A stretch of DNA of 64,000 nt from Rhodococcus sp. Z13 (GTDB lineage: Bacteria; Actinomycetota; Actinomycetes; Mycobacteriales; Mycobacteriaceae): the NCBI RefSeq assembly GCF_025837095.1, contig NZ_CP107551.1, forward strand, positions 2,276,352 to 2,340,351, written 5' to 3'. Shown piece by piece: positions 1 to 64,000 of this stretch. Both the position numbers and the translations under genes were made by a program. The notes beneath the pieces were generated by a model, which had not been told where the DNA came from, did not search any database, and was given only the letters and a program-made list of their open reading frames with translations. How positions within the stretch are numbered: position 1 is the stretch's first letter; every line of letters starts with the position of its first letter.

Positions 1-244
1 CGGCGCCGCGGAAACGGCCGTCGGGACGCTTGAGGTAGAGGGAGGAGCGGCAGACCCCGATCACCTCGCACAGCTTCACGCACACCGCGCGCAGCAGTTC
101 CTCGAGGTCGGTGTCCTTGATCGCCTCGCCGGTGATCTCGGCGAAGGCGGTGATGACGTCGCGTTCGCGGTGGCGGGGGACGGTGGCCGTGCCCGGAGGG
201 TGGAGCGGGGTGGTCGCGGTTCCGGTGCTCGGCAGCAGGGTCAT
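1..244 (-). CDS. GAF-domain protein, probable regulator (partial, N-terminus only)
   Basis: The first 81 codons of a minus-strand gene that runs off the left edge. After a Pro/Thr-rich lead of about 25 residues, the segment with ITGEAIKDTDLEELLRAVC and CEVIGVCRSSLYL looks like the start of a GAF domain (small-molecule sensor). The C-terminal output domain is outside the window. ATG at 244. It is the last gene after ribBA, with a 79-bp gap that holds a palindrome like those of the downstream promoters, so it is a candidate regulator of the monooxygenase island. That role is inferred; a LuxR-type HTH output is likely but not visible. Confidence 0.6.
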   Translation of the reverse strand, partial: MTLLPSTGTATTPLHPPGTATVPRHRERDVITAFAEITGEAIKDTDLEELLRAVCVKLCEVIGVCRSSLYLKRPDGRFRGA

Positions 245-295
245 GCCGTCCTCTCGCCTCCTCGTCGTGGTCGCGGTCACTCGGCATCCACGAGG

Positions 296-311
296 TTGTG
301 CAACATCACAA
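296..311. promoter_or_regulatory. 16-bp palindrome TTGTGCAACATCACAA
   Basis: Inverted repeat TTGTG-N6-CACAA between ribBA and the GAF-protein gene, 52 bp upstream of the latter's start. It matches the TTGT-N8-ACAA form of the palindromes at 3815 and 6624. Unlike those it has no -10-like hexamer 42 nt downstream, so it may be an autoregulatory site rather than an activation site. The link is inferred from sequence likeness. Confidence 0.45.
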
Positions 312-323
312 AGTAGTCGATGT

Positions 324-1568
324 TCAGGTCGCGATCACATCCGGAAGCGGCGTGTCGAGCACGTGCCCCATGCGGTCCCGCTTGGCGCGCAGGTAGCGCA
401 GGTTGTGGGTGGTGACGGCGGTCGGCAGCGACACCCGGCCGACGATCTCGATCGAGTAGCCCTCCAGCCCGCCGAGTTTGCTCGGGTTGTTGGTGATCAG
501 CCGCATGCGCCGCACCCCCAGATCGGCGAGGATCCGGGCGCCGACGCCGTAGCTGCGCGAGTCGTCCGGCAGCCCGAGTGCGCGGTTGGCGTCGACGGTG
601 TCGAGGCCCTGTTCCTGCAGCGAGTAGGCGCGGATCTTGTGGGCGAGGCCGATGCCGCGGCCCTCGTGGCCGCGCAGGTAGACCAGCACCCCGCAGCCCT
701 CGCGGGCGATCTCGGCGAGGGCCCGTTCGAGCTGGGCGCCGCAGTCGCAGCGCAGCGAGCCGAGGATGTCGCCGGTGAGGCATTCGCTGTGCACCCGCAC
801 CAGCACCCCCTCGCGGCTGCGGCCGGCGGCGGCGACGTCGCCCATCACCAGCGCGAGGTGCTCGCTGCCGTCGAGCACCGACCGGAACGCCACCGCCCGG
901 AACATGCCGAACTCGGTGGGCATCTGTGCCTCGGCGACGTACTCGACGAACGGCTCGGTCGCGGCCCGGTAGCGCACCAGATCGGCGATGCGCAGCAGCG
1001 GCAACCCGTGGGCGGCGGCGAACGCGGTCAGGTCGTCGCCGCGGCGCATCGAGCCGTCCTCGGCGACGATCTCGCCGATCACCCCCACCTCGCCGGCGCC
1101 GGCCAGGCGCAGCAGGTCCACGGCGGCCTCGGTGTGCCCGGCTCGGGCGAGCACCCCGCCCTCGCGGGCGCGCAGAGGGAAGACGTGGCCCGGGCGGCGC
1201 AGATCGGTGGGGGCGGTGGCCTCGTCGGCGAGCGCCCGGACCGTGGCGGCGCGGTCGGCGGCGCTGACCCCGGTGCCGGTGGAGACGTGGTCGACGCTCA
1301 CGGTGAAGGCGGTGCCGTGCGCGTCGGTGTTGTGCTCGACCATCAGCGGCAGGCCGAGGGCGTCGGCGCGGTGCGCCGGCATGGGTGCGCAGACGATGCC
1401 GGTGGTGTGGCGCACGAGGAACGCCATCTGCTCGGCGGTGATCGTCGACGCGGCGGCGACGAGGTCGCCCTCGTTCTCGCGGTCGTCGTCGTCGACCACG
1501 ACGACCAGTCCGCCCGCGGCGAGGGTCTCGACCGCGAGTTCGACCTGCTGGGCCGGGGTGCGGGGCAT
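324..1568 (-). CDS. ribBA: Bifunctional 3,4-dihydroxy-2-butanone-4-phosphate synthase / GTP cyclohydrolase II
   Basis: 414 residues. The N-terminal RibB half carries the DDDDRENEGD metal/substrate motif near residue 25. The C-terminal RibA half has the zinc site HSECLTGDILGSLRCDCGAQ and the GHEGRGIG loop. Together they make the two starting compounds of riboflavin synthesis from ribulose-5-phosphate and GTP. ATG at 1568 has GGAG 9 nt upstream, overlapping the flavin reductase stop 5 bp away. Its place downstream of a flavin reductase and flavin monooxygenases suggests a flavin supply for the island rather than the housekeeping copy; no other rib genes adjoin it. Confidence 0.93.
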   Translation of the reverse strand: MPRTPAQQVELAVETLAAGGLVVVVDDDDRENEGDLVAAASTITAEQMAFLVRHTTGIVCAPMPAHRADALGLPLMVEHNTDAHGTAFTVSVDHVSTGTGVSAADRAATVRALADEATAPTDLRRPGHVFPLRAREGGVLARAGHTEAAVDLLRLAGAGEVGVIGEIVAEDGSMRRGDDLTAFAAAHGLPLLRIADLVRYRAATEPFVEYVAEAQMPTEFGMFRAVAFRSVLDGSEHLALVMGDVAAAGRSREGVLVRVHSECLTGDILGSLRCDCGAQLERALAEIAREGCGVLVYLRGHEGRGIGLAHKIRAYSLQEQGLDTVDANRALGLPDDSRSYGVGARILADLGVRRMRLITNNPSKLGGLEGYSIEIVGRVSLPTAVTTHNLRYLRAKRDRMGHVLDTPLPDVIAT

Positions 1569-1573
1569 GGCCA

Positions 1574-2071
1574 CTACTCCTGTTCTGCGCTGTGGGTGCC
1601 GAAGGTGCGCCGGTGATAGGTCAGCGGCGGACGGTCGTGGCGATCGGCCTCGGCGACGTGGCCGAGGACCACCACGTGGTCGCCGCCGTCGACGAGGTCG
1701 GCGACGGTGCACGCCACCCAGCCGGGCGCGCCGGTGATGCGCGGGGCGCCCGCCGACAGCGACCAGGCGACGCCGGCGAACTTGTCGGGACCCTTGCGGG
1801 CGAAGGTCAGTGCCAGGCCGTCCTGGCCGTGGCCGAGGATGTTGACCCCGAACCGTCCCTGTCCGCGCACGACGGTGAGCAGGTCCGATCCGCGGTCGAG
1901 GGCGACGAGCACCATCGGAGGATCCATCGACAGCGACGCGAAGGCGCTGACGGTGGTGCCGTGCGGGCGGTCGCCGTCGAGTGCGGTCACCACCGTGACG
2001 GGGGTGCACACGCCGGCCATCACGTCCCGGAACACGGTGGTGAGGTCTTCGGTGAGCGGGGTGTTCATCAT
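1574..2071 (-). CDS. Flavin reductase (HpaC/DIM6-NTAB family)
   Basis: 165 residues, a full-length flavin_reduct domain with the typical VTALDGDRPHGTTVSAFASL start, the FGVNILG segment and a C-terminal DGGDHVVVLGHV strand. Family members reduce FMN or FAD with NAD(P)H and pass the free reduced flavin to a two-component monooxygenase. It lies between a luciferase-like monooxygenase (60 bp upstream) and ribBA (5 bp downstream), so it most likely feeds reduced flavin to the monooxygenases of this cluster. Start ATG at 2071; a second ATG follows at codon 2. Confidence 0.9.
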   Translation of the reverse strand: MMNTPLTEDLTTVFRDVMAGVCTPVTVVTALDGDRPHGTTVSAFASLSMDPPMVLVALDRGSDLLTVVRGQGRFGVNILGHGQDGLALTFARKGPDKFAGVAWSLSAGAPRITGAPGWVACTVADLVDGGDHVVVLGHVAEADRHDRPPLTYHRRTFGTHSAEQE

Positions 2072-2131
2072 GTCCTCCGACGGGATGGAACGGGCGGTGC
2101 CCGGGTGGGCCGGGCACCGCCCGGGTCGGGA

Positions 2132-3229
2132 TCAGGCGCCGGCCGGGACCTTCGCCTTCATCTTGTGCAGCTCGGGAACGACCTTCTCGCCGAACAGCTT
2201 CAGCGACTTCTCGGCCTGGTCGATCGGCAGGCCACCGAACGCGAAGGCGGCGTTGACGAAGACGTCACCGACCATCTCGTGCCGGGCCGCGTACTTCTCG
2301 ACGATCTGCTCGGGGGTGCCGTAGATGTTGGCCTCGACGTAGGCGTCGGCCGCGGCCTCCATGCCGGCCTCGCGGATCATGTCGGCGCCGGCCTGGTAGG
2401 TCTCGTAGCCGCGGGTGTTGCGCCAGTGCTCGCCGGCGAAGTCGTAGTGCTTGATCACCGACAGGAAGTAGCGGGCGGTGTGCTCGTAGGCGAGGCGGCG
2501 GGCCTCCTCGGCGTCCTCGTGGCAGATGACGAAGTCCTGCACGACCGGCGGCAGCGGTTCGGTGTTCCACCGTTCCCGGTACAGATCGCGCCAGCGGTTG
2601 ATCGCCTCGGCGTGCTTGGCGAACTCGTACTGCACGAAGGTCATCATGCGTACCCCGAGATCGGCGATGACCGGCACCGAGTCGGGGGACATGGCGGCAC
2701 CGAACAGGCGGTCGCGGGTCCACTCGTAGGCCGGGTTCGGGGCGGGCCGGATCTCCACGCGGGCCTGCTTGTAGAACTCGCCGTCGGGGTTGTCCACGAT
2801 GCCGGTGCGCAGGCCCTCGATGGTGAGGTTGGCGGCCTCGACGAACCGGCCGCGGGCCTCGTCCATGGGGATGCCGAAGGCCTCGTACTCCATCTTCGCC
2901 AGGCCGCGGCCCATGCCGTAGAGGGCGCGGCCGCCGGACATCATGTCGAGCATCGTCAGCTTCTCGACGACGCGGACCGGGTCGTTCCACGGCAGGATCA
3001 CCGCGCCGGTGCCGAGTTTGATCGTCGAGGTGCGGCCCGCGATGTAGGACATGATCTGCAGGTTGTCCGGGCACATCGAGTAGTCGTCGAAGTGGTGTTC
3101 GGCGGACCAGACGGCGTCGAAGCCGTACTTCTCCGCGTCGACGCCCATCTCGAGTTCGCGGAGGAAGACCTCCTGGTCGCTGACGTTCTCGTGGTAGTTC
3201 TGGAAGACCAGCAGCATTCCGACGTCCAT
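2132..3229 (-). CDS. LLM-class flavin-dependent monooxygenase
   Basis: 365 residues of the bacterial luciferase-like (TIM-barrel) family. Visible signatures are VWSAEHHFDDYSM near residue 40, the strand with KLGTGAVILPW, and MLDMMSGGRALYGMGRG. Such enzymes use reduced FMN from a separate reductase to insert or add oxygen. AAGGAG lies 8 nt before the ATG. It follows the NTF2-like gene (45 bp) and precedes the flavin reductase in one transcription unit. Substrate not determined from sequence; Baeyer-Villiger type II chemistry is one possibility. Confidence 0.88.
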   Translation of the reverse strand: MDVGMLLVFQNYHENVSDQEVFLRELEMGVDAEKYGFDAVWSAEHHFDDYSMCPDNLQIMSYIAGRTSTIKLGTGAVILPWNDPVRVVEKLTMLDMMSGGRALYGMGRGLAKMEYEAFGIPMDEARGRFVEAANLTIEGLRTGIVDNPDGEFYKQARVEIRPAPNPAYEWTRDRLFGAAMSPDSVPVIADLGVRMMTFVQYEFAKHAEAINRWRDLYRERWNTEPLPPVVQDFVICHEDAEEARRLAYEHTARYFLSVIKHYDFAGEHWRNTRGYETYQAGADMIREAGMEAAADAYVEANIYGTPEQIVEKYAARHEMVGDVFVNAAFAFGGLPIDQAEKSLKLFGEKVVPELHKMKAKVPAGA

Positions 3230-3274
3230 GGACGTATCTCCTTGTATGAGTGGGGGGTTCGGGCGAGAGGGGGA

Positions 3275-3697
3275 TCAGCCGAGGAAGACGGCTCGGGTGT
3301 GTTCGGTATCGAGGTACTCCTTGACCGACTGGATCTGCCCGTCGCGGACCTCGAAGACGAAGTGGTAGAGGTTGTTGTAGACGCGGCCGTTCCTCATCTC
3401 GGAGTACGACTCGGTCTCCACCGCGACGCGGTCGCCCTCGGCGGTCCACGCCAGCGGGGTCAGCCGGATCGCGCCGGTCTTCGTCCCCGTCGACAGACCG
3501 GAGAGCATCGCGCGGAACTCTTCCTTGTTCTTGGTGCCGGAGATGCCCTCGATGGTGCCGGCGACCCACCAGGTGGCGGTGGGGGCGAGATAGCCCATGA
3601 TCGCCTCGACGTCGCCGGTGGAGAAGACCTCCATGAATTCCGCGACGAGCTTCTTGTTGGCCGCTTCGAGGCTTCCGGCACTCGCGATGTTGTCCAT
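3275..3697 (-). CDS. NTF2-like / SnoaL-fold protein
   Basis: 140 residues with the cone-shaped NTF2-like pattern: VAEFMEVFSTGDVEAIMGYLAPTATWWV at the N-terminus and FVFEVRDGQIQSVKEYLDT at the C-terminus. Such proteins are small isomerases, hydrolases, cyclases or ligand binders. First gene of the unit NTF2-LLM-reductase-ribBA-GAF. GGAAGGAG lies just before the ATG. A promoter with the shared palindrome lies 70-133 bp upstream. Could act on a reactive intermediate (epoxide, lactone or ketone); function not established. Confidence 0.8.
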   Translation of the reverse strand: MDNIASAGSLEAANKKLVAEFMEVFSTGDVEAIMGYLAPTATWWVAGTIEGISGTKNKEEFRAMLSGLSTGTKTGAIRLTPLAWTAEGDRVAVETESYSEMRNGRVYNNLYHFVFEVRDGQIQSVKEYLDTEHTRAVFLG

Positions 3698-3766
3698 GCG
3701 AACTCCTTCCGGAGGGGATTGGACGAAAAGTGCAGCGGGGGAACGTATTCGATGCTGCTGGGATCG

Positions 3767-3830
3767 ACACTAGCCGGGAAGTCTGTGGCGTGGGTCACGC
3801 GAGTTCTCCGGCGGTTGTAGGGCGCTACAA
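3767..3830 (-). promoter_or_regulatory. Promoter with upstream palindrome for the NTF2-LLM-ribBA unit
   Basis: On the minus strand, TTGTAGGGCGCTACAA (3815-3830, perfect 6-bp arms) is followed exactly 42 nt later by TAGTGT (3767-3772), a plausible -10. No good -35 hexamer is present at 16-18 nt spacing, as expected for an activator-dependent promoter. The palindrome centre would lie near -62, a class I activator position. The same spacing occurs at 6576-6639 and 10269-10332. Confidence 0.6.
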
Positions 3831-3841
3831 CGACCCGGGGG

Positions 3842-4567
3842 TCAACGGCGGGAGCTGAACGAGCTCATCAGCCCGCCGTCGGTGGCCACCACCGACCCGG
3901 TCATGTACGGCGAGTCCGCGACACCCACGACGACCTGCGCGATCTCCTCGGGAAGACCGGTGCGGCCCATGGGGATCGCCGCGAGGATCCGTTCGCGGGC
4001 CCGCCCCGTCAGGGCGGAGGTCATGTCGGTGTCCACGAAACCGGGGATCACCAGGTTCACCCGGATCTGCCGCGGCGCGAGCTCGACGGCGAGCACCTGG
4101 GTCAGCCCGTGCAGACCGGCCTTCGCCGCCCCGTAGGCCACATCTCCGGGAAAGCCCCGGAATCCGACCACCGCACCGACATTGATGATCGCCGACCCGG
4201 CGTCGAGTCGCGGCGCGACGTTGCGGGCCAGCTCGAACGCGCCGGAGAGGTTGGTGCCGATCACCTCGTCCCAGTGCGCCCGCGACAGGTCGCCGATGCG
4301 GCCGCCGCGATGCACCCCGGCGGCGTTGACCACCACGTCGAGCGAACCGAACCGTTCGAAGACGATGTCGACACCGCGGGCGAGCGAGTCCGGATCGGCG
4401 ATGTCGGTGTGGATCTCGACCACCCGGTCCGGATGGGTCCACTGCGCACTGGCGGGTTTGCGGGCGAACACCGCGACCCGGTCGCCGCGGGCGGTCGCCT
4501 GCTCGACGACCGCCCGGCCGATCCCGCGCGACCCGCCGGTGACCAGCCAGTTCTTCGCCTCGGTCAT
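3842..4567 (-). CDS. SDR-family oxidoreductase with altered catalytic serine
   Basis: 241 residues. Rossmann motif TGGSRGIG at residues 10-17, NAAG motif, and Tyr/Lys pair in VAYGAAKAG. The strand that normally ends in a catalytic Ser reads INVGAVVG, with Ala (codon GCG) where FabG-like proteins have IGSVVG. Classical SDRs need this Ser to position the substrate carbonyl, so activity may be weak, altered or lost. ATG overlaps the hydrolase stop as ATGA (4564-4567), so it is translationally coupled. Expected role would be alcohol/ketone interconversion in the island. Confidence 0.85.
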   Translation of the reverse strand: MTEAKNWLVTGGSRGIGRAVVEQATARGDRVAVFARKPASAQWTHPDRVVEIHTDIADPDSLARGVDIVFERFGSLDVVVNAAGVHRGGRIGDLSRAHWDEVIGTNLSGAFELARNVAPRLDAGSAIINVGAVVGFRGFPGDVAYGAAKAGLHGLTQVLAVELAPRQIRVNLVIPGFVDTDMTSALTGRARERILAAIPMGRTGLPEEIAQVVVGVADSPYMTGSVVATDGGLMSSFSSRR

Positions 4568-5364
4568 CGCTTCAGGAATCCCGTCAGCGCGGCGAGATAG
4601 CGATCGCGGTCCTCGAGGAACGGTGCGTGCCCGACCCCGGTGAACTCGACCAGTTCGGCGCGGGCGTTGACGCCGCGCACGGCCTCGGCCGCGGAGAACG
4701 GCACGAAGGCGTCGGCGGTGCCGTGCAGCAGCAGGATCGGCACCTCGAGCGCGGCCATCTCCTTGCGCAGGTCCACCGTCGCGAGGTCGCGCAGCGAGTC
4801 GTCGCCGCGCGGACCCATCGCCATGAACATGTCCCAGATCGACTCCAGCACGGCCTCACCGGGATTCTCCGCGCACACCGCCGCGGCGACCCCGCGGAAG
4901 GTCTCGGCACGGTTCGCGGCCACGGCCGCGAGGGTGCCCTCGACGTCGTCGACCGACCCGCCGTGCGGCCAGTCGTCGGTGGCGGTGTAGCGCGGCGACG
5001 CGCCGCCGGTGAGCACCAGTCCCGACGCCCGGTCGCCGAGCTGGGCGGCGGCGACGGTGGCGACGGCCCCGCCGAGCGACCAGCCGTTGATCACCGGCCG
5101 GTCGAGCCCGAGATGGTCGACGAGACGCACGACGTCCTCACCGAGCGCGGCGATCGACACGTCCTCGAAGTCCTTGTCGGAGCGGCCGCAGCAACGCAGG
5201 TCGAGGGTGATCACCTCGTGGCCGGCGGCGAGCAGCGCCGGCAGGGTGGTGTCCCAGGCGCGGGCGTTGGCGCCCCAGCCGTGCACCAGCACGATCGGCC
5301 GGCCGCTGCCGCGGTGGTGTTCGAAGTAGATGCTGCGGTCGTTCTCGACGGGCAGATATCCCAT
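4564..5364 (-). CDS. Alpha/beta hydrolase (internal start within the fused frame)
   Basis: 266 residues from the internal ATG. Oxyanion motif VLVHGWG, nucleophile elbow GWSLGG, acid in LLHGTADAFVP and base in GVGHAPF give a complete Ser-Asp-His triad. AGGAGGACACC directly precedes the ATG, which argues for separate translation as well as readthrough from the monooxygenase. Its stop overlaps the SDR start by 4 bp. Likely an esterase or lactonase acting on the monooxygenase product; family membership is seen, substrate is inferred. Confidence 0.8.
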   Translation of the reverse strand: MGYLPVENDRSIYFEHHRGSGRPIVLVHGWGANARAWDTTLPALLAAGHEVITLDLRCCGRSDKDFEDVSIAALGEDVVRLVDHLGLDRPVINGWSLGGAVATVAAAQLGDRASGLVLTGGASPRYTATDDWPHGGSVDDVEGTLAAVAANRAETFRGVAAAVCAENPGEAVLESIWDMFMAMGPRGDDSLRDLATVDLRKEMAALEVPILLLHGTADAFVPFSAAEAVRGVNARAELVEFTGVGHAPFLEDRDRYLAALTGFLKR

Positions 5365-6519
5365 GGTGTCCTCCTGAACGAGTAGGGAAGGGGGCAAGGA
5401 AGTGGTCTGGGGGGCCGGATGCTCCCGCAGGGCCCGCGGCACCACGGGGGCGCGGTCGCGGAAGCGTGGCATGACGTGCTCGGCGAACAACTCCATCGAT
5501 CGCAGCACCTTGTCGTGCTCGAGGCCGCCGAAGCGCATCCAGCAGATCAGGTGCTGCAGCCCGGTCTCGTCGTGCAGCGCGTCGAGCTGCCGGATCAGGC
5601 CGTCGGGGTCGCCGACGTAGACGACCCCGCCGTCGCGCAGTCCCTCGACGGTGATGCCGCCGGCCTCGTCGGTGGCCGAGACCAGTTCGGCGTAGCGCTC
5701 GTAGGTCGGCGGCACGTCCTCACCCTGCGGCACCGCCGACAGCGCGGCGTCGAAGTACCAGGTCAACGCCTCGCGGGCGTTGTCCACCGCGGCCTGCTCG
5801 GTGTCGGCGAGGTGGATCTGCCAGTTCATCGGGAAATCCAGTTCCAGGATGTCGCGGCCCAGATCCCGCAACCGGCGCTTGGCGTCGACGACGAAGCCGT
5901 TCAGTTCGGGCATCGTCATCAGGGTCGGGGTGACGAGCATGTTGTAACCCTGGTCGGCGGCGAGATCGAGGGTCTCGGGGCTGATCGAGGCGATGTAGAT
6001 CGGCGGGGTGGGGCGCTGCACCGGGGTGGGGCGGCAGTCGACGTCCTCGAGGTCGAAGTGCTTGCCGTGGTACGAGAACGGTTGTCCGGCCGGCTTGCTC
6101 CACAGTCCGCGCACGATCTCGAGGGCCTCGGTGAACATGTCCCGGCTCTCGCCCTGCAGGTCGCCGACACCCATGTTGCGGAACTCCTGGGGCTGGTAGC
6201 CGCGGCCGACCCCGAAGTCGAGGCGCCCGCCGGAGAGCACGTCGACCATCGCGTAGTCCTCGGCGATGCGCACCGGCCAGTCGAAGGTCAGGTTGCTCAC
6301 CGCGATCCCGATGCGCATGCGCCGGGTGCGTTGCGCGATCGCGGCCGCGGCGACCTGCGGGGAGGGCATCGACCCGTAGTCGCTGCCGTGGTGTTCGGCG
6401 AGCCACACCTCGTCGAAGCCCAGTTCCTCGGCGTATTCGATCTGTTCGAGCATCTCGCGGTAGGCCCGCGGGAAGTCGCGGTCGGGGCATTCGAGGACGT
6501 AGAAGATGCCGAACTTCAC
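4564..6519 (-). CDS. LLM-class monooxygenase continuous in frame with an alpha/beta hydrolase
   Basis: One open frame of 651 codons with no stop between two recognisable proteins. Residues 1 to about 350 are a luciferase-like monooxygenase (KFGIFYVLECPDRDFPR start, EVWLAEHHGSDYGSMPSP, VLSGGRLDFGVGRGYQPQEF). Residues from about 386 are an alpha/beta hydrolase. The linker is Pro-rich (PVVPRALREHPAPQTTSLPP). GTG at 6519 is preceded by AGGAGG. A second strong AGGAGG sits 5 nt before an internal ATG at 5364, so the hydrolase can also be made alone. Either a true fusion or a monooxygenase gene that lost its stop codon. A monooxygenase joined to a hydrolase would suit lactone or ester formation followed by cleavage. 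Confidence 0.8.
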   Translation of the reverse strand: MKFGIFYVLECPDRDFPRAYREMLEQIEYAEELGFDEVWLAEHHGSDYGSMPSPQVAAAAIAQRTRRMRIGIAVSNLTFDWPVRIAEDYAMVDVLSGGRLDFGVGRGYQPQEFRNMGVGDLQGESRDMFTEALEIVRGLWSKPAGQPFSYHGKHFDLEDVDCRPTPVQRPTPPIYIASISPETLDLAADQGYNMLVTPTLMTMPELNGFVVDAKRRLRDLGRDILELDFPMNWQIHLADTEQAAVDNAREALTWYFDAALSAVPQGEDVPPTYERYAELVSATDEAGGITVEGLRDGGVVYVGDPDGLIRQLDALHDETGLQHLICWMRFGGLEHDKVLRSMELFAEHVMPRFRDRAPVVPRALREHPAPQTTSLPPSLLVQEDTMGYLPVENDRSIYFEHHRGSGRPIVLVHGWGANARAWDTTLPALLAAGHEVITLDLRCCGRSDKDFEDVSIAALGEDVVRLVDHLGLDRPVINGWSLGGAVATVAAAQLGDRASGLVLTGGASPRYTATDDWPHGGSVDDVEGTLAAVAANRAETFRGVAAAVCAENPGEAVLESIWDMFMAMGPRGDDSLRDLATVDLRKEMAALEVPILLLHGTADAFVPFSAAEAVRGVNARAELVEFTGVGHAPFLEDRDRYLAALTGFLKR

Positions 6520-6575
6520 GGGCGCTTCCTCCTGACGACGACGAATGCCCCTGTGGGTGGGGCGGTGTGGCACCG

Positions 6576-6639
6576 ACGCTAGGACGTGAGCCGCGTCACG
6601 TGGTCGAGCTCGCCGACGCCGTCTTGTGGGGATCCACAA
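6576..6639 (-). promoter_or_regulatory. Promoter with upstream palindrome for the LLM-hydrolase-SDR unit
   Basis: The perfect palindrome TTGTGGGGATCCACAA (6624-6639, 6-bp arms) lies inside the last codons of the acyl-CoA synthetase gene. Exactly 42 nt downstream on the minus strand is TAGCGT (6576-6581), a -10-like hexamer 57 bp before the GTG at 6519. This matches the layout at 3767-3830. Embedding the operator in coding sequence suggests selection for the site. Confidence 0.6.
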
Positions 6640-8233
6640 ACAGCCCGGCGCCGGCCCGGCTGCGCAGCGTCTTCTTGTCGAGCTTGCCGACGCTGGTGCG
6701 CGGCAACGCGTCCACCACCACGACCCGTTCGGGCACCCACCAGCGCGGCACCCGCTCGGCCAGCGCCGCCCGGACCTGCTCCGGGTCGAGGGACGCGCCG
6801 GCCGCGGGCACGACGAACGCCAGCGGCCGTTCCTGCCAGCGTTCGTGCGGCACCGCGATCACCGCGGCCTCGGCGACCTGCGGGATCGTCGTCAGAGCCT
6901 GTTCGAGGGCGACGGAGCTGATCCACTCGCCGCCGCTCTTGATCAGGTCCTTGGCCCGGTCCACGATCGTCAGATAACCCTCGGGGTCGATGGTCGCGAT
7001 GTCGCCGGTGCGCAGCCAGCCGTCGGTGAACGCTTCGGGATGTTCGTCGCGGAAGTAGCGTTCGGCCACCCACGGTCCGCGCATGAGCAGTTCCCCGCGG
7101 TCGACACCGTTGTGGGGAACTACAGCGCCGTCGTCGTCGACGAGCTTCCAGTGCAGGCCGGGCAGCAACCGGCCCTGCCGGCGGATGTACTCGTAGCGGC
7201 GCTGCGGGTCGTCGTCGGCCGCGCGCGGTGGCCGCGCGAAGGTGCCCATCGGGGACAGCTCGGTCATGCCCCAGCCCTGATAGGCGCGCACGCCGAGGTC
7301 CTCCTCGATGCTGCGGATCAGCTCGGGGGTGGGGGTGGAGCCGCCGAGCACCAGCGCCCGTAGGCAGGTCAGGTCGATGCCCTCGGCGAGGGCGTGGCGC
7401 ACCAGGTCCACCGCGACGGTGGGCACCATGCCGGTGTAGGTGACCTGCTCGGCCGCCAGGATCGCCGCGAGGTCGGGCACCGCCGGGTGCGGTCCGGGCA
7501 GTACCTGGTTCGCGCCGGTCATCAACGCGGCGAAGGGGATTCCCCAGGCGTTGGCGTGGAACATCGGCACGATGTGGCAGACGGTGTCGCGTTCGCTGAT
7601 CGCGTGCCCGTCGGCCAGGCACGCGGTGAAGGTGTGCAGGTACAGGGCGCGATGCGAATAGCCCACACCCTTGGGGGATCCGGTGGTGCCCGAGGTGTAG
7701 CACAGGGCGGCCAGGTCGTTCTCGTCGCGCGGCACCGGTGCCGGCAGCGGGGAGGCCGCGGCGATCAGTTCGTCCTGCGAACGCAGGCCGGGGGCCTCGC
7801 CGTCGGTGGTGAGCACCGTCGTGCCGGGCCGGCGCGTCCGGGCGGTGTCGAGCAGGTGCAGCAACGACGAGTCGGCGAAGATCACCCGGTCGTCGGCGTG
7901 GTCGACGATGTAGGCGATCTCGTCGGCCTCGAGCCGCAGGTTGAGGGTGTGCAGCACCGCCCCGGCCAGGGGGGCGGCCAGGTACAGCTCGAGATGACGG
8001 TGGTGGTTCCACGCCAGGGTGGCGACCCGGTCGCCGGGCCGCACCCCGAGGTCGACCAGTGCCTGCGCCAGGCGCAGCACCCGGTCGGCGTACTCGCCGT
8101 AGCTGTACTCGTGGACCTTCTCGCCGTCGCGGTAGTCGGTGATCGTCTTCGCGGCGAAGAAATCCCGGGCGCGGTAGAGGAAGTCGGTGATGAGCAGCGG
8201 GGAGGCCGAGCCGGTGGCCGGCACCGGGGTCAT
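6596..8233 (-). CDS. AMP-binding acyl-CoA synthetase (medium/long-chain type)
   Basis: 545 residues of the ANL superfamily. P-loop CYTSGTTGSPKGV, the A5 region GWGMTELSPMG, the hinge DGWLRTGDIA and the C-terminal catalytic lysine region LPRTSVGKLDKK are all intact. It would activate a carboxylic acid as acyl-AMP and then the CoA thioester, for entry into beta-oxidation. ATG at 8233 overlaps the stop of the upstream LLM gene (ATGA). In this island it probably takes the acid released after monooxygenation and hydrolysis; the acid's identity is unknown. Confidence 0.9.
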   Translation of the reverse strand: MTPVPATGSASPLLITDFLYRARDFFAAKTITDYRDGEKVHEYSYGEYADRVLRLAQALVDLGVRPGDRVATLAWNHHRHLELYLAAPLAGAVLHTLNLRLEADEIAYIVDHADDRVIFADSSLLHLLDTARTRRPGTTVLTTDGEAPGLRSQDELIAAASPLPAPVPRDENDLAALCYTSGTTGSPKGVGYSHRALYLHTFTACLADGHAISERDTVCHIVPMFHANAWGIPFAALMTGANQVLPGPHPAVPDLAAILAAEQVTYTGMVPTVAVDLVRHALAEGIDLTCLRALVLGGSTPTPELIRSIEEDLGVRAYQGWGMTELSPMGTFARPPRAADDDPQRRYEYIRRQGRLLPGLHWKLVDDDGAVVPHNGVDRGELLMRGPWVAERYFRDEHPEAFTDGWLRTGDIATIDPEGYLTIVDRAKDLIKSGGEWISSVALEQALTTIPQVAEAAVIAVPHERWQERPLAFVVPAAGASLDPEQVRAALAERVPRWWVPERVVVVDALPRTSVGKLDKKTLRSRAGAGLFVDPHKTASASSTT

Positions 8234-9270
8234 GCGCTCACCTCCTGCCGGGCGGCGGCGACCGCCGCACGCACCTGCGGGATCACCTTCGAGGTGAGCA
8301 GCTCGATGCGGGCCGAGCCGCTCTCGACCGGCTCGCCCGGCAGCTGCGCCCAGAAGTGCACGTCCTTGATCTGCGGCCGCTCGCACAGCAGAGTGGTCAG
8401 TTCCGTCACGGCGGTGTCGGTGTCCCACAGCACGAACGAGCCGGCGTCGAGCAGATCCTGCGGGGTCGCGAAGGTGGGGGTGGACTCGGCCGGGCCGAAG
8501 GCGCCCATCTCGATGTAGCCGTTGATCTGGTAGAGCGCGTGCTCGCCGATGCGGGCCCACTCGCGTTCGGGATCCTCGGCGACGATCGCCCACTGCCCGG
8601 CGTAGATGCGGCCCTCCTCCCGGGAGCGGCCCGCCCGCTCGAGCGCGTCGAGATAGGCCTCGTGGTGGGTGTTCTGGGTGCTGAGGAAACCGTCGGCGAT
8701 GCGCGCCACCCGTTCGATGGCCGGTTCGGCCATCGCTCCGACGAGCAGCTGCGGGGTGGATTCCGGGTGGGGGGTGACCGGCAGGGCCGGGAAGTCGTAA
8801 CGCTTGCCGTGGAATTCGGCGGGCGCCCCCGACCACGCCCGCCGAATCACCTCGACACCCTCCTCGAGGAGGCTGGGGCGGTGCCGCAGCGACCGTCCGA
8901 AGGCGTCGAACTCCGGTTGCCAATATCCCTGGCCCACACCGAGATCGAACCGTCCTCCGGTGAGCAGCGACAGGGTCGCGGCGTCCTCGGCGAGACGGAT
9001 CGGATTGTGCAGCGGGGAGACGATGAGGTTGGTGCCGATGCGCAACGAGCGGGTGCGGGCCCCGATCGCGCCGGCCAGCACGAACGGCGACGGGGTGTAC
9101 CCGTCGGCCATGAAGTGGTGTTCGGTGAGCCACACCGAGTCGATGCCGCGGCTCTCGGCCCAGGCGATCTGTTCGAGGCTCTCCTCGTAGAAACGGGTGA
9201 AGGTGCGCGGCCACCGCGCGGGATTCCGGAAGTCGTACCACAGGCCGAAGGTGCAGGATTGATCGGTCAC
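8230..9270 (-). CDS. LLM-class flavin-dependent monooxygenase
   Basis: 346 residues from a GTG at 9270 with GAGGAGA 7 nt upstream; the open frame continues further upstream but without family sequence. Luciferase-like signatures are SVWLTEHHFMADGYTPSP, LRIGTNLIVSPLHNP and LLTGGRFDLGVGQGYWQPEF. Third LLM protein of the island and clearly diverged from the other two. Coupled by ATGA to the acyl-CoA synthetase. Upstream lies a 13-bp hairpin that separates it from the SDR at 9397. Confidence 0.87.
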   Translation of the reverse strand: MTDQSCTFGLWYDFRNPARWPRTFTRFYEESLEQIAWAESRGIDSVWLTEHHFMADGYTPSPFVLAGAIGARTRSLRIGTNLIVSPLHNPIRLAEDAATLSLLTGGRFDLGVGQGYWQPEFDAFGRSLRHRPSLLEEGVEVIRRAWSGAPAEFHGKRYDFPALPVTPHPESTPQLLVGAMAEPAIERVARIADGFLSTQNTHHEAYLDALERAGRSREEGRIYAGQWAIVAEDPEREWARIGEHALYQINGYIEMGAFGPAESTPTFATPQDLLDAGSFVLWDTDTAVTELTTLLCERPQIKDVHFWAQLPGEPVESGSARIELLTSKVIPQVRAAVAAARQEVSA

Positions 9271-9333
9271 GGAGGGTCTCCTCGATCGTGGTTGCATCGG
9301 GCACGCACTATGTCGTGGGTCACAGGATGGGAT

Positions 9334-9367
9334 GCCGGTCCCGGTGGGGGAAGGCACCGGGACCGGC
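9334..9367 (-). terminator. Hairpin terminator after the SDR gene
   Basis: Arms GCCGGTCCCGGTG (9334-9346) and CACCGGGACCGGC (9355-9367) pair perfectly over 13 bp with an 8-nt loop, 29 bp past the SDR stop on the minus strand. No U-run follows, as is common in high-GC actinobacteria. It would isolate the SDR unit from the LLM-synthetase unit. Confidence 0.65.
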
Positions 9368-9396
9368 GGGATTGTCGAAGGATCCAAACGGGACGG

Positions 9397-10149
9397 TCAG
9401 AAATTGCCCTTGGCGGCCCAGCCGCCGTCGACCGGGTAGATCTCGCCGGTGAGGAAGCTGCCCTCACGCATGAGATAGGCGACCATCGAGGCGATCTCCT
9501 CCGGCAGACCCAGGCGCCGCACGATGTGCGCGTTGGCGTTGGCCTCGCGCATCTCGTCGGTGATGTCCGCCAGGATCGGGGTGTCGATGGTGCCCGGGCA
9601 GATCGCGTTGATGAGGATGTTGTGCGGGCCGTACTCGAAGGCGGCCTGCTTGGTCAGCGACACCACCCCGCCCTTCGCCGCCGAATAGGAGGCGAGATTG
9701 GGCAGGCCGCGCAGCGCCGCCATCGAGGAGATGTTCACGATGCGGCCGCCGCCGCGCTCGATCATGCCGGGGATGACGGCCTGCATGCCGAGCCAGACAC
9801 CCTTGAGATCGGTATCGATGACGTTGTCCCAGGCCTCCTCGGTGAGCCCGACGACGCTGTCCTCGCTGAGCATGTTGACCACACCGGCGACGTTGGCGAG
9901 CAGGTCGACGCGTCCGTGCCGGTCGACGACCTCGCGGACCGTGTCGGCCCAGCTGCTGCGGACCCGCACGTCGAGTTCGTGGGCCTCGGCCTTGCCGCCG
10001 AGCTGCGCGATCGCGTCGACGGTGGCCGAGGCGTCCTGGATGTCGGCGGCGATGACGGTGGCGCCCTCGGAGGCGAGGCGCGTGGCGGTGGCCTGCCCGA
10101 TGCCCTGGGCGGCGCCGGTGACGATGGCGATCTTTCCGTTCAGCGTCAT
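9397..10149 (-). CDS. SDR-family oxidoreductase (3-oxoacyl reductase / alcohol dehydrogenase type)
   Basis: 250 residues with a complete classical SDR set: TGAAQGIG at the N-terminus, NVAG, catalytic Ser in VNISSMAALRG, and Tyr/Lys in SYSAAKGG. It ends in the usual GEIYPVDGGW. NAD(P)-dependent oxidation of an alcohol or reduction of a ketone. It forms its own unit with the shared palindrome promoter upstream and a hairpin downstream. Co-regulation with the other island units suggests it makes or removes the ketone substrate of the monooxygenases. Confidence 0.9.
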   Translation of the reverse strand: MTLNGKIAIVTGAAQGIGQATATRLASEGATVIAADIQDASATVDAIAQLGGKAEAHELDVRVRSSWADTVREVVDRHGRVDLLANVAGVVNMLSEDSVVGLTEEAWDNVIDTDLKGVWLGMQAVIPGMIERGGGRIVNISSMAALRGLPNLASYSAAKGGVVSLTKQAAFEYGPHNILINAICPGTIDTPILADITDEMREANANAHIVRRLGLPEEIASMVAYLMREGSFLTGEIYPVDGGWAAKGNF

Positions 10150-10268
10150 AGTGTGCTCTCTTCTCGTGGGGGAGAGGGGATCGTGCGGTGCGGAATCGTT
10201 CGTGCGCAGACGATTTCGGTGGGCGATCGTCGGATCTCGCCGGAGGCCGTGGGGTCTGCGCCGTCCAC

Positions 10269-10332
10269 ACCATACGAACCCGGTGTGGCGCAGCGCACAC
10301 TTTTCTCCGGTGCGCTTTGGAGGCCTACACAA
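10269..10332 (-). promoter_or_regulatory. Promoter with near-palindrome for the SDR gene
   Basis: On the minus strand, TTGTGTAGGCCTCCAA (10317-10332, one mismatch from TTGT-N8-ACAA) is followed exactly 42 nt later by TATGGT (10269-10274). Between them, 10283-10300 carries a second interrupted repeat with arms GTGTG and CACAC. The operator overlaps the stop of the acyltransferase gene. The identical 42-nt spacing at three promoters is the main evidence. Confidence 0.55.
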
Positions 10333-11230
10333 CCGGTGGTCGGTGCGCGGCGCGGCGCGCCTGCACGTCCGCGGTCCACAGCGGCTGCAGCATGTGCCAG
10401 TCCGCCGGGTGCGCGGCGATACCCGCGGCGAACCGGTCGGCCAGGCGCTGCGTCGTGGCCCGCACCCCGCCGTCGGTGTCGATCGGGGCGCCGACGTCGA
10501 CACCCCACCCGTCGGGGGTGAACCAGCAGTGCACCGGCAGCAGCGGCGCGCCGGTGCCGAGCGCCAGGCGGGCCGGACCCGACGGCATGCAGGTGGGCTC
10601 GCCGAAGAAGGTGACGGGCACCCCGGAGCCGGTGAGATCGCGTTCGCCGAGCAGACCGACGACGCGGCCCTGGCGCAGTCTTTCGGTGAGCAGATCGAAG
10701 GGTGGGGCGGTGCCGCCGGTGAGCGGGACGATCTCGAACCCGAGCTGCTCCCGGAAGCGGACGAAGCGCCGGAACAGCGACTCCGGATCGAGGCGCTCCG
10801 CCACGACCGTCGGCCGCCCGATGCGCCGCACCACCCACACCCCGGCCAGATCCCAGTTGCCGCTGTGCGGCAGCGCGAGGATCACCCCGCGCCCGCCGGC
10901 GACCGCGGCGTGGATGTGCTCGATGCCGGTCGCGGCGGCCTCGATGCGGTCGGCGAGCCACCCGGGATCCATCGCGGGCAGCCGGAACGCCTCGCACCAG
11001 TAACGCGCGTAGGAGCGCAGGCCGGCCCGCACGAGATCGTCGGGTACCTGCTGCGGGGCGGTGCCGAGCACCCGCGCGAGATTGCGGCGCAACTGGACCG
11101 GTCCGCCGTCGCGGGCTGCGCGGTCGGCGGCGCGGTCGAACAGGCCCAGGGCCCACCGCTCGGGCAGGGTGCGCACCAGTCGCCAGCCCGCCGCGTAGCC
11201 GAGGTCGGCGACGCGGGCTCTCACGTCCAC
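10325..11230 (-). CDS. LPLAT-family acyltransferase, PatA-like (phosphatidylinositol mannoside acyltransferase)
   Basis: 301 residues of the LpxL/HtrB-like lysophospholipid acyltransferase family. The catalytic motif HSGNWD sits in ILALPHSGNWDLAG, and VGLLGERDLTGSGVPVTFFG is typical of the family. PatA of mycobacteria adds an acyl chain to phosphatidylinositol mannosides, but this copy is not next to pgsA or pimA, so it may be a paralogue with another acceptor. It reads toward the island but ends at its promoter, so it is probably a separate gene. Confidence 0.8.
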   Translation of the reverse strand: MDVRARVADLGYAAGWRLVRTLPERWALGLFDRAADRAARDGGPVQLRRNLARVLGTAPQQVPDDLVRAGLRSYARYWCEAFRLPAMDPGWLADRIEAAATGIEHIHAAVAGGRGVILALPHSGNWDLAGVWVVRRIGRPTVVAERLDPESLFRRFVRFREQLGFEIVPLTGGTAPPFDLLTERLRQGRVVGLLGERDLTGSGVPVTFFGEPTCMPSGPARLALGTGAPLLPVHCWFTPDGWGVDVGAPIDTDGGVRATTQRLADRFAAGIAAHPADWHMLQPLWTADVQARRAAHRPPVV

Positions 11231-11289
11231 TACCCGAGTGTCGCGCGGGAACGCCCGAGCCGTAACCTACTCCAAAGTAAGATCGGGGG

Positions 11290-11766
11290 ATGGACTCCGC
11301 GACGCCGACCTACCGCACCTGGTCGAAGCTGCCCCGCAACGGACTCGGCTCGGCCCTGTTCTCCCTCGGCATGTGCCTGCGCGTGCCCTATTTCGGCACC
11401 GTGCTGCCCCGCGTCACCGAGCTCGAACCCGGCCACTGCGAGGTCCGCGCCCCGAAATGGTGGGGCGTGCACAACCACCTCGGCACCTTTCACGCCATCG
11501 CCGCGTGCAATCTCGCCGAGATCGCGATGGGCATGCTCGCCGAGGCCACCGTGCCCACCACCCACCGGTGGATCCCGAAGGCCATGACCACGCAGTACCT
11601 CGCCAAGGCCCGCACCGGCCTGCGGGCCGTCGCCGAACTCGACGAGCTGCCGGACTTCACCACGATCACCGAGGGCGCCGACCTGGTGGTGCCGGTGCGC
11701 CTCCACGACACCGCCGGCAACGAGGTGGTCCGCGCCGACATCACGATCCGGGTCACCCCACGCTGA
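11290..11766 (+). CDS. Hotdog-fold DUF4442 protein
   Basis: 158 residues. The pattern WWGVHNHLGTFHAIAACNLAEIAMGMLAE is the hotdog helix with the preceding loop typical of DUF4442 (PaaI-thioesterase relatives), followed by beta strands ending DITIRVTP. Likely an acyl-CoA thioesterase, though the family is poorly characterised. Divergent from the acyltransferase across a 59-bp gap, and convergent with the Phd-like gene only 4 bp away. Confidence 0.8.
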   Translation: MDSATPTYRTWSKLPRNGLGSALFSLGMCLRVPYFGTVLPRVTELEPGHCEVRAPKWWGVHNHLGTFHAIAACNLAEIAMGMLAEATVPTTHRWIPKAMTTQYLAKARTGLRAVAELDELPDFTTITEGADLVVPVRLHDTAGNEVVRADITIRVTPR

Positions 11767-11770
11767 ACCG

Positions 11771-12094
11771 TCAGCGCAGCTTCTTGCGCTTCTTGCGTTT
11801 CTTCCGCTTCGTGCGGGTGCGGGTGCGGGGCGCGCGGATCTCCGCGGTCGCCTCGGCGGCCTCCTGCGCCGCGGCCTCGAGCAGGGTCCGCTGCATCTCC
11901 CGGCGCAGACTGTCCATCAGCTCGGGGGAGCGCAGCAGGAAGGTCGCTTCCCGCAGCGCGGCGTAGTGTGCCGTGGAGATCAGCACGGCCGACCCGCGCT
12001 TCCCGACGATCTCGACCGCGACCGTCTCCTCGTTGACCTCCCGAACCAGGTCTCCCAACCGCTTGCGTGCGGACTTCACCGTGGTTGATGGCAC
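11771..12094 (-). CDS. Phd/YefM-like antitoxin-family protein with a basic C-terminal tail
   Basis: 107 residues from a GTG with GGAG upstream. The N-terminal half (VKSARKRLGDLVREVNEETVAVEIVGKRGSAVLIS) has the Phd/YefM DNA-binding fold pattern. The last 20 or so residues are almost pure Lys/Arg/Thr (RTRTRTKRKKRKKRKKLR), unusual where antitoxins normally carry a toxin-binding helix. No toxin gene adjoins it: one neighbour is convergent and the other is jetC, 96 bp upstream. The tail could bind nucleic acid non-specifically. Confidence 0.7.
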   Translation of the reverse strand: MPSTTVKSARKRLGDLVREVNEETVAVEIVGKRGSAVLISTAHYAALREATFLLRSPELMDSLRREMQRTLLEAAAQEAAEATAEIRAPRTRTRTKRKKRKKRKKLR

Positions 12095-12190
12095 TCGTGT
12101 CGACTCCGTTCGCCTTCCTCGACAGACTCGCGCATCCTCCCATCACCACGCCCGAAACGGGCGCGGACACGACGAACGATCGACAACGGG

Positions 12191-15100
12191 TCAGACGAAC
12201 TCGAGCGCCCCCTCCACCGGTGCGAGGACCCGCCGCGTACCCGGCGACCCCAGCGCGGTCGCCAGATCCGAACCGTCGTGCTCGGCCAGCAACTCCCCCC
12301 CGGACCAGACCAGCAACGTCGCGGCGACGGTGTGCTCGGCGACCGAGTGCGACAGGTCGTAGTGCGCACAGCCCGGCACGCCGTCGTAGGTGATCCACAG
12401 GTCGAAACCGGTCATGAACAGGTCTAGATCGAACTGCACACACAGGCTCAGCAGCTCGCTGCGGCCCGTATCGTCGACACCGGCGAACGCCTCGTCGAGC
12501 GCCAGCAGCCGCGGGGCGTGCGGGTCGGCCGAATCGAGCATCACGTGCGCCGCCGCGAACAACGGCAGGTGCAGCGACACCGACTGCTCGCCACCGGACA
12601 GCGCCGAGTGCCGCGCCGGGGTCAGCCGGTCCTCGCTGCCGTCCCCGCTGATCAGCGAGAACGAGAACACCCGCCACCGCCGGTAGTCGAGGGTCGCGGC
12701 GAGGATCTCCGGATACGACCGCTCCGGGTGCGCCGCCCGCTCGGCGCGGATCCGCGCCGCGAAGTGCGCCCGGATCCCGGCGAGATCCTCCGCCGACAAC
12801 GCCGACGCATCGCGGTCGAGCAGCTTGCACACCGCCCGCGCCGGCTCGTCGAGATGATCGGCGAGCACCCAGTGCACCCCGATCGTGTTGCCCGACGACA
12901 TGCGCCGCTTGCGCATCTCCGACCCCATCCGGGCGATGAGATCGCGGGCGTCGGCGGTGCGCTCGTGGATCTGCTGCGCCAGCCCGGTCAGCAACGCGTC
13001 CTCGAGGATGCGCCGCTCCGAATCGGTCAGCAGCGCCTCCTGCTCCCGGCGCGCCTGGGCGATCCGCGTGGCGAACTGCGCGACCGACGTGTAGCCCTGC
13101 TCGTCCTGCACCTGCACGATCGTCAACCCGTCGGGCGCGTCCCAGCACAGCCGGTAGTCGCCGCCGCGGGCCAGTTCCGACTCGAAGTCCTGCAACGCCG
13201 ACGCCAGCGCCGAACTCGTCGACTTGCGGGTCGACTCGCTCGCCGCCACCGACTCCGTCGCCGCCCGCAGCGCCCCGAACAACGCGGCCACCTCCGACGG
13301 CAGCACCTCGACCGGGGCGTCCTCGGCGGAGGCCTGCCGGATCCGGTAGAGCACCTGCTCGGCGTCGAGCCACGCCGCGGCGCTCGCCGGCCAGCCGTGC
13401 TCGGCCTCGACCCCGAGCAGGGTGAGCAGATCGCGGCGCGCGAACGGCGCCAGCGTCTCCGCGTCGCGACGCGCCTCCACCAGCGTCGACTGCAACGCCT
13501 GCTCCGCGGCGGCGTGCGCGGCATCGGCCTTGCCGATCCGCTCGAGGGCCTTCTCGTAGGTCTTGCGGGCCTCCCGCTCGGCCGTCTTCGCCGCCTCGAT
13601 CCGGGCGCGGGCCTCCTCGAGCTGTGCGTCGAGCTCGTCGGCGCTCGCCCCGATCGACTCGCGCAGGGTCTCGAGCTCCTGCTGCCGCTGCGCGAGCAGC
13701 TCGGCGGCCTCCGCGGCCTGCTCCGAGGCCACCTCCGCGGCGGCGCGGGCCTCGTCCACGCGGGCCGCGAGGTCACGCATCCGATCCTCGGCGGTCGCGC
13801 AGTCGCGCAGCGCCCGCACCAGCGCCTGCCCCTGCGACCGGAAGTGCCGCACCGTCGCCTCGAGCGAGTCGAGGTCGGCGGCGACGAACGGCGCCCGGTG
13901 CCGCGCCGCGGTCGCCCGCAGCTGCTGGTCCTTGCCCGCGACGTCCGCGATCGCCTGATCGAGGTCGCGGTCGGCGGCCGCCGCGGACTCCTGCGCGGTG
14001 CGCAGCGCACCCGCGCACTCGGCGACCTTCCGCAGCGCCGCGAGCACCGCACCCGTGCGGGGCAGCGCCTTCACCGCCCGGTCCACGGCACCGAGCCGGT
14101 CCCCGATCCCACGGTCCTGCTCACGCAGCGCCTCCACCCGCGCCCGGGCATCGGCGATCTCCGCCTCGAGCTCGGCGATGCGCCGCTGCCGCCGCCGCGC
14201 CCGCGCCGTCGCCCCGATGAACTCCGCCTGCTCCTTCACATGCCGGCCGACCTGCACACCCTGCCGGAACCGGCCGTGCACATCCACCGCCACCGCAGCC
14301 CCCGGCTCCGGGCCGACGGTCAACGCGATCGACGCCAGCACATCCGCGACCCGCGACTCCGGCACCGTCGTATCCGCTTCCGGGACGAGCACATCCGCGA
14401 GGGTCGGGCCGGACGGACGCCGCTCGGCCGGCAGCGCGACCAGCAGCTGCTCCGAGTCGAGCTCCGGCAGCTTCCCGTCGCCGCCGACGAGCCACCCGTC
14501 GAGCAGGTTCGCCGCCTGCAACGCCGCCTCGATCCCCGCGGCGTCCTCGGCGGAAACGTCGTCGCGGAAGCGCACCAGCTGCCACAGCGGCGCCCCGACC
14601 AGCTCCGCGCGGCTGCCCACCCGCGCCGGGAAGGGCGGGGGCGCGTCGTCGTGCTCGGCGGCGACCGCGGCGCGTTCGGCCTCGAGCTCCCCGATCCGCA
14701 CCCCGAGCGCGTCGATCTCGGTGCCGATCGAGCGGCGCCGGAACCGCAGCTCCTCCACCACCGGGCCGGTGTGGTCGGCGAGCACCGCCGCCGGGCTCGC
14801 GGCGTCGTCCTCGCCGACCGCGGCGACCGCCGCGTCCAGCGCATCGAACAACGGCGTCGACAGACCCACCGCCGCGAAGGTGTCGGTGTGCTCGGTCCAC
14901 CAGCGCCGCAACTCGTTCGCGGCCTCGGTACGCGAGAGCTCCACCACGGTCTCCGCGGCCTCGACCGCCGCCTGCGCGGTGTCGCGCTGGGTGCGGTGCC
15001 GGCCCGCCGCCGCCTCCGCCCGCGCCCGGGCGATCGACGCGTGGTCCACCTCGGACAGCGCGCGGCGCACCGCCCGCACGTCCACCTCGCGTTCCTCGGC

Positions 15101-16357
15101 GGCCGCATCGATCCGGGTGAGCAGCGTGTCGATGCGCGCCCCCTCCTCGACCCCGTGCCAGTCGATGCCGGCGTCCTCGGCGGCGGCCTGCACCGCGTCC
15201 TCGCAGCGACGCCGCGTGGCCGTCGCGACCGCCACCGACTCGCCGGCCCGCTCGTACTCGGTGAGCCGGTCCGCGACCGCCGCCTGCGCCCGCGTCGCCG
15301 CGGCGGCCTGCCCGGCGGTGGTCTGCTCCAGATTCCGCACCGCGGAGGTCAGATCGTCGAGCTGCCGTTTGCTCTGGTAGGCGGTCGAGCCCTGCAGCGC
15401 CGCCTGGGTGGCGCGGGCCTGCTCGAAGTCCCGCTCCACGGCCGCGAGCCGCTCCTCGGCCTCGGCCCGGGCGGCGGCCGCCTGCTCCTGCTCGCCGGCG
15501 GCGCGCCGCAACTCCTGCACCGCGGTGCCGACGGCATCGAGCCGCTCGGCGACCTTGTCGACCTTGGCGCGGGCCTGCTGGCCCACATAGCGGGTGTAGA
15601 CGGAGACGAACCGCTGCGCGGCGTCGTCGGCGGCGGCCAGCGACTCGAGCGCCCGCGCCACCTCCTCCATGTCGGAGAACGACCGGGCGGCCTCCACGAC
15701 GAGCTCGTCGTCGAGCGGGCGCAGACCGTCGGTGAGCGCCTGCGACAGGCCCTTCGGGTCGAGGTTCTTCGCCAGCTGCGGGCGCCGCAGCGTGAGGATC
15801 AGGTTGATCAGCTGGTCGTACCGCTGCGCACCCAGCCCGAACATGCGGGCGTCGATCGCGGCGCGGTAGTCCACCGGCCGGTCCGTGATCGCATCGTCGC
15901 CGATCCGGTCGGCGAGCTGCTTGCGGGTCAGTGGCCGGTCCTCGTCGTCGAGCAGCGAGAAGTCGATCCCCACCCGGCCGTCGACGACGAAATGCCAGCG
16001 GGTCACCTTGTCGCTGCCGCGCGTGGCGCGCATGCCGATACCCACCGTCACCGCCTCGGGATCGTCGCGGCGGCCGCGGCAGAACTCCATCCACACATAG
16101 GAGTGCGCGCTGTCCTGCCCGCGATAGAGCAGGTTCGACCGCATGGTGCGTTCCTCACCGGCGAACGGGTTCAGCCGCCGCGGCTCGATGCGCCCGTCCA
16201 GCACGAACGGGTACAGCACCTCGAGCGCCTTGGTCTTGCCCGAGCCGTTGGGGCCGCGCAGCACCAACCGGCCGTCGGCGAAGGAGAACTCCTGGTCGCG
16301 GTAGTCCCACAGGTTGATGATCCCGGCACGCGTGGGGCGGAATCGGGCGCTGCTCAT
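12191..16357 (-). CDS. jetC: SMC/SbcC-like ATPase, Wadjet type II JetC family (TIGR02680)
   Basis: 1388 residues. Walker A GPNGSGKT at residues 35-42, long Ala/Glu/Arg-rich coiled-coil arms through the middle, then the ABC signature LSGGEQSVSLHLPLFAAAH and Walker B LLALDEAFAGVDD near the C-terminus. The family is the condensin-like motor of type II Wadjet systems, which extrude plasmid DNA loops for cleavage by JetD. ATG overlaps the jetB stop (ATGA). A JetD nuclease is not found next to it; downstream is the Phd-like gene. Confidence 0.85.
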   Translation of the reverse strand: MSSARFRPTRAGIINLWDYRDQEFSFADGRLVLRGPNGSGKTKALEVLYPFVLDGRIEPRRLNPFAGEERTMRSNLLYRGQDSAHSYVWMEFCRGRRDDPEAVTVGIGMRATRGSDKVTRWHFVVDGRVGIDFSLLDDEDRPLTRKQLADRIGDDAITDRPVDYRAAIDARMFGLGAQRYDQLINLILTLRRPQLAKNLDPKGLSQALTDGLRPLDDELVVEAARSFSDMEEVARALESLAAADDAAQRFVSVYTRYVGQQARAKVDKVAERLDAVGTAVQELRRAAGEQEQAAAARAEAEERLAAVERDFEQARATQAALQGSTAYQSKRQLDDLTSAVRNLEQTTAGQAAAATRAQAAVADRLTEYERAGESVAVATATRRRCEDAVQAAAEDAGIDWHGVEEGARIDTLLTRIDAAAEEREVDVRAVRRALSEVDHASIARARAEAAAGRHRTQRDTAQAAVEAAETVVELSRTEAANELRRWWTEHTDTFAAVGLSTPLFDALDAAVAAVGEDDAASPAAVLADHTGPVVEELRFRRRSIGTEIDALGVRIGELEAERAAVAAEHDDAPPPFPARVGSRAELVGAPLWQLVRFRDDVSAEDAAGIEAALQAANLLDGWLVGGDGKLPELDSEQLLVALPAERRPSGPTLADVLVPEADTTVPESRVADVLASIALTVGPEPGAAVAVDVHGRFRQGVQVGRHVKEQAEFIGATARARRRQRRIAELEAEIADARARVEALREQDRGIGDRLGAVDRAVKALPRTGAVLAALRKVAECAGALRTAQESAAAADRDLDQAIADVAGKDQQLRATAARHRAPFVAADLDSLEATVRHFRSQGQALVRALRDCATAEDRMRDLAARVDEARAAAEVASEQAAEAAELLAQRQQELETLRESIGASADELDAQLEEARARIEAAKTAEREARKTYEKALERIGKADAAHAAAEQALQSTLVEARRDAETLAPFARRDLLTLLGVEAEHGWPASAAAWLDAEQVLYRIRQASAEDAPVEVLPSEVAALFGALRAATESVAASESTRKSTSSALASALQDFESELARGGDYRLCWDAPDGLTIVQVQDEQGYTSVAQFATRIAQARREQEALLTDSERRILEDALLTGLAQQIHERTADARDLIARMGSEMRKRRMSSGNTIGVHWVLADHLDEPARAVCKLLDRDASALSAEDLAGIRAHFAARIRAERAAHPERSYPEILAATLDYRRWRVFSFSLISGDGSEDRLTPARHSALSGGEQSVSLHLPLFAAAHVMLDSADPHAPRLLALDEAFAGVDDTGRSELLSLCVQFDLDLFMTGFDLWITYDGVPGCAHYDLSHSVAEHTVAATLLVWSGGELLAEHDGSDLATALGSPGTRRVLAPVEGALEFV

Positions 16358-17757
16358 GACATCTCCGTCGTGATCGGATCGGTGGGATCGGATCGGGGGC
16401 CGGCCGCCGCGGCCGGGGCGGGGGTGTCGGGGAACAGATCGATCTGCGGATCCTTCTCCCGCACACTCACCGTCGCCCCGCGGTACCGCGCGATCGCCGG
16501 CAGGGCCAGCACCCCGCCCGGCACCCGCGCGACCAGCCGTAGCCTGTCCAACAGCTCGATCGCAGCGTCGGCGAGCCCGGCCGGATCGGCCTGCCACTGC
16601 GCGGCGAAGGTGCGGCCGTAGGCGTCGACCAGCCGGCCGATGGTGCCCGCCAGCCAGGCGTCGTCGAGCAGGGGACAGCGGTCCGGGGTGCGGGTCGACT
16701 CCGGAGCGTCCTCCGGCGCCGGCGCCCCCGCCGCGAGCGGCGCGAACACCGTCGCCCGCGGGATCGCCGCATCCACCGCCGCGACCAGCGCATCGTGTCG
16801 GTCGCCGGGCAGCGGCCGCCGCTCCGGGGCCGCGGCATCCGGATCCAGCACCCGGTCGCAGATCTCCACCGCCAGCAGCAACGCGACCTGCGCGACCGTG
16901 CCGGTGCTCGGGAACCGCACGTCCGACAACCGGCCCGCGGTGTCCACCAGCGCCACACCCTCCGCGCGCCGCTCGCACACCAGCCCGGTCAGCAGTTCCA
17001 CCTCGTCGGTGGTGCGCGGCAACGCCAGCTGCAGCGCCTCCTCGTCGTCGAGCTCGTCGGCGTAGACGACGGGACGCTGCACCAGCGCGCGGCGCACCCG
17101 CCGCCGGATCTCGGCGGTGTCCGTGCGCGGCACACCGGGCCCGGTGAGCAGCCCGCGCACCGAGTCGAGATGCTGCAGGGCCCGCGACGGCCGGAACAGC
17201 GCGGTCACCACCGCCCGGTCGATGTCGAACAACGCCTCACCGCTGCCGGGATCGTGGGCCCAGCCGTCGGTGTCGCCGTCGGCGAGGGTGATCGCGCCGC
17301 GCGTCGCCAGCCAGGTCACCGCGTCGACGAAGGCGTACCGGTCGGCGGCACGTTCGGTGTCCAGTTCGACCCCCTCGACGCGGCTGGCCTCGGAGGCGAC
17401 GTGCTCGGCCAGCTCCGACAGGGTGATCTGGCTGCTGCCGCGGCCGAGCGCGGCCAGCACCAGGGCGAGATAGGCGTAACGGCGCCGGTCGAACGGCCGG
17501 TCGGTGGTGGTGACGGTGCCGGCTCCGGCGTCGAGGCGGTCGACGACGGTGAACAGCCGGGCGGTGGTCTCGGTGACCTCGAGGCGATAACCGAACACCG
17601 TGAGCAGGTCCTCGCGCAGCTCGGTGGCCCACCGGCGCACCAGCGACAGCGCCGTCCGGTCCGGATAGCTCCTGGTGATCAGATGGTGGTTGAGCACCAG
17701 CCGGGCGGCCCGCTGATAGGAGTCGAGGTCGACCGACGGGATCGTGCGGGCCCTCAC
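16354..17757 (-). CDS. jetB: Wadjet type II JetB-like protein (DUF2398 / TIGR02678)
   Basis: 467 residues from a GTG that overlaps the jetA stop. The pattern YQRAARLVLNHHLITRSYPD, the long segment RRVRRALVQRPVVYADELDDEEALQLALPRT and winged-helix-like repeats match the DUF2398 family, the kleisin-associated KITE-like subunit of the complex. It sits between jetA and jetC with 4-bp overlaps on both sides, so the three are co-translated. Family assignment rests on recognition and the conserved order DUF2397-DUF2398-TIGR02680. Confidence 0.8.
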   Translation of the reverse strand: MRARTIPSVDLDSYQRAARLVLNHHLITRSYPDRTALSLVRRWATELREDLLTVFGYRLEVTETTARLFTVVDRLDAGAGTVTTTDRPFDRRRYAYLALVLAALGRGSSQITLSELAEHVASEASRVEGVELDTERAADRYAFVDAVTWLATRGAITLADGDTDGWAHDPGSGEALFDIDRAVVTALFRPSRALQHLDSVRGLLTGPGVPRTDTAEIRRRVRRALVQRPVVYADELDDEEALQLALPRTTDEVELLTGLVCERRAEGVALVDTAGRLSDVRFPSTGTVAQVALLLAVEICDRVLDPDAAAPERRPLPGDRHDALVAAVDAAIPRATVFAPLAAGAPAPEDAPESTRTPDRCPLLDDAWLAGTIGRLVDAYGRTFAAQWQADPAGLADAAIELLDRLRLVARVPGGVLALPAIARYRGATVSVREKDPQIDLFPDTPAPAAAAGPRSDPTDPITTEMS

Positions 17758-19271
17758 TGCACCTCCACCGCCAGACCGTCCAGATACAGCCGGCCGCGGG
17801 CCGTGCGCACCACCGTCGACTCGCCGCTCGGCCGCAGCGTGATCTTCACCCCGTTCTGGGTGGCGGTGGTGCCGTCGCCGCGCACCCGCCCGGACACCGG
17901 CACCCGCGCCGACAACGCCGCATCCAGCAGGCCGAGCAGCACGTCGACCTCCGGCTCGGACAGCTCCCGTTCCCGCACGCCCCCGGCGGCGAGGGACTTC
18001 GCCGCGGCGGCGCGGCGCCGCTGCTTCTCGAGCTGGGCCTCCCGCAGACGCCGCACGCTCGCGTCGTTGCGCTGCACCTTGCCCGGCGCACCGGCCGCGG
18101 GCCGGCGCCCGGTCTCGGCGAGGGTGCGGGCGATCTCCACCGGTGGCGCCTCCCACCACGAGCGGGTGACCGGCACCACGTCGGCGTCCTCGTGCGGCAC
18201 CGAGAAGTGCCGGGGCCGGCCGAGATCGAAGACCGCGTCGAACAGGGCGTGCGCGGCGTCCTCGCTGGGGGCCTGCGCGAACCAGCCCGCCAGATGCCGC
18301 AGCTGCGACTCGCGGCTGACCCCGCCGCGCCGCTGCTCGGTGAGCCGCCGCAGCAGCGACAGCACCGCCGAGATGGCGTTGATCGTCGCGCCGCGCAGCC
18401 GCTCCGCCTCGCTCGGCGCGGCGCCGACCCCGACGAACCAGCGTTCGACGCCGAGCCAGCGGGCCCGCCAGTCGGCCTCGCGTTCCTCCACCGGCAGCAG
18501 CACCCGCTCGTCGTGCTGCGCCGCCAGCACCGGCAACCTGTCCGCGCCGGTGGCGTGCACCCGCTCCAGGGCGGCGGCGAGCTTCGGGGCGTAGCGGGCC
18601 AGATCGGAGCTGAACTCGCGCATGTGCGTCAGCAGCGCGTCCTTCTGCGCGAGGAACGCCTCCGGGGTGACCTCGGTGGTGCGCACCAGGTCGCCGAGCA
18701 CCAGATAGAAGCGGGCCGCGCGCTCGGCCATGTCCGACAGCGTCGCATCGAGGCGGCTGAGCTTGCGGTAGACGAGCTCACCGTCGCCGGCGGCGTTCGC
18801 CTCGGCGAGTTCGATGAGGTCGGCGAGCAGATCCGCCAGCGCCAGCCGCGACAGCGACACGTCCTCGCCCCGGGCGGACAACACGTCCTCCACCGCCCGG
18901 AACGCCCGGTAGCCGGGCTGGGTGAACTGGTAGACGTAGTGGCGGTTGCGGTACTCGGCGAGGGTCGCCGCGCGGGTGCCGTCGTAGCTGCGTTCGAGCA
19001 CCCCCCACAGGTGCAGCTGCTCGAGCAGCGCGGGGATGTCCGCGGCGGCCGGCACGTCCTCGTCCTCGGGGGCGAGGCGCGCGAGCAGGGTGTGGACGTC
19101 GCCGGCGTGCAGCAGCACCGTGTAGTTGCCGCGCGCCTGGTCGAACGCCCGCAGCACCCACAGATAGTGGGTGCGTTTCTCCGCCGTCGCGAACGAGAAC
19201 AACCGCAGGCGATCGTCCCGCGCGATCGGGTCCTCCACCGCCCCGATCCGGGCTCGACCTGTTTCGCTCAC
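17754..19271 (-). CDS. jetA: Wadjet type II JetA-like protein (DUF2397 / TIGR02677)
   Basis: 505 residues from a GTG at 19271. The N-terminus LRLFSFATAEKRTHYLWVLRAFDQARGNYTVLLHAGDV is characteristic of DUF2397, the kleisin-like subunit. The C-terminus has a charged helix (RRLREAQLEKQRRRAAAAKSL) and ends in an Arg/Val beta region. First gene of the jetABC operon. The 110-bp divergent gap upstream contains an inverted repeat that may control it. Confidence 0.8.
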   Translation of the reverse strand: MSETGRARIGAVEDPIARDDRLRLFSFATAEKRTHYLWVLRAFDQARGNYTVLLHAGDVHTLLARLAPEDEDVPAAADIPALLEQLHLWGVLERSYDGTRAATLAEYRNRHYVYQFTQPGYRAFRAVEDVLSARGEDVSLSRLALADLLADLIELAEANAAGDGELVYRKLSRLDATLSDMAERAARFYLVLGDLVRTTEVTPEAFLAQKDALLTHMREFSSDLARYAPKLAAALERVHATGADRLPVLAAQHDERVLLPVEEREADWRARWLGVERWFVGVGAAPSEAERLRGATINAISAVLSLLRRLTEQRRGGVSRESQLRHLAGWFAQAPSEDAAHALFDAVFDLGRPRHFSVPHEDADVVPVTRSWWEAPPVEIARTLAETGRRPAAGAPGKVQRNDASVRRLREAQLEKQRRRAAAAKSLAAGGVRERELSEPEVDVLLGLLDAALSARVPVSGRVRGDGTTATQNGVKITLRPSGESTVVRTARGRLYLDGLAVEVQ

Positions 19272-19303
19272 CGTGACAGGTTAGGCGGAGCGCACCCCCG
19301 ACT

Positions 19304-19328
19304 CCGACAACACCCGCGTGAGTGTCGG
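19304..19328. promoter_or_regulatory. 25-bp interrupted palindrome in the jetA divergent region
   Basis: Arms CCGACA (19304-19309) and TGTCGG (19323-19328), with further partial symmetry (CAC...GTG) inside, lie 33 bp upstream of jetA and 54 bp upstream of the divergent gene. Position and symmetry suit an operator; no binding protein is implied by the sequence. Confidence 0.35.
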
Positions 19329-19381
19329 CACGTGGGGTTAGCCTGAACTGCATCAGTACAGCAGGGGAGGGGTAGGAGCCG

Positions 19382-19855
19382 ATGGACGAATCCGGTGCCG
19401 GATCGGGCACCGCGAGCTGGGACGGAATGGTGGAGTGGCTCGTCGAGTCCCTCACCGGCAGACCCACGGGCTTCGTGCTCGACGTGGGGCCGTCCGACTA
19501 CGCCCCGTCCGAGGACGATCCCGACGACGTCGTGTGCGCGCAGGTACACGTCCTCGACGACGGGGTGCTGCTGTTGCGCCGCTCCCGCACCGAACTCGAC
19601 CAGCTGCTGCTCGCCGACCACTCACCGGCCGGTCTGGTGCTCGACCACTGGCACACCGACACCTTCTTCCCGGACTGCACCGACGGCTACCTGTTCAGCC
19701 GCGACGTGCGGTTGATCGCCGAGGCGTGCGTGGCGTGGTTCCGGATGGACCCGAGTATCGACACCACCGAACAGCTGGGCTGCAGCTACCGTTTCCCGGA
19801 CGCGCTGCCGCGCGGGGTCCTCGAGGAGACCGATGCCGACGACCGGCGCCCCTGA
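19382..19855 (+). CDS. Conserved hypothetical acidic protein
   Basis: 157 residues, strongly acidic (many Asp/Glu, C-terminus ETDADDRRP), no signal peptide or membrane segment. The central part (VLLLRRSRTELDQLLLADHSPAGLVLDHWHTDTFF) looks like a small alpha/beta domain. I do not recognise the family. It is divergent from jetA and 37 bp before the PucR-type gene on the same strand. Start ATG at 19382 with GGAG upstream. Confidence 0.65.
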   Translation: MDESGAGSGTASWDGMVEWLVESLTGRPTGFVLDVGPSDYAPSEDDPDDVVCAQVHVLDDGVLLLRRSRTELDQLLLADHSPAGLVLDHWHTDTFFPDCTDGYLFSRDVRLIAEACVAWFRMDPSIDTTEQLGCSYRFPDALPRGVLEETDADDRRP

Positions 19856-19892
19856 TCCCCGGCCCGGCCCGTAGCGGTTCGCCGAGGCGACG

Positions 19893-21296
19893 GTGACCGA
19901 GCACGAGGCCGACACACCCCCGCGCCGCCGCGGCGCGGGCCGGGGAACCCGTGCCCTGGTCAGGGCGGTCGCCGAGCTCGCGGCCACCCACCACGCCGAG
20001 ATCTCGCAACGCATGTTCGCCCGCATCGCAGGGGAGATCGACGCGATGACCACCGACCGGCCCACCCGCGACGCCCTCGAACGCGCCGCGGCCGACGGGG
20101 TCACCGCCGTCACCGAGTTCCTGCGCGACGATCGTCCCGAGATCGAGATCCCCGCAGCGTCGTTCGCGCTGGTGCGCACCCTCGCCCGGCAGGGCTTCCC
20201 GATCTCGACGGTCGACCGCAGCAACCGCCTCGCCCAGGACAGCATCCTGCGGTGGTGCCTCGAGGTGCTCGCCGGACTGAGCGACGACGCGGAGGCCGTC
20301 ATGCAGGCCGGAGTGGTGATCCTCACGAAACTGTCGACGGGCATCGACGGGGTGTCGCTGCGGCTGCTCGCGGTGTACGAGGCCGAACGCGACACCTGGC
20401 TGTCGAACCGCAACGTCTCGCGCTCCACCCGGATCCAGGACATTCTCGCCGGCCGGCCCGTGGAGGTGGGGGAGGCCGAGGCCACCCTCGGCTACCGGCT
20501 CGGGCAGCGGCACCTCGGGGTGATCGTGTGGACCGAGGAGATCGACACCACCCGCAACGACCTGTCCGAACTCGAACAGGCCGTGACGGCGCTCGCCGAC
20601 GAACTCGGCGCCCCCGCCCGGCCGCTGTTCGAACCGCACGACGCCCACACCGGCTGGGCGTGGATCCCCCTCGGCGGGGTCGAGACGGTCGACACCGACG
20701 CGCTCGGGGACGTCGTCGCGGGGTGGGACCGGACCGTCACCGTCGCGCTCGGCGCCCCGCAGGACGGGATCGGCGGGTTCGTGCACACCCACGAGCAGGC
20801 CGAACACGCACAGGTGGTGGCCCGGGCGGCCGGCGCGGCGGGGCCGCGGCTCGTGCCGATCACCGCCGTCGGGGCGGTGGCGCTGATGTGCGCGGATCTC
20901 GACGCGGCCCGCACCTGGGCGGCCGGCGCGGCGGGGCCGCGGCTCGTGCCGATCACCGCCGTCGGGGCGGTGGCGCTGATGTGCGCGGATCTCGACGCGG
21001 CCCGCACCTGGGTGGCCGACGTCCTCGGGCCGCTCGCCGCCCACGACCCCGCCGCGGGACAGCTGCGGCACACGCTGCGCGAGTTCCTCGCCAACGGCGG
21101 CAGCTACGTCGCCACCGCCTCCCGGCTGCACCTGCACCGCAACTCCGTCGCCTACCGGATCAACAAGGCCGAGGAACAGCTCGGCCGCAGCGTGCGCGAG
21201 GGCCGGCTCGATCTGGAGAACGCCCTGGCGCTGTGCCACTGGCTGGGGTCGGCGGTGCTGACCCCGGTCGCCGAGGTGCCGGCCCCGCCGGTGTGA
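19893..21296 (+). CDS. PucR/CdaR-type helix-turn-helix regulator with an internal duplication
   Basis: 467 residues from a GTG. The C-terminal HTH_30 domain is clear (LANGGSYVATASRLHLHRNSVAYRINKAEEQLGR). The middle resembles the GGDEF-like region of PucR proteins, and the N-terminal 170 residues are a helical sensor-like domain. Residues about 311-341 and 342-372 are identical 31-mers produced by a perfect 93-bp tandem repeat, just before the HTH. The single-copy version would be a normal PucR protein. The duplication may lengthen a loop or disturb the fold. Targets unknown; it is convergent with the esterase gene. Confidence 0.85.
   Translation: MTEHEADTPPRRRGAGRGTRALVRAVAELAATHHAEISQRMFARIAGEIDAMTTDRPTRDALERAAADGVTAVTEFLRDDRPEIEIPAASFALVRTLARQGFPISTVDRSNRLAQDSILRWCLEVLAGLSDDAEAVMQAGVVILTKLSTGIDGVSLRLLAVYEAERDTWLSNRNVSRSTRIQDILAGRPVEVGEAEATLGYRLGQRHLGVIVWTEEIDTTRNDLSELEQAVTALADELGAPARPLFEPHDAHTGWAWIPLGGVETVDTDALGDVVAGWDRTVTVALGAPQDGIGGFVHTHEQAEHAQVVARAAGAAGPRLVPITAVGAVALMCADLDAARTWAAGAAGPRLVPITAVGAVALMCADLDAARTWVADVLGPLAAHDPAAGQLRHTLREFLANGGSYVATASRLHLHRNSVAYRINKAEEQLGRSVREGRLDLENALALCHWLGSAVLTPVAEVPAPPV
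20824..21009 (+). repeat. Perfect 93-bp tandem duplication inside the PucR-type gene
   Basis: Two copies, 20824-20916 and 20917-21009, are identical at every base, and the match carries on 3 more bases to 21012. The unit is 31 codons, so the frame is kept. Complete identity in high-GC DNA means the event is recent or is an assembly artefact. Confidence 0.95.
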
Positions 21297-21306
21297 GACC
21301 GCGTGC

Positions 21307-22314
21307 TCAGGCGCCCGGCACGATGGCCCGCACGAACCGGCCGATCTCCTCGATGGCCCGCACCGACTCGGGCAGCACGTCGGCGGCGGCCTGGAAGACG
21401 TGGATCTGCCGGTCCCAGACCTGCAGCTCGCACGCCGAGCCGGCGGCGGTGAGCCGCTCGGCCATCAGCTCGGCGTCGACGAGGAGCAGCTCGTCGGAAC
21501 CCACCTGGATCAACGTCGGCGGCATGTCGGTCAGATCGGCGTCGACGGGACAGAGCCGGTCGAACCCGTCGAGGCCGCTGCGCGCGTCGCGGCGGCGCGA
21601 CAACCCGGCGAGCCCGGACAAGGCGTTGCCGTGCAGCAGCGCGCACCGTTCGGCGTTGGTGTGCCCGAGTTTGCGGTCCGGATCGAGTTCGGTCAGCGGC
21701 GACAGCGCCACGATCGCGCCCGGCGCGGGCAGGTCGAGCTCCCGCAGTGCCAGCGGCACCGCGAACGACAGGTAGCCGCCGGCGGAGTCCCCGGCCACCA
21801 CGATCTGTTCCGGCCGGTAACCGGCGTCCAGCAGGCGGCGGTAGGCGTCGACCCCGTCGGCGACGGCGTCGGCGATCGAGAACTGGGGCAGCATCCGGTA
21901 GTCGACCATCAGCACCGGTGCCTGCGCCTGCTGTGAGATCCGCGACACGAGGCGGCGGTGACTGCGCATCCCGCCGCACAGGAAACCGCCGCCGTGCAGG
22001 TAGAGCACCACCCGGTCGTCGCCCGCGCCGGGAGCCTCCACCCACGAGCCCGCACAGTTGTCGAGGGCGATCGGAAGGCAGCGGGTGCCGTCGACGGCGG
22101 GCAGCAGGCTCCCGACCCGGTCGAGCAGCCCGGTGGGCCACGGCAGGTGCGGGGCGCGTCCCCACAGGCCGAGCAGCGGGCGCAGCGTCATCCGCATCGA
22201 CTGTGCCAGCAGCCGCGCCTGCAGGCTGGCGCCGCGGAACTCCCTGCGCTGCACGGTGACGGGGGCCTGTGGGGTCCGAGGGGAAGGTACACACGCCGGG
22301 GGTGCGGTCGTCAC
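21307..22314 (-). CDS. Alpha/beta hydrolase, HSL (hormone-sensitive lipase) family esterase
   Basis: 335 residues from a GTG. The HSL oxyanion motif HGGG (VVLYLHGGGFLCGG), nucleophile elbow GDSAGG, the acid region QVGSDELLLVDAE and the His near DRQIHVF give a complete catalytic set. Likely a cytoplasmic esterase or lipase; no signal peptide is seen. It faces the PucR-type gene tail to tail, 10 bp apart, and has a 492-bp gap upstream. Confidence 0.87.
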   Translation of the reverse strand: MTTAPPACVPSPRTPQAPVTVQRREFRGASLQARLLAQSMRMTLRPLLGLWGRAPHLPWPTGLLDRVGSLLPAVDGTRCLPIALDNCAGSWVEAPGAGDDRVVLYLHGGGFLCGGMRSHRRLVSRISQQAQAPVLMVDYRMLPQFSIADAVADGVDAYRRLLDAGYRPEQIVVAGDSAGGYLSFAVPLALRELDLPAPGAIVALSPLTELDPDRKLGHTNAERCALLHGNALSGLAGLSRRRDARSGLDGFDRLCPVDADLTDMPPTLIQVGSDELLLVDAELMAERLTAAGSACELQVWDRQIHVFQAAADVLPESVRAIEEIGRFVRAIVPGA

Positions 22315-22669
22315 GAGCAGAACTCCTCACAGCGAATCGAGCGAATCGAAGGCCCGCATCCGACCGGTCCGCCTCGGGACCCGATCGGGAATCGGGGATC
22401 GGCCGGATCCACCCGTGCCGCGTCCTCATCGACGGTAGGGGCGAAGGTCCCGGGGTTCACCGGTCTGCGTGCACACTCCTCGCCGCGCGCGACTGGGCTG
22501 CACGCACAATCCTGCACCCGGTGACAGGAGCCGGGGAGAGGCACCTCACGCCGTCGGAGGCGGACGAACAGCGACAGTCGCCCATTTCGGACGCTCCGTG
22601 TGGAGTTGCGCCCCGAGTTGTTGTGCCGACAACCCAACGGCGGGGTCGTTCTGTGTGCTCACGACCCGA
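22315..22669. other. Long intergenic region between the esterase and OB-fold genes
   Basis: No frame here has consistent coding bias. It should hold the esterase promoter (minus strand). Visible elements are a tandem direct repeat of GCGAATCGA (22332-22349) 17 bp upstream of the esterase start, and GTTGT-N4-ACAAC (22620-22633). The rest shows no structure I can interpret. Confidence 0.5.
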
Positions 22670-22697
22670 TGGACAGCGGCCTAAGTCGTCTTATCGT
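22670..22697 (+). promoter_or_regulatory. Sigma70-type promoter for the OB-fold gene
   Basis: TGGACA (22670-22675), 16 nt, then TATCGT (22692-22697). Both are close to the actinobacterial housekeeping consensus. It predicts a transcript start near 22704 and a leader of about 103 nt before the ATG at 22807. Confidence 0.5.
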
Positions 22698-22703
22698 CGA
22701 TGC

Positions 22704-22806
22704 AGGGCCGATGACCGGAGCCACAGCATCAGCCCCTCGACCAGGGGGAACCCCGGCGGGATCAGCTTCCGGATGTGGCTCGGACGTTCCTTGCGAAAGG
22801 ACCTCG
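22704..22806 (+). ncRNA. Candidate structured cis-regulatory leader RNA
   Basis: The predicted leader can form an outer stem GAGCCACA (22718-22725) / TGTGGCTC (22774-22781) around CCCCT (22733-22737) / AGGGG (22743-22747). A competing stem uses CCGGA (22715-22719) / TCCGG (22768-22772), sharing bases with the first. The last hairpin, TCCTT (22788-22792) / AAGGA (22797-22801) with a GCGA tetraloop, hides the Shine-Dalgarno sequence. Mutually exclusive stems plus a sequestered ribosome site resemble a riboswitch or translational attenuator. It matches no class I know; ligand unknown. Confidence 0.4.
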
Positions 22807-23169
22807 ATGGCCACCCACGCCGCACACCACGAGTCCGTCCCGGCACTGCAGATCCTGCGCTGCGAGCACTGCACCACCCTGCTTCCACCCGAGACCCTGC
22901 GCTGTTCGTCGTGCCGACGCGCCGAACTCACCCCGGTCAGCTGCTGCGGTACCGGTTCGATCGTCTCCTGGAAGCTGCTGCACAGGTCTGTGCGGGAAGA
23001 CCAGATCACGCCGTCGACCATCGCCATCGTCGAACTCGACGAAGGCCCCTGGGTCTACACGAAGATCGAGGGTTCGCTGCCCGAGCGGGCCGAGGCCCCG
23101 GTGCGCGTCGAGTTCCGCCGCACCCCGACCGTCGACCGCTTCCCCGTCTTCGGAGTCCGCGCCGCCTGA
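22807..23169 (+). CDS. Zn-ribbon domain-containing OB-fold protein (DUF35 family)
   Basis: 120 residues. The N-terminal rubredoxin-like zinc ribbon has CEHC and CSSC (LRCEHCTTLLPPETLRCSSCRR), followed by an OB-fold (GTGSIVSWKLLHRS...DEGPWVYTKIEG). DUF35 proteins usually bind acyl-CoA and partner with thiolases or benzylsuccinate/steroid aldolase enzymes, but here no thiolase adjoins. AAAGGA precedes the ATG by 5 nt. Expression may be set by the leader RNA just upstream. Confidence 0.85.
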   Translation: MATHAAHHESVPALQILRCEHCTTLLPPETLRCSSCRRAELTPVSCCGTGSIVSWKLLHRSVREDQITPSTIAIVELDEGPWVYTKIEGSLPERAEAPVRVEFRRTPTVDRFPVFGVRAA

Positions 23170-23202
23170 CCCCGCCGCTCTCCGGATGCAGTCGATCCGT
23201 GC

Positions 23203-23412
23203 GTGGGGGGCGTCGACGTCGGTACCGGGAGCCGGATCCGGACCTGGTTGCCGGCCGTCCTCATCGTGCCCGAGGTCGCCCACGCCGTCCACGGCACCGA
23301 GGACACGAGGCAGGGCCGGCTCTCCTCCGACCTGCACGAACCGGCGCGGACCGCGATCACCACCGTGTGGCTACCGATCCAGCACGTGCTCTCGTCGCTG
23401 CCCTACCGGTGA
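23203..23412 (+). CDS. Small hypothetical ORF, 69 aa
   Basis: Starts GTG and ends TGA. Nearly every third position is G or C across the frame, as in the real genes around it, which is the only support. The sequence (RIRTWLPAVLIVPEVAHAVHGTEDT..., ending QHVLSSLPYR) is not recognised; it could be a small protein or the tail of a decayed gene. No clear ribosome site. It lies 33 bp after the OB-fold gene on the same strand. Confidence 0.35.
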   Translation: MGGVDVGTGSRIRTWLPAVLIVPEVAHAVHGTEDTRQGRLSSDLHEPARTAITTVWLPIQHVLSSLPYR

Positions 23413-23428
23413 GGACGCGGACCCGGTC

Positions 23429-23692
23429 TCAGGCGCGGGTGGAGCGGGCCTTCCACGCCGAGTACGCGGCGGTGACGATGATCGCGCCGGCGAGCGAGCC
23501 GATGATGCCGCTCGGCCGCAATTCGAGGCCGTCGCCCGCGAGCAGGCTGATGAGCAGACCCCCGAGGAACGAACCCGCCACACCGGCGACGAACGCCAGC
23601 GTCCAGTCGATCCCGGAAGCCGACCTGCCCACAACGAGCTGCGCCACCGCACCGATGAGCATGCCGAACAGAATGATTCCGATGATCAACAT
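23429..23692 (-). CDS. GlsB/YeaQ/YmgE-family stress membrane protein
   Basis: 87 residues with three hydrophobic Gly-rich helices (IIGIILFGMLIGAVAQLVVG, VAGVAGSFLGGLLISLLAG, IIGSLAGAIIVTAAYSAW). The conserved order of the transglycosylase-associated family is clear. Small integral membrane protein induced by envelope or acid stress in other bacteria; molecular role unknown. A second member is at 33150. Confidence 0.88.
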   Translation of the reverse strand: MLIIGIILFGMLIGAVAQLVVGRSASGIDWTLAFVAGVAGSFLGGLLISLLAGDGLELRPSGIIGSLAGAIIVTAAYSAWKARSTRA

Positions 23693-23729
23693 TGCGCGAG
23701 TCTACGGCGCGAGAGTCTGCCCGATGGTG

Positions 23730-23766
23730 ATTCCGCGGCGGGAAAACACCGCCCCTGCCGCGGAAT
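23730..23766 (-). terminator. Hairpin after the Old Yellow Enzyme gene
   Basis: ATTCCGCGGC (23730-23739) pairs with GCCGCGGAAT (23757-23766), 10 bp perfect with extra GGG/CCC pairing inside. It starts 21 bp past the OYE stop and separates it from the GlsB gene, which reads the same way. Confidence 0.6.
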
Positions 23767-23787
23767 TCACCTTCCGCGCTCACCCCG

Positions 23788-24873
23788 TCAGGGCTGGTGC
23801 ACCGCCTCCAGCGTGGGGTAGTCGATGTACCCCTCGGCACCAGAGGCGTAGAAGAACTCGGGCCGCGGCTCGTTCTCCGGCAGACCGGCCCGCCACCGCG
23901 CGACCAGATCGGGATTGGCGAGTACCGCCCGCCCGACCGCCACCGCATCCGCGCTGCCGTCCGCGACGAGCCGCACCGCCTCCTCCCGGGTGGTCGGGGT
24001 GGAGAACCCACTGTTGGCCATCACTTTCCCGCCGAACCGCCGGCGCAGTTCCTGGATCAGCTCCCCGGCGGGATCGTCGTGCAACACCGACAGATAGGCC
24101 AGGCCCAGCGGCTGCAACCGGTCGACGAGGGTGCCGTAGACGGCGAGGACATCGGCCGGATCGGTCTCGGCGACGTCCTGGATGTTGCGTTCGGGGGAGA
24201 TCCGCAGGCCGACGCGGCCGGCCCCGATGGCGTCGGCCACCGCCGTGACGATCTCCACGACGAGGCGGATCCGGTTCTCCACCGACCCGCCGTACTCGTC
24301 GTCACGCCGATTCGAGGCCGGCGACAGGAACTCGTGCAGCAGATACCCGTTCGCACTGTGGATCTCCACCCCGTCGAGACCGGCGTCGATCGCCCGTCGC
24401 GCGGACGCGACGAAATCGTCGACGACCGCGCGCACCTCGTCGCCGGTCAGGGCGTGCGGGACCGGGAACGGCTGCTTGCCGGAGGTGGTGTGGGTCAGGC
24501 CGTCGATCGCGACCGCGCTCGGGGCGACCACCCGCCGGCCACCGTTGGTGTCCGGATGGGTGACCCGCCCGGCGTGCATCAACTGCACCACGATGCGCCC
24601 ACCGTCCGCGTGCACGGCGTCGGCGACGCGGCGCCAGCCCGTGGTCTGCGCGTCGGTGACCAGGCCGGGCTGGCCGACGAAGCCCTGCGACTCGAAGTTC
24701 ACATAGGTGCCCTCCGCGACGATCAGCCCCACGCTCGCACGTTGCCGATAGTGTTCGGCGACCAGCTCGCCGGGAACGCCGTCCGGTCCGCCGCGCAGGC
24801 GGGTCAGCGGGGCCATGACGATGCGGTTGGCCAGGTCGAGGTCTCCGAGGGTCACAGGTGTGAACAGGTCCAT
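23788..24873 (-). CDS. Alkene reductase (Old Yellow Enzyme family, NemA-like)
   Basis: 361 residues. Start LFTPVTLGDLDLANRIVMAPLTRLR, the HSANGYLLHEFLSPASNRRDDEYGGSVENR block that holds the substrate-binding region, and the FMN-phosphate region VMANSGFSTPTTREEAVRLV are all present. NAD(P)H-dependent reduction of activated C=C bonds or nitro compounds with FMN. Start ATG at 24873 chosen because the family N-terminus begins there. Single gene with its own terminator. Confidence 0.92.
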   Translation of the reverse strand: MDLFTPVTLGDLDLANRIVMAPLTRLRGGPDGVPGELVAEHYRQRASVGLIVAEGTYVNFESQGFVGQPGLVTDAQTTGWRRVADAVHADGGRIVVQLMHAGRVTHPDTNGGRRVVAPSAVAIDGLTHTTSGKQPFPVPHALTGDEVRAVVDDFVASARRAIDAGLDGVEIHSANGYLLHEFLSPASNRRDDEYGGSVENRIRLVVEIVTAVADAIGAGRVGLRISPERNIQDVAETDPADVLAVYGTLVDRLQPLGLAYLSVLHDDPAGELIQELRRRFGGKVMANSGFSTPTTREEAVRLVADGSADAVAVGRAVLANPDLVARWRAGLPENEPRPEFFYASGAEGYIDYPTLEAVHQP

Positions 24874-24996
24874 GGGTGGCGCAACAGGCCGCGCTCCCAC
24901 GGGATTCCCGGCACACCCGACGCTATGAGATGTGTCACCCCCGTCACGGCGTGCCCGCCCGCACGACGCGGAGGCGCGGGAGGCAGGATGGGGCCC

Positions 24997-25464
24997 ATGC
25001 AGATCGAACCGTTGACCTATCAGTCCTCCGTCGTCGTGTCAGCCGACCCCGAGAAGGTGTACGCGCTGGTCTCCGACGTCACCCGCACCGGCGAGTGGTC
25101 CCCGGTGTGCGTCGAGTGCCGCTGGGACGACGGGCACGGCCCCGAGGTCGGCTCCTTCTTCACCGGCCGCAACGTCAACCCCGAACGCACCTGGGAGACC
25201 CGCTCGCAGGTCGTCGCCGCCGACCCGGGCCGCGAGTTCGCCTGGTCCGTCGGCCCGGGCCTGGTCCGCTGGGGCTACCTCATGGAGCCGGTCGAGGGCG
25301 GCACGAAGCTGACCGAGACCTGGGAATTCGGCGCGGCCGGCCAGGAGATGTTCCGCGAGCGCTTCGGCGACACCGCCCCGGCCGAGATCGCCAAGCGGGA
25401 GCAGGCCGCCCGTGAGGGCATCCCGGTCACCCTCGACGCGATCAAGCGCATCCTCGAGGGCTGA
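24997..25464 (+). CDS. SRPBCC-family protein
   Basis: 155 residues with the START/Bet v1-like pattern: VVVSADPEKVYALVSDVTRTGEWSP at the N-terminus, central beta strands and the C-terminal helix REGIPVTLDAIKRILEG. Binds a hydrophobic ligand or acts as a cyclase; exact role unknown. Two ATGs are possible (24988 and 24997). The second gives the usual family N-terminus, the first has a GGAGG only 4 nt away. Confidence 0.82.
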   Translation: MQIEPLTYQSSVVVSADPEKVYALVSDVTRTGEWSPVCVECRWDDGHGPEVGSFFTGRNVNPERTWETRSQVVAADPGREFAWSVGPGLVRWGYLMEPVEGGTKLTETWEFGAAGQEMFRERFGDTAPAEIAKREQAAREGIPVTLDAIKRILEG

Positions 25465-25528
25465 TCGTCACGCCGACGTCCACTCCACCCCGGCGGAGCC
25501 TCGATCCCGGTCCGATATAACCGAAATC

Positions 25529-25647
25529 GTGACTGCACCACCCGGATGGCATCCCGATCCCGAAGGTCTACCGCAACTGCGCTGGTGGGACGGGAACCAG
25601 TGGACGTCGGCGACCCAGCCGTACCCCGCCGACCACGGGTCGCGGAC
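25529..25647 (+). pseudogene. DUF2510 fragment, out of frame with the following gene
   Basis: From a GTG at 25529 (a TATAAC box ends 8 nt upstream, so a leaderless start is possible) the frame reads a DUF2510 domain, APPGWHPDPEG-PQLRWWDGNQWT, and then loses coding sense, ending at 25744. Intact relatives join DUF2510 to DUF4041 and a GIY-YIG domain in one protein. Here the DUF4041 part starts abruptly in another frame, so the region between has been deleted and the frame broken. Confidence 0.65.
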
Positions 25648-26469
25648 ATGTCGAAGATCATGCTGCGCGCCTACAACGCCGAAGCCGAGAACTGCGTCAA
25701 GACGGTCAAGGCCGGGAACCTCGCCGCAGCTTCGGCTCGGCTGATCAAGGCGGCCGAACAGATCGCCCGCCAGGGACAGATGATCTCCCTCCAGGTGACC
25801 CCCTACTATCAGCAGCTCCGACTGCGCGAACTCGAGCTGGCCGCCGACGTCCACCGGAAGATCCAGGAGGAGAAGGAAGCCGAACGTGCCCGCCGCGAAG
25901 AGCTCCGCGAACAGCGCAAGGCCGAACAGGAACTCGCTGCGGAGCGGGCCGAACTCGACAAGGAACGGGCCCACTACGAATCCGCCCTGGCCACCCTCGA
26001 AGCCAACGGCGACACCGCCGGTGCGGAACGGCTGCGGGCCAAACTCGCCGACGTGCAACGGGCGATCGACGACGTCGACTACCGCGCTGCGAACGTGCGG
26101 GCCGGATACGTCTACGTCATCTCCAACATGGGTGCCTTCGGGATCAACATGGTCAAGATCGGCATGACCCGCCGCCTCGACCCGATGGACCGCGTCCGCG
26201 AACTCGGCGACGCGTCGGTTCCGTTCCGGTTCGACGTCCACGCACTGTTCTTCTCCGAGGACGCCGTCACCGTCGAGGCGAAACTGCACGAAGCTTTCGC
26301 GGACAGACGGGTGAACAAGGTCAATCCCCGTCGCGAGTTCTTCTACGCCACGCCCGAGGAAGTTCTCGATGTCCTCCGGCAGCACGTCGGCGAGGTGCTC
26401 TCGTTCACGTCCGAACCGGAGGCCGAGGAATACCTGATCAGTATCGGGAAGAAGGACGCGTCGTTCTGA
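25648..26469 (+). CDS. DUF4041/GIY-YIG (T5orf172, MUG113) protein, truncated at the N-terminus
   Basis: 273 residues from an internal ATG. It begins in the middle of the DUF4041 domain (KIMLRAYNAEAENCVKTVKAGN), continues with a Glu/Arg-rich coiled coil (KEAERARREELREQRKAEQEL), and ends with the GIY-YIG-like T5orf172 domain (YVYVISNMGAFGINMVKIGMTRR and the RREFFYATPEEV region). Full-length homologues carry more N-terminal sequence, so this is probably a pseudogene or a separately expressed remnant. GIY-YIG domains of this type are found in phage and defence-related proteins. Confidence 0.7.
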   Translation: MSKIMLRAYNAEAENCVKTVKAGNLAAASARLIKAAEQIARQGQMISLQVTPYYQQLRLRELELAADVHRKIQEEKEAERARREELREQRKAEQELAAERAELDKERAHYESALATLEANGDTAGAERLRAKLADVQRAIDDVDYRAANVRAGYVYVISNMGAFGINMVKIGMTRRLDPMDRVRELGDASVPFRFDVHALFFSEDAVTVEAKLHEAFADRRVNKVNPRREFFYATPEEVLDVLRQHVGEVLSFTSEPEAEEYLISIGKKDASF

Positions 26470-26478
26470 ACCGACCGA

Positions 26479-26527
26479 CGATTTGGTGTTCTCGACTTCG
26501 CTCACCGAAGTCGAGAACACCAAATCG
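26479..26527. terminator. Perfect 22-bp hairpin, bidirectional terminator
   Basis: 26479-26500 and 26506-26527 are perfect inverse complements around a 5-nt CTCAC loop. The stem is much less GC-rich than its surroundings (it contains GGTGTTCTCGACTT). It sits exactly between the convergent DUF4041 and Hsp20 genes, so it can terminate both. Confidence 0.8.
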
Positions 26528-26547
26528 GGCGCATCGGACCGGCGGAA

Positions 26548-27012
26548 TTACCTCTTGTCGCCGTTCCGGGTGGAGATCTTCTTCACCGCGACCTGTTTCT
26601 CGTCCGCGGTGGGTTCGGACACCGGAACCGTGACGGTGAGAATTCCGTCGGCATAGGTGGCTTCGATGCCGTCCTCCACGGCACCGGGCGGCAACGACAT
26701 CGACCGAGAGAAGGTGCCGTACCGGAATTCCGAGCGGGTGTTCTCCTTCTTCTCCTCGGAGCGTTCCGCCATGATCGACAAACTACCGTCCCGCACCCGG
26801 ATGTCGACGTCCTTGTCCGGGTCGATTCCCGGCAGTTCCGCCCGCAGGATGTAGCGGTCGCCGTCGAGCTGCTCCTCGACGCGGATCATGTGGTCCTGCA
26901 GCGATGGCCACGCCGGCATCGCATCGAAGCGGGCCATGATCTCGGACCAGTCCGGCAACGCCGGCCAGGACGACAGAAGGGAACGAGAACGACGGGGTGA
27001 AATCGTGCTCAT
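26548..27012 (-). CDS. Hsp20/alpha-crystallin-family small heat shock protein
   Basis: 154 residues. The alpha-crystallin domain runs from about residue 45 (IRVEEQLDGDRYILRAELPGIDPDKDVDIRV) to the end, with GILTVTVPV as the A/GxxxGxLxV-like strand and the conserved FSRSMSLPPG turn. ATP-independent holdase for unfolding proteins. ATG at 27012 has GAGGGAG upstream; the open frame extends further without family sequence. The promoter upstream carries small repeats. Confidence 0.9.
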   Translation of the reverse strand: MSTISPRRSRSLLSSWPALPDWSEIMARFDAMPAWPSLQDHMIRVEEQLDGDRYILRAELPGIDPDKDVDIRVRDGSLSIMAERSEEKKENTRSEFRYGTFSRSMSLPPGAVEDGIEATYADGILTVTVPVSEPTADEKQVAVKKISTRNGDKR

Positions 27013-27065
27013 CGCAGACTCCCTCGAAAGGTGATCGGCTGCGGAATCTTTCGATTCCATTTCCG

Positions 27066-27108
27066 ATCGTGCCCAGTACTCGATGCGCGGTCAAGCACCG
27101 GACGTGCT
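27066..27108 (-). promoter_or_regulatory. Promoter and inverted repeat upstream of hsp20
   Basis: On the minus strand TTGACC (27089-27094) lies 17 nt before CACGAT (27066-27071). An inverted repeat AGCAC-N5-GTGCT (27094-27108) abuts the -35. It is not a clear HspR (HAIR) or CIRCE site. Confidence 0.4.
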
Positions 27109-27225
27109 GCAACACAAGGAAGTCGACCAAAGTCACCGTCGAATTCGGAAAAGGTACCCATCGGGATGCGGGCCGACGGATCCGGAATTCGACGATTCGG
27201 TGATCCGGTAATTCGACGGGGAATG

Positions 27226-27918
27226 TCACACGGCTTCGAAACGTGCCTCGACGTCGGCGGTGAGCGTGATGCGCTCCGGTTCGAACACCAACCCCGGCCC
27301 GGACTCGTCCGCCGCCACCGCATCCGAACTCATCATCGCCGCCCGCATCACCGGCCCACCGCCGGGTGAGGGCGAGGGCCGGGTGCCGAGCATGCCCGGA
27401 TCCGCCACCGCCACCGGTCGCACCGTGCCGCAGCCGAGCGCCGCCGCGTAGGTCTCGGCCTTGCCGCGCGCGTCGCGGACGGCGAGCTCACGCACACGGG
27501 CCAGACGCGTGCGCTGCGCCTTGCGGGTGACCCACCAGCGCAGGTCGGCGACGGTGACGGTCTCGACCGCCGCGACCCGCTCCACGAACGGCCCCACCGC
27601 GTCGAACCCGTGGAAGGTGACGGTGATCGACGCCGAGGAGGTGTACACCCACGGCTTGGTCTTGCCGTCGCGGTGGTAGGGGCGGTGCCGGCCGTGCCGC
27701 ACCCGGTCGAACACCCACCGCTTCACCGGGCTCGGGGACTGCTCCCGCAGCTCCGTCACCAGCTCGGTGATCGTGGCGACCGCCGCGGTGACGGGCTCGG
27801 CGGCGTGGTCCCGGGTGGGACCGTCGGCGTGCACCCGCAGCACCACCGTGCAGCGGTTCGGCGCGACCGTGCGTTCGGCGTGCCCGGTGACGGTGATGGT
27901 GACGGAATGCAGATTCAT
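27226..27918 (-). CDS. SIMPL domain (DUF541) protein
   Basis: 230 residues. Starts with VTITVTGHAERTVAPNRCTVVLRVHADG, the typical first strand of SIMPL proteins, and ends with RITLTADVEARFEAV. The family also contains periplasmic proteins, but there is no signal peptide here, so it is likely cytoplasmic. Function unknown. Separate from its neighbours by 73 bp (S9 peptidase stop) and 213 bp. Confidence 0.8.
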   Translation of the reverse strand: MNLHSVTITVTGHAERTVAPNRCTVVLRVHADGPTRDHAAEPVTAAVATITELVTELREQSPSPVKRWVFDRVRHGRHRPYHRDGKTKPWVYTSSASITVTFHGFDAVGPFVERVAAVETVTVADLRWWVTRKAQRTRLARVRELAVRDARGKAETYAAALGCGTVRPVAVADPGMLGTRPSPSPGGGPVMRAAMMSSDAVAADESGPGLVFEPERITLTADVEARFEAV

Positions 27919-27991
27919 GGCACGAGTGTGCCAGCGCCGGCCGCACTTCGGTGGTTCCGACCGCCTCGAACGCAGCCGGGAACACCGGATC

Positions 27992-29845
27992 TCACGGCCC
28001 GGCCGGTACCCGCACCCGCAGGTGCGTCGACAGCCACGCCACCATCGCGGCGGCCAGCCGCCGCCGGTTCTCGCGCCGGACGATGTCGTGCCCCTCGTCG
28101 TCGAACAGCAGGAACCGCACGTCCCGCCCCCGCGCCTCGAGCGCGGCGACGATCTGCCTCGACTCCGGCACCGGCACGTTCGTGTCGTGCGCGCCGTGCA
28201 CCACCAGCAGCGGCGCCGTCAACGCGTCGATGCGGCGCATCGGCGACAGCTCCCGCAGCAACTCCCGGTCGTTCTCCGGATGGCCGTATTCGAGATAGGC
28301 CGCCGCGGCGATCCACGGCTCGGTGTGCGCGTAGAAGCTCTCCAGATCGCTCATCCCGCACACCGTGATCCCCGCGGCGAACAACTCGGGATGGAAGGTC
28401 AGCGACGCCAACGTCAGATAGCCACCGTAGGAGTGCCCGGCGCAGCCGATCCGGTCGGGTACCGCGATGCCCTCGTCGACGAGGAACCGCACGCAGTCGG
28501 CGACGTCGTCGATCGCGGAGAACCGGCCGTAACGGTCGTCGGCGTGCACGAAGGTGCGGCCGAACCCGCCGGAACCGCGCACATTGGGGGCGAACACGCT
28601 GATCCCGGCGTCGGCGAGGGCGGGGAAGTAGTCGCTGTAGCCGGGACGTTCCTGGTGCTCGGGGCCGCCGTGCAGCCACAGCATCACCGGCCCCGGCGCG
28701 AACCCCTCGGCCCGGTACAGCCAGCCGGACAACCCCAGCCCGTCCCGCGCCGGGAACTCGAGCAGCACCGGGGTGTCGGCGCGACGCATCTCGGTGCGGG
28801 CCGGCTCCACCGGACCCCCTTCCCCGGTGCGCGGATCGACGAGTTCCACCGACGGCGGCATACCCGGCCCCTCCACGGTGACGGCCAGCAGCGACCCGTC
28901 CGCGCTGATGCTCGGCTGCGACGCCACCAGCCCCGGCAGCGGGATCGGCGGATCCACCGAGGCGTCGGCGAGATGCAGGATCTGCAACTCGCTGAGTCCC
29001 TTGTGGTTCCACAGCAGCGCCACGGTGCTGTGGTCGTCGCTGACGGCGAACTCGTCGAGCGAGGCCTCGTCGCGTTCGGCGAGGATCCGGTAGGAGGTGC
29101 CCGCCGCCGAGACGGCGAGGCCGAGCAGCCGGTGGAACTCGGCGTCGTGGTCGCTGCGCACGAGCACCCGGATGTAGCGGTCCGGTTCGCCCTCGCTGGT
29201 GGCCCAGGGGGAGCGGTGCTGATCGAGCGCGCCGAGCACGTGATGGTCGTCGAGGATCACCCCGAAATCGGTGCTGGACCCGACATCGGCGGGCAGCAAC
29301 GGGATCCGGCTCCCCCCACGCAGGAGCAGCAGTTCGCGGTGGCACCGCGGCCCCACCCGCAGCAGCGCCGCCCCGGCCCACGAATCCACCAGGTGCCCAC
29401 CCACCCGCCGGTCGAGGACCGCGATCTCCCCGGTGCGCACGTCCACCAACCGGGACTCGGCGACGCCGTGCTCGTCGGCCGTGGTGACCGCGACCCGGGT
29501 GCCGTCCCAGCCGACGAGTTCGGTGGCGCACGCGTCGTCGGCACCCACGCGCCGCGCCGAGCGGTCCTCCGGATCGGTGCGCACCACCCACACCTGCGGC
29601 CGGTTCCCGCCGTGCGGGGCGATCTGGCAGGCCAGCCACCGGCTGTCCGCCGAGTGCGCGAGCCGGGTCACCGGACCGGGGACGGGCAGCTCGACACGCC
29701 GGTCGGTGCCGCAGTGGTGCCCGGACAGGAACCGCTGCACCGCCCACGGATAGCCACCGTCGTCGACGATGTGCGCGAACCCGGTCCCGTCCGGCGACAC
29801 CGACGCCCCGGACGTGAACCGGATGTGCGGAGAAGTCGTCCCCAC
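27992..29845 (-). CDS. S9-family prolyl-oligopeptidase-like peptidase
   Basis: 617 residues. The N-terminal 350 are a beta-propeller (repeats such as SPDGTGFAHIVDDGGYP and SADGSLLAVTVEG), the C-terminal part an alpha/beta hydrolase with GHSYGGYL (Ser), HGAHDTNVP (Asp) and EGHDI (His). No signal peptide. GTG start shares one base with the asnO stop (TAGTG). In operon with YbdK-like and AsnO-like genes, so it may trim or recycle the small peptide they make. A similar operon position is taken by a different peptidase (M42) in the NAGGN osmolyte cluster of other bacteria. Confidence 0.88.
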   Translation of the reverse strand: MGTTSPHIRFTSGASVSPDGTGFAHIVDDGGYPWAVQRFLSGHHCGTDRRVELPVPGPVTRLAHSADSRWLACQIAPHGGNRPQVWVVRTDPEDRSARRVGADDACATELVGWDGTRVAVTTADEHGVAESRLVDVRTGEIAVLDRRVGGHLVDSWAGAALLRVGPRCHRELLLLRGGSRIPLLPADVGSSTDFGVILDDHHVLGALDQHRSPWATSEGEPDRYIRVLVRSDHDAEFHRLLGLAVSAAGTSYRILAERDEASLDEFAVSDDHSTVALLWNHKGLSELQILHLADASVDPPIPLPGLVASQPSISADGSLLAVTVEGPGMPPSVELVDPRTGEGGPVEPARTEMRRADTPVLLEFPARDGLGLSGWLYRAEGFAPGPVMLWLHGGPEHQERPGYSDYFPALADAGISVFAPNVRGSGGFGRTFVHADDRYGRFSAIDDVADCVRFLVDEGIAVPDRIGCAGHSYGGYLTLASLTFHPELFAAGITVCGMSDLESFYAHTEPWIAAAAYLEYGHPENDRELLRELSPMRRIDALTAPLLVVHGAHDTNVPVPESRQIVAALEARGRDVRFLLFDDEGHDIVRRENRRRLAAAMVAWLSTHLRVRVPAGP

Positions 29846-31626
29846 TAGCCCTCCACGGTCTGCAACCACATCTCCAGCAACCCCACCTGCCACAGCACGT
29901 TGATGCCGCGGCCGGTGCGGATCTCGTTCGGGGCGGCGAACAGGGCGTCGAGCGCCTCCGGCCGGTACAGCGCCCGGTCGCGGGCCGCGCGACTGCGCAG
30001 CGCATCGGTCACCATCTCGAGCACCTCGCCCTCGAGATGCCGGATCCCCGGCACCGGGAAGTACCCCTTGGTCCGGTCGATCACCTCGCCGGGCAGCAGC
30101 GCGCGGCTGGCCTCCTTGAGCACACCCTTGCCGTCGCCTTCGAGCTTGTACTCCGGTGGGCACGCCGCGGCGAGCTCGACGAACTCGTGGTCGAGGAACG
30201 GCACCCGCGCCTCGAGACCCCACGCCATGGTCATGCTGTCGACCCGCATCACCGGGTCCTCGACGAGCATGACGGTGGTGTCGAGCCGCAGCGCCGCGTC
30301 GACGGTGGTCTCGGCGCCGGCGGCGCGGTGGTGCCGGGCCACGAACTCGGCGCTGACGTCCCGGTCGAGCCGGTAGGCGGGGGTCAGCAGCGCGGCGATG
30401 TCGTCGTGGGTGCGGTCGAAGTACACCTTCGCGTAGGCCTCCGCCGACTGGCTGCGCGCCACCCCGACCAGCGGCTGGTACCAGTGGTAACCACCGAGGA
30501 TCTCGTCGGCGCCCTGCCCGGACTGCACCACCTTCACCGAGCGGCTGACTTCCTGTGCCAGCAGATGGAAGGCGACGCAGTCGTGGCTGATCATCGGCTC
30601 GCTCATCGCGGCGATCGCCTGCGGCACCGCGGCCGGCAGCCGCGCCGGATCGATGTGGATCCGCTGATGGTCGGTGCCGAACGTCCGCGCGATCAGATCG
30701 GAGTAGTAGTACTCGTTGCCGGACTCGCCGCCGGCGGCGTCGAACCCGATGCTGAAGGTGGCCAGGTCGTGCTGCCCCCGTTCGGCGAGCAACGCCACGA
30801 GCAGGCTCGAATCGAGCCCGCCGGACAGCAGCACCCCCACCGGCACATCGGCGACCATGCGGCGGCGCACGGCGGTGCGCAGCGCGTCGAGCAGCGCCTC
30901 CTGCCACTGCGCGCGGCCCCAGTCCCGGTGCGCCGGGGAGCGCGTGAACACCGGTTCCCAGTAGCGGGTCTCGGTGCTCGACCCGTCGGGGTGCACCACC
31001 CGCACCGTCGCGGGCGGCAGTGTGCGGATGCCGCGGAAGACGGTGTGCGGGGCGGGCACCGCCGCCGCGAAGCTCAGATAGTGGTGCAGTGCCACCCGGT
31101 CGAGGGTGGTGTCGACCTCCCCGCCGCGCAGCAGCGCCTGCGTGGTGGACGCGAACCGCAGCCGGCCCGGTCGCTCGGCGAGATAGAGCGGTTTGATGCC
31201 GAGCCGGTCACGGGCCAGGGTGACCACCCCGGTGTCGAGGTCGTGGACCGCGAACGCGAACATGCCCTTGAACCGGTGCACGCAGTCGCTGCCCCAGCAG
31301 TGGAACGCCTTGAGCACGACCTCGCTGTCGGCCGTGGAGAAGAACCGGTAGCCGAGATGCTGCAGCTCCCCGCGCAGCTGTCGGTAGTTGTAGATGCATC
31401 CGTTGAACACCAGCGCCAGCCCGAGCTCGCTGTCGACCATCGGCTGCCCACCCCGCGAGGACAGGTCGATGATGCACAGCCGGCGGTGCCCGAACGCGAC
31501 CGCCTGCCGGGCGTACGCCCCCGCCTCGTCCGGTCCGCGCGAACCCATCGACCCGGTCATCCGCGCGACCGCGGTCACGTCCGCCGGTGCCCCGTCGAAG
31601 CGGATCTCACCGCAGATTCCGCACAT
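29845..31626 (-). CDS. AsnB-like amidotransferase (NAGGN amidotransferase-like)
   Basis: 593 residues. The start is fixed by the N-terminal nucleophile Cys2 in MCGICGEIRFDG. The glutaminase half carries RGPDEAG and FNGCIYNY, the synthetase half has the PP-loop SGGLDSS and GQGADEILGGYHWY. It resembles the amidotransferase that amidates N-acetylglutaminylglutamine more than housekeeping AsnB. Overlaps ybdK-like by 20 nt and the peptidase by 1 nt, so the three are one operon. Product inferred: a small amidated peptide, perhaps an osmolyte. Confidence 0.82.
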   Translation of the reverse strand: MCGICGEIRFDGAPADVTAVARMTGSMGSRGPDEAGAYARQAVAFGHRRLCIIDLSSRGGQPMVDSELGLALVFNGCIYNYRQLRGELQHLGYRFFSTADSEVVLKAFHCWGSDCVHRFKGMFAFAVHDLDTGVVTLARDRLGIKPLYLAERPGRLRFASTTQALLRGGEVDTTLDRVALHHYLSFAAAVPAPHTVFRGIRTLPPATVRVVHPDGSSTETRYWEPVFTRSPAHRDWGRAQWQEALLDALRTAVRRRMVADVPVGVLLSGGLDSSLLVALLAERGQHDLATFSIGFDAAGGESGNEYYYSDLIARTFGTDHQRIHIDPARLPAAVPQAIAAMSEPMISHDCVAFHLLAQEVSRSVKVVQSGQGADEILGGYHWYQPLVGVARSQSAEAYAKVYFDRTHDDIAALLTPAYRLDRDVSAEFVARHHRAAGAETTVDAALRLDTTVMLVEDPVMRVDSMTMAWGLEARVPFLDHEFVELAAACPPEYKLEGDGKGVLKEASRALLPGEVIDRTKGYFPVPGIRHLEGEVLEMVTDALRSRAARDRALYRPEALDALFAAPNEIRTGRGINVLWQVGLLEMWLQTVEG

Positions 31627-32881
31627 GCTCGCCGCCATCCTTTCCCGGGCCCGCGGTCGTGCCGCCCGCCGGTCCGGTCGTCTCGTCGGCCGTGTTCACC
31701 AGCGCGAACTCACCGGTGTGCCGCCCCGGCACCGGGGTGGTCCACGACCGGTCCGGGCTGTGCGGGGCGGTGACCGGCGCGCATCGTCCCGCCGTCGCGT
31801 CGATCAGCAGATCGACGACGTCGGTGAGCAGCCCGCGCCGCCGCAGGGCCCGGCGTTGCCGTGTGGCCCAGCTGCCCGCCCGCAGCACCTCGGTGGTCAG
31901 CGCGGTCACGGTGGCCCAGTCCCCGGCGGCCTCCAGCTCGGGGCGCAGCGAGCGGACCAGGTCCTCGACGACGCGTGGGGCCGGGCGAGGCCGCAGGGTG
32001 TCGACGTCGACGAGTTCCTCCTCGAGACCGGACCGGGCCGCCCGCCACATCGCGGCCCGCACCAGCGTCGGCGACGTCCGCGGCGCCGGCGCCCCCGACG
32101 CGAGGCGGGCGGACTCCCGTTCGACCAGCGCCCGGAACAACGCCGCGACCAGCACGATCGTGTCGACCGACGGGCAGCTGTCGCACACCCGCAGTTCCAG
32201 CGTCGAATAGCGGTCCGAGGGCCGCAGATCGAAGTAGATCATCCCCGGATCGGAGATCACCCCGCTGGCGATCAGGTCCGCGACGAGCCGGTCGTACTCG
32301 GCCGCCGAGGTCACCGGAGGGGTGGGCCCGGCCGTCGGCCACCGGCTCCACACCAGGGTGCGCATGCTCGCGTAGCCGGTGTCGGTGCCGTCGGCCCGGA
32401 ACGGGGAACTGGCACTGAGCGCGAGCAGCATCGGCACGTAGGGGCCGACCCGCGCGGCCACCCGCACCGCCTCGTCCCGGTCCGTCACGTCCACGTGCAC
32501 CTGGGAACTGCAGATCAACTGCTCGCGCACCAGCAGGCGGTAGTCGGCGAGCATCCGTCGGAAGCGCGGATTCTCCGTCACCCCCGGCTCGACGGCCGGG
32601 CACAGCGGCACCGACCCCGACGCCACCACCGCGGCCCCGAGCGATCCGGCGGCGTCGACCAGCACCTGCCGGTGGTGCACCAGATCCGCCCGCAGCTCGC
32701 GCAGCGAGGCGAACACACCGCTGTTCACCTCCACGGCACAGCGCTGCAGCTCCTCGACGTACACCTCCCCGGGCAGACGGGCGAGCAACTCGGGAGCACA
32801 CCCCACCAGACCGCGCGAGGCCGCATCCACGAGATGGAACTCCTCCTCGACGCCGAGCCTGCGCACACGCGACCGGCTCAT
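31607..32881 (-). CDS. YbdK-family carboxylate-amine ligase (GCS2 family)
   Basis: 424 residues. The diagnostic start GVEEEFHLVDAASRGLVG, the metal/substrate region ICSSQVHVDVTDRDEAVRVAARVGPYVPMLLALSASSPF and LELRVCDSCPSVDT place it in the glutamate-cysteine ligase family 2. Joins an amino acid carboxylate to an amine with ATP. ATG at 32881 chosen since the family motif starts 12 residues later; a second ATG is 12 bp upstream. First gene of the YbdK-AsnO-S9 operon. Confidence 0.87.
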   Translation of the reverse strand: MSRSRVRRLGVEEEFHLVDAASRGLVGCAPELLARLPGEVYVEELQRCAVEVNSGVFASLRELRADLVHHRQVLVDAAGSLGAAVVASGSVPLCPAVEPGVTENPRFRRMLADYRLLVREQLICSSQVHVDVTDRDEAVRVAARVGPYVPMLLALSASSPFRADGTDTGYASMRTLVWSRWPTAGPTPPVTSAAEYDRLVADLIASGVISDPGMIYFDLRPSDRYSTLELRVCDSCPSVDTIVLVAALFRALVERESARLASGAPAPRTSPTLVRAAMWRAARSGLEEELVDVDTLRPRPAPRVVEDLVRSLRPELEAAGDWATVTALTTEVLRAGSWATRQRRALRRRGLLTDVVDLLIDATAGRCAPVTAPHSPDRSWTTPVPGRHTGEFALVNTADETTGPAGGTTAGPGKDGGEHVRNLR

Positions 32882-33149
32882 GGGCCGACACATCCCCCGG
32901 CGGCCTCGCAGCGCGCCGCGGCACAGGACAACAGATCGGACACGGGCTTCACGCCGTCCATGGACATCTCGATTCGGCCGACTCGTCAGAACCTCTGTCT
33001 ACCCGCCCGGCGACCGTTCCGACCCCGGTGCGACCGCATCGTGACCCACCCGCGGTGGTCGAGCGCACTCGAGTGACAGGTGTGACCCATGGGGGAACTG
33101 GGTATCAGCGAGGAGCCGCACCACGGAGTGAACGAAAGGAAACTGCAAC

Positions 33150-33422
33150 ATGCTCGGACTCGGAATCCTCGGCTGGATCGTCATCGGAGGCCTCGCCGGC
33201 TGGATCGGCAGCAAGATCATGGGCACCGACGCGCAGCAGGGCATCCTGCTCAACGTCGTCGTCGGTGTCGTCGGCGGCCTCATCGGCGGGTTCCTGCTCG
33301 GGCTGTTCGGTGTCGACGTCGGAAGCGGCGGCTGGTTCTTCAGCTTCTTCACCTGCCTCCTCGGCGCGGTGATCCTGCTGTTCGTCGTCAAGGCGGTCAC
33401 CGGTCGCCGCGCGCGCCGCTGA
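33150..33422 (+). CDS. GlsB/YeaQ/YmgE-family stress membrane protein
   Basis: 90 residues, three hydrophobic Gly-rich helices (LGILGWIVIGGLAGWIGSKI, VVVGVVGGLIGGFLLGLFG, FFSFFTCLLGAVILLFVV). Strong GAAAGGA 10 nt before the ATG. It has its own terminator and a 268-bp divergent upstream region shared with the YbdK gene, in which I see no clear promoter hexamers. Paralogue of the protein at 23429. Confidence 0.9.
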   Translation: MLGLGILGWIVIGGLAGWIGSKIMGTDAQQGILLNVVVGVVGGLIGGFLLGLFGVDVGSGGWFFSFFTCLLGAVILLFVVKAVTGRRARR

Positions 33423-33436
33423 CCGAACACGCCTTT

Positions 33437-33471
33437 CGAGGTGGTCCCGGCCCCAGGCCGGGACCACCTCG
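33437..33471. terminator. 16-bp hairpin after the GlsB-type gene
   Basis: CGAGGTGGTCCCGGCC (33437-33452) and its perfect complement (33456-33471) with a CCA loop, 15 bp after the stop. It lies between convergent genes and may serve the redoxin gene on the minus strand too. Confidence 0.8.
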
Positions 33472-33530
33472 TCGTCTGCCGTGATCCCTCTGCGGTGGTC
33501 TCGTCGGCGGTGCTCCGGGAGGGCGGCAGG

Positions 33531-33950
33531 TCAGGGCAGGCGGGCGCGCAACCAGCCCGGATCCGGATTCGTGCGGACCTCGTCGCCGGCCACGACCGTC
33601 GGTACCGTCTCGTTGCCGCCGTTGAACCCCCGTACCCGCACCGCCGCGGCGCGATCGCGGTGGATGTCGACCCACAGCGCCCGGCCCGCCCGCCGCCCCA
33701 GCGCGAGACGCAGCCGCACGCAGAACATGCAGCCCGGACGCCAGTACACGATCGGCACCCCGCGCGCGGCCGCCTCGTGCCGTGCCCTCGCGTCGTCCAC
33801 ATGGCGGGGGAACAGCAACGGCGAGATCAGCCACCCCACCATCAGCAGCACGAGCGCCGTGACGATCGACACCGTGTCGGCCCCGCCGGTGACGAGCACG
33901 AACACGGCGAGCGCCGCCATCGTCGCCGGTAGAACCCACGCGCGTGCCAT
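33531..33950 (-). CDS. Membrane-anchored glutaredoxin/mycoredoxin-like protein
   Basis: 139 residues. Two hydrophobic segments at about 5-22 and 27-47, then a glutaredoxin fold with the redox motif C74-M-F-C77 in VYWRPGCMFCVRLR and the TVPTVV cis-Pro loop. Actinobacterial relatives use mycothiol. The redox domain follows the second helix; topology is not certain. Single gene, convergent with the GlsB-type gene. Confidence 0.82.
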   Translation of the reverse strand: MARAWVLPATMAALAVFVLVTGGADTVSIVTALVLLMVGWLISPLLFPRHVDDARARHEAAARGVPIVYWRPGCMFCVRLRLALGRRAGRALWVDIHRDRAAAVRVRGFNGGNETVPTVVAGDEVRTNPDPGWLRARLP

Positions 33951-34028
33951 GCCCGTCAGCCTAGGGGCTCCGGTGCCCGGTGGGCCGGCCAGTAGGCTGT
34001 GGTGGGACGCGCGCTAGCGTGGACGGTC

Positions 34029-34694
34029 ATGGTCGTCACCGAGAATTCACCGCGCGTCTCCCCACGGTTGGGTCTGTCGACACTGCTGCCCGCACTGTCG
34101 ACCGCCGTGGTGCTGGCCCTGCTCGCGGCGCTGACCGTCCCCGCCCGGAACCGGCTGTACCTCGCCGTCGCCGAGACGTTCGAGCAGTCGGCGCTCGGCT
34201 CGTTCGCCGGGCTCGTCGCCGACAAGGGCCTGCTCGTGCTGGTCGCGTTCACCGGTGTGCTGGCCGTGCAGCTGTGGCGGACCGACCTCGAGCGGTTCCG
34301 GACCCTGGCGGTGGCCGGGGTCGGCGTGGTCGCGGCGTATCTCACCAGCGAACTCGTGAAACTGGTCGTGACCGAACCGCGGCCCTGCCGGGCCCTGGGC
34401 ATCGAGACCGTGCTCGAATGCCCCGAGGTCGGCGACTGGTCGTGGCCGTCCAACCACTCGGTGATCGCCGCGTCCTTCGCCACCGCCTGCATCCTCGCCG
34501 TGCCGCGCCTGGCGTGGATCGTCGCGCCGCTCGCGGCGATCCTCGCCTTCTCCCGGGTGGCCGGCGGGGTGCACTACGTCCACGACGTGCTGTCGGGGAT
34601 GTCCCTCGGTGTGCTCGTGGTCTCGCTCGTCACGGCCGTGCTGCTCCCGCTGTCGGGTCGTATCGACCTCACGCGCCTGGCGCCGCGCCGCTGA
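34029..34694 (+). CDS. PAP2-family phosphatase
   Basis: 221 residues, five to six membrane helices. The three phosphatase motifs are complete: KLVVTEPRP, SNHS (WSWPSNHSVIAAS) and SRVAGGVHYVHDV. Dephosphorylates a membrane lipid phosphate such as undecaprenyl pyrophosphate or phosphatidate. ATG at 34029. Convergent with the methyltransferase gene, 3 bp apart. Confidence 0.9.
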   Translation: MVVTENSPRVSPRLGLSTLLPALSTAVVLALLAALTVPARNRLYLAVAETFEQSALGSFAGLVADKGLLVLVAFTGVLAVQLWRTDLERFRTLAVAGVGVVAAYLTSELVKLVVTEPRPCRALGIETVLECPEVGDWSWPSNHSVIAASFATACILAVPRLAWIVAPLAAILAFSRVAGGVHYVHDVLSGMSLGVLVVSLVTAVLLPLSGRIDLTRLAPRR

Positions 34695-34697
34695 CCC

Positions 34698-35606
34698 TCA
34701 CCGCTTCGTCGCGGTCAGATAGGTCGGCTCCCGCGCGAATTCCTCCAGGGCCCCCAGATCCGGCGGCAGCGGCGGGATCGGCGTCCCGTAGCGCTCGGCG
34801 AGCCCGGCGGTGCTCGCCGGCTCCACCCACCAGCCGTGTTCGCCGAGCCAGTCCGCCGGGGACGCCCGCGCATCGTCGTAGAACAGCTCGGTGACGTCGA
34901 CGCCGCCGAAGGGATCGGCCCCGCCGAACCGTTCGCGCAACTCGGTGAGCTGCCGGACGTGGTCGTCGCGCCCGAAATCGTTGAGCGCCACCCGGCTGCC
35001 CGGGGCGGACACGGCGTCGATCCGGGCGAACAGCGCATCGTGCGCCGGACCCGGCAGATAGGCCAGCAATCCCTCGGCGGACCACGCCGTCGGCCGGTGC
35101 GCATCGAAACCGGCGTCGGCGAGCGCGGCGGGCCAGTCCTCCCGCAGATCCACCGCCACCGTCCGCAGCTCCGCCCGCGGGCGGACGTCGTGCTCGTCGA
35201 GCACCGCCTGCTTGAAGTCGAGGACGCTCGCCCGGTCGATCTCGAAGATCACCGTGCCCGGCTGCCAGGGCAGCCGGTAGGCGCGATCGTCGAGCCCCGA
35301 CGCCAGCACGACGGCCTGCCGGATCCTGCCGGCCGAGGCCGCGACGAAGTAGTCGTCGAAATAGCGGGTGCGCAACCCCATGAAGCCGGGGAAGAAGAAC
35401 GGCATCGCCTCGAGCGGCGAGGGGTCGGCGAGTAGCGCCGTGAAGTGTGGGTCACCCGCGGCCTCGACGAACCAGCGGGCGAACGGGTCGTCGATCAACG
35501 GGTCGGGACGCTCCGATTCGAGGGCCCGCACGGTCGCGACGCCCAGCGCCGTGCGTCCCACACTGCTCACGATGTCCCAGTCGTCGCCGTCGGATCGGGT
35601 CGACAT
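34698..35606 (-). CDS. SAM-dependent methyltransferase (TIGR00027 / LCM family)
   Basis: 302 residues. The N-terminus has VGRTALGVATVRALESERPDPLIDDPFA. The SAM motif sits in AVVLASGLDDRAYRLPW, followed by the family's FEIDRASVLDFKQAVL and WSAEGLLAYLP. Mycobacteria carry many paralogues of this O-methyltransferase family. GGAGG 6 nt before the ATG at 35606. Substrate unknown. Confidence 0.9.
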   Translation of the reverse strand: MSTRSDGDDWDIVSSVGRTALGVATVRALESERPDPLIDDPFARWFVEAAGDPHFTALLADPSPLEAMPFFFPGFMGLRTRYFDDYFVAASAGRIRQAVVLASGLDDRAYRLPWQPGTVIFEIDRASVLDFKQAVLDEHDVRPRAELRTVAVDLREDWPAALADAGFDAHRPTAWSAEGLLAYLPGPAHDALFARIDAVSAPGSRVALNDFGRDDHVRQLTELRERFGGADPFGGVDVTELFYDDARASPADWLGEHGWWVEPASTAGLAERYGTPIPPLPPDLGALEEFAREPTYLTATKR

Positions 35607-35715
35607 CTCGCGCCTCCGTAGACCGGCACCCCTCGGCCAGGCTACCGCCGCCACCGAGCCCCGGCAGGCGCTTTCCGGCTGTGCCCGGTCGGTGGGCGGG
35701 CCTACGCTACCGGAC

Positions 35716-36129
35716 ATGAGCCACGGCACCGGTGCACCACCGCCCAGCCGGCACATCTGCCGGGTGATCGCCTGCCCACCGCAGCGGGTGTACGGGTACG
35801 CCGCGAACCCCGAGCACCTCCCGGCCTGGGCCGCGGGCCTGGCCCGCAGCGAGGTGCACCGCGAGGGCGACGTGCTCGTCGCGGACTCACCCATGGGCCG
35901 GGTCACCGTCCGGTTCGTGCCCCGCAACGATCTCGGCGTGCTCGACCACGACGTCACCCTCCCGTCGGGGGAGACCGTGTACAACCCGATGCGGGTGCTC
36001 GCCCACCCGGACGGCGCCGAAGTGGTGTTCACCCTGCGGCAACGCGACATGACCGACGCCGAGTTCGACCGCGACACCCGCATGGTCGAGGAGGACCTCG
36101 CGCGGCTCGCGGCGCTGCTCGAGGACTGA
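35716..36129 (+). CDS. SRPBCC-family protein
   Basis: 137 residues, Bet v1-like pattern with CPPQRVYGYAANPEHLPAWAAGLARSEV at the N-terminus and the C-terminal helix DRDTRMVEEDLARLAALLED. No catalytic residues are known for this subgroup; it probably binds a hydrophobic ligand. Divergent from the methyltransferase across 109 bp and 46 bp before the DJ-1 gene, possibly co-transcribed with it. Confidence 0.8.
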   Translation: MSHGTGAPPPSRHICRVIACPPQRVYGYAANPEHLPAWAAGLARSEVHREGDVLVADSPMGRVTVRFVPRNDLGVLDHDVTLPSGETVYNPMRVLAHPDGAEVVFTLRQRDMTDAEFDRDTRMVEEDLARLAALLED

Positions 36130-36175
36130 TCACAAACTCTGCACACAGGTGTTTTCAGACTGTTACGCTCCGCGC

Positions 36176-37156
36176 GTGCAGATCGCCGTCGTCGCCGTTC
36201 CCGGACTGACCGCCCTGGACGTCGTCGGCCCCTACGAGGTCTTCCGCTACCTGTCCGGCGCGGAGATCCGGTTCGTCTGGCACGAGACCGGACCGGTCGT
36301 CGCCGACAGCGGCATGCTGGCCCTCGGTGTCACCCACAGCTTCGACGAGACCCCGCAACCCGACATCGTCGTCGTCCCCGGATCCGGCACCGCCATCGCC
36401 GTGGCGGCCGAGGACCCTAAGCTACGCGACTGGCTGGTGCGGGTGCACCGCACGACCGCGTGGACCGTGTCGGTGTGCGGGGGTGCGCTGGTGCTCGCCG
36501 CCGCCGGACTGCTCGACGAGCGCCACGTCGCCTCCCACTGGCAGGCCCTGGCCGCCCTGCGCACCTTCGGGGCGGTGCCCTGCGCCGACGAGCGGATCGT
36601 CTACGACGGCAAGATCGTCAGCTGCGCCGGGGTGTCCGCCGGCATCGACCTCGCGCTGTCGCTCGCGGCCCGCATCGCCGGCCGGGACCGGGCCGAGGCC
36701 ATCCAGCTGATGATCGAGTACGACCCGCAGCCACCCTTCGACAGCGGCCACATGAGCTCGGCGTCGCGCCGCACCAAACTGCTGGCCAACGCGCGGCTCT
36801 CCCGCGATGCCGCGCGCGGCGGGAACCTGGCCGCGGCGAGCCGGCTGGCGTGGACGACGACCCTCGACCGGATGCGCCGCCGCCGTCGCCTGGTGCGACG
36901 TCAGTCCGGCGCCGGTGCGCCGGTCGTCGCGTCGGTCTCGGTCGCGCGTGCGACGTTGCCTTCGGTCGCGCGCGCGACGTCGAGCTCGGCACGGAGCCGG
37001 GCGTTCTCGCCGCGCGCCGCGTCGATCTCGCCGCGCAGGGCACCGAGTTCGCTGCGCAGTGCCGTGAGTTCGGCGCGTAGTTCGTCGGCCCGCTCCCGCG
37101 CGGCCGTCTCCGCCGCCTCGGCCGCGGCGGCGGAGATGCGCGACTGTTCGAGCTGA
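36176..37156 (+). CDS. DJ-1/PfpI-family protein with a C-terminal extension antisense to the next gene
   Basis: 326 codons from a GTG. Residues 1 to about 190 form a DJ-1/PfpI domain (IAVVAVPGLTALDVVGPYEVF, nucleophile elbow SVCGGALVLAAAGLL). Residues 190-240 are the usual helical tail. No stop follows: the frame runs 256 bp into the oppositely oriented coiled-coil gene as a Ser/Ala/Arg-rich low-complexity tail. Family members are about 230 residues, so the original stop was probably lost. Resembles amidase-like or isonitrile-hydratase-like members; activity unknown. Confidence 0.75.
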   Translation: MQIAVVAVPGLTALDVVGPYEVFRYLSGAEIRFVWHETGPVVADSGMLALGVTHSFDETPQPDIVVVPGSGTAIAVAAEDPKLRDWLVRVHRTTAWTVSVCGGALVLAAAGLLDERHVASHWQALAALRTFGAVPCADERIVYDGKIVSCAGVSAGIDLALSLAARIAGRDRAEAIQLMIEYDPQPPFDSGHMSSASRRTKLLANARLSRDAARGGNLAAASRLAWTTTLDRMRRRRRLVRRQSGAGAPVVASVSVARATLPSVARATSSSARSRAFSPRAASISPRRAPSSLRSAVSSARSSSARSRAAVSAASAAAAEMRDCSS

Positions 37157-37992
37157 TTGCGCAGCTCCGCGGTGCGCTCCCGCTCGGCGCTCAGTTCGGT
37201 TCCGAGACGCTCACCGGCGGCGGCCTCCCGCTCGAGGGCCGCGTGGACGCGGCCCAGTTCGGCGCGGACGTCCGTGATCTCGGCGAGTGCGCGGTCGCGT
37301 TCGGCGGACACCTCCGCCAGCCGGCGCCCCTGGTCGGCGAGTGCGTCGTCCTGTCGCGCCACCGTCTCGCGCAGCTCGGCCACCGTGCGGGTGTGCTCGG
37401 CGGTCGCGGTGTCGAAATCCTGCTGCCACCGGCGCAGCGTCTCGGCGTGCTCGTCGGACAGGCGCGTCATCTCCTCGCGGTGGGTTTCCTCGAGTCGGCG
37501 CAGCTGCTCGCCGTGCGCGGCGCGGGCGTCGGCGAGTTCGGCGTCGACGGCGGCCACCGCGGCGTCGGCGTTGTCGCGGTCCTCGACGGCCTGGGCGAGC
37601 TGTTCGCGCAACCGCACGATCTTCGCGTCCGCGTCGGCCTTGACCTTCGCGAGTTCCGCCGCGGCCCGGGTCATCTGCACCTCGAGGGCCTCGGCGTCGG
37701 TGAGCCGGTCCACCGCCGTGGTGATCCGCTCGGCGAGCGCCGCGTACTGCTCGACGGTGGTGGAGGTGAGTGCCCGCAGCGCGGTGGTCGCGGCGGTGAG
37801 CGACGAGACGGCGTCCTCGGGACTGTCCACCGGCTGCTGGGTGCGGGCCGCCGCTTCCTTCTTCGCCCGTTCGCGTTCGCGGTAGGCGCGGACCCGATCG
37901 GCGGGGGTGGCGTACTTGCGGGGGCGGCCGACCCGGGGCTTGTCGGTGGGGGAGACGTCGGGGCTCTCCGGTTCGGGGGAGGTGTCGGTCAT
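36901..37992 (-). CDS. KfrA-like coiled-coil DNA-binding protein
   Basis: 363 residues. A basic AT-hook-like N-terminus (VGRPRKYATPADRVRAYRERERAKK) is followed by about 280 residues of heptad-rich Glu/Ala/Arg/Leu coiled coil. This layout recalls KfrA and other plasmid- or mobile-element coiled-coil proteins that autoregulate through repeats in their own promoter. Such repeats, AT-rich, lie 59-115 bp upstream of its start. Function not proven; nucleoid or partition role is an inference. Confidence 0.65.
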   Translation of the reverse strand: MTDTSPEPESPDVSPTDKPRVGRPRKYATPADRVRAYRERERAKKEAAARTQQPVDSPEDAVSSLTAATTALRALTSTTVEQYAALAERITTAVDRLTDAEALEVQMTRAAAELAKVKADADAKIVRLREQLAQAVEDRDNADAAVAAVDAELADARAAHGEQLRRLEETHREEMTRLSDEHAETLRRWQQDFDTATAEHTRTVAELRETVARQDDALADQGRRLAEVSAERDRALAEITDVRAELGRVHAALEREAAAGERLGTELSAERERTAELRNQLEQSRISAAAAEAAETAARERADELRAELTALRSELGALRGEIDAARGENARLRAELDVARATEGNVARATETDATTGAPAPD

Positions 37993-38050
37993 GGGGTCCT
38001 AGGAGGTCGCGGGGTGTCGAAACGCCTGGTGGTTGTCCACTCTACAGCAA

Positions 38051-38107
38051 TACGTTTCGTAATGAATATCAGATCAGTAACGAAACGTAATGAAACGAAA
38101 CGAAAAT
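38051..38107. promoter_or_regulatory. AT-rich repeat array upstream of the KfrA-like gene
   Basis: A 10-bp inverted repeat, TACGTTTCGT (38051-38060) and ACGAAACGTA (38080-38089), is followed by further direct copies of the core in TGAAACGAAACGAAAAT (38091-38107). The segment is strikingly AT-rich for this window. It is the likely autoregulatory operator of the coiled-coil gene. It belongs to a 359-bp gap (37993-38351) with no gene; the other notable element there is the palindrome at 38209. Confidence 0.6.
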
Positions 38108-38208
38108 AAGGTGTGTTGAACTGGGGAAATGATGCCGGATACCGTCGGGCAGGCAGGAATCGTTACTTCGATACCTCGGCAAAGGGCTCGGCGCGGCCCG
38201 GAGACGAC

Positions 38209-38239
38209 TGATCGTCATAATTCCCACTTATGACGATCA
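38209..38239. promoter_or_regulatory. Perfect 12-bp inverted repeat with 7-bp spacer
   Basis: TGATCGTCATAA (38209-38220) and TTATGACGATCA (38228-38239) flank TTCCCAC. It lies 113 bp upstream of the nitroreductase ATG. Length and symmetry suit a dimeric repressor operator (TetR or MarR type). The cognate regulator cannot be named. Confidence 0.55.
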
Positions 38240-38351
38240 CGAGCCGGGGAGGGGTCGAAAAACCGGACCCCTGCGCCGGCCCCGCGAACCGGTTGTCCCG
38301 GCCCGGCCGGGGTGCGACCCTGGGAACCGGACAGGCATGTCGGGGGAGACC

Positions 38352-38816
38352 ATGACGGACGATTCGCTCGCACCCGTGCGCCGCTACCGTCCGGGCCGGT
38401 GGCGCCATCTCGAGAACGCGGTGATGAGCCTGCTCACCCGGGTGGGCCTGATGCCGCACTCCTACCTGCTGCTCACCCGTGGCCGGCGCACGGGGAAGTT
38501 GCGCCGCACACCCGTGGTGCTCGTCGAACTGCACGGCAGACGCTGGCTGGTCGCGCCCTACGGAGTGGTGGGCTGGGTGCACAACGCCCGCGCCGCCGGG
38601 GAGGTCACCCTCGTCCGCCGGGCCGAGCGCCGCACCTACACGATCCGGGAGGTGCCGGCCGAGGAGGCCGGGCCCGTGTTGCAGCGCTATCTGGACCTCG
38701 CGCCCGCACCCCGCAAGTACTTCCGGGCCCGCCGGGGCGAGCCGGTCCAGCGGTTCGTCGCCGAGGCGCACCTGCATCCGGTCTTCGAACTGACCCCCAC
38801 CGCCGTTCCGGGATGA
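38352..38816 (+). CDS. Deazaflavin (F420)-dependent nitroreductase-family protein
   Basis: 154 residues. The family core LLLTRGRRTGKLRRTPVVLVELHGRRWLVAPYG, WVHNARAAGEVTLVRRAERRTY and the YFRARR segment match Ddn-like F420H2-dependent quinone reductases. Uses reduced F420 to reduce quinones or other acceptors. GGGAG 5 nt before the ATG. Coupled by ATGA to the broken racemase gene. Confidence 0.85.
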   Translation: MTDDSLAPVRRYRPGRWRHLENAVMSLLTRVGLMPHSYLLLTRGRRTGKLRRTPVVLVELHGRRWLVAPYGVVGWVHNARAAGEVTLVRRAERRTYTIREVPAEEAGPVLQRYLDLAPAPRKYFRARRGEPVQRFVAEAHLHPVFELTPTAVPG

Positions 38817-39549
38817 ACTCGGCCGTGCGGCACGTCGGCATCCTCGGGCACAGCTGGGAGGGTGCCGCCGAATGCTGGCGCGAGGTGTGCCGGCACAGCG
38901 CCCGGCTCGGGCATCCGGGACATCCGGACCTGACCATGGACTGCATCTCGTTCGAGACCTGCATGCCCGCCTGGGAGGTCGGTGATCACGCCGCCGTGCG
39001 GGCCGTCCTCGCGACCGGCGTCGACCGGCTCGCACGGGCGGGATGCGAGTTCTTCGTGTGCCCCGACAACATCGCCCACCTGGCCCTCGAGGCTCCGGGT
39101 GTGCCCTGGCCCTACCGGGTCTGCACCTGATCGACCTCGTCGCCGACGCCGCGCGACGCGCTGGGCACACCCGCGTCGGCGTCCTGGGCACCCGCTTCAC
39201 CATGGAGGGGTCGCTGTATCCGCGGGAACTGGCGGCACGCGGTATCGAAGCGGTCGTCCCCGCCGCGGCCGATCGGGCGATGGTGGACACCGCGATCTTC
39301 ACCGAACTGGTCCACGGGGAGTTCCACGACGGCACCCGCGCCGCCTTCGTCGACCTCGTCGACCGGCTGGCGGCGTCCGGGTGCGACGCGGTGGCGTTGG
39401 TGTGCACCGAGATCCCCCTGCTGCTCACCCCCGAGGAGTGCCCGCTGCCGGTGCTGGACTCGACGCGGATCGCGGGTCGCGCCGCGCTCGAGGTGGCGCT
39501 CGGGCACCGCCCGGCACCGACCTGGCGGGGCGCGTCGTTCCGGCCGTGA
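38813..39549 (+). pseudogene. Aspartate/glutamate racemase family gene, frameshifted
   Basis: The first frame (38813-39130) reads VGILGHSWEGAAECWREVCRHSA and the first catalytic region FFVCPDNIAH, then stops at YRVCT. The second frame resumes at PGLHLIDLVADAARRAGHTRVGVLGTRFTMEG and contains the second catalytic Cys region LVCTEIPLLL, ending at 39549. One missing base around 39107-39112 (in CCCTGGCCCTACC) explains the break. Both catalytic Cys motifs survive, so the break is recent or a sequencing error. Confidence 0.82.
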
Positions 39550-39562
39550 CGGTCCGGTCGGC

Positions 39563-39937
39563 TCAGTGACTGCGGTCGTAGTCCCGCTGCGCGGCGACGA
39601 TCTCCGGTATCGATCCTTCGACGACCTCGACCAGTCCCAGCAGCGGCGCGGTGATGCGTCGGCCGAGGTCGGTGAGGGAGTACTCGACGTGCGGTGGGAC
39701 GGTGCCGAGCACCGCCCGGTGCACCAGGCCGTCGCGTTCGAGGGTCCGCAGGGTCTGCGACAGCATGCGTTCGCTCACCCCGTCGACCCGCCGGTGCAGC
39801 TCCGCGAAGCGGTGCGCGTCGTCGACGAGGGCGGCGAGGATCAGCACACCCCACCGGCCCGTGATGTTCTGCAGCACCGGCCGCGACGGGCACCCCCGCG
39901 CGAAAACATCGGCGGCGGGAAGGGATTCGGTGCTCAT
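39563..39937 (-). CDS. HxlR-family transcriptional regulator
   Basis: 124 residues. Winged-helix with the family hallmark CPSRPVLQNITGRWGVLILAAL and RFAELHRRVDGVSERMLSQTLRTLERDGLV, plus a Cys near residue 18 that in relatives senses quinones or electrophiles. Divergent from an NmrA-type quinone reductase gene with an operator-like repeat between them, the usual arrangement for QorR/YtfH-type regulators. Confidence 0.9.
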   Translation of the reverse strand: MSTESLPAADVFARGCPSRPVLQNITGRWGVLILAALVDDAHRFAELHRRVDGVSERMLSQTLRTLERDGLVHRAVLGTVPPHVEYSLTDLGRRITAPLLGLVEVVEGSIPEIVAAQRDYDRSH

Positions 39938-39952
39938 GCACACGGAGTATAC

Positions 39953-39980
39953 GATCACCGATCACCGATCACCGATCACC
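39953..39980. repeat. Four tandem copies of GATCACC
   Basis: A 7-bp unit repeated four times without change, starting 15 bp upstream of the HxlR start, followed by a degenerate fifth copy (GATCCTC). It lies in the 5' leader of the regulator gene and could vary in number by slippage. Confidence 0.9.
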
Positions 39981-40012
39981 GATCCTCGGCCGAGGCCGCC
40001 CGCAGGGTTTCC

Positions 40013-40027
40013 CTTACGAAAAGTAAG
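40013..40027. promoter_or_regulatory. HxlR-type operator CTTAC-N5-GTAAG
   Basis: CTTAC (40013-40017), GAAAA, GTAAG (40023-40027), 45 bp upstream of the reductase ATG and within the divergent region. Related HxlR regulators bind similar short TTAC/GTAA repeats. Likely controls both genes. Confidence 0.55.
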
Positions 40028-40072
40028 TGGTGGAATCGGTGTGGTCCGATCCCACCCGATTCGAGGAGTTCC

Positions 40073-40933
40073 ATGACCATCGCCGTCACCGGAGCCGCCG
40101 GCCACCTCGGCCGCCTGTCCATCGCCGCCCTGCGCGCCCGCGGGGTCGCTCCCGCCGACATCGTCGCCGTCGTCCGGGACGCCGCCAAGGCCGCCGACCT
40201 CGCCGCCGACGGCGTGCAGGTCCGCGTCGCCGACTACGGCGACCCCGCCGCCCTGCGCGAGGCCCTGACCGGCGTCGACAAGCTGCTGCTCGTCTCCGGC
40301 AGCGAGGTCGGGCAGCGCCTGCCCCAGCACACCAACATCGTCGACGCCGCCAAGGCGACCGGCGTGACCTTCATCGCCTACACCTCCGTCCTCCACGCCG
40401 CGACCAGCCCGCTGCTGCTCGCCGGCGAACACAAGGCCACCGAGGACCTGCTCGCCGCCTCCGGCATCGACCACGCCCTGCTGCGCAACGGCTGGTACTG
40501 GGAGAACTACGCGAGCGCCGTCGGGACCGCTGCGGCCACCGGCACCCTCGTCGGCTCCGCCGGCACCGGACGCGTCGCCGGCGCGGCCCGTGCGGACTTC
40601 GCCGAGGCGGCCGCCGTCGTCCTCACCACCGACGGACACGCCGGAGCCGCCTACGAACTCGGCGGACAGCGCCTGACCTACCCCGAGCTCGCCGAGGTGC
40701 TCTCCGGCCTCGTCGGCAAGCCCGTCGTCTGCCAGGACATCTCCAAGGAGGAGTACGCGACGATCCTGGAGAACGCCGGGGTCCCCGCCCGGTTCGCCGC
40801 CGTGCTCGCCGACTCGGACGCGGGCATCGCCGTCGGGGCGCTCGACACCGACAGCGGCGACCTCGCGCGGCTGATCGGACGGGCCCCGACCCCGGCCGCG
40901 GACGCGCTGGCGGCCGTCGCGCCGGCCGTGTGA
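40073..40933 (+). CDS. NmrA-family NAD(P)H:quinone oxidoreductase (QorB-like)
   Basis: 286 residues, atypical SDR. The NADPH motif TGAAGHLG at residues 6-13 is intact, as is the NmrA-type LLLVSGSEVGQRLPQHTNIVDAAKATGVTFIAYTS stretch and NGWYWENY. Reduces quinones or senses NADP(H). AGGAG 6 nt before the ATG. Regulated by the divergent HxlR gene by analogy to qorB/qorR pairs. Confidence 0.88.
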   Translation: MTIAVTGAAGHLGRLSIAALRARGVAPADIVAVVRDAAKAADLAADGVQVRVADYGDPAALREALTGVDKLLLVSGSEVGQRLPQHTNIVDAAKATGVTFIAYTSVLHAATSPLLLAGEHKATEDLLAASGIDHALLRNGWYWENYASAVGTAAATGTLVGSAGTGRVAGAARADFAEAAAVVLTTDGHAGAAYELGGQRLTYPELAEVLSGLVGKPVVCQDISKEEYATILENAGVPARFAAVLADSDAGIAVGALDTDSGDLARLIGRAPTPAADALAAVAPAV

Positions 40934-41000
40934 CACCGCCCGGCCGACTTCCGCCGTCAATGCCGACGAGTGCGGGCGCGTGGTGGCAGGATCGGAAGGC

Positions 41001-43493
41001 GTGAGCTCCGCGAACCTGACCCGTGCCGAAACCGCCGCGCGCGCCCGCGCACTCGACGTGCACTCCTACCGTGTCGAACTCGACCTGCGCGGCGCCGTCG
41101 ATCCACGCCGCACGAGCTTCCCGACGGTGACGACCCTGGAGTTCACCGCCTCCGCGGAGGAGAGCTGGATCGACTTCATCGGCGACTCCGTCGAATCGGT
41201 CACCGTCAACGGCGACCTCGTCCCGGTCGTCTACGACGGCGCCCGCATCACGATCGGTGGGCTGCGCGAGATCAACGTCGTCACCGTCGTTGCGACCGGC
41301 CGCTACAGCCGCTCCGGGGAGGGGCTGCACCGCTTCGTCGACCCGGTCGACGGCGCGACCTATCTGTACACCCAGTACGAACCGGCCGACGCGCGCCGCG
41401 TGTTCGCCTGCTTCGAGCAGCCGGATCTGAAGGCGCCGTTCACCTTCGTCGTCACCGCCCCCGCCGGCTGGCAGGTGCTCTCCAACGAGGCCCCCGAGCA
41501 GCGTGTGGAGCGCGAGGGCAGCCAGACCGTCACCTTCGCCGCCACCCAGCCGATCTCCACCTACATCACCGCGATCGTCGCCGGCCCCTACCACCGTGTC
41601 GGATCCTCGTGGCGCCGCGGCGATCTCGAGGTGCCGCTCGGGGTACTGTGCCGCGCCTCGCTCGCCGAGCACCTCGACGCCGAGGAAATCCTCGAGATCA
41701 CCGAGCAGGGCCTGGACTTCTATGCCGAGCACTTCGCCTATCCCTATCCGTTCGGCAAGTACGACCAGGTGTTCGTCCCCGAATACAACCTCGGTGCGAT
41801 GGAGAACCCGGGCTGCGTCACCTTCACCGAGGCCTACGTCTTCCGCGGCGCCGCCACCGCCGCCCAGCACCAGGGCCGCGCCAACACGATCCTGCACGAG
41901 ATGGCGCACATGTGGTTCGGCGATCTCGTCACCATGAAGTGGTGGGACGACCTGTGGCTCAAGGAGTCCTTCGCCGACTTCATGGGCGCCTTCGTCAGCG
42001 CCGAGGCCACCAAGTTCACCGACGCCTGGGTGGCCTTCGCCAACCGCCGCAAGGCCTGGGCGTATCTGCAGGACCAGCTGCCCACGACCCACCCGATCGT
42101 CGCCGACATCACCGACCTCGAGGCCGCCAAACTCAACTTCGACGGCATCACCTACGCCAAGGGCGCCAGCGTCCTCAAACAACTCGTCGCCTACGTCGGG
42201 CGTGACGCCTTCTTCGAGGGTGCCCGCCGCTACTTCCGCCGGCACGCCTTCGGCAACACCACTCTCGACGACCTGCTCACCCAACTGTCGGAGACCTCCG
42301 GTCGCGACCTGACCGAATGGGCGCGGGCCTGGCTGCAGACCACCGGGGTGTCCACCCTGAGCCTCGAGACCGGCGCGGACGGTCCCGAGATCGTCCAGAC
42401 CGAGCCGCGCCCGCACCGCCTCGCGGTGGGCTGCTACGACCTCGACGCCGCCGGGGATCTGGTGCGCACCCACCGCATCGAGGTCGACCTCGCCGAGGCC
42501 CGCACCCCGATCGACCTGCCGGACGCCGCGCTGGTGCTGCTCAACGACGACGACCTCACCTACGCCAAGGTCCGGCTCGACGCGCGGTCGCTGGCCACCG
42601 TCGACGAACGGCTGGACCGGGTGCGCGACCCGCTCGCGCGGGGCCTGCTGTGGTCGGCGCTGTGGAACGCCACCCGTGACGGGGATCTGCACGCCGACCG
42701 CTATCTGTCGATGGCGGCGCGGTTCGCCCGCCGCGAGAACGACGCCGCGCTGCTGACCGCGGTGCTCGCCAACGCCGCGTACGCCGTCGAGCACTACCTG
42801 CCGCCCGCGGCGCGGCCGGATGCCCGCCGCCGCTGGCTCGACGCCGTCTGGGACGGGCTGCACGACGCCGATCCGGGCAGCGACGCCCAGCTCGCCTTCG
42901 CCCGCGCCGTCGGGGTCGCCGCGGCGACGGACGCGCACCACGCCGCCGAATTGCGCGCCATGCTCGGCGGACACACTGCCCCACCGGAGGGACTGCGCCT
43001 CGACCCGGATCTGCGGTGGAGCTGGTGGGCGGCACTGACCACCACCGGCGACGCCGACGAGGCGGACCTCGACGAGGAGCTGCGCGGCGACGACACCGCC
43101 TCCGGGCGGACCGCGCACCTGCGGGCGCTGACCTCCCGGCCCCGCGCCGACGTCAAGGCGCACGCCTGGGCGTTGATCCTCGCCGACCACACCCTCACCA
43201 ACGACCATCTCGACGCCACCATCGCCGGGTTCCGGGCGGGGGACCGCCGCGACCTGATCTCCGCCTACGACTCGGACTATTTCGCGGTGCTGCTCGACAC
43301 CTGGGCCGAGCGCAGCATCGAGATCGCCCGCCGCATCGTCGTCGGGTTGTTCCCCGCCGCCGACGATCTCACCCAGGTCGACGCGTGGCTCGCCGGGCAT
43401 CCCGACGCTCCCGCGGCGCTGCGCCGCCTGGTGCTCGAACAACGCGACCATCTGGCCCGCGACCTGCGGGTGCAGCGGATCAACACGCCGTGA
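41001..43493 (+). CDS. pepN: Aminopeptidase N (M1 family)
   Basis: 830 residues. The exopeptidase motif GAMEN (NLGAMENPGCVTF) and the zinc motif HEMAHMWFGD with the downstream Glu in LKESFADF are intact, followed by the C-terminal ERAP1-like helical domain. Cytoplasmic removal of N-terminal residues from peptides. GTG at 41001 chosen because family sequence begins about 10 residues later; an in-frame GTG at 40980 is possible. Its stop overlaps the recombinase start (GTGA). Confidence 0.93.
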   Translation: MSSANLTRAETAARARALDVHSYRVELDLRGAVDPRRTSFPTVTTLEFTASAEESWIDFIGDSVESVTVNGDLVPVVYDGARITIGGLREINVVTVVATGRYSRSGEGLHRFVDPVDGATYLYTQYEPADARRVFACFEQPDLKAPFTFVVTAPAGWQVLSNEAPEQRVEREGSQTVTFAATQPISTYITAIVAGPYHRVGSSWRRGDLEVPLGVLCRASLAEHLDAEEILEITEQGLDFYAEHFAYPYPFGKYDQVFVPEYNLGAMENPGCVTFTEAYVFRGAATAAQHQGRANTILHEMAHMWFGDLVTMKWWDDLWLKESFADFMGAFVSAEATKFTDAWVAFANRRKAWAYLQDQLPTTHPIVADITDLEAAKLNFDGITYAKGASVLKQLVAYVGRDAFFEGARRYFRRHAFGNTTLDDLLTQLSETSGRDLTEWARAWLQTTGVSTLSLETGADGPEIVQTEPRPHRLAVGCYDLDAAGDLVRTHRIEVDLAEARTPIDLPDAALVLLNDDDLTYAKVRLDARSLATVDERLDRVRDPLARGLLWSALWNATRDGDLHADRYLSMAARFARRENDAALLTAVLANAAYAVEHYLPPAARPDARRRWLDAVWDGLHDADPGSDAQLAFARAVGVAAATDAHHAAELRAMLGGHTAPPEGLRLDPDLRWSWWAALTTTGDADEADLDEELRGDDTASGRTAHLRALTSRPRADVKAHAWALILADHTLTNDHLDATIAGFRAGDRRDLISAYDSDYFAVLLDTWAERSIEIARRIVVGLFPAADDLTQVDAWLAGHPDAPAALRRLVLEQRDHLARDLRVQRINTP

Positions 43494-44638
43494 CCGAGCC
43501 GCAGCCGTACCGCGAACCGTCGGTGGTGTCGACCCCGCCGGCGGTACCCGACACCGTCGCCGACGCGATGCGGCGGCTGCGCAGCAAGGCCAGCTCCGAC
43601 AACACCCGCGCTGCGCAGCTGAGCGACTGGGCGATCTTCACCCGCTGGTGCGAGCGCACGGGGCACACCCCGCTACCCGCCGACCCGGAGCAGGTGAGCT
43701 GGTTCCTCACCGAGAAGGCCGCCGAGCTGCGCCCCGACGGCCGCTGGGCCTACGCCCCGTCGACGCTGACGCGCTGGGTGTCGACCATCAACCGGATGCA
43801 CACCCTCGCCGGGCTGCCCGCCCCCGGCACGGACCCGGCGGTGCGGGACCTGCTGCGGGGCCTGCGCCGTGAACGCGCCACCCCACCGGCGCGGCGCACC
43901 CCGCTGCTCACCGACGACATCCGCACCATCCTGGCCGCGATGCGCACCGAGGCCGCCGCGGCGGGCTGGGCCGAACGGGTCGCCGAACGCCGCGACGCCG
44001 CGATCCTGCTCATGGGCCTGGCCGGGGCGCTGCGCCGCTCCGAGCTGACCGGCCTGCGCGTCGCCGACGTCGTCCCGCACCGCGCCGACGGCCTGTACGT
44101 GACGGTGCGCCGCTCGAAGAGCGACCGGGCGGCGCAGGGCCGCACCGTCACCCTGCCCTACGGCTCCGACCCGCACACCTGCCCGGTCTGCGCCTACCGT
44201 CGCTGGCGGCAGGTCCTCGACGTCTGGGACGGTGGGGGCCGCCCCGCCGTCGCCGAGCTGCTCGCCGTCGCCGACACCGGCCCCGACGAGCACTGCTGCC
44301 GCGGGCTCGCCGCCGGGTCGACGCGCCCGGAGGGGGAGCGGCCCCTGTTCCGGCCCGTGCACCGCACCGGCTCCGTCGGCGCGGCCGCGCTGTCCGGGCA
44401 GTCGGTGCACTCGATGATCCAGCGGCGGGCCCGCCGCGCCGGGTTCAGCGAGGAACTCGTCGCCACCCTCGGCGGCCACAGCCTGCGCGCCGGGTTCGTC
44501 ACCCAGGCGGTGCGCGGCGGCGCCACCACCCAGACGATCATGACTCAGACCGGGCACGCCGACGAACGGATGGTCGCGCTCTACAGCCGCCACCACGCCG
44601 GGCTCGTCGGCAACGCCGTCACCCGTCTCGGGCTGTAG
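43490..44638 (+). CDS. Tyrosine site-specific recombinase (solitary)
   Basis: 382 residues. N-terminal SAM-like core-binding domain (SDNTRAAQLSDWAIFTRWCERTGHTPLPA), catalytic domain with Arg in GALRRSELTGL (about 182), Lys in RRSKSDRAAQG, H330-x-x-R333 in GGHSLRAGF, H356 in QTGHADERM and Tyr365 in VALYSRH. All catalytic residues are present. It overlaps pepN by 4 bp, which is odd for a phage-type integrase, and no excisionase or att site is evident. Confidence 0.88.
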   Translation: MTEPQPYREPSVVSTPPAVPDTVADAMRRLRSKASSDNTRAAQLSDWAIFTRWCERTGHTPLPADPEQVSWFLTEKAAELRPDGRWAYAPSTLTRWVSTINRMHTLAGLPAPGTDPAVRDLLRGLRRERATPPARRTPLLTDDIRTILAAMRTEAAAAGWAERVAERRDAAILLMGLAGALRRSELTGLRVADVVPHRADGLYVTVRRSKSDRAAQGRTVTLPYGSDPHTCPVCAYRRWRQVLDVWDGGGRPAVAELLAVADTGPDEHCCRGLAAGSTRPEGERPLFRPVHRTGSVGAAALSGQSVHSMIQRRARRAGFSEELVATLGGHSLRAGFVTQAVRGGATTQTIMTQTGHADERMVALYSRHHAGLVGNAVTRLGL

Positions 44639-44656
44639 CGTCGGAACCGGGCGGAA

Positions 44657-44671
44657 TTGCATCGGATGCAA
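44657..44671. promoter_or_regulatory. Palindrome TTGCATCGGATGCAA
   Basis: Perfect 6-bp arms around CGG, 18 bp after the recombinase stop. Its ATGCAACA half recurs at 45769-45776 just past the IS element. Could be a recombinase core-type site or a transcription element; nothing else supports either choice. Confidence 0.3.
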
Positions 44672-44796
44672 CACTGCGCAAGTGGGGGAGAAGTGCTCGA
44701 CGTGCGGCGAAGGGGACGTGCCCGTGCGTCGAGTATCCGGCCTGCGTGGGCCGTGACCTGGCAGAACACCTCGTTTCGGCCACGCAATTCAACAAT

Positions 44797-45755
44797 GAGG
44801 TCTTCTCAGTAAGTTGATCTTGGCCGAGCGGTGCGATACCCGAATCACGAAGAGACGCAGAGCCCCTGGTAGGACTGGATTTGCGAAGACCAAGTCCAAG
44901 AACCAGAGGCTCCACGTGATCACCTATTCTGCCACGCTCGACGTCCCACGCCCTCTCGCCCAGCACCTCGCCGCATTGCTGCAGGTCAACCGTCGTGAAC
45001 GCGGCAGCCGCCGCGGACGCCGCGCCCTGACTCCCTTCCGCCACGCGGTCCTCGTACTGCGCTGGTTCCGACAGGACACCCCACTGACCGCACTGGCCCA
45101 CGACGCCGGCATCTCCATCGCCACCGGCTACCGGTACCTGCACGAAGGCATCGACGTTCTCGCCGCGCAAGCTCCGGACCTGGCCGACGTGCTCAGCGAC
45201 CGACTCGCCGCGGGACGGACGCACGTGATCCTCGACGGCACGCTGATCCCCACCGACCGGGTCCGTGAGACCACGATCGGAACGAAGGGCACCCCGGTCC
45301 ACCGGTGGTACTCCGGTAAACACCGCCGATTCGGTGCGAACGTCCAGTTCATCGCGACCGCGGACGGATTCCCGTTGTGGGTGTCGGAATCGCTGCCGGG
45401 CAGCACCCACGATCTGACCGCGGCCCGCGCACACGGAATTACGGGCGCGTTGTACGCCGCCGCAGCTCAGGGTCTGCTCACCCTCGCGGACCAGGGTTAT
45501 CAGGGGGTGGGCATCGGTATCCACACGCCCACGAAGGCTCCTGCCGACGGCAACACTCTCGACGCCGACACCGCCTGCCGCAACACGCTGCTGACCAGTC
45601 TGCGGTGCCTCGGCGAACGTGCCGCCGCATTGCTCACCACCCGATGGAAGGCACTCGCCAGGATCACCCTGTGCCCCAAAAGAATCGGTTCCATCGTCAA
45701 AGCGGCGCTCGTTCTCACCCAATTCGAGCATGCAGGACGCTACTGAGAAAACCTC
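44797..45755 (+). mobile_element. IS5-like insertion sequence, 959 bp, with AAT target duplication
   Basis: Ends GAGGTCTTCTCAGTA (44797-44811) and TACTGAGAAAACCTC (45741-45755) are inverted repeats matching at 14 of 15 bases. They are flanked by AAT (44794-44796 and 45756-45758), a 3-bp target duplication as in the ISL2 type of the IS5 family. Precise excision restores a continuous sequence ending in the start of the next recombinase gene, so it inserted in that gene's promoter or first codons. Confidence 0.88.
44916..45746 (+). CDS. IS5-family transposase
   Basis: 276 residues from a GTG with AGAGG upstream; the frame is open back to 44814. N-terminal HTH_Tnp_4 (FRHAVLVLRWFRQDTPLTALAHDAGISIATGYRYLHEGI), then DDE_4 with Asp in VILDGTLIPTDR and in LADQGYQGVG, and a Glu in CLGERAAALLTTRWKAL. 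It fills the IS; its TGA lies inside the right terminal repeat. Looks intact. Confidence 0.88.
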   Translation: MITYSATLDVPRPLAQHLAALLQVNRRERGSRRGRRALTPFRHAVLVLRWFRQDTPLTALAHDAGISIATGYRYLHEGIDVLAAQAPDLADVLSDRLAAGRTHVILDGTLIPTDRVRETTIGTKGTPVHRWYSGKHRRFGANVQFIATADGFPLWVSESLPGSTHDLTAARAHGITGALYAAAAQGLLTLADQGYQGVGIGIHTPTKAPADGNTLDADTACRNTLLTSLRCLGERAAALLTTRWKALARITLCPKRIGSIVKAALVLTQFEHAGRY

Positions 45756-45777
45756 AATGTTGTGTTCAATGCAACAT

Positions 45778-46902
45778 ATGGAGTCAGTGGTCGATCCGCC
45801 CGGTGCGGCGCATCTGGTGCTGGCCGATGCGGTGGTGCACCTGGATCCGCAGCAGGCGGTGTTCGAGGCGATGCTCGCCGGGTGGCAGCGACAGCAACGC
45901 ACCCGGTTTCTGAGCGAGTCCGGCACGATCGGTCCACGGGTGGCGGTGGTGCGGCGAATGGCCGAGTTCACCAATTCGTATCCGTGGCAGTGGGAACCGG
46001 CCGATGGGGAAGATTTCATCACGCATCTGCGTTCGGAACTGCGGGCGCGACCGATCGTGGTGTCCACGGCGCGCAGCTACGAGATGGCGATCGCGTTGTT
46101 CGTCGAGTACGTCACCGATCGTCGGTACGGGTGGCCTGCGGTGTGCGAGCAACGGTTCTCGCAGGTGCCACAGCGAATCTTCCATGAAGGCAACACCATC
46201 GCGCATGTCGCCGACGTCGAGGGACAGCCGGGGCGGCGCCCGTTGACCTACGACGAGGTCCAAGCATTGTTCGATGCCGCCGACGCCCGGGTGGGACAGA
46301 TCCGCGAGCGGGGTCGCAAGGGGGCGCTGACGGCGCTGCGGGACGCGGCGCTGCTCAAGACCGTGTACGCCTACGGCCTGCGCCGCCGGGAGGCGTACGG
46401 GCTGGACCTGGCGGATCGGCGGCACAGTCCCACCGCGGGGCAGTACGGCCGCTACGGGGCGTGGTTCGTGCGCTGGGGTAAAGCGTCGAAGGGCGGTCCG
46501 CCCAAGCGTCGCACCGTACTCACGGTGCCGGAGATGGACTGGATCGTCGAGGTGCTCGAGCACTGGGTCACCGAGGTGCGTCCGTTGCTGCATCCGGGTC
46601 CGCTGGCAGCGGTGTGGGTCAACGAACGGGCCGGGCGGATGTCGATGCGCAGCATCAACGAGGCCTTCGCCTCGGCTCGGCAGGCGGCCGGGTTGCCGAC
46701 CGAGTTGGATCTGCACTGCCTGCGTCATTCCTACGTCACTCATCTGGTCGAGTTCGATTACCCGGAACGGTTCGTCTCCGAGCAGGTCGGGCACCGCTAC
46801 GCGTCGACCACCGCGCTCTACACGGGGGTCTCGGACGAGTACCGGCGCCGGCTGATCCGGCGCGCCTTGCAGGACCGTACCGAACTGTGGGAGCAGCGCT
46901 GA
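45778..46902 (+). CDS. Tyrosine recombinase, first gene of a three-gene module
   Basis: 374 residues. Catalytic residues are visible: Arg in YAYGLRRREAYGLDL, Lys in FVRWGKASKGG, H313-x-x-R316 in LHCLRHSYVTHL, H339 in QVGHRYASTTALYT and Tyr348. N-terminal SAM-like domain from about residue 60. In-frame ATGs at 45757 and 45769 are also possible; the IS ends 22 bp upstream, so expression may depend on IS sequence. Ends TGATG, sharing one base with the HTH gene. Confidence 0.87.
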   Translation: MESVVDPPGAAHLVLADAVVHLDPQQAVFEAMLAGWQRQQRTRFLSESGTIGPRVAVVRRMAEFTNSYPWQWEPADGEDFITHLRSELRARPIVVSTARSYEMAIALFVEYVTDRRYGWPAVCEQRFSQVPQRIFHEGNTIAHVADVEGQPGRRPLTYDEVQALFDAADARVGQIRERGRKGALTALRDAALLKTVYAYGLRRREAYGLDLADRRHSPTAGQYGRYGAWFVRWGKASKGGPPKRRTVLTVPEMDWIVEVLEHWVTEVRPLLHPGPLAAVWVNERAGRMSMRSINEAFASARQAAGLPTELDLHCLRHSYVTHLVEFDYPERFVSEQVGHRYASTTALYTGVSDEYRRRLIRRALQDRTELWEQR

Positions 46903-47228
46903 TGATCAAGAAGATGGGCTACCGCTGGAATCTGCGCAAACGCATGGCCGAGCAGGACATGTTCGCCACCACCGACCTGGTGCCGCTGTTGGCCGAGCGT
47001 GGCATCCACCTCTCGCGAGAGCAGGTCTACCGGCTGGTCACCGCACCCCCACAGCGACTGTCGATGGACACCCTCGCCGCCCTGTGCGACATCCTCGCCT
47101 GCACCCCGAACGATCTGATCGAGATCGATGTGGTCAACACCCCCGTCGCCAAGACCGGCGGCCCGGCCGAACGAGTTGCCCCGCCGCAGGTTCGGCGCAC
47201 CACCATCCGTCGGCCGAGGTCGACATGA
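46902..47228 (+). CDS. Small Cro/C1-type helix-turn-helix protein
   Basis: 108 residues. HTH of the XRE/HTH_26 type: YRWNLRKRMAEQDMFATTDLVPLLAERGIHLSREQVYRLVTAPPQRLSMDTLAALCDILACTPNDLIEI. A basic tail (VRRTTIRRPRST) follows. Its place between two recombinase-fold proteins, with 1-bp and 4-bp overlaps, suggests a directionality factor, repressor or DNA-binding partner of the recombinases. Confidence 0.85.
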   Translation: MIKKMGYRWNLRKRMAEQDMFATTDLVPLLAERGIHLSREQVYRLVTAPPQRLSMDTLAALCDILACTPNDLIEIDVVNTPVAKTGGPAERVAPPQVRRTTIRRPRST

Positions 47229-49333
47229 CCGCCGCCCAGGCCCGCCGGGAACGGCGGCAGACGGTACTCGACCGGGCCGCTGCCCGGCTCTGCGCGGTGG
47301 TGCCCGACCTCGACCCCACCGCCGCTACACAATTCGTCGAGCGTGCCACCGTCGCGCACACCCTGCGACGCCTCGAGACGCACCTGGCCGAGCATCCGGA
47401 CGCGCTGATCTCCGGGTCGTCGGACGCGCCCATCGCGGTGCAACGGCTGGCCGGGCTGCTGGCCGACGCCGGCCACACCACCGTCGTCGTCCCCGGCTGC
47501 CTGCGCTGCGGTCGGCTCGTGCTGTTGCCGCACATCGTCGACGGCGGCCGAGTCTGCGACAACTGCCGCCGCTTCTACCATCGCGCACCCTGCGGACGTT
47601 GCGGGCACGATCGCCCGATCGCCACCCACACCGACCGTGGTGATCCCTTGTGCCGCTCGTGCATCCCCTGCAGGCGCGAACCCTGCGGCACCTGCGGACG
47701 GGTGCTGCGGGTGCAGACTCGGCGCGCCGACGGTGCCGCGGTGTGCCCCAACTGCTATCGCGCCCCGCAGCGCCGCTGTTGTCGCTGCGAGCACACCGCC
47801 TCGACCTACGCCCACACCGCCGACGGTCCGATCTGCAAGTCCTGCTACCGCCGGCCCCTGCGCCGTTGCGGCGCCTGCGGTGAGCACCGACGCATCGACC
47901 GCCGCGCCACGGCAACCAGCCCGGATATCTGCATCCGCTGCCGGACCCGACGCCTGCGGTCGTGCACCGTCTGCGGCACCGCGTATCCGGCCCATCCGCG
48001 TGCGCAGCATCCGGTGTGTCTGCCGTGCCGGGACGCCGGCCACATCCTCGAACCCGAGCTGACCGAATCACCCGGCCGGGTCCGTCGGCGTCGAGACGAA
48101 ACCGGCCACGACGCCCTGATCACCACCCTGCACGCTGTGATCGCCGATCCGCAGCGGGGCATCGCCGCTCCACTCACCGTGCTCGACGAGGTCTTCCGCA
48201 CGGTGCCCAACCCCGAGATCACCCGGTATTGGCTGCGCCGCCGGCGCGGCGGTGCTGCTCTGCTGCACCAGATAGCCCTACGCGCTCACGACGAACCGAT
48301 CACCCATCAGCTGCTCGACAGCGTCCCCCACAGCGCAGCCCTACCCCGGCTGCGCGATTTGTTCGTCCACGCCGGGATCCTGCCCGACCGCACAGACCTG
48401 ATCGAACGGATCGGACCCTGGCTCGACGAGATTCTCGAGAGCCACCCCGCCCACCACGGTGAACTGGTGCGTCCCTTCGCGCATTGGCACGTGCTACGGC
48501 GAGCCCGCCGCCGCGCCCGAAACCGCCCGGTCACCGACAGTGCCGCCGCCTACGCCCGCAGCCAGATCTCCCTCGCCCTGGACTTTCTGTCCTGGCTCGA
48601 CGAACACGACACCCCCTTGGCCACCGCCACCCAAGCCGACCTCGATCGCTGGCTCGACGGTGGCAGTCGCTACCGATATTTCCTGGCCAACTTCATCACC
48701 TGGGCGACCACCCACCACCGGTGCACCGACCTGGTCGTGCCGAACCCTCACAGCGGCGAACCATCACACATCCTCACCGACGACGACCGCTGGGCAATGC
48801 TCGCTCGCTGTCTGCACGACGAGACGCTGCCCCTGCACGTGCGAGCGAGCGGCGCGCTGGTACTGCTCTACGGACGCACCATCACCAGCATCGCCGATCT
48901 CACCACCAGCGACATCATCGATACCGATACCGATGCCTACCTCCGCATCGGCAACGGCACCGTCCCGCTCCCTCCGGCCCTCGCCACGCTCGTGCACAGT
49001 CTCGCCGACGACGCCGATGGCCGTGCCCCCTTCCCGCGTCCCGGCGATACGACCCGCTTCCTTTTCCAGGGAAGAAGGATCGGCAAGCCCACCACACCGA
49101 AAGTGCTGGCCCGCAACCTTCGAACCTGTGGGATCGACCCCCGGCCCGCTCGACACGCAGCCCGAGCTGCCTGGGCCCGGGAGATCCCCGCCCCCATCGC
49201 CGCGGACGTGCTCGGCATCCACATCACCACCGCCACCCGATGGGCGGGCCGCACACGACGGGACTGGACCCACTACCTTGCCATCCGAACCGACACCGCA
49301 GGACACACCCATGACAACCCCAGGAAGACATGA
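47225..49333 (+). CDS. Zinc-ribbon-array protein with a degenerate tyrosine-recombinase domain
   Basis: 702 residues. Twelve CxxC motifs between residues 92 and 268 (at about 92, 111, 123, 143, 154, 174, 185, 204, 215, 236, 247, 265) make six zinc ribbons with a period near 31. A helical linker follows, then a core-binding domain (AYARSQISLALDFLSWLDEHDTPLATATQADLDRWL) and a recombinase-like catalytic fold. R is kept in YGRTITSIADL and HxxR in RHAARAAW (644-647), but in the last block LGIHITTATRWAG the nucleophile Tyr position is Trp673. So it is probably a non-catalytic DNA-binding partner. Confidence 0.78.
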   Translation: MTAAQARRERRQTVLDRAAARLCAVVPDLDPTAATQFVERATVAHTLRRLETHLAEHPDALISGSSDAPIAVQRLAGLLADAGHTTVVVPGCLRCGRLVLLPHIVDGGRVCDNCRRFYHRAPCGRCGHDRPIATHTDRGDPLCRSCIPCRREPCGTCGRVLRVQTRRADGAAVCPNCYRAPQRRCCRCEHTASTYAHTADGPICKSCYRRPLRRCGACGEHRRIDRRATATSPDICIRCRTRRLRSCTVCGTAYPAHPRAQHPVCLPCRDAGHILEPELTESPGRVRRRRDETGHDALITTLHAVIADPQRGIAAPLTVLDEVFRTVPNPEITRYWLRRRRGGAALLHQIALRAHDEPITHQLLDSVPHSAALPRLRDLFVHAGILPDRTDLIERIGPWLDEILESHPAHHGELVRPFAHWHVLRRARRRARNRPVTDSAAAYARSQISLALDFLSWLDEHDTPLATATQADLDRWLDGGSRYRYFLANFITWATTHHRCTDLVVPNPHSGEPSHILTDDDRWAMLARCLHDETLPLHVRASGALVLLYGRTITSIADLTTSDIIDTDTDAYLRIGNGTVPLPPALATLVHSLADDADGRAPFPRPGDTTRFLFQGRRIGKPTTPKVLARNLRTCGIDPRPARHAARAAWAREIPAPIAADVLGIHITTATRWAGRTRRDWTHYLAIRTDTAGHTHDNPRKT

Positions 49334-49482
49334 CGAATACCGCATCCACCGAATACCGTCACTCCGCCAGTCCGGGGCGAGCGGGCGACCGCCGGGTACC
49401 GGGGCCGTACCGGGTTCGAGCCGCACGACGATCTGCTTGGAGGTCGGCGTGTTGCACACGTCCGCGACGGCCTCGCGGTGGA
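49334..49482 (-). pseudogene. Possible 5' stub of a gene cut by the recombinase module
   Basis: On the minus strand, after the FUSC stop, a frame from a GTG at 49459 reads CNTPTSKQIVVRLEPGTAPV and PGGRPLAPDW with strong G/C third positions. It loses coding bias near 49370, close to the CGAATACCG repeats. This looks like the N-terminal part of a gene that followed FUSC. Family not recognised; the other part is not in the window. Confidence 0.35.
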
Positions 49483-51447
49483 TCAGCTCGGTTCACCCTC
49501 GTGGCGCGGTGCATCCACGGAGGAACCGAGCCGCCGCGACCCGGGGTCCGGCACCAGCATCGACCGCAGATGCGCGATCTCGTCGGCGAGCTCACGAATC
49601 GCCGGATCGGGCGAATCGGCGCCGTGCACCGACGCCACCGGGATCCGCTCCGCACCGGCCGTCCGGCACCGGGCGGCACCCGGATCCCGCAGGTCCGCCG
49701 CGAGCGCGCGCAGCTCCGCCGAGGCCGGTACGTCCGGGGCGGCGGACCGCGTCGCCGACGCCCCGGTGATGCGATCGGCGACCCGTTCCGCGGCCGCGAC
49801 CACCGGGATCCACGACCACGCCTCGGCGCCCGCCGGAGGCGGCTCGGCCAGGGTGCGCTGCAACGCCGCGCGGGTGTCGGACAACCGCCGGTAGACATCC
49901 CGGCGGGTGGCGGCCACCGCGTCCGGCCCGGCACCGCCCGCCACCTCGCCGGCGTAGTCCGCCAGCGCCGTGAGCGTGGCCGCGAACGACCGGGCGACGT
50001 GCACGTGCCGGGCGGACGGCCACACCAGATAGCCCGCCACCACCACGATCACGCCACCGAGCACGGTGGCGACGATGCGGTCGACCCCCAGTTCGACGAC
50101 CCGATCGTGGGGCACCACCACGTCGATGAGGATCATCACCAGCGGGGTCAGCACCAGCACCTGCCACAGATACGACCGGCCGATCGCCCACGGCAGCACC
50201 GCCGCGAAGACCGCCACGACGACGCACGCCGCGACCGGACCGGCCGGGGCCAGCGCGGCGACCAGCACCGCGACGACCGCGCCCGCCACGGTGCCGAGGC
50301 TGCGCAGCGTGGCCCGCGCGAACACCGATCCGAGATCGGGTTTCATCACCAGCGCCACCGTCAGCGGAATCCAGTAACCGTGATGGACCGGCAACAGATA
50401 GAAGGCGAGATAGGCCAGCCCCGTGCACACCCCGAGACGGGTGGCGGTCAGCAGCAACACCGGCCCGGGCGGCGCCGGGCGGGACCACCCGGCGGCCGGC
50501 GCCGCCCCCGGCGCTGCGGCGGCCCCCCAGATCGCGGCCTCGAGCATCGCCAGCCGCACCAGCGTCCCCGACGCGGCGCGGCTCGGGGTGGGACGCCGGT
50601 GTCGCAGCACCGCGACGACGCACTCGTCCAGTCGCGTCGCCGTCGCCGCGGCGCCACCCGGATCACAGTCCTCGGCGAGCAGCCGCGCCAGCAGCTGGTC
50701 GGCGGCCCGCACGACGGTGGCGGCACGGTCGTAGTCCGGCGTCGGACCGAAGGCACGGCCACGCTGCACGAGCGCCCGCGAGTGGAAGGCATCGAGCGCG
50801 GCGACCGCCCGGGACCGCACCCCGGTGAGGTCCGCGGCGTCCACGGCCCGGGCCCGCGCGAGATCCGCCAGCGCCGTCAACAGATCCACCAGGGCCTGCC
50901 GCTGCGGCCGCCGCCGATCGGACAGGACCTCGCACCCCAGCAGCAACGCGTACAGCGCCGCGCCGACGAGGAACCAGCAGGCCGCCGGCCAGTAGGGCGC
51001 CGTCACCGGCAACCCGAGCGCCAGCGCCGCGATCAGCAGCGCCTGCATCGTGCCGACGGACAACAGATGGCTGTACCCGCTGAGCACCCCCGCCCCGAAC
51101 GCCAGCGCCGCCATCACCACCACGACCAGCGCGTGCGGTGCGGACGAGAGGAAACCCAGCAGATACGCCGTCGCCGCCAGCGGCGTGGTCACCGCGATCT
51201 GCCGGAACCGGGTCCGGTACGCGTCGTCGCGTTCCCCGGCCGCGAGCAGCAGTGCCCCCATCGCGATCCACATGCCCACCAGCAGATGATCGGTCAGCGC
51301 CCCGGCGAGCAACGGCCCCGCCACCGTCACCGCCGCACGCACCGAACGGCCCACCGGCCACGGTGCGGGCGGCGCGACGAGCAGCGACCGCAGCCACACC
51401 GCCGGGCGCCAGTCGGGATCGGATCCGGTCGCGGGCCGTTCCTGCAC
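49483..51447 (-). CDS. FUSC-family membrane protein
   Basis: 654 residues from a GTG with GAGGAGG upstream. Two sets of about five to six membrane helices (residues 35-170 and 345-470) each followed by a cytoplasmic helical domain, the aromatic acid exporter/fusaric acid resistance layout. The second half has [34 protein letters not shown], a FUSC hallmark. Likely exports small aromatic or organic acids. Confidence 0.87.
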
Positions 51448-51614
51448 TCTCGCTCCTCCTCGCTCGCGGCGGGCACCGACCGCGAAAACATCTGCGCGGC
51501 AACCGGTGAACGGTCCTCGCAGTATGCGGCATCGACCCCCGGAAACGGCGCAGCCGCCCCGGACCCGGCCCCGATCTCGTAGGCTGGGCCCGCACGGACG
51601 GACAGGAGACCGCG

Positions 51615-52295
51615 ATGGCCGACACCATTTCCGACGAGACCGTCCAGGACCTGCTGGCCGAACTCACCGCCCTCGACGAACCGAAGATCCGCGCGGTCAA
51701 CGCCCGGCACGGCGACGACCACGGCGTGAACCTCACGAAGCTCCGCGCGATCGCCACACGCCTGAAGACCCAGCAGGAACTCGCCCGGCGACTGTGGGAC
51801 ACCGGCGACACCGCCGCCCGCCTGCTCGCCCTGCTGATCTGCCGCCCCAAGGCCTTCGACCGCACCGACCTCGACACCATGCTGCGCGACACCCGCACCC
51901 CCAAGGTGCACGACTGGCTCGTCAACTACGTGGTGAAGAAGAACCCCCACGCCGAGGACCTGCGCCTGATCTGGCTCGACGACCCCGACCCGGTCGTCGC
52001 GAGCGCCGGCTGGGCCCTCACCGCCGACCGCGTCGTCGGAAAACCCGCCGGCCTCGACCTGCCCGGCCTGCTCGACACGATCGAGGCACAGATGAAGGAC
52101 GCCCCGGAACGACTGCAATGGGCGATGAACACCTGCCTCGCGCAGATCGGCATCGAACACCGCGACCACCGCGCGCGGGCCCTCGACATCGGCGAACGCC
52201 TCGAGGTGCTGAAGGACTACCCGACCTCCCCGGGCTGCACCTCGCCCTACGCCCCGGCCTGGATCGCGGAGATGGTGCGCCGGCAGAACGCGTGA
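51615..52295 (+). CDS. AlkD-like DNA alkylation repair protein
   Basis: 226 residues, all helical HEAT-like repeats: [37 protein letters not shown] and [31 protein letters not shown] match the DNA_alkylation family. Family members excise or bind bulky alkylated bases. GACAGGAGA precedes the ATG. Divergent from FUSC; 62 bp upstream of the phosphoketolase gene. Confidence 0.8.
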
Positions 52296-52357
52296 ACCGG
52301 CCCCCGCCCGGGTACCGCTGCACAGGACGCGCCCGGTCGCCGACGACGAGGAGAACG

Positions 52358-54730
52358 ATGCCGCCCGCCACCGACCCCCGCCGCACCGACCTCGAGGCCC
52401 TCGACGCCTGGTGGCGCGCCGCGAACTATCTGTCCGTCGGACAGATCTACCTCATGGACAACCCCCTGCTGCGCGAACCGCTGCGACCCGACCACATCAA
52501 ACCGCGGCTGCTCGGCCACTGGGGCACCACCCCGGGCCTGAACTTCGTCTACGCCCACCTCAACCGCGCGATCGTCGCCCGCGACCTCGACATGATGTAC
52601 GTCATGGGACCTGGCCACGGCGGCCCCGGACCGGTCGCCGCGGCCTGGCTCGAAGGCACCTACAGCGAGGTCTACCCGCAGATCTCCCGCGACGAGGACG
52701 GCATGCGGCGCCTGTTCCGCCAGTTCTCGTTCCCCGGCGGCATCCCCAGCCACGTCGCCCCCGAGACCCCCGGCTCCATCCACGAGGGCGGTGAACTCGG
52801 CTACTCCCTCGCGCACGCCTACGGCGCCGCCTTCGACAACCCCGACCTGATCGTCGCCGCGGTCGTCGGCGACGGCGAAGCCGAAACCGGGCCGCTGGCC
52901 GCGAGCTGGCACTCGACGAAATTCGTCGACCCGCGGCGCGACGGGGCGGTGCTGCCGATCCTGCACCTCAACGGCTTCAAGATCGCCAACCCGACGGTCC
53001 TCGCCCGCATCGGCGAGGACGAACTGATCTCCCTGCTGCGCGGCTACGGACACGAACCGATCGTCGTCGCCGGCGACGATCCCGCCGACATGCACCGGCG
53101 CTTCGCCGCCGCCCTCGACGCGGCGCTCGACCGCATCTCCGAGATCCAGCAGACCGCCCGCAGCACCGGCACCGCGACCCGCCCGGCCTGGCCGATGCTC
53201 GTGCTGCGCTCCCCGAAGGGCTGGACCGGACCGGTCGAGGTCGACGACGCCCCGGTCGAGGGCACCTGGCGCGCCCACCAGGTACCGATCGGCGATCCCC
53301 GCGGCAACGACGAGCACCGCCGCCTCCTCGAGGAATGGCTGCGCAGCTACCGGCCGAAGGAGTTGTTCGACGACGACGGCGTTCCCGTCGCCGCCCTGCG
53401 CGATGTCGCGCCCCGCGGTACCCGGCGGATGAGCGCCAACCCGCACGCCAACGGGGGAGCAGTACTGCGCGACCTGATCCTTCCCGACTTCCGCGACTAC
53501 GCCGTCGATGTTCCCGAACCGGCCACCGCCACCGGCGAGGCCACCCGCATCCTCGGCACCTTCCTGCGCGACGTCATGCGCAGCAACCCCACGAACTTCC
53601 GCATGTTCGCACCCGACGAGAACAACTCCAACCGCCTCGACGCGGTCCTCGACGCCACCGACCGCACCTGGAACGCCCGCATCGAGCCGGGCGACGACCA
53701 CATCGCCCCCGACGGGCGGGTCATGGAGATCCTGTCCGAACACACCTGCCAGGGCTGGCTCGAGGGCTACCTGCTCACCGGCCGGCACGGACTGTTCTCC
53801 AGCTACGAGGCGTTCGCGCACCTCGTCGACTCGATGGTCAACCAGCACGCCAAATGGCTGCTCACCACGAACCGCATCCGCTGGCGCCGCCCCATCCCAT
53901 CGCTGAACTACCTGCTCACCTCCCACGTGTGGCGGCAGGACCACAACGGGTTCTCGCACCAGGACCCCGGCTTCATCGACCACATCGTCAACAAGAAACC
54001 CGAGATCGTGCGCGTCTACCTGCCGCCCGACGCGAACACCCTGCTCTCGGTGGCCGACCACTGCCTGCGCACCCGCCAGTACATCAACGTCATCGTCGCC
54101 GGCAAGCAACCCGCCGTACAGTTCCTCGACATCGACGACGCGACCACCCACTGCCGCAAGGGCATCGGGATCTGGCAGTGGGCCTCCACCGACCGCGACA
54201 CCGAACCCGACGTGGTGCTCGCCTGCGCCGGCGACATCCCCACCCTGGAGACCCTCGCCGCCGTCGACCTGCTGCACCGCCGCTTCCCCGACCTGCGCAT
54301 CCGGGTGGTCAACGTCGTCGACCTCATGCGGCTGCAGGACGACCGGGCGCACCCCCACGGCCTACCCGACGCCCACTTCGACGCACTGTTCACCACCGAC
54401 ACGCCGGTGGTCTTCGCCTATCACGGCTATCCGTGGCTGATCCACCGTCTCGTCTACCGGCGCACCAACCACGACAACTTCCACGTCCACGGCTACATCG
54501 AGGAGGGCACGACCACCACCCCCTTCGACATGTGCGTACTCAACCGCATCGACCGCTACCACCTCGCCCTCGACGTCCTCGACCGCGTCGAGCGAATCCG
54601 GCCCATCGCCGGGCACGCCCGCGAGGAACTCGAGAACATCCTCGCCGAACACACCCGCTACGTGCGCACCCACGGCGAGGACATGCCGGTGATCACCGAC
54701 TGGCACTGGCAGGGCGTCGGAATCGACTGA
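52358..54730 (+). CDS. xfp: Phosphoketolase (xylulose-5-phosphate/fructose-6-phosphate)
   Basis: 790 residues, normal family length. TPP-binding and active-site blocks are complete: [61 protein letters not shown] and [10 protein letters not shown]. Converts xylulose-5-phosphate or fructose-6-phosphate with phosphate into acetyl phosphate. GAGGAG 6 nt before the ATG. Convergent with the HAD gene, 3 bp apart. An acetate kinase or Pta is not adjacent. Confidence 0.94.
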
Positions 54731-54733
54731 GCG

Positions 54734-55477
54734 TCACACCGATCCGCGGCGGGCCAGGCGCCCGGCGGTGAACGCGTCGACGTCCACCTCGTCCAGGGAG
54801 GTCACCACCAGATCGGCGCCCGCCGCCTCGAGCTCGGCGGCGTCGTCGAACCGGGCCACCCCGAGCGCCCACATCCCCCCGGCCTTCGCCGCCGCGATCC
54901 CGCTCACCGCGTCCTCGACCACCACACATCGCTCCGGCGGCACCCCCAGCTCGGCGGCCGCCGCCAGGAACAGATCCGGGGCGGGCTTGCCGTGCGCGAC
55001 CTCCCGCCCCGACAGATCCGCATCGAACGACTCCAGCAACGAACCGTCCCCCGCCGGGATCGCCGCCAACAACCGCCCGGCGTTCCTCGACGACGACGCC
55101 GCCGCCACCGCCGACCCCGCCGCCTTCACCACCGCGACGAACCGCACCCCGTCGTCGTAGGCGGAGAACCGCCGCTCGTCGATCGACCGCAACAACAATT
55201 CCTGCTTGCGGTCGGCGTACTCGACCGCGCGGCGCGCGGCGTCCGGCACCCCGAAGAACTCCAGCGCCGCCCGGGCCCCGTCCAGCCGCGGCCGCCCCGA
55301 CACCACCTGCCGGTACACCTGCGCCGTGAAACCCTCCGGCGTCCACGACGTGCACTCCCGCAGGCCGGCCCACTCACCGGTCAGCAGCTCCGCCAGCGCC
55401 TCCCGCCACGCGAGCTCGTGCGGGGAGTCCACCAGCACCCCGTCGACATCGAAGATCACCGCCCGGAAATCCGCCAC
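54734..55477 (-). CDS. HAD hydrolase, beta-phosphoglucomutase family
   Basis: 247 residues. HAD motif [21 protein letters not shown] (DxD), motif III Lys in [10 protein letters not shown] and motif [19 protein letters not shown]. It resembles the mycobacterial HAD encoded beside the GH65 gene (Rv3400 type). Expected to convert beta-glucose-1-phosphate from the phosphorylase into glucose-6-phosphate. 15 bp after the GH65 stop, same operon. Confidence 0.87.
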
Positions 55478-55492
55478 CGCCGCCCTCCGAGC

Positions 55493-57952
55493 TCAGGCTT
55501 GCGCCGGCACCGGGTTCAACCGGAACGCGTGCGACTGCCCGGGCCCGAGCTCGACGGTCTCCCCGTTCAGTGCGACCCGCACCGGCACCCGGAAACCCTC
55601 CGCCTCGGCGAGCGCCGTCAGCACGTTGCCGTCGATGTGCACCCGCAGCGGGGTGCCACGATAACGCATCGAGAACGCCACCCCGTCCAGATGGGAGATC
55701 AACCGCGGCCGGAACACCAGCACCCCCCCGTACACCCGGGCGCCGACGTAGTAGCGCTGCACCAGATCCAGGGTGCCGCCCATGACACCCATGTGGATGC
55801 CCTCCTTGGTGGTGCCGCCCTGCAGGTCGCTCACGTCGCTCTCGAGTGCCAGCTTGAACCGCTGCCACGACGACTGCGGGTCGAACCCGCCGAGCACACC
55901 CGCGAACGTCACATGACTGAGCGTCGAACCGTGCGTGGTCCGCGCATCGTAGTACTCGACGGTGCGGCGCACCAGATCCCGATCGTAGGGATACCCCAGC
56001 CGCTCGAACACCGCCCGCAACTCCTCGTCGTCGAACAGGAAGAACAACATCACCGTGTCCGCCTGCTTCGACACCTTGTAGCGGTTCGGGTCGTCGCCCT
56101 CCGCCCGCAGGATGCGATCCATCCGCCCGATGTTCGAATACTTCGACCGGTAGTAGTCCCAGTCCAGCTCCTCGAGCTCCTCGTACCCCTCGAACTGGCT
56201 GATCACCCCGTCGTGGAAGGGCACGAACATCTTCCGGCTCATCTCCGACCAGGTACGCAACTCGTCGTCGGTCACCCGCAGCGCCGCCCGCAACGCCGTC
56301 TGCCGGCTCGTCGACAGCACCTCGAAGACGTCCAGCGCCCGCGCGGCGATCCACGCCACCATCACGTTCGTGTAGGCGTTGTTGCGCAAACCCGGCTCCG
56401 ACGACCCCGGATACATCTCGTGGAACTCGTCCGGGCCCATCACCCCGTGGATCTCGTACCGGTCCCGCTCCGGGGCGTAGTGCGCGATCGACGCCCAGAA
56501 CCGGGCGATCTCGAGCATCATCTCCGCCCCGTAGTCGGCGAGGAACTCCACATCGTCGGTGGCCTGGAAATGCCGCCACACGTTGTAGAAGATCGCCGCG
56601 CTCACATGCCGCTGATTGCGGCTCAGATCCGGATCCCACTGCCCCGACAGCGGATTCAGATGCACCGTCTGGGTCTCCTCGGTGCCGTCGCTGCCGCTCT
56701 GCCAGGGATACATCGCCCCCCGGTAACCGGCCTCCCGCGCCGCGGCCTGCGCCTCACCCAGCCGCCGGTAGCGGTACAGGATCAACCCCTTGCTGATCTC
56801 CGGCGCCCGCAGATCCAGGAACGGATAGACGAACGTCTCGTCCCAGAACACGTGCCCGCGATAGGCCTCCCCGTTCAACCCCCGCGCCGGCACCCCCGCA
56901 TCCAGCCGGGCGGTGTGCCGCGAACACACCTGCAGCACATGCGAGACGTGCAGGCGCAACAGCAACTGGGCGCGCGGCTCCCGCGGCAACCGGATGTCGC
57001 AGATGTCCCACAACTCGTCCCAGGCCGCGGCGTGCTCGGCCCAGGCCTCCGCGAAATCGGGGCAACGCAACACGTGCCGGCCCGCGGTCGCCAACGGCTC
57101 GGTGATCGCGTCGTCGCGGGAGGTGAACATCGTCACCAGCTTCTCGACCCGCACCGTGGCGCCCGCGGAGACCTCGAACGCCAGCACCTGCTGGATGTAG
57201 TCCTCCGTCTGGTACAGGTCACGGTCGATCAGCATCGGCCCCGGCGAGCCGTCCCGGAACACCCGCGTACGCGCGGCCTGCGCGATGTAGATGTCCGACT
57301 GGCGGATCTGCACCTTCAACGCGATCGTCTCCGGCCCGAAGGTACGCGGGGACACCGGGTCGAGATGTCGGCCCTCGAGATCGCGGTACCGGGCGACCGC
57401 CCGGTTGGTGACCCGCCCGTCGAGCGCGGAGACGATCTCCACCCGCCCCGACCAGTTCTCCGGGGTCAGCGACCACTCGACGGCACCCTGGTGGGGATGC
57501 GCCATGCTCACGAACCGGCGGCTGCGCAGCGTGGTCTCGCGCAACCGCCGATCCCGGAACCGCAGCTCCCGCACCACCGTCGCCGTGCGGATGTCGTAGA
57601 CGTGCCGGTAGGACAGGATCTCCACGTTCGACAACCGGATCGCGTCCTCACCCTCGATGCGCAGCTTGAGCACGAGCCAGTTCGGCAGATTGACCAGATC
57701 CTCGTTGAGGACGGGATTGCCGCCCATGATCGTGGTCTCGCGGTTGTAGCAACGGTGCGCATAGGTCCCCGGATAGTGGACCTCACCCATGTCCTCCCAC
57801 TCCGCGGTGCCCCGCGTGCAGAAGTACCCGTTGCCCGTGGAGGTCAGCGACTCACGCAGCGCCTCGTCCTCGGGATCGAAACGGTCGTATCCGAGAGTGA
57901 ATTCGGGGTCGAACGTGTAATCCGGGTCGGATGTGTATTCCGGGTCGGACAC
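55493..57952 (-). CDS. GH65 family glycosyl hydrolase/phosphorylase
   Basis: 819 residues from a GTG with AGGAGG 7 nt upstream. The catalytic Glu lies in [31 protein letters not shown], and [14 protein letters not shown] and [12 protein letters not shown] are further family signatures. Phosphorolysis of trehalose, maltose or kojibiose-like disaccharide to beta-glucose-1-phosphate and glucose is the family reaction. The N-terminus has an acidic repeat ([17 protein letters not shown]). Works with the HAD protein downstream; linked to trehalose by otsB upstream. Confidence 0.9.
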
Positions 57953-58017
57953 GGACGCCTCCTGGGAGTCGGAACCGATACGAGCGGAAAGACCGCGCGG
58001 GGGAGAGGTGGGTGCCG

Positions 58018-58857
58018 CTACCTCCCCAGCACGGACAGGAAGTCCTGCACGGCATCCACCGACGGCAGGACGAAGTCGGCGGCGGTCCGGCGCTCGGCCA
58101 TCTCCGGATCGTCGGGGCTGCCCACGAGGATCCCGACGCCCCGGCCCTGCAGCGCCCGGAAGGCGTCCTCGTCGGTGATGTCGTCGCCGAGATACAACGG
58201 CAGCACCTCCTCCCCGGTCAGGCCGAGCACGTCGATCAGGTGCAGCACGGCCCGGCCCTTGTCCCAGTCGACGGCGGGCTTGAGTTCGTAGACCATCTTC
58301 CCGGGCACCATGTCGAGGCGGCCGCTGTTCTCGGCGAGCAACGTCTCGACCAGCGCGGTCACCCGCGGCCGGTCGGCAGGATCGGCCTGCCGGTAGTGCA
58401 CCGCCACCGACGCCCGCTTCGGTTCGATGCCCACCCCGGCGATACCGTCGACCCGTTCGCGCAGCAGCGCGGTGACCTCGCCGACCAGATCGGTGAAGTC
58501 GTCGAGCACGTCGTGGGCGATCGGACCGGTGGTCGGGCTCCAGATGTCGAAACCGTGACTGCCGGCGACGACGAGATCGTCGACGCCCATCAGCTGCTGC
58601 ACCACCTCGCGGTCGCGGCCGGTGACGATGCACACCGAGCACCGGTCGGCGAGTTCCCGCACGGTGCGGCGCATCCCGTCCGACCACACCGCGTCCTCGG
58701 GGCGGGCGACGATGGGAGTGAGCACTCCGTCGTAGTCGAGGAACACCGCGGGCCGGCGCCCGGACAGGCGCGCGGCCAGCTCGTCGGCCACTCGTCCGGG
58801 CGAGGAATGCGCGGCCAGGGCCGCCGGCAGCTCCTCCACGGCGCGGAGCGTGGTCAT
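58018..58857 (-). CDS. otsB: Trehalose-6-phosphate phosphatase
   Basis: 279 residues. HAD motifs [22 protein letters not shown], the substrate motif SHGFDIWSP and [15 protein letters not shown] are intact. Dephosphorylates trehalose-6-phosphate to trehalose. First gene of the otsB-GH65-HAD unit (65-bp and 15-bp gaps). No otsA in the window. With GH65 the unit could both make and recycle trehalose. Confidence 0.92.
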
Positions 58858-58939
58858 CGTCTCGGTCCTCCTGTCGTCCCGGCGGGCCGTTCGTCTCGAA
58901 CCGTACACCTCGGACACATGCCTCCGATCCGGAACTCGA

Positions 58940-60028
58940 TCACCGCAACGGCCGGCGCCAGCGCGCCTCCTCGGCGGTGAGCTGCTCCCGGAGATGTTCG
59001 GCCGCATCGTCGTTGCGGAACGGACCCGCCAGCAGATCGGCGTACAGATGCGACACCGCGACGTGACGCAGCCCACCACGGCGATCCATCCGATCGAAGG
59101 CCACCGGCGACCACGGGATCGCCACCACCACGTCGCCACCGTGGTCCACCGGACGCAACCCGAGCGCATCGGCGAAGTCGTCGGGATCGTCGGCGTACGC
59201 CTCGAGCAACGCCGGCGCGGCGTAGTCGGTGGCACCGACACCGGTGAGCGCGTAGGGGATGTCGACGCGCTCGGCGAGGCGGGCACGGATCGCCGCGACC
59301 CCCTCGGGGGCGGCGAACCGCCGCACCGCGCACACCTTCCGCTCCCCGGCCCAGGCGCGCAGCATCGGCTCCCAGCGCACCTCGACGATCGGGCCGCGGG
59401 GGACCCGTCGCACCAGTTCGCGTTCGACGAGCACCTCCACCACCCGGTAGGTCGCGCCGGTGGAGGCCCCGGACAGCTTGATCAGCTCCGGGACGCTGAG
59501 TTCGCCCACATGATCGGCCAGCGCCCGCACCACCCGATCGGACGGCTCACCCGTCAGCACCCCGGAGGGGCGGCCGGGGCCGCGCCACGGATCGGCGTCG
59601 GCACCGCGGTCGCGCACCCAGATCGCCGGGCGGGCCGCGACGAGGGAGAGGTTGCCGGTCGCGTCGGCGTAGGAGATGCCGTGCTGGTCGAGCTGGCGGC
59701 GCACCGGATCGGACAGATAGTGGGCGCACACGAAGCCACGATCGGCATCGGACAGGTCGGCGGCGATGCGGGCGACGTCGCCGCTGAGCACACCGCGGGA
59801 GGTGACGACGGCGAAGGAGACCGACTCGCCGTCGGGGGCGGTGACCAGCAGGCGGGTGGGGGCCTCGGGGGAGCGGGCGCGGTCGCTCGACAACGACCAA
59901 CCCAGCGGCAGGCACGCTTCGAGCCGCGCCGCGGCGCGGCGGTAGATGTCGATGTGCCGCTCGGGGCGGGGGCCGATCGGATTGGCGGGGGCGGTACCGG
60001 GCGCAGTCACATCCACCACGATAGCCAC
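58940..60028 (-). CDS. AbiEi-like winged-helix protein, function unknown
   Basis: 362 residues if the outermost GTG is used; further GTGs at 60016 and 60010 are equally plausible. The middle has a winged-helix pattern (VVRALADHVGELSVPELIKLSGASTGATYRVVEVLVERELVRRVPRGPIVEV), the N-terminal part a restriction-like or sensor fold (DATGNLSLVAARPAIWVRDRG), and the C-terminal part resembles the COG5340/AbiEi nucleotidyl-partner domain. No AbiEii toxin gene is adjacent, so a toxin-antitoxin role is not supported by context. Confidence 0.6.
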   Translation of the reverse strand: MAIVVDVTAPGTAPANPIGPRPERHIDIYRRAAARLEACLPLGWSLSSDRARSPEAPTRLLVTAPDGESVSFAVVTSRGVLSGDVARIAADLSDADRGFVCAHYLSDPVRRQLDQHGISYADATGNLSLVAARPAIWVRDRGADADPWRGPGRPSGVLTGEPSDRVVRALADHVGELSVPELIKLSGASTGATYRVVEVLVERELVRRVPRGPIVEVRWEPMLRAWAGERKVCAVRRFAAPEGVAAIRARLAERVDIPYALTGVGATDYAAPALLEAYADDPDDFADALGLRPVDHGGDVVVAIPWSPVAFDRMDRRGGLRHVAVSHLYADLLAGPFRNDDAAEHLREQLTAEEARWRRPLR

Positions 60029-60129
60029 TCTGTGCAGAACGGAAAAGAGAAATTAACGAAATCACGGTGGTCCGGACACCACCCCCACCACACCCGGCCC
60101 ACAACGGCGACATGCGCTAGTTTCGTGAC

Positions 60130-60588
60130 ATGAACAACACCACCGGCCGGATCGCCTTCGTCCAGGCCACATGGCACCGCAGCATCGTCGACCAGGCGAA
60201 GATCGGCTTCACCGAGGAGATCGGCACGCTCGGCTGGCCGGAGGACTCGATCGACTTCTTCGAGGTGCCCGGAGCCTTCGAGATCCCGCTGCACGCCAAG
60301 CGCCTCGCGCAGTCCGGCCGCTACGCCGGCATCGTCGCCGCCGGCCTGGTCGTCGACGGCGGCATCTACCGGCACGACTTCGTCGCCACCGCCGTCATCG
60401 ACGGGCTCATGCGCGTCCAGCTCGACACCGACGTGCCGGTGTTCTCCGTGGTGCTGACCCCGCACCATTTCCACGAGCACAGCGACCACGTCGAATACTT
60501 CACCAAGCACTTCGTGAAGAAGGGCGCCGAGGCCGCGCGGGCTCTCGACGCCACCCTGCAGTCGCTGGCTGCGCTGCCGACCGAGTGA
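60130..60588 (+). CDS. ribH: 6,7-Dimethyl-8-ribityllumazine synthase (RibH2 type)
   Basis: 152 residues. GRIAFVQATWHRSIVDQAKIGFTEEI, VPGAFEIPLHAKRLAQSGRYAGIVAAGLVVDGGIYRHDFVA and TPHHFHEHSDHVEYFTKHFVKKGAEAA match the RibH2-like lumazine synthases, which form the pteridine before riboflavin. Stands alone, 101 bp after a divergent gene, with a hairpin after its stop. Second riboflavin gene in the window, remote from ribBA. Confidence 0.93.
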   Translation: MNNTTGRIAFVQATWHRSIVDQAKIGFTEEIGTLGWPEDSIDFFEVPGAFEIPLHAKRLAQSGRYAGIVAAGLVVDGGIYRHDFVATAVIDGLMRVQLDTDVPVFSVVLTPHHFHEHSDHVEYFTKHFVKKGAEAARALDATLQSLAALPTE

Positions 60589-60595
60589 TCCCGGG

Positions 60596-60630
60596 CCGGC
60601 AGCGCAGCCGCGTTCAGCGTGCGCTGCCGG
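60596..60630. terminator. Hairpin between convergent ribH and SDR genes
   Basis: CCGGCAGCGCA (60596-60606) and TGCGCTGCCGG (60620-60630), 11 bp perfect, 13-nt loop. The SDR stop codon lies in the loop, so it can end both transcripts. Confidence 0.7.
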
Positions 60631-61522
60631 ACACGTTCTTCTTCGCGGGCGAGGTCGCTTCGGTGCGGGGCTCCGGCGCTTCGGTGCGTTGCCGGTACGC
60701 TGCCCGGGCGGTCTCGTCGGTGTTCAGCGCCAGCTTCTGCAGCCCGAACGCCGCCGACAGGCGGTAGCGGGTGGCCTCCGGCAACAGCTTCAGCACACCG
60801 AGGATCACCCCCGCCGCGCGCGGCACGTACCGCAGGCCGGGGCGGCGCTTCGTGATCACGTCGACGATCGCGGCGGCGACGTCCTCCGGGCCGACCATCG
60901 CGACCTTCTCGATGAGGGCGTTCGGCTTCATGCCCGCGATGAGTTCGGTGCGCACGAAACCCGGTGCGATGGTGGAGACCACGACGTTCGACTCGGCCAG
61001 TTCCTGGCGCAGCACCGCGCCGAGGCCGATCACCGCGTGCTTGGTGGCCGAGTAGACGGCGAGACCGGGTGCACCCTCGATGCCCACGACGGAGCCGAGA
61101 TTGACGATCTGGCCGTGGCCCTGGGCGGTGAAGCGCGCGGCCGCGATCTTCGATCCGAGGATCACGCCGCGGATGTTCACGCCGATCTGCCGGTCGGTGA
61201 CGAGGTCGGTCTCGTCGAGGAAGGCACCGGTGGGCATGATGCCGGCGTTGTTGACGAGCACGTCGAGTCCGCCGAGTTCGAGTTCGGCGAGGCCGAGGAA
61301 CTCCTCGAACGAGGCGCGGTCGCTCACGTCGACGTGGGCGCCGAGCACGGTGGTGCCGAAGCGGTCCCCGATGGCGGCGGCGGTCTCGCGCACCAGGTCC
61401 TGATCGATGTCGCCGATGGCCACGCGGGCGCCGGCGGCGACCAGCGCCTCCGCGGTCGCCCGTCCGATGCCGCGGGCACCACCGGTGATGACCACTCGTC
61501 TGCCCTGCAGGTTCGCGCTCAT
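60614..61522 (-). CDS. SDR-family oxidoreductase with C-terminal extension
   Basis: 302 residues. TGGARGIG near the N-terminus, NNAG, catalytic Ser in VNLGSVVGIEG and Tyr/Lys in VYSATKHAVIG are complete. The C-terminal 60 residues (VLKLLPEATRYRLSAAFGLQKL then a polar tail) match the mycobacterial short-chain dehydrogenases of this subgroup. Substrate unknown, perhaps lipid or steroid. Divergent from an AraC-family gene that probably regulates it. Confidence 0.88.
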   Translation of the reverse strand: MSANLQGRRVVITGGARGIGRATAEALVAAGARVAIGDIDQDLVRETAAAIGDRFGTTVLGAHVDVSDRASFEEFLGLAELELGGLDVLVNNAGIMPTGAFLDETDLVTDRQIGVNIRGVILGSKIAAARFTAQGHGQIVNLGSVVGIEGAPGLAVYSATKHAVIGLGAVLRQELAESNVVVSTIAPGFVRTELIAGMKPNALIEKVAMVGPEDVAAAIVDVITKRRPGLRYVPRAAGVILGVLKLLPEATRYRLSAAFGLQKLALNTDETARAAYRQRTEAPEPRTEATSPAKKNVSGSAR

Positions 61523-61617
61523 GCGGCGTCGTCCTTTCGTTCGTGTGTCCTTGCTGTTGTCCACGCTAGGAACGGCGAGGATCGTGAGCCATGCCACTAT
61601 CGGCAAGTTCTTGTGAA

Positions 61618-61637
61618 TTTCGGCCACGGTGCCGAAA
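61618..61637. promoter_or_regulatory. Inverted repeat TTTCGGC-N6-GCCGAAA
   Basis: Perfect 7-bp arms 11 bp upstream of the AraC-type GTG start, within the divergent region. TGCC and GGCA form a second small repeat around 61594-61607. Likely autoregulatory or promoter-overlapping operator. Confidence 0.5.
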
Positions 61638-61648
61638 GATGGGTCCTC

Positions 61649-62668
61649 GTGAACAGCTGGACCTCCCGCCGCGCGGCGACGAGCGCGGCCCTGCTCGTGT
61701 CGTTCGGCCGTGAACGCGGCATCGCCCCGCAGACACTGCTTGCCGGCACCGGGCTGACCGAAGCCGCTCTGGCGGAGCCGGGACGGGAGATCACCGACGA
61801 GCAGGAACTGACGGTGATCACCAACCTGGTGACGGCACTGGACGACGCGCCGGGGGAGGGGTTCGTGCTCGGCCGCCGCTATCAGGCCGTGGTGCACGGC
61901 ATCTTCGGCTACGCCCTGCTCAGCTGCGCGACGGTGCGGGAGGCGATCGAGGTCGGCACCCGTTTCTTCGATCTCACCTTCGCGTTCTCCCGGGCAGCCC
62001 TGCGCTACGACGGCGACGAGGTTCGTTTCTGTCTCGACGACCGGCATGTGCCGGCACAGGCCCGCGGGTTCCTGTTCGAACGGGACGTGTCGGGGATGCT
62101 CACACACTGGGAAGCCCTGTGGGGAGACCGGTCCGAGGTACGGCGTATCGAGGTGGACTCGACGCTGGGGGAGCGGGTGGGTCCGGTCCTGGCCTCGCAC
62201 GGCTACCGGGTCGTCGGAACCACCGGGCCGCACGCGGTGGTCGTGGACGCGCGGGCGCTGGATCGCCCCATGCCGACCGCCAGCCCGGAGGCCGCGGCGG
62301 TGCTGTTGCGGGAGTGCGCCGAGCTGCTGCAGCGACGACAGAGCCGCAGCGGGCTGAGCAGCAGTGTGCGGGAGGTGCTGCTGCGGACCGCAGCGGAGGG
62401 GCCGACCCAGGAGCGGGTGGCTCGGGAGCTGGGGACCAGCGTGCGCACACTGCGACGCAGGCTGGGGGAGGAGGGGACCTCCTACCGTGCGATCGTCGCG
62501 GAGACCTTCGGGGCGGTGGCCGAGGAACTGCTCGATGCCGGGTTGCCGGTGGAGAGGGTGGCGAGACGACTGGGCTACTCGGACGCGTCGAGCTTCACGG
62601 TCGCCTTCAAACGATGGACCGGACGGACCCCGGGGCGTGGCAGAACGATCCGAAATTATTCTGGATAA
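61649..62668 (+). CDS. AraC-family regulator (Arabinose_bd / OruR type)
   Basis: 339 residues from a GTG. N-terminal Arabinose_bd-type domain (ALLVSFGRERGIAPQTLLAGTGLTEAALAEPGREITDEQEL) and C-terminal HTH_18 (TQERVARELGTSVRTLRRRLGEEGTSYRAIV ... VERVARRLGYSDASSFTVAFKRWTGRTP). Divergent from the SDR gene, whose promoter it probably activates. A less GC-rich 100-bp stretch follows its stop. Confidence 0.9.
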   Translation: MNSWTSRRAATSAALLVSFGRERGIAPQTLLAGTGLTEAALAEPGREITDEQELTVITNLVTALDDAPGEGFVLGRRYQAVVHGIFGYALLSCATVREAIEVGTRFFDLTFAFSRAALRYDGDEVRFCLDDRHVPAQARGFLFERDVSGMLTHWEALWGDRSEVRRIEVDSTLGERVGPVLASHGYRVVGTTGPHAVVVDARALDRPMPTASPEAAAVLLRECAELLQRRQSRSGLSSSVREVLLRTAAEGPTQERVARELGTSVRTLRRRLGEEGTSYRAIVAETFGAVAEELLDAGLPVERVARRLGYSDASSFTVAFKRWTGRTPGRGRTIRNYSG

Positions 62669-62772
62669 GACGGAAACTATAGAAATACAGAATCCCTCCC
62701 TCCCGCACACATCACCTCACGAGGGAGCTCACCGACCCTCGCCGACTATGAAACCGCGAGGCGGGCTGGAGA

Positions 62773-63915
62773 TCAGGAAGGGCGAGGACCGGTCCGAGGT
62801 GTCGCGATGGGCACCACCGTTGCGAGCAGAACAGCAGGTACGAGGAAGGCCGCGAAAGGCTCTGCCCCATAGACCGGTGTGAGCAGCACAGGGGAGAAGG
62901 CCTGGCCGCCGAAGCGGAAAGCCTGTACCACCGAGACCGCACCGCCGCGGTTGCCGCCACCGCCGCCGAGTACTGCGGCGTTGACGCCGACCAGGATGCA
63001 CTGCGATGCGACTCCCGCGAGGAACCAGGCGACGGAGATGATCACCAGGGAGGACGCACCACCGATCGTCACCACGAGGGCCGCCCCGCCGAGCGCGCCG
63101 ACGATCAGCGAGCGGCGGGCGCCCACACGGTCGATGAGCATGCCGACAGGACGGGCGGTGAGGATGCCGGCGAGACCGAACAAGGTCAGCAGGGCACCGC
63201 GCTGGGACGAGGTGAGCCCGAAGAAGTCCTCGGTGCGGAAGGCCAACAGGAAGTTCAATCCGCCGAGTGCAGCGTTGCCGAGCAGAGCCACCACACCGAT
63301 CCGAAGCACGTACGGTCCGAGTGCGTCACGCAGGCGGGCCGGTTCGCGGCCGGCCGTCTCGTCGCGTACCGAGTCGGGCAGGCCAATGACGGTGAGTACC
63401 ACCGCCGCGGCGGCGAGGACCACGAACGACCAGCGCCAGCTGGTCTCGGCGGCGAGTCCGCCCACCAGAGGGGCGACGGTCTGACCGGTGGCCTGCATCG
63501 CCCCGAACAACCCGAGCGCCCGACCGAGCCGGTCCTTGGGGGTGACCATCGCCAGGGCGGCGAGGAGGATCGGAGTGGTGAAGGCGTTCGCGGCGCCCTG
63601 CAGCATCCGCGCGCCGAGGAGCAGGGAGAAGGTGGGAGCAAGAGCAGCGGCGAGCGATACGGCCGCGTACACCGCATAGGCGCTGCGGACGGTGCGCACC
63701 CGCCCCCAGCGGGTACCGAGTGTGCCGGAGAACAGCATGGTCGCTGCGAACACCGCGAGGTAGGCGGTGACCGTGGTGGCCGCGGCCCCGGTGGAGACGC
63801 CGACGTCGGCACCGATCTCCGGGAGCATCGACACGACGACACTGCCGCCGAAGGGCCCAAGGAATCCACCCGCGTACAGCGCCGCGCGCTGCAGCGGTTC
63901 GCGAACCGCGCTCAC
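62773..63915 (-). CDS. MFS transporter
   Basis: 380 residues, twelve predicted helices. Motif A-like GTLGTRWGRVRTV between helices 2 and 3, and PVGMLIDRVGARRSL in the second half. Arabinose-efflux/multidrug type. GTG overlaps the stop of the upstream gene (GTGA), so it is coupled to it. Substrate unknown. Confidence 0.87.
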   Translation of the reverse strand: MSAVREPLQRAALYAGGFLGPFGGSVVVSMLPEIGADVGVSTGAAATTVTAYLAVFAATMLFSGTLGTRWGRVRTVRSAYAVYAAVSLAAALAPTFSLLLGARMLQGAANAFTTPILLAALAMVTPKDRLGRALGLFGAMQATGQTVAPLVGGLAAETSWRWSFVVLAAAAVVLTVIGLPDSVRDETAGREPARLRDALGPYVLRIGVVALLGNAALGGLNFLLAFRTEDFFGLTSSQRGALLTLFGLAGILTARPVGMLIDRVGARRSLIVGALGGAALVVTIGGASSLVIISVAWFLAGVASQCILVGVNAAVLGGGGGNRGGAVSVVQAFRFGGQAFSPVLLTPVYGAEPFAAFLVPAVLLATVVPIATPRTGPRPS

Positions 63916-64000
63916 CGGTTGAAGCCGCCGGGGCCCCGTCGACGCAGATAGCGCTCGAACTCCGCGGCGAGGGCGTCGCCGTCGATCTTCGCGATGACCT
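63912..64000 (-). CDS. C-terminal end of a gene cut by the window edge
   Basis: Only the last 28 residues are present: VIAKIDGDALAAEFERYLRR then RGPGGFNR. The helix and its basic tail recall the end of PAC2-type (proteasome assembly chaperone-like) proteins, but this is weak. It overlaps the MFS start by 4 bp. Confidence 0.4.
   Translation of the reverse strand, partial: VIAKIDGDALAAEFERYLRRRGPGGFNR

Follow-up and report, generated by a model that had tools for sequence, protein, structure and literature searches.

Regulators of the PucR type are, to our knowledge, common in actinobacteria, and few of their operators are known. About half of the family carries a GGDEF-like domain (PF17853). 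In class I activation, which requires the activator to contact the alpha C-terminal domain of the polymerase, CRP is positioned at -61.5. GabR of Corynebacterium glutamicum is a PucR-type activator of gabTDP that binds inverted repeats between -87 and -23, as described in the accessible text of PMC7652997. The dimer of MabR (Rv2242) places its recognition helices about 34 A apart, a distance fit for a palindrome, according to the accessible part of PMC11617747. In Mycolicibacterium, both EtnR1, which has a PucR-type HTH, and CdaR/GAF regulators adjoin alkene monooxygenase genes (PMC8784404, accessible sections). The LvaA/LvaC system is described in the portion available of PMC12440821.

We analysed a window of Rhodococcus sp. 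Z13 DNA, by which we mean the whole stretch of 64,000 nucleotides, and consider it likely that one of its gene clusters constitutes a local, positively controlled catabolic regulon, in which the cluster's own GAF/GGDEF-like/PucR-HTH regulator would act as a class I activator from about -62. A preliminary description had proposed a single activator near -62 and named the GAF protein as its candidate, and the comparative evidence favours this reading.

Regulator and catabolic genes

The candidate activator gene enters the window with its N-terminal part (2-244, minus strand); the remainder lies to the left, and the whole gene, encoding 619 aa, occupies positions 10737-12596 of locus L001. The product matches a GAF domain (Pfam E 1.3e-21), GGDEF_2 (PF17853, residues 379-504, E 1.3e-9) and, at the C-terminus, the PucR HTH_30 (PF13556, residues 555-613, E 2.6e-16, 59.6 bits against a cut-off of 27). 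Five Pfam families were matched at E 0.001; the classical N-terminal PucR domain (PF07905) is not one of them, and a GAF domain is present instead. Judged by this domain content, the cluster's GAF protein is a PucR-type regulator. The nearest solved relative of its HTH part is MabR (9f80, E 3.8e-5). In NCBIfam, the C-terminal part is matched best by activators of the PmfR and AdeR type, but the scores of 33.4 and 32.7 bits are far under the curated thresholds of 800 and 700 bits, and the regulator is no member of either equivalog.

The genes that follow are all on the minus strand. A SnoaL/NTF2-like gene (3275-3697, PF12680 6.9e-16) is the first in its operon, which continues with the luciferase-like monooxygenase LLM1 (2132-3229, PF00296 1.8e-57) and a flavin-reductase-like gene (1574-2071, function read from sequence), and ends with a RibAB-like gene for flavin supply (324-1568, assigned by sequence reading, with orthologues found by tblastn). 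LLM2 and an alpha/beta hydrolase share a single open frame (4564-6519, PF00296 3.6e-65 for the LLM part), in which an internal ATG at 5364 is a possible alternative start for the hydrolase. Further along lie an acyl-CoA ligase gene (6596-8233, PF00501 3.2e-80), LLM3, a third luciferase-like monooxygenase (8230-9270, PF00296 5e-51), and an SDR dehydrogenase gene (9397-10149, PF13561 5.1e-63). The regulon would also include a kinase (P0008) and an acyl-CoA dehydrogenase (P0009), which correspond to one half of ACAD11 each (8v3v, 8.8e-27; 8v3u, 7.6e-88); this homology to ACAD10/11 is the one expected of LvaA/LvaC-type catabolism of 4-hydroxyacyl-CoA.

Operator and promoter geometry

The preliminary description had noted palindromes of the TTGT-N8-ACAA type at three minus-strand promoters, each followed after exactly 42 nt by a -10 hexamer, and all three pairs are present. 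The putative activator site TTGTAGCGCCCTACAA (3815-3830) precedes TAGTGT (3767-3772) at the SnoaL/NTF2 promoter; TTGTGGATCCCCACAA (6624-6639), within the 3' end of the ligase gene, precedes TAGCGT (6576-6581) at the LLM2 promoter; and TTGTGTAGGCCTCCAA (10317-10332), which overlaps the 3' end of an acyltransferase gene (10325-11230) and has one mismatch to TTGTN8ACAA, precedes TATGGT (10269-10274) at the SDR promoter. Two more promoters had been missed, which brings their number to five. LLM3 has a putative site TTGGATCCTTCGACAA (9372-9387, minus strand) with CATCCT (9324-9329) at 42 nt, and the operon of the kinase and the acyl-CoA dehydrogenase, 1.6 kb to the left of the window, has a palindrome followed by TACGTT at 41 nt (genome position 2274693). 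Over all promoters and species, the spacing ranges from 41 to 43 nt and is not constantly 42.

The lack of a good -35 had also been remarked upon, and it extends to all five promoters: hexamers 15-19 nt upstream of the -10 match TTGACA in at most three of six positions, and TTGACA-like -35 elements were discarded accordingly. A weak or missing -35 is characteristic of class I activated promoters. At LLM3, CATAGT at 59 nt was initially taken as the -10 hexamer, but it is not common to all relatives, whereas CANNNT at 42 is. Of the 37 LLM3 promoters having a site, 29 show CANNNT at 42 or 43 nt; this set holds two genomes twice (L034/L060 and L035/L066), and with the duplicates removed the figure is 27 of 35. 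No site was found by the pattern used in 12 of 49 LLM3 upstream regions, and in three Gordonia and two Williamsia loci the LLM3 promoter has no [TC]ANNNT at 42/43 nt. A near-palindrome at 7110-7125 is conserved but coding, and was dropped for want of a -10 at 34-51 nt. An element GTGA-N6-CCACA, which we take to be CRP-like, is seen between the site and the -10 in SnoaL/NTF2 promoters and also near LLM3.

The window contains nine matches to TTGTN8ACAA with at most one mismatch, against a mean of 2.95 in shuffled sequences, none of which (0/100) reaches nine. TANNNT occurs in the window at a frequency of 0.00064 per position, and at exactly 42 nt in three of 18 site directions (binomial P ~2e-7, computed post hoc on a pattern already seen). 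The 4.53-Mb genome has the exact palindrome in six places, four of them inside the 8.3-kb cluster; the reversed pattern occurs in 11, so the palindrome is not over-represented genome-wide, and the informative signal is its clustering and spacing rather than its abundance. The other two exact palindromes are located in coding sequence (glycosidase-like and DndC-like genes), with no TANNNT at 30-54 nt. The refined consensus TTGKRNNNNNCYMCAA has five places in the genome, four in the cluster. It was built from these same sites, and its reversed pattern is equally frequent (four forward and five reverse rows each), so that here, too, only the clustering is informative.

Under the proposed mechanism, a dimer of the regulator would bind the 16-bp palindrome (TTGTGG-N4-CYACAA in consensus), the centre of which lies about 61.5 to 63.5 bp ahead of the predicted transcription start. 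Acting as a class I activator, the dimer would bring RNA polymerase to promoters that lack a good -35 but possess a recognisable -10, either TARCGT-like or, at LLM3, CANNNT. The signal of the GAF domain is presumably a compound of the pathway. The predicted targets are the promoters of the kinase/acyl-CoA dehydrogenase, SnoaL-LLM1-flavin reductase-RibAB, LLM2-hydrolase, LLM3-ligase and SDR transcripts. A start codon lies 6-7 nt past the hexamer in 33 of 111 promoters, which supports the predicted transcript start about 7 nt past the hexamer, as anticipated in the preliminary description.

Conservation and alternative readings

The preliminary description had staked its reading on conservation of the palindromes and their spacing in orthologous promoters, and both are conserved. 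Invariant arms with [TC]ANNNT at 41/42 nt are found in 35 of 35 orthologous promoters from seven Rhodococcus genomes, where identity is 1.00 in the arms against 0.31-0.71 in the flanks and 0.37-0.71 in the spacer. The conservation of the LLM2 site may be partly due to protein constraint, since that site sits in coding sequence. In 32 loci from several families, defined by a regulator at least 56% identical and related to one another, so that the counts are not independent, exact palindromes have TANNNT 31 times at 41-42 nt and nine times at the other 88 spacings, and palindromes with one mismatch have it 64 times at 41-43 nt against 26 times at the other 87. At least one such site at that spacing is present in 31 of the 32 loci.

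The peak persists in 38 loci with more distant regulators (20 matches at 40-43 nt against 21 at 86 other spacings); some of the matches precede SDR genes, transporter genes or the regulator's own gene, and several of the 20 are in coding sequence or ahead of unrelated genes. No such site is seen in 25 of these 38 loci. The best 80 of the 267 relatives come down to 70 distinct loci, which are the ones used here. Among 88 sites selected on the 40-43 nt range, the spacing is 42 in 36, 41 in 29, 43 in 16 and 40 in seven. Kinase promoters of Pseudonocardia have spacings of 30, 41, 41, 42, 51, 52 and 53 nt, in steps of about one helical turn; the sites thus have their centre close to -61.5 or one helical turn off it, as at class I promoters. 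In Pseudonocardiaceae loci, ten exact palindromes situated just 3' of the regulator lack TANNNT at 39-44 nt.

The regulator is present in seven of 18 Rhodococcus genomes, and the identical seven carry the LLM2 orthologue. In the regulator-less genomes, 40 control palindromes, taken among 95 exact ones counted in 11 genomes and unmatched for intergenic position, have TANNNT at 40-43 nt in 0 of 80 directions. This co-occurrence of site and regulator bears on the possibility, which we regard as improbable, that the palindrome is bound by an activator encoded elsewhere and that the GAF/PucR protein is merely a target or a neighbour. Such an activator would fit the upstream region of the regulator gene, which lacks the palindrome in most loci outside Rhodococcus (found in 0 of 26 by the pattern used). 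It is at odds with the spacing peak in loci chosen solely by a distant regulator and having differing neighbour genes, and with the limitation of the site in its own genome to the cluster, apart from the two coding matches.

The palindrome TTGTGATGTTGCACAA (296-311, minus strand) at the regulator's own promoter had been noted before as a fourth of its kind. It is real, but it differs in architecture from the others. A -10 at 41/42 nt is found in 0 of 6 orthologues, and activation from this site was therefore dropped for Rhodococcus. The palindrome overlaps instead a -10-like TACTTT (310-315, minus strand): the TT that ends the hexamer also opens the palindrome. TANNTT is in the same place in eight of the eight Rhodococcus examined and not in Thermocrispum. 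Because the site covers the -10 and the start of the regulator gene in Rhodococcus, it suggests an autorepression operator, through which the regulator probably limits its own synthesis.

This is an ordinary position for repression, and it lends some colour to a reading of the palindrome as a repressor operator throughout, at which the regulator would hold transcription down, by looping or from an upstream position, until released by an inducer. We find this very unlikely, as the five catabolic promoters have no good -35 and hold the site at a fixed activation distance kept to 1-2 bp, and the characterised PucR-type regulators are mostly activators in the accessible text of PMC7652997. Chance or shared ancestry of the cluster, by which short palindromes would be kept through kinship only, can hardly be the explanation: the unremarkable genome-wide count and the conserved coding near-palindrome agree with it, but the arms stay invariant while the flanks and spacer diverge, and the same spacing recurs across families and, within one genome, at promoters unrelated to each other.

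Comparison with known systems

Activation by the cluster's regulator might have a wider counterpart. We propose, with less confidence than we place in the regulon itself and only tentatively, that an actinobacterial GAF/PucR subfamily, from Rhodococcus and Pseudonocardiaceae to Thermoleophilia, has a single operator in common, set in the same class I geometry (40-43 nt, or displaced by a helical turn), and switches on an undescribed pathway. In it, an SDR, a hydrolase and luciferase-like monooxygenases of the type II Baeyer-Villiger type, the latter with a flavin supply of their own, might convert an alicyclic or ketonic compound to a 4-hydroxy acid, the CoA ester of which would pass to the split ACAD11-like kinase and dehydrogenase. 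Through the same code, the target genes of an uncharacterised, widespread catabolic cluster can be recognised, which offers a handle on its substrate, and the compact pair of promoter and regulator could serve in a biosensor.

Operator, geometry and five target promoters were predicted here from sequence alone. No paper describing this operator was found among the accessible open-access texts searched on the site, the regulator type and the pathway, in agreement with the earlier remark that no regulon with this site had been described; the operators of GabR, AdeR and PutR, as far as the available texts give them, differ from it. The predicted operator and regulon are new within this scope, and the regulator itself is of a known kind. 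Like GabR, it is an actinobacterial PucR-type HTH regulator, one that would control local catabolic genes through inverted repeats upstream of the promoter. GabR, in the accessible text, binds two 21-bp repeats at one promoter and lacks a GGDEF-like domain; the present regulator combines a GAF with a GGDEF-like domain and is predicted to use a single 16-bp site per promoter, at five promoters. It shares the GGDEF-like domain and the PucR HTH with MabR of Mycobacterium tuberculosis, which differs by a globin-like N-terminal domain and a fatty-acid target where the present regulator has a GAF domain and predicted catabolic targets. The placement of a PucR-type or GAF regulator beside monooxygenase genes recalls EtnR1 and the CdaR/GAF regulators, whose systems involve another class of monooxygenase and have no operator described in the accessible sections of PMC8784404. 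The kinase and acyl-CoA dehydrogenase, in matching the halves of ACAD11, resemble LvaA/LvaC and the ACAD10/11 pathway for 4-hydroxyacyl-CoA; what sets the cluster apart is its three luciferase-like monooxygenases, together with a flavin supply of its own. The promoters resemble those of CRP class I activation in the centre near -61.5, the poor -35 and spacings set roughly a helical turn apart, whereas the regulator comes from another family and its contact with the polymerase is a predicted one.

Palindrome and -10 hexamer in Rhodococcus

In the preliminary description, three palindromes of the TTGTN8ACAA type were placed exactly 42 nt from the hexamers TAGTGT, TAGCGT and TATGGT, and this is confirmed in the sequence, the third palindrome (that of the TATGGT promoter) having one mismatch to the pattern. 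Across the whole 4.53-Mb genome TTGTN8ACAA occurs in 6 places against 11 for the reversed pattern, so the palindrome is not over-represented genome-wide. Four of the six exact palindromes lie inside 8.3 kb (2274693-2282990), a stretch that takes in the window's left part and extends 1.6 kb past its left edge; the remaining two fall within coding sequence, and neither has TANNNT at a distance of 30-54 nt. An additional exact site, beyond the left edge of the window, lies ahead of a kinase gene whose start looks leaderless; TACGTT follows this site at 41 nt. The promoter of LLM3, a luciferase-like monooxygenase, carries TTGGATCCTTCGACAA (9372-9387) with CATCCT at 42 nt. Added to the three, these make five promoters with the architecture, spaced at 41, 42, 42, 42 and 42 nt. 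All five lack a good -35, as had been noted for the first three, the best match to TTGACA reaching at most three of six positions.

The regulator P0013 is present in 7 of 18 Rhodococcus genomes examined, and an orthologue of the monooxygenase LLM2 is found in those same 7. Palindrome and spacing are conserved in the orthologous promoters of the seven genomes: all 35, initially found via the motif itself, have the arms and [TC]ANNNT at 41 or 42 nt. In the five putatively activated promoters the arms have a pairwise identity of 1.00, against 0.31-0.71 for the 25 nt upstream and 0.37-0.71 for the 30 nt at the start of the spacer; the LLM2 site falls in coding sequence, at the 3' end of the ligase gene. 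A near-palindrome within the ligase gene, CTGTAGTTCCCCACAA (7110-7125), is also kept in relatives, probably by coding constraint.

Spacing across genera

Of 267 relatives identified by searching genome contigs with the regulator alignment, the best 80 correspond to 70 distinct loci. Regulators at least 56% identical define a close set of 32 loci, from Rhodococcus, Gordonia, Williamsia, Thermocrispum, Prauserella, Saccharopolyspora, Amycolatopsis, Pseudonocardia, Actinomycetospora, Geodermatophilus and two MAGs. With TANNNT scanned at 0-89 nt, exact sites in this set show 20 hexamers at 41 nt and 11 at 42 nt, against 9 over the other 88 spacings; allowing one mismatch gives 22, 28 and 14 at 41, 42 and 43 nt, against 26 over the other 87. 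At least one such site occurs in 31 of the 32 loci, the sole exception being Pseudonocardia dioxanivorans, which has CATGCT at 42 nt upstream of LLM3. The binomial P for the 31 exact sites at 41-42 nt is 1.7e-65, a value that overstates significance because the loci are related; the contrast between adjacent spacings is independent of it. Among 40 control palindromes, drawn regardless of genic or intergenic position from 95 exact ones counted in 11 regulator-less Rhodococcus, TANNNT at 40-43 nt was found in none of 80 directions.

In the 38 distant loci, where regulator identity is 26-43% in nearly all, the peak is weaker yet present (20 at 40-43 nt against 21 over 86 other spacings). These 20 sites, in 13 of the loci, include some ahead of the regulator's own gene (Solirubrobacterales L098, Nocardioides L108), SDR dehydrogenase genes (L097, L102) and transporter-like genes (L091, L102); others look like chance.

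Of 111 promoters that share the architecture, 33 have the start codon (ATG or GTG) of a long frame 6 or 7 nt past the hexamer; the other 14 offsets between 0 and 15 nt together have 9. Such leaderless starts would fit transcription beginning 7-8 nt past the hexamer, which would centre the palindrome at about -61.5 to -63.5.

Departures and additional elements

In all 8 Rhodococcus examined (the seven genomes and L062) the palindrome upstream of the regulator gene overlaps the end of a TANNTT hexamer, whose final two T are its first two bases, a position that, read from sequence, would be one of repression. The Thermocrispum counterpart is imperfect and misses the hexamer, and in the remaining 26 close loci no palindrome there matches the pattern used, so the proposed autorepression is limited to Rhodococcus.

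Seven Pseudonocardia kinase promoters have a degenerate site, its pattern picked after looking at the sequences, at 30, 41, 41, 42, 51, 52 and 53 nt, spacings that differ in steps of about one helical turn. LLM3 promoters with a site have CANNNT at 42 or 43 nt in 29 of 37 cases (27 of 35 minus two duplicate genomes); 12 of 49 LLM3 upstream regions have no site under the pattern used, and the LLM3 promoters of three Gordonia loci (L064, L065, L067) and two Williamsia loci (L063, L088) depart from this arrangement. In Pseudonocardiaceae loci, TANNNT is absent at 39-44 nt from ten exact palindromes that lie downstream of the regulator, and several have T[TC]GACT in its place. In L070, L071, L074, L076-L078 and L081-L083, a T[TC]GACT-like or no clear hexamer, rather than TANNNT, lies about 42-43 nt past the downstream palindrome, ahead of an SDR gene.

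A GTGA-N6-CCACA-like element (about 3784-3799, minus strand) is kept between site and -10 of the SnoaL/NTF2 promoters, and TGTGATCCACGACATA (about 9308-9323, minus strand) is conserved directly past the -10 of LLM3 promoters; we take both to resemble CRP sites. Another conserved palindrome, CCTAACGTTCGTTAGGCAA-like, lies directly upstream of LLM1 in the LLM1-regulator intergenic region of L101, L107, L109, L110, L113-L115, L117, L119 and L127. These are Pseudonocardia clusters with a diverged regulator, which suggests an additional regulator there.

Proposed pathway and comparison with known systems

The cluster encodes SDRs, three luciferase-like monooxygenases, a hydrolase, an acyl-CoA ligase, a flavin reductase, RibAB, a SnoaL-like protein, a kinase and an acyl-CoA dehydrogenase; the last two match the halves of ACAD11. 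On the model of LvaA/LvaC and ACAD10/11, as described in PMC12440821, this content suggests a putative pathway from alcohol through ketone, ester or lactone, 4-hydroxy acid and CoA ester to beta-oxidation. LLM2 and an alpha/beta hydrolase share a single open frame (4564-6519, minus strand), either a monooxygenase-hydrolase fusion or a frame with a second start at ATG 5364; 654-codon frames also occur in L060 and L062, and LLM2 has its own frame of 391-393 codons in Gordonia L064, L065 and L067. Putative branched-chain amino-acid type ABC transporter genes (1572-8221, plus strand, of L001, the Z13 locus), convergent with the acyl-CoA dehydrogenase gene, have no palindrome site.

The PucR-type domain kind and class I activation geometry are already known. 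No description of the operator, regulon or geometry of the GAF-bearing subfamily was found in the open-access literature searched, in agreement with the earlier statement that no described regulon with this site was known. P0013 comprises GAF, GGDEF-like and PucR HTH domains, with no classical PucR domain at E 0.001. The closest solved relative of its HTH is MabR/Rv2242, for which PMC11617747 places the recognition helices of the C-terminal dimer about 34 A apart, close to the 11-bp TTGTG-CACAA distance of the palindrome.
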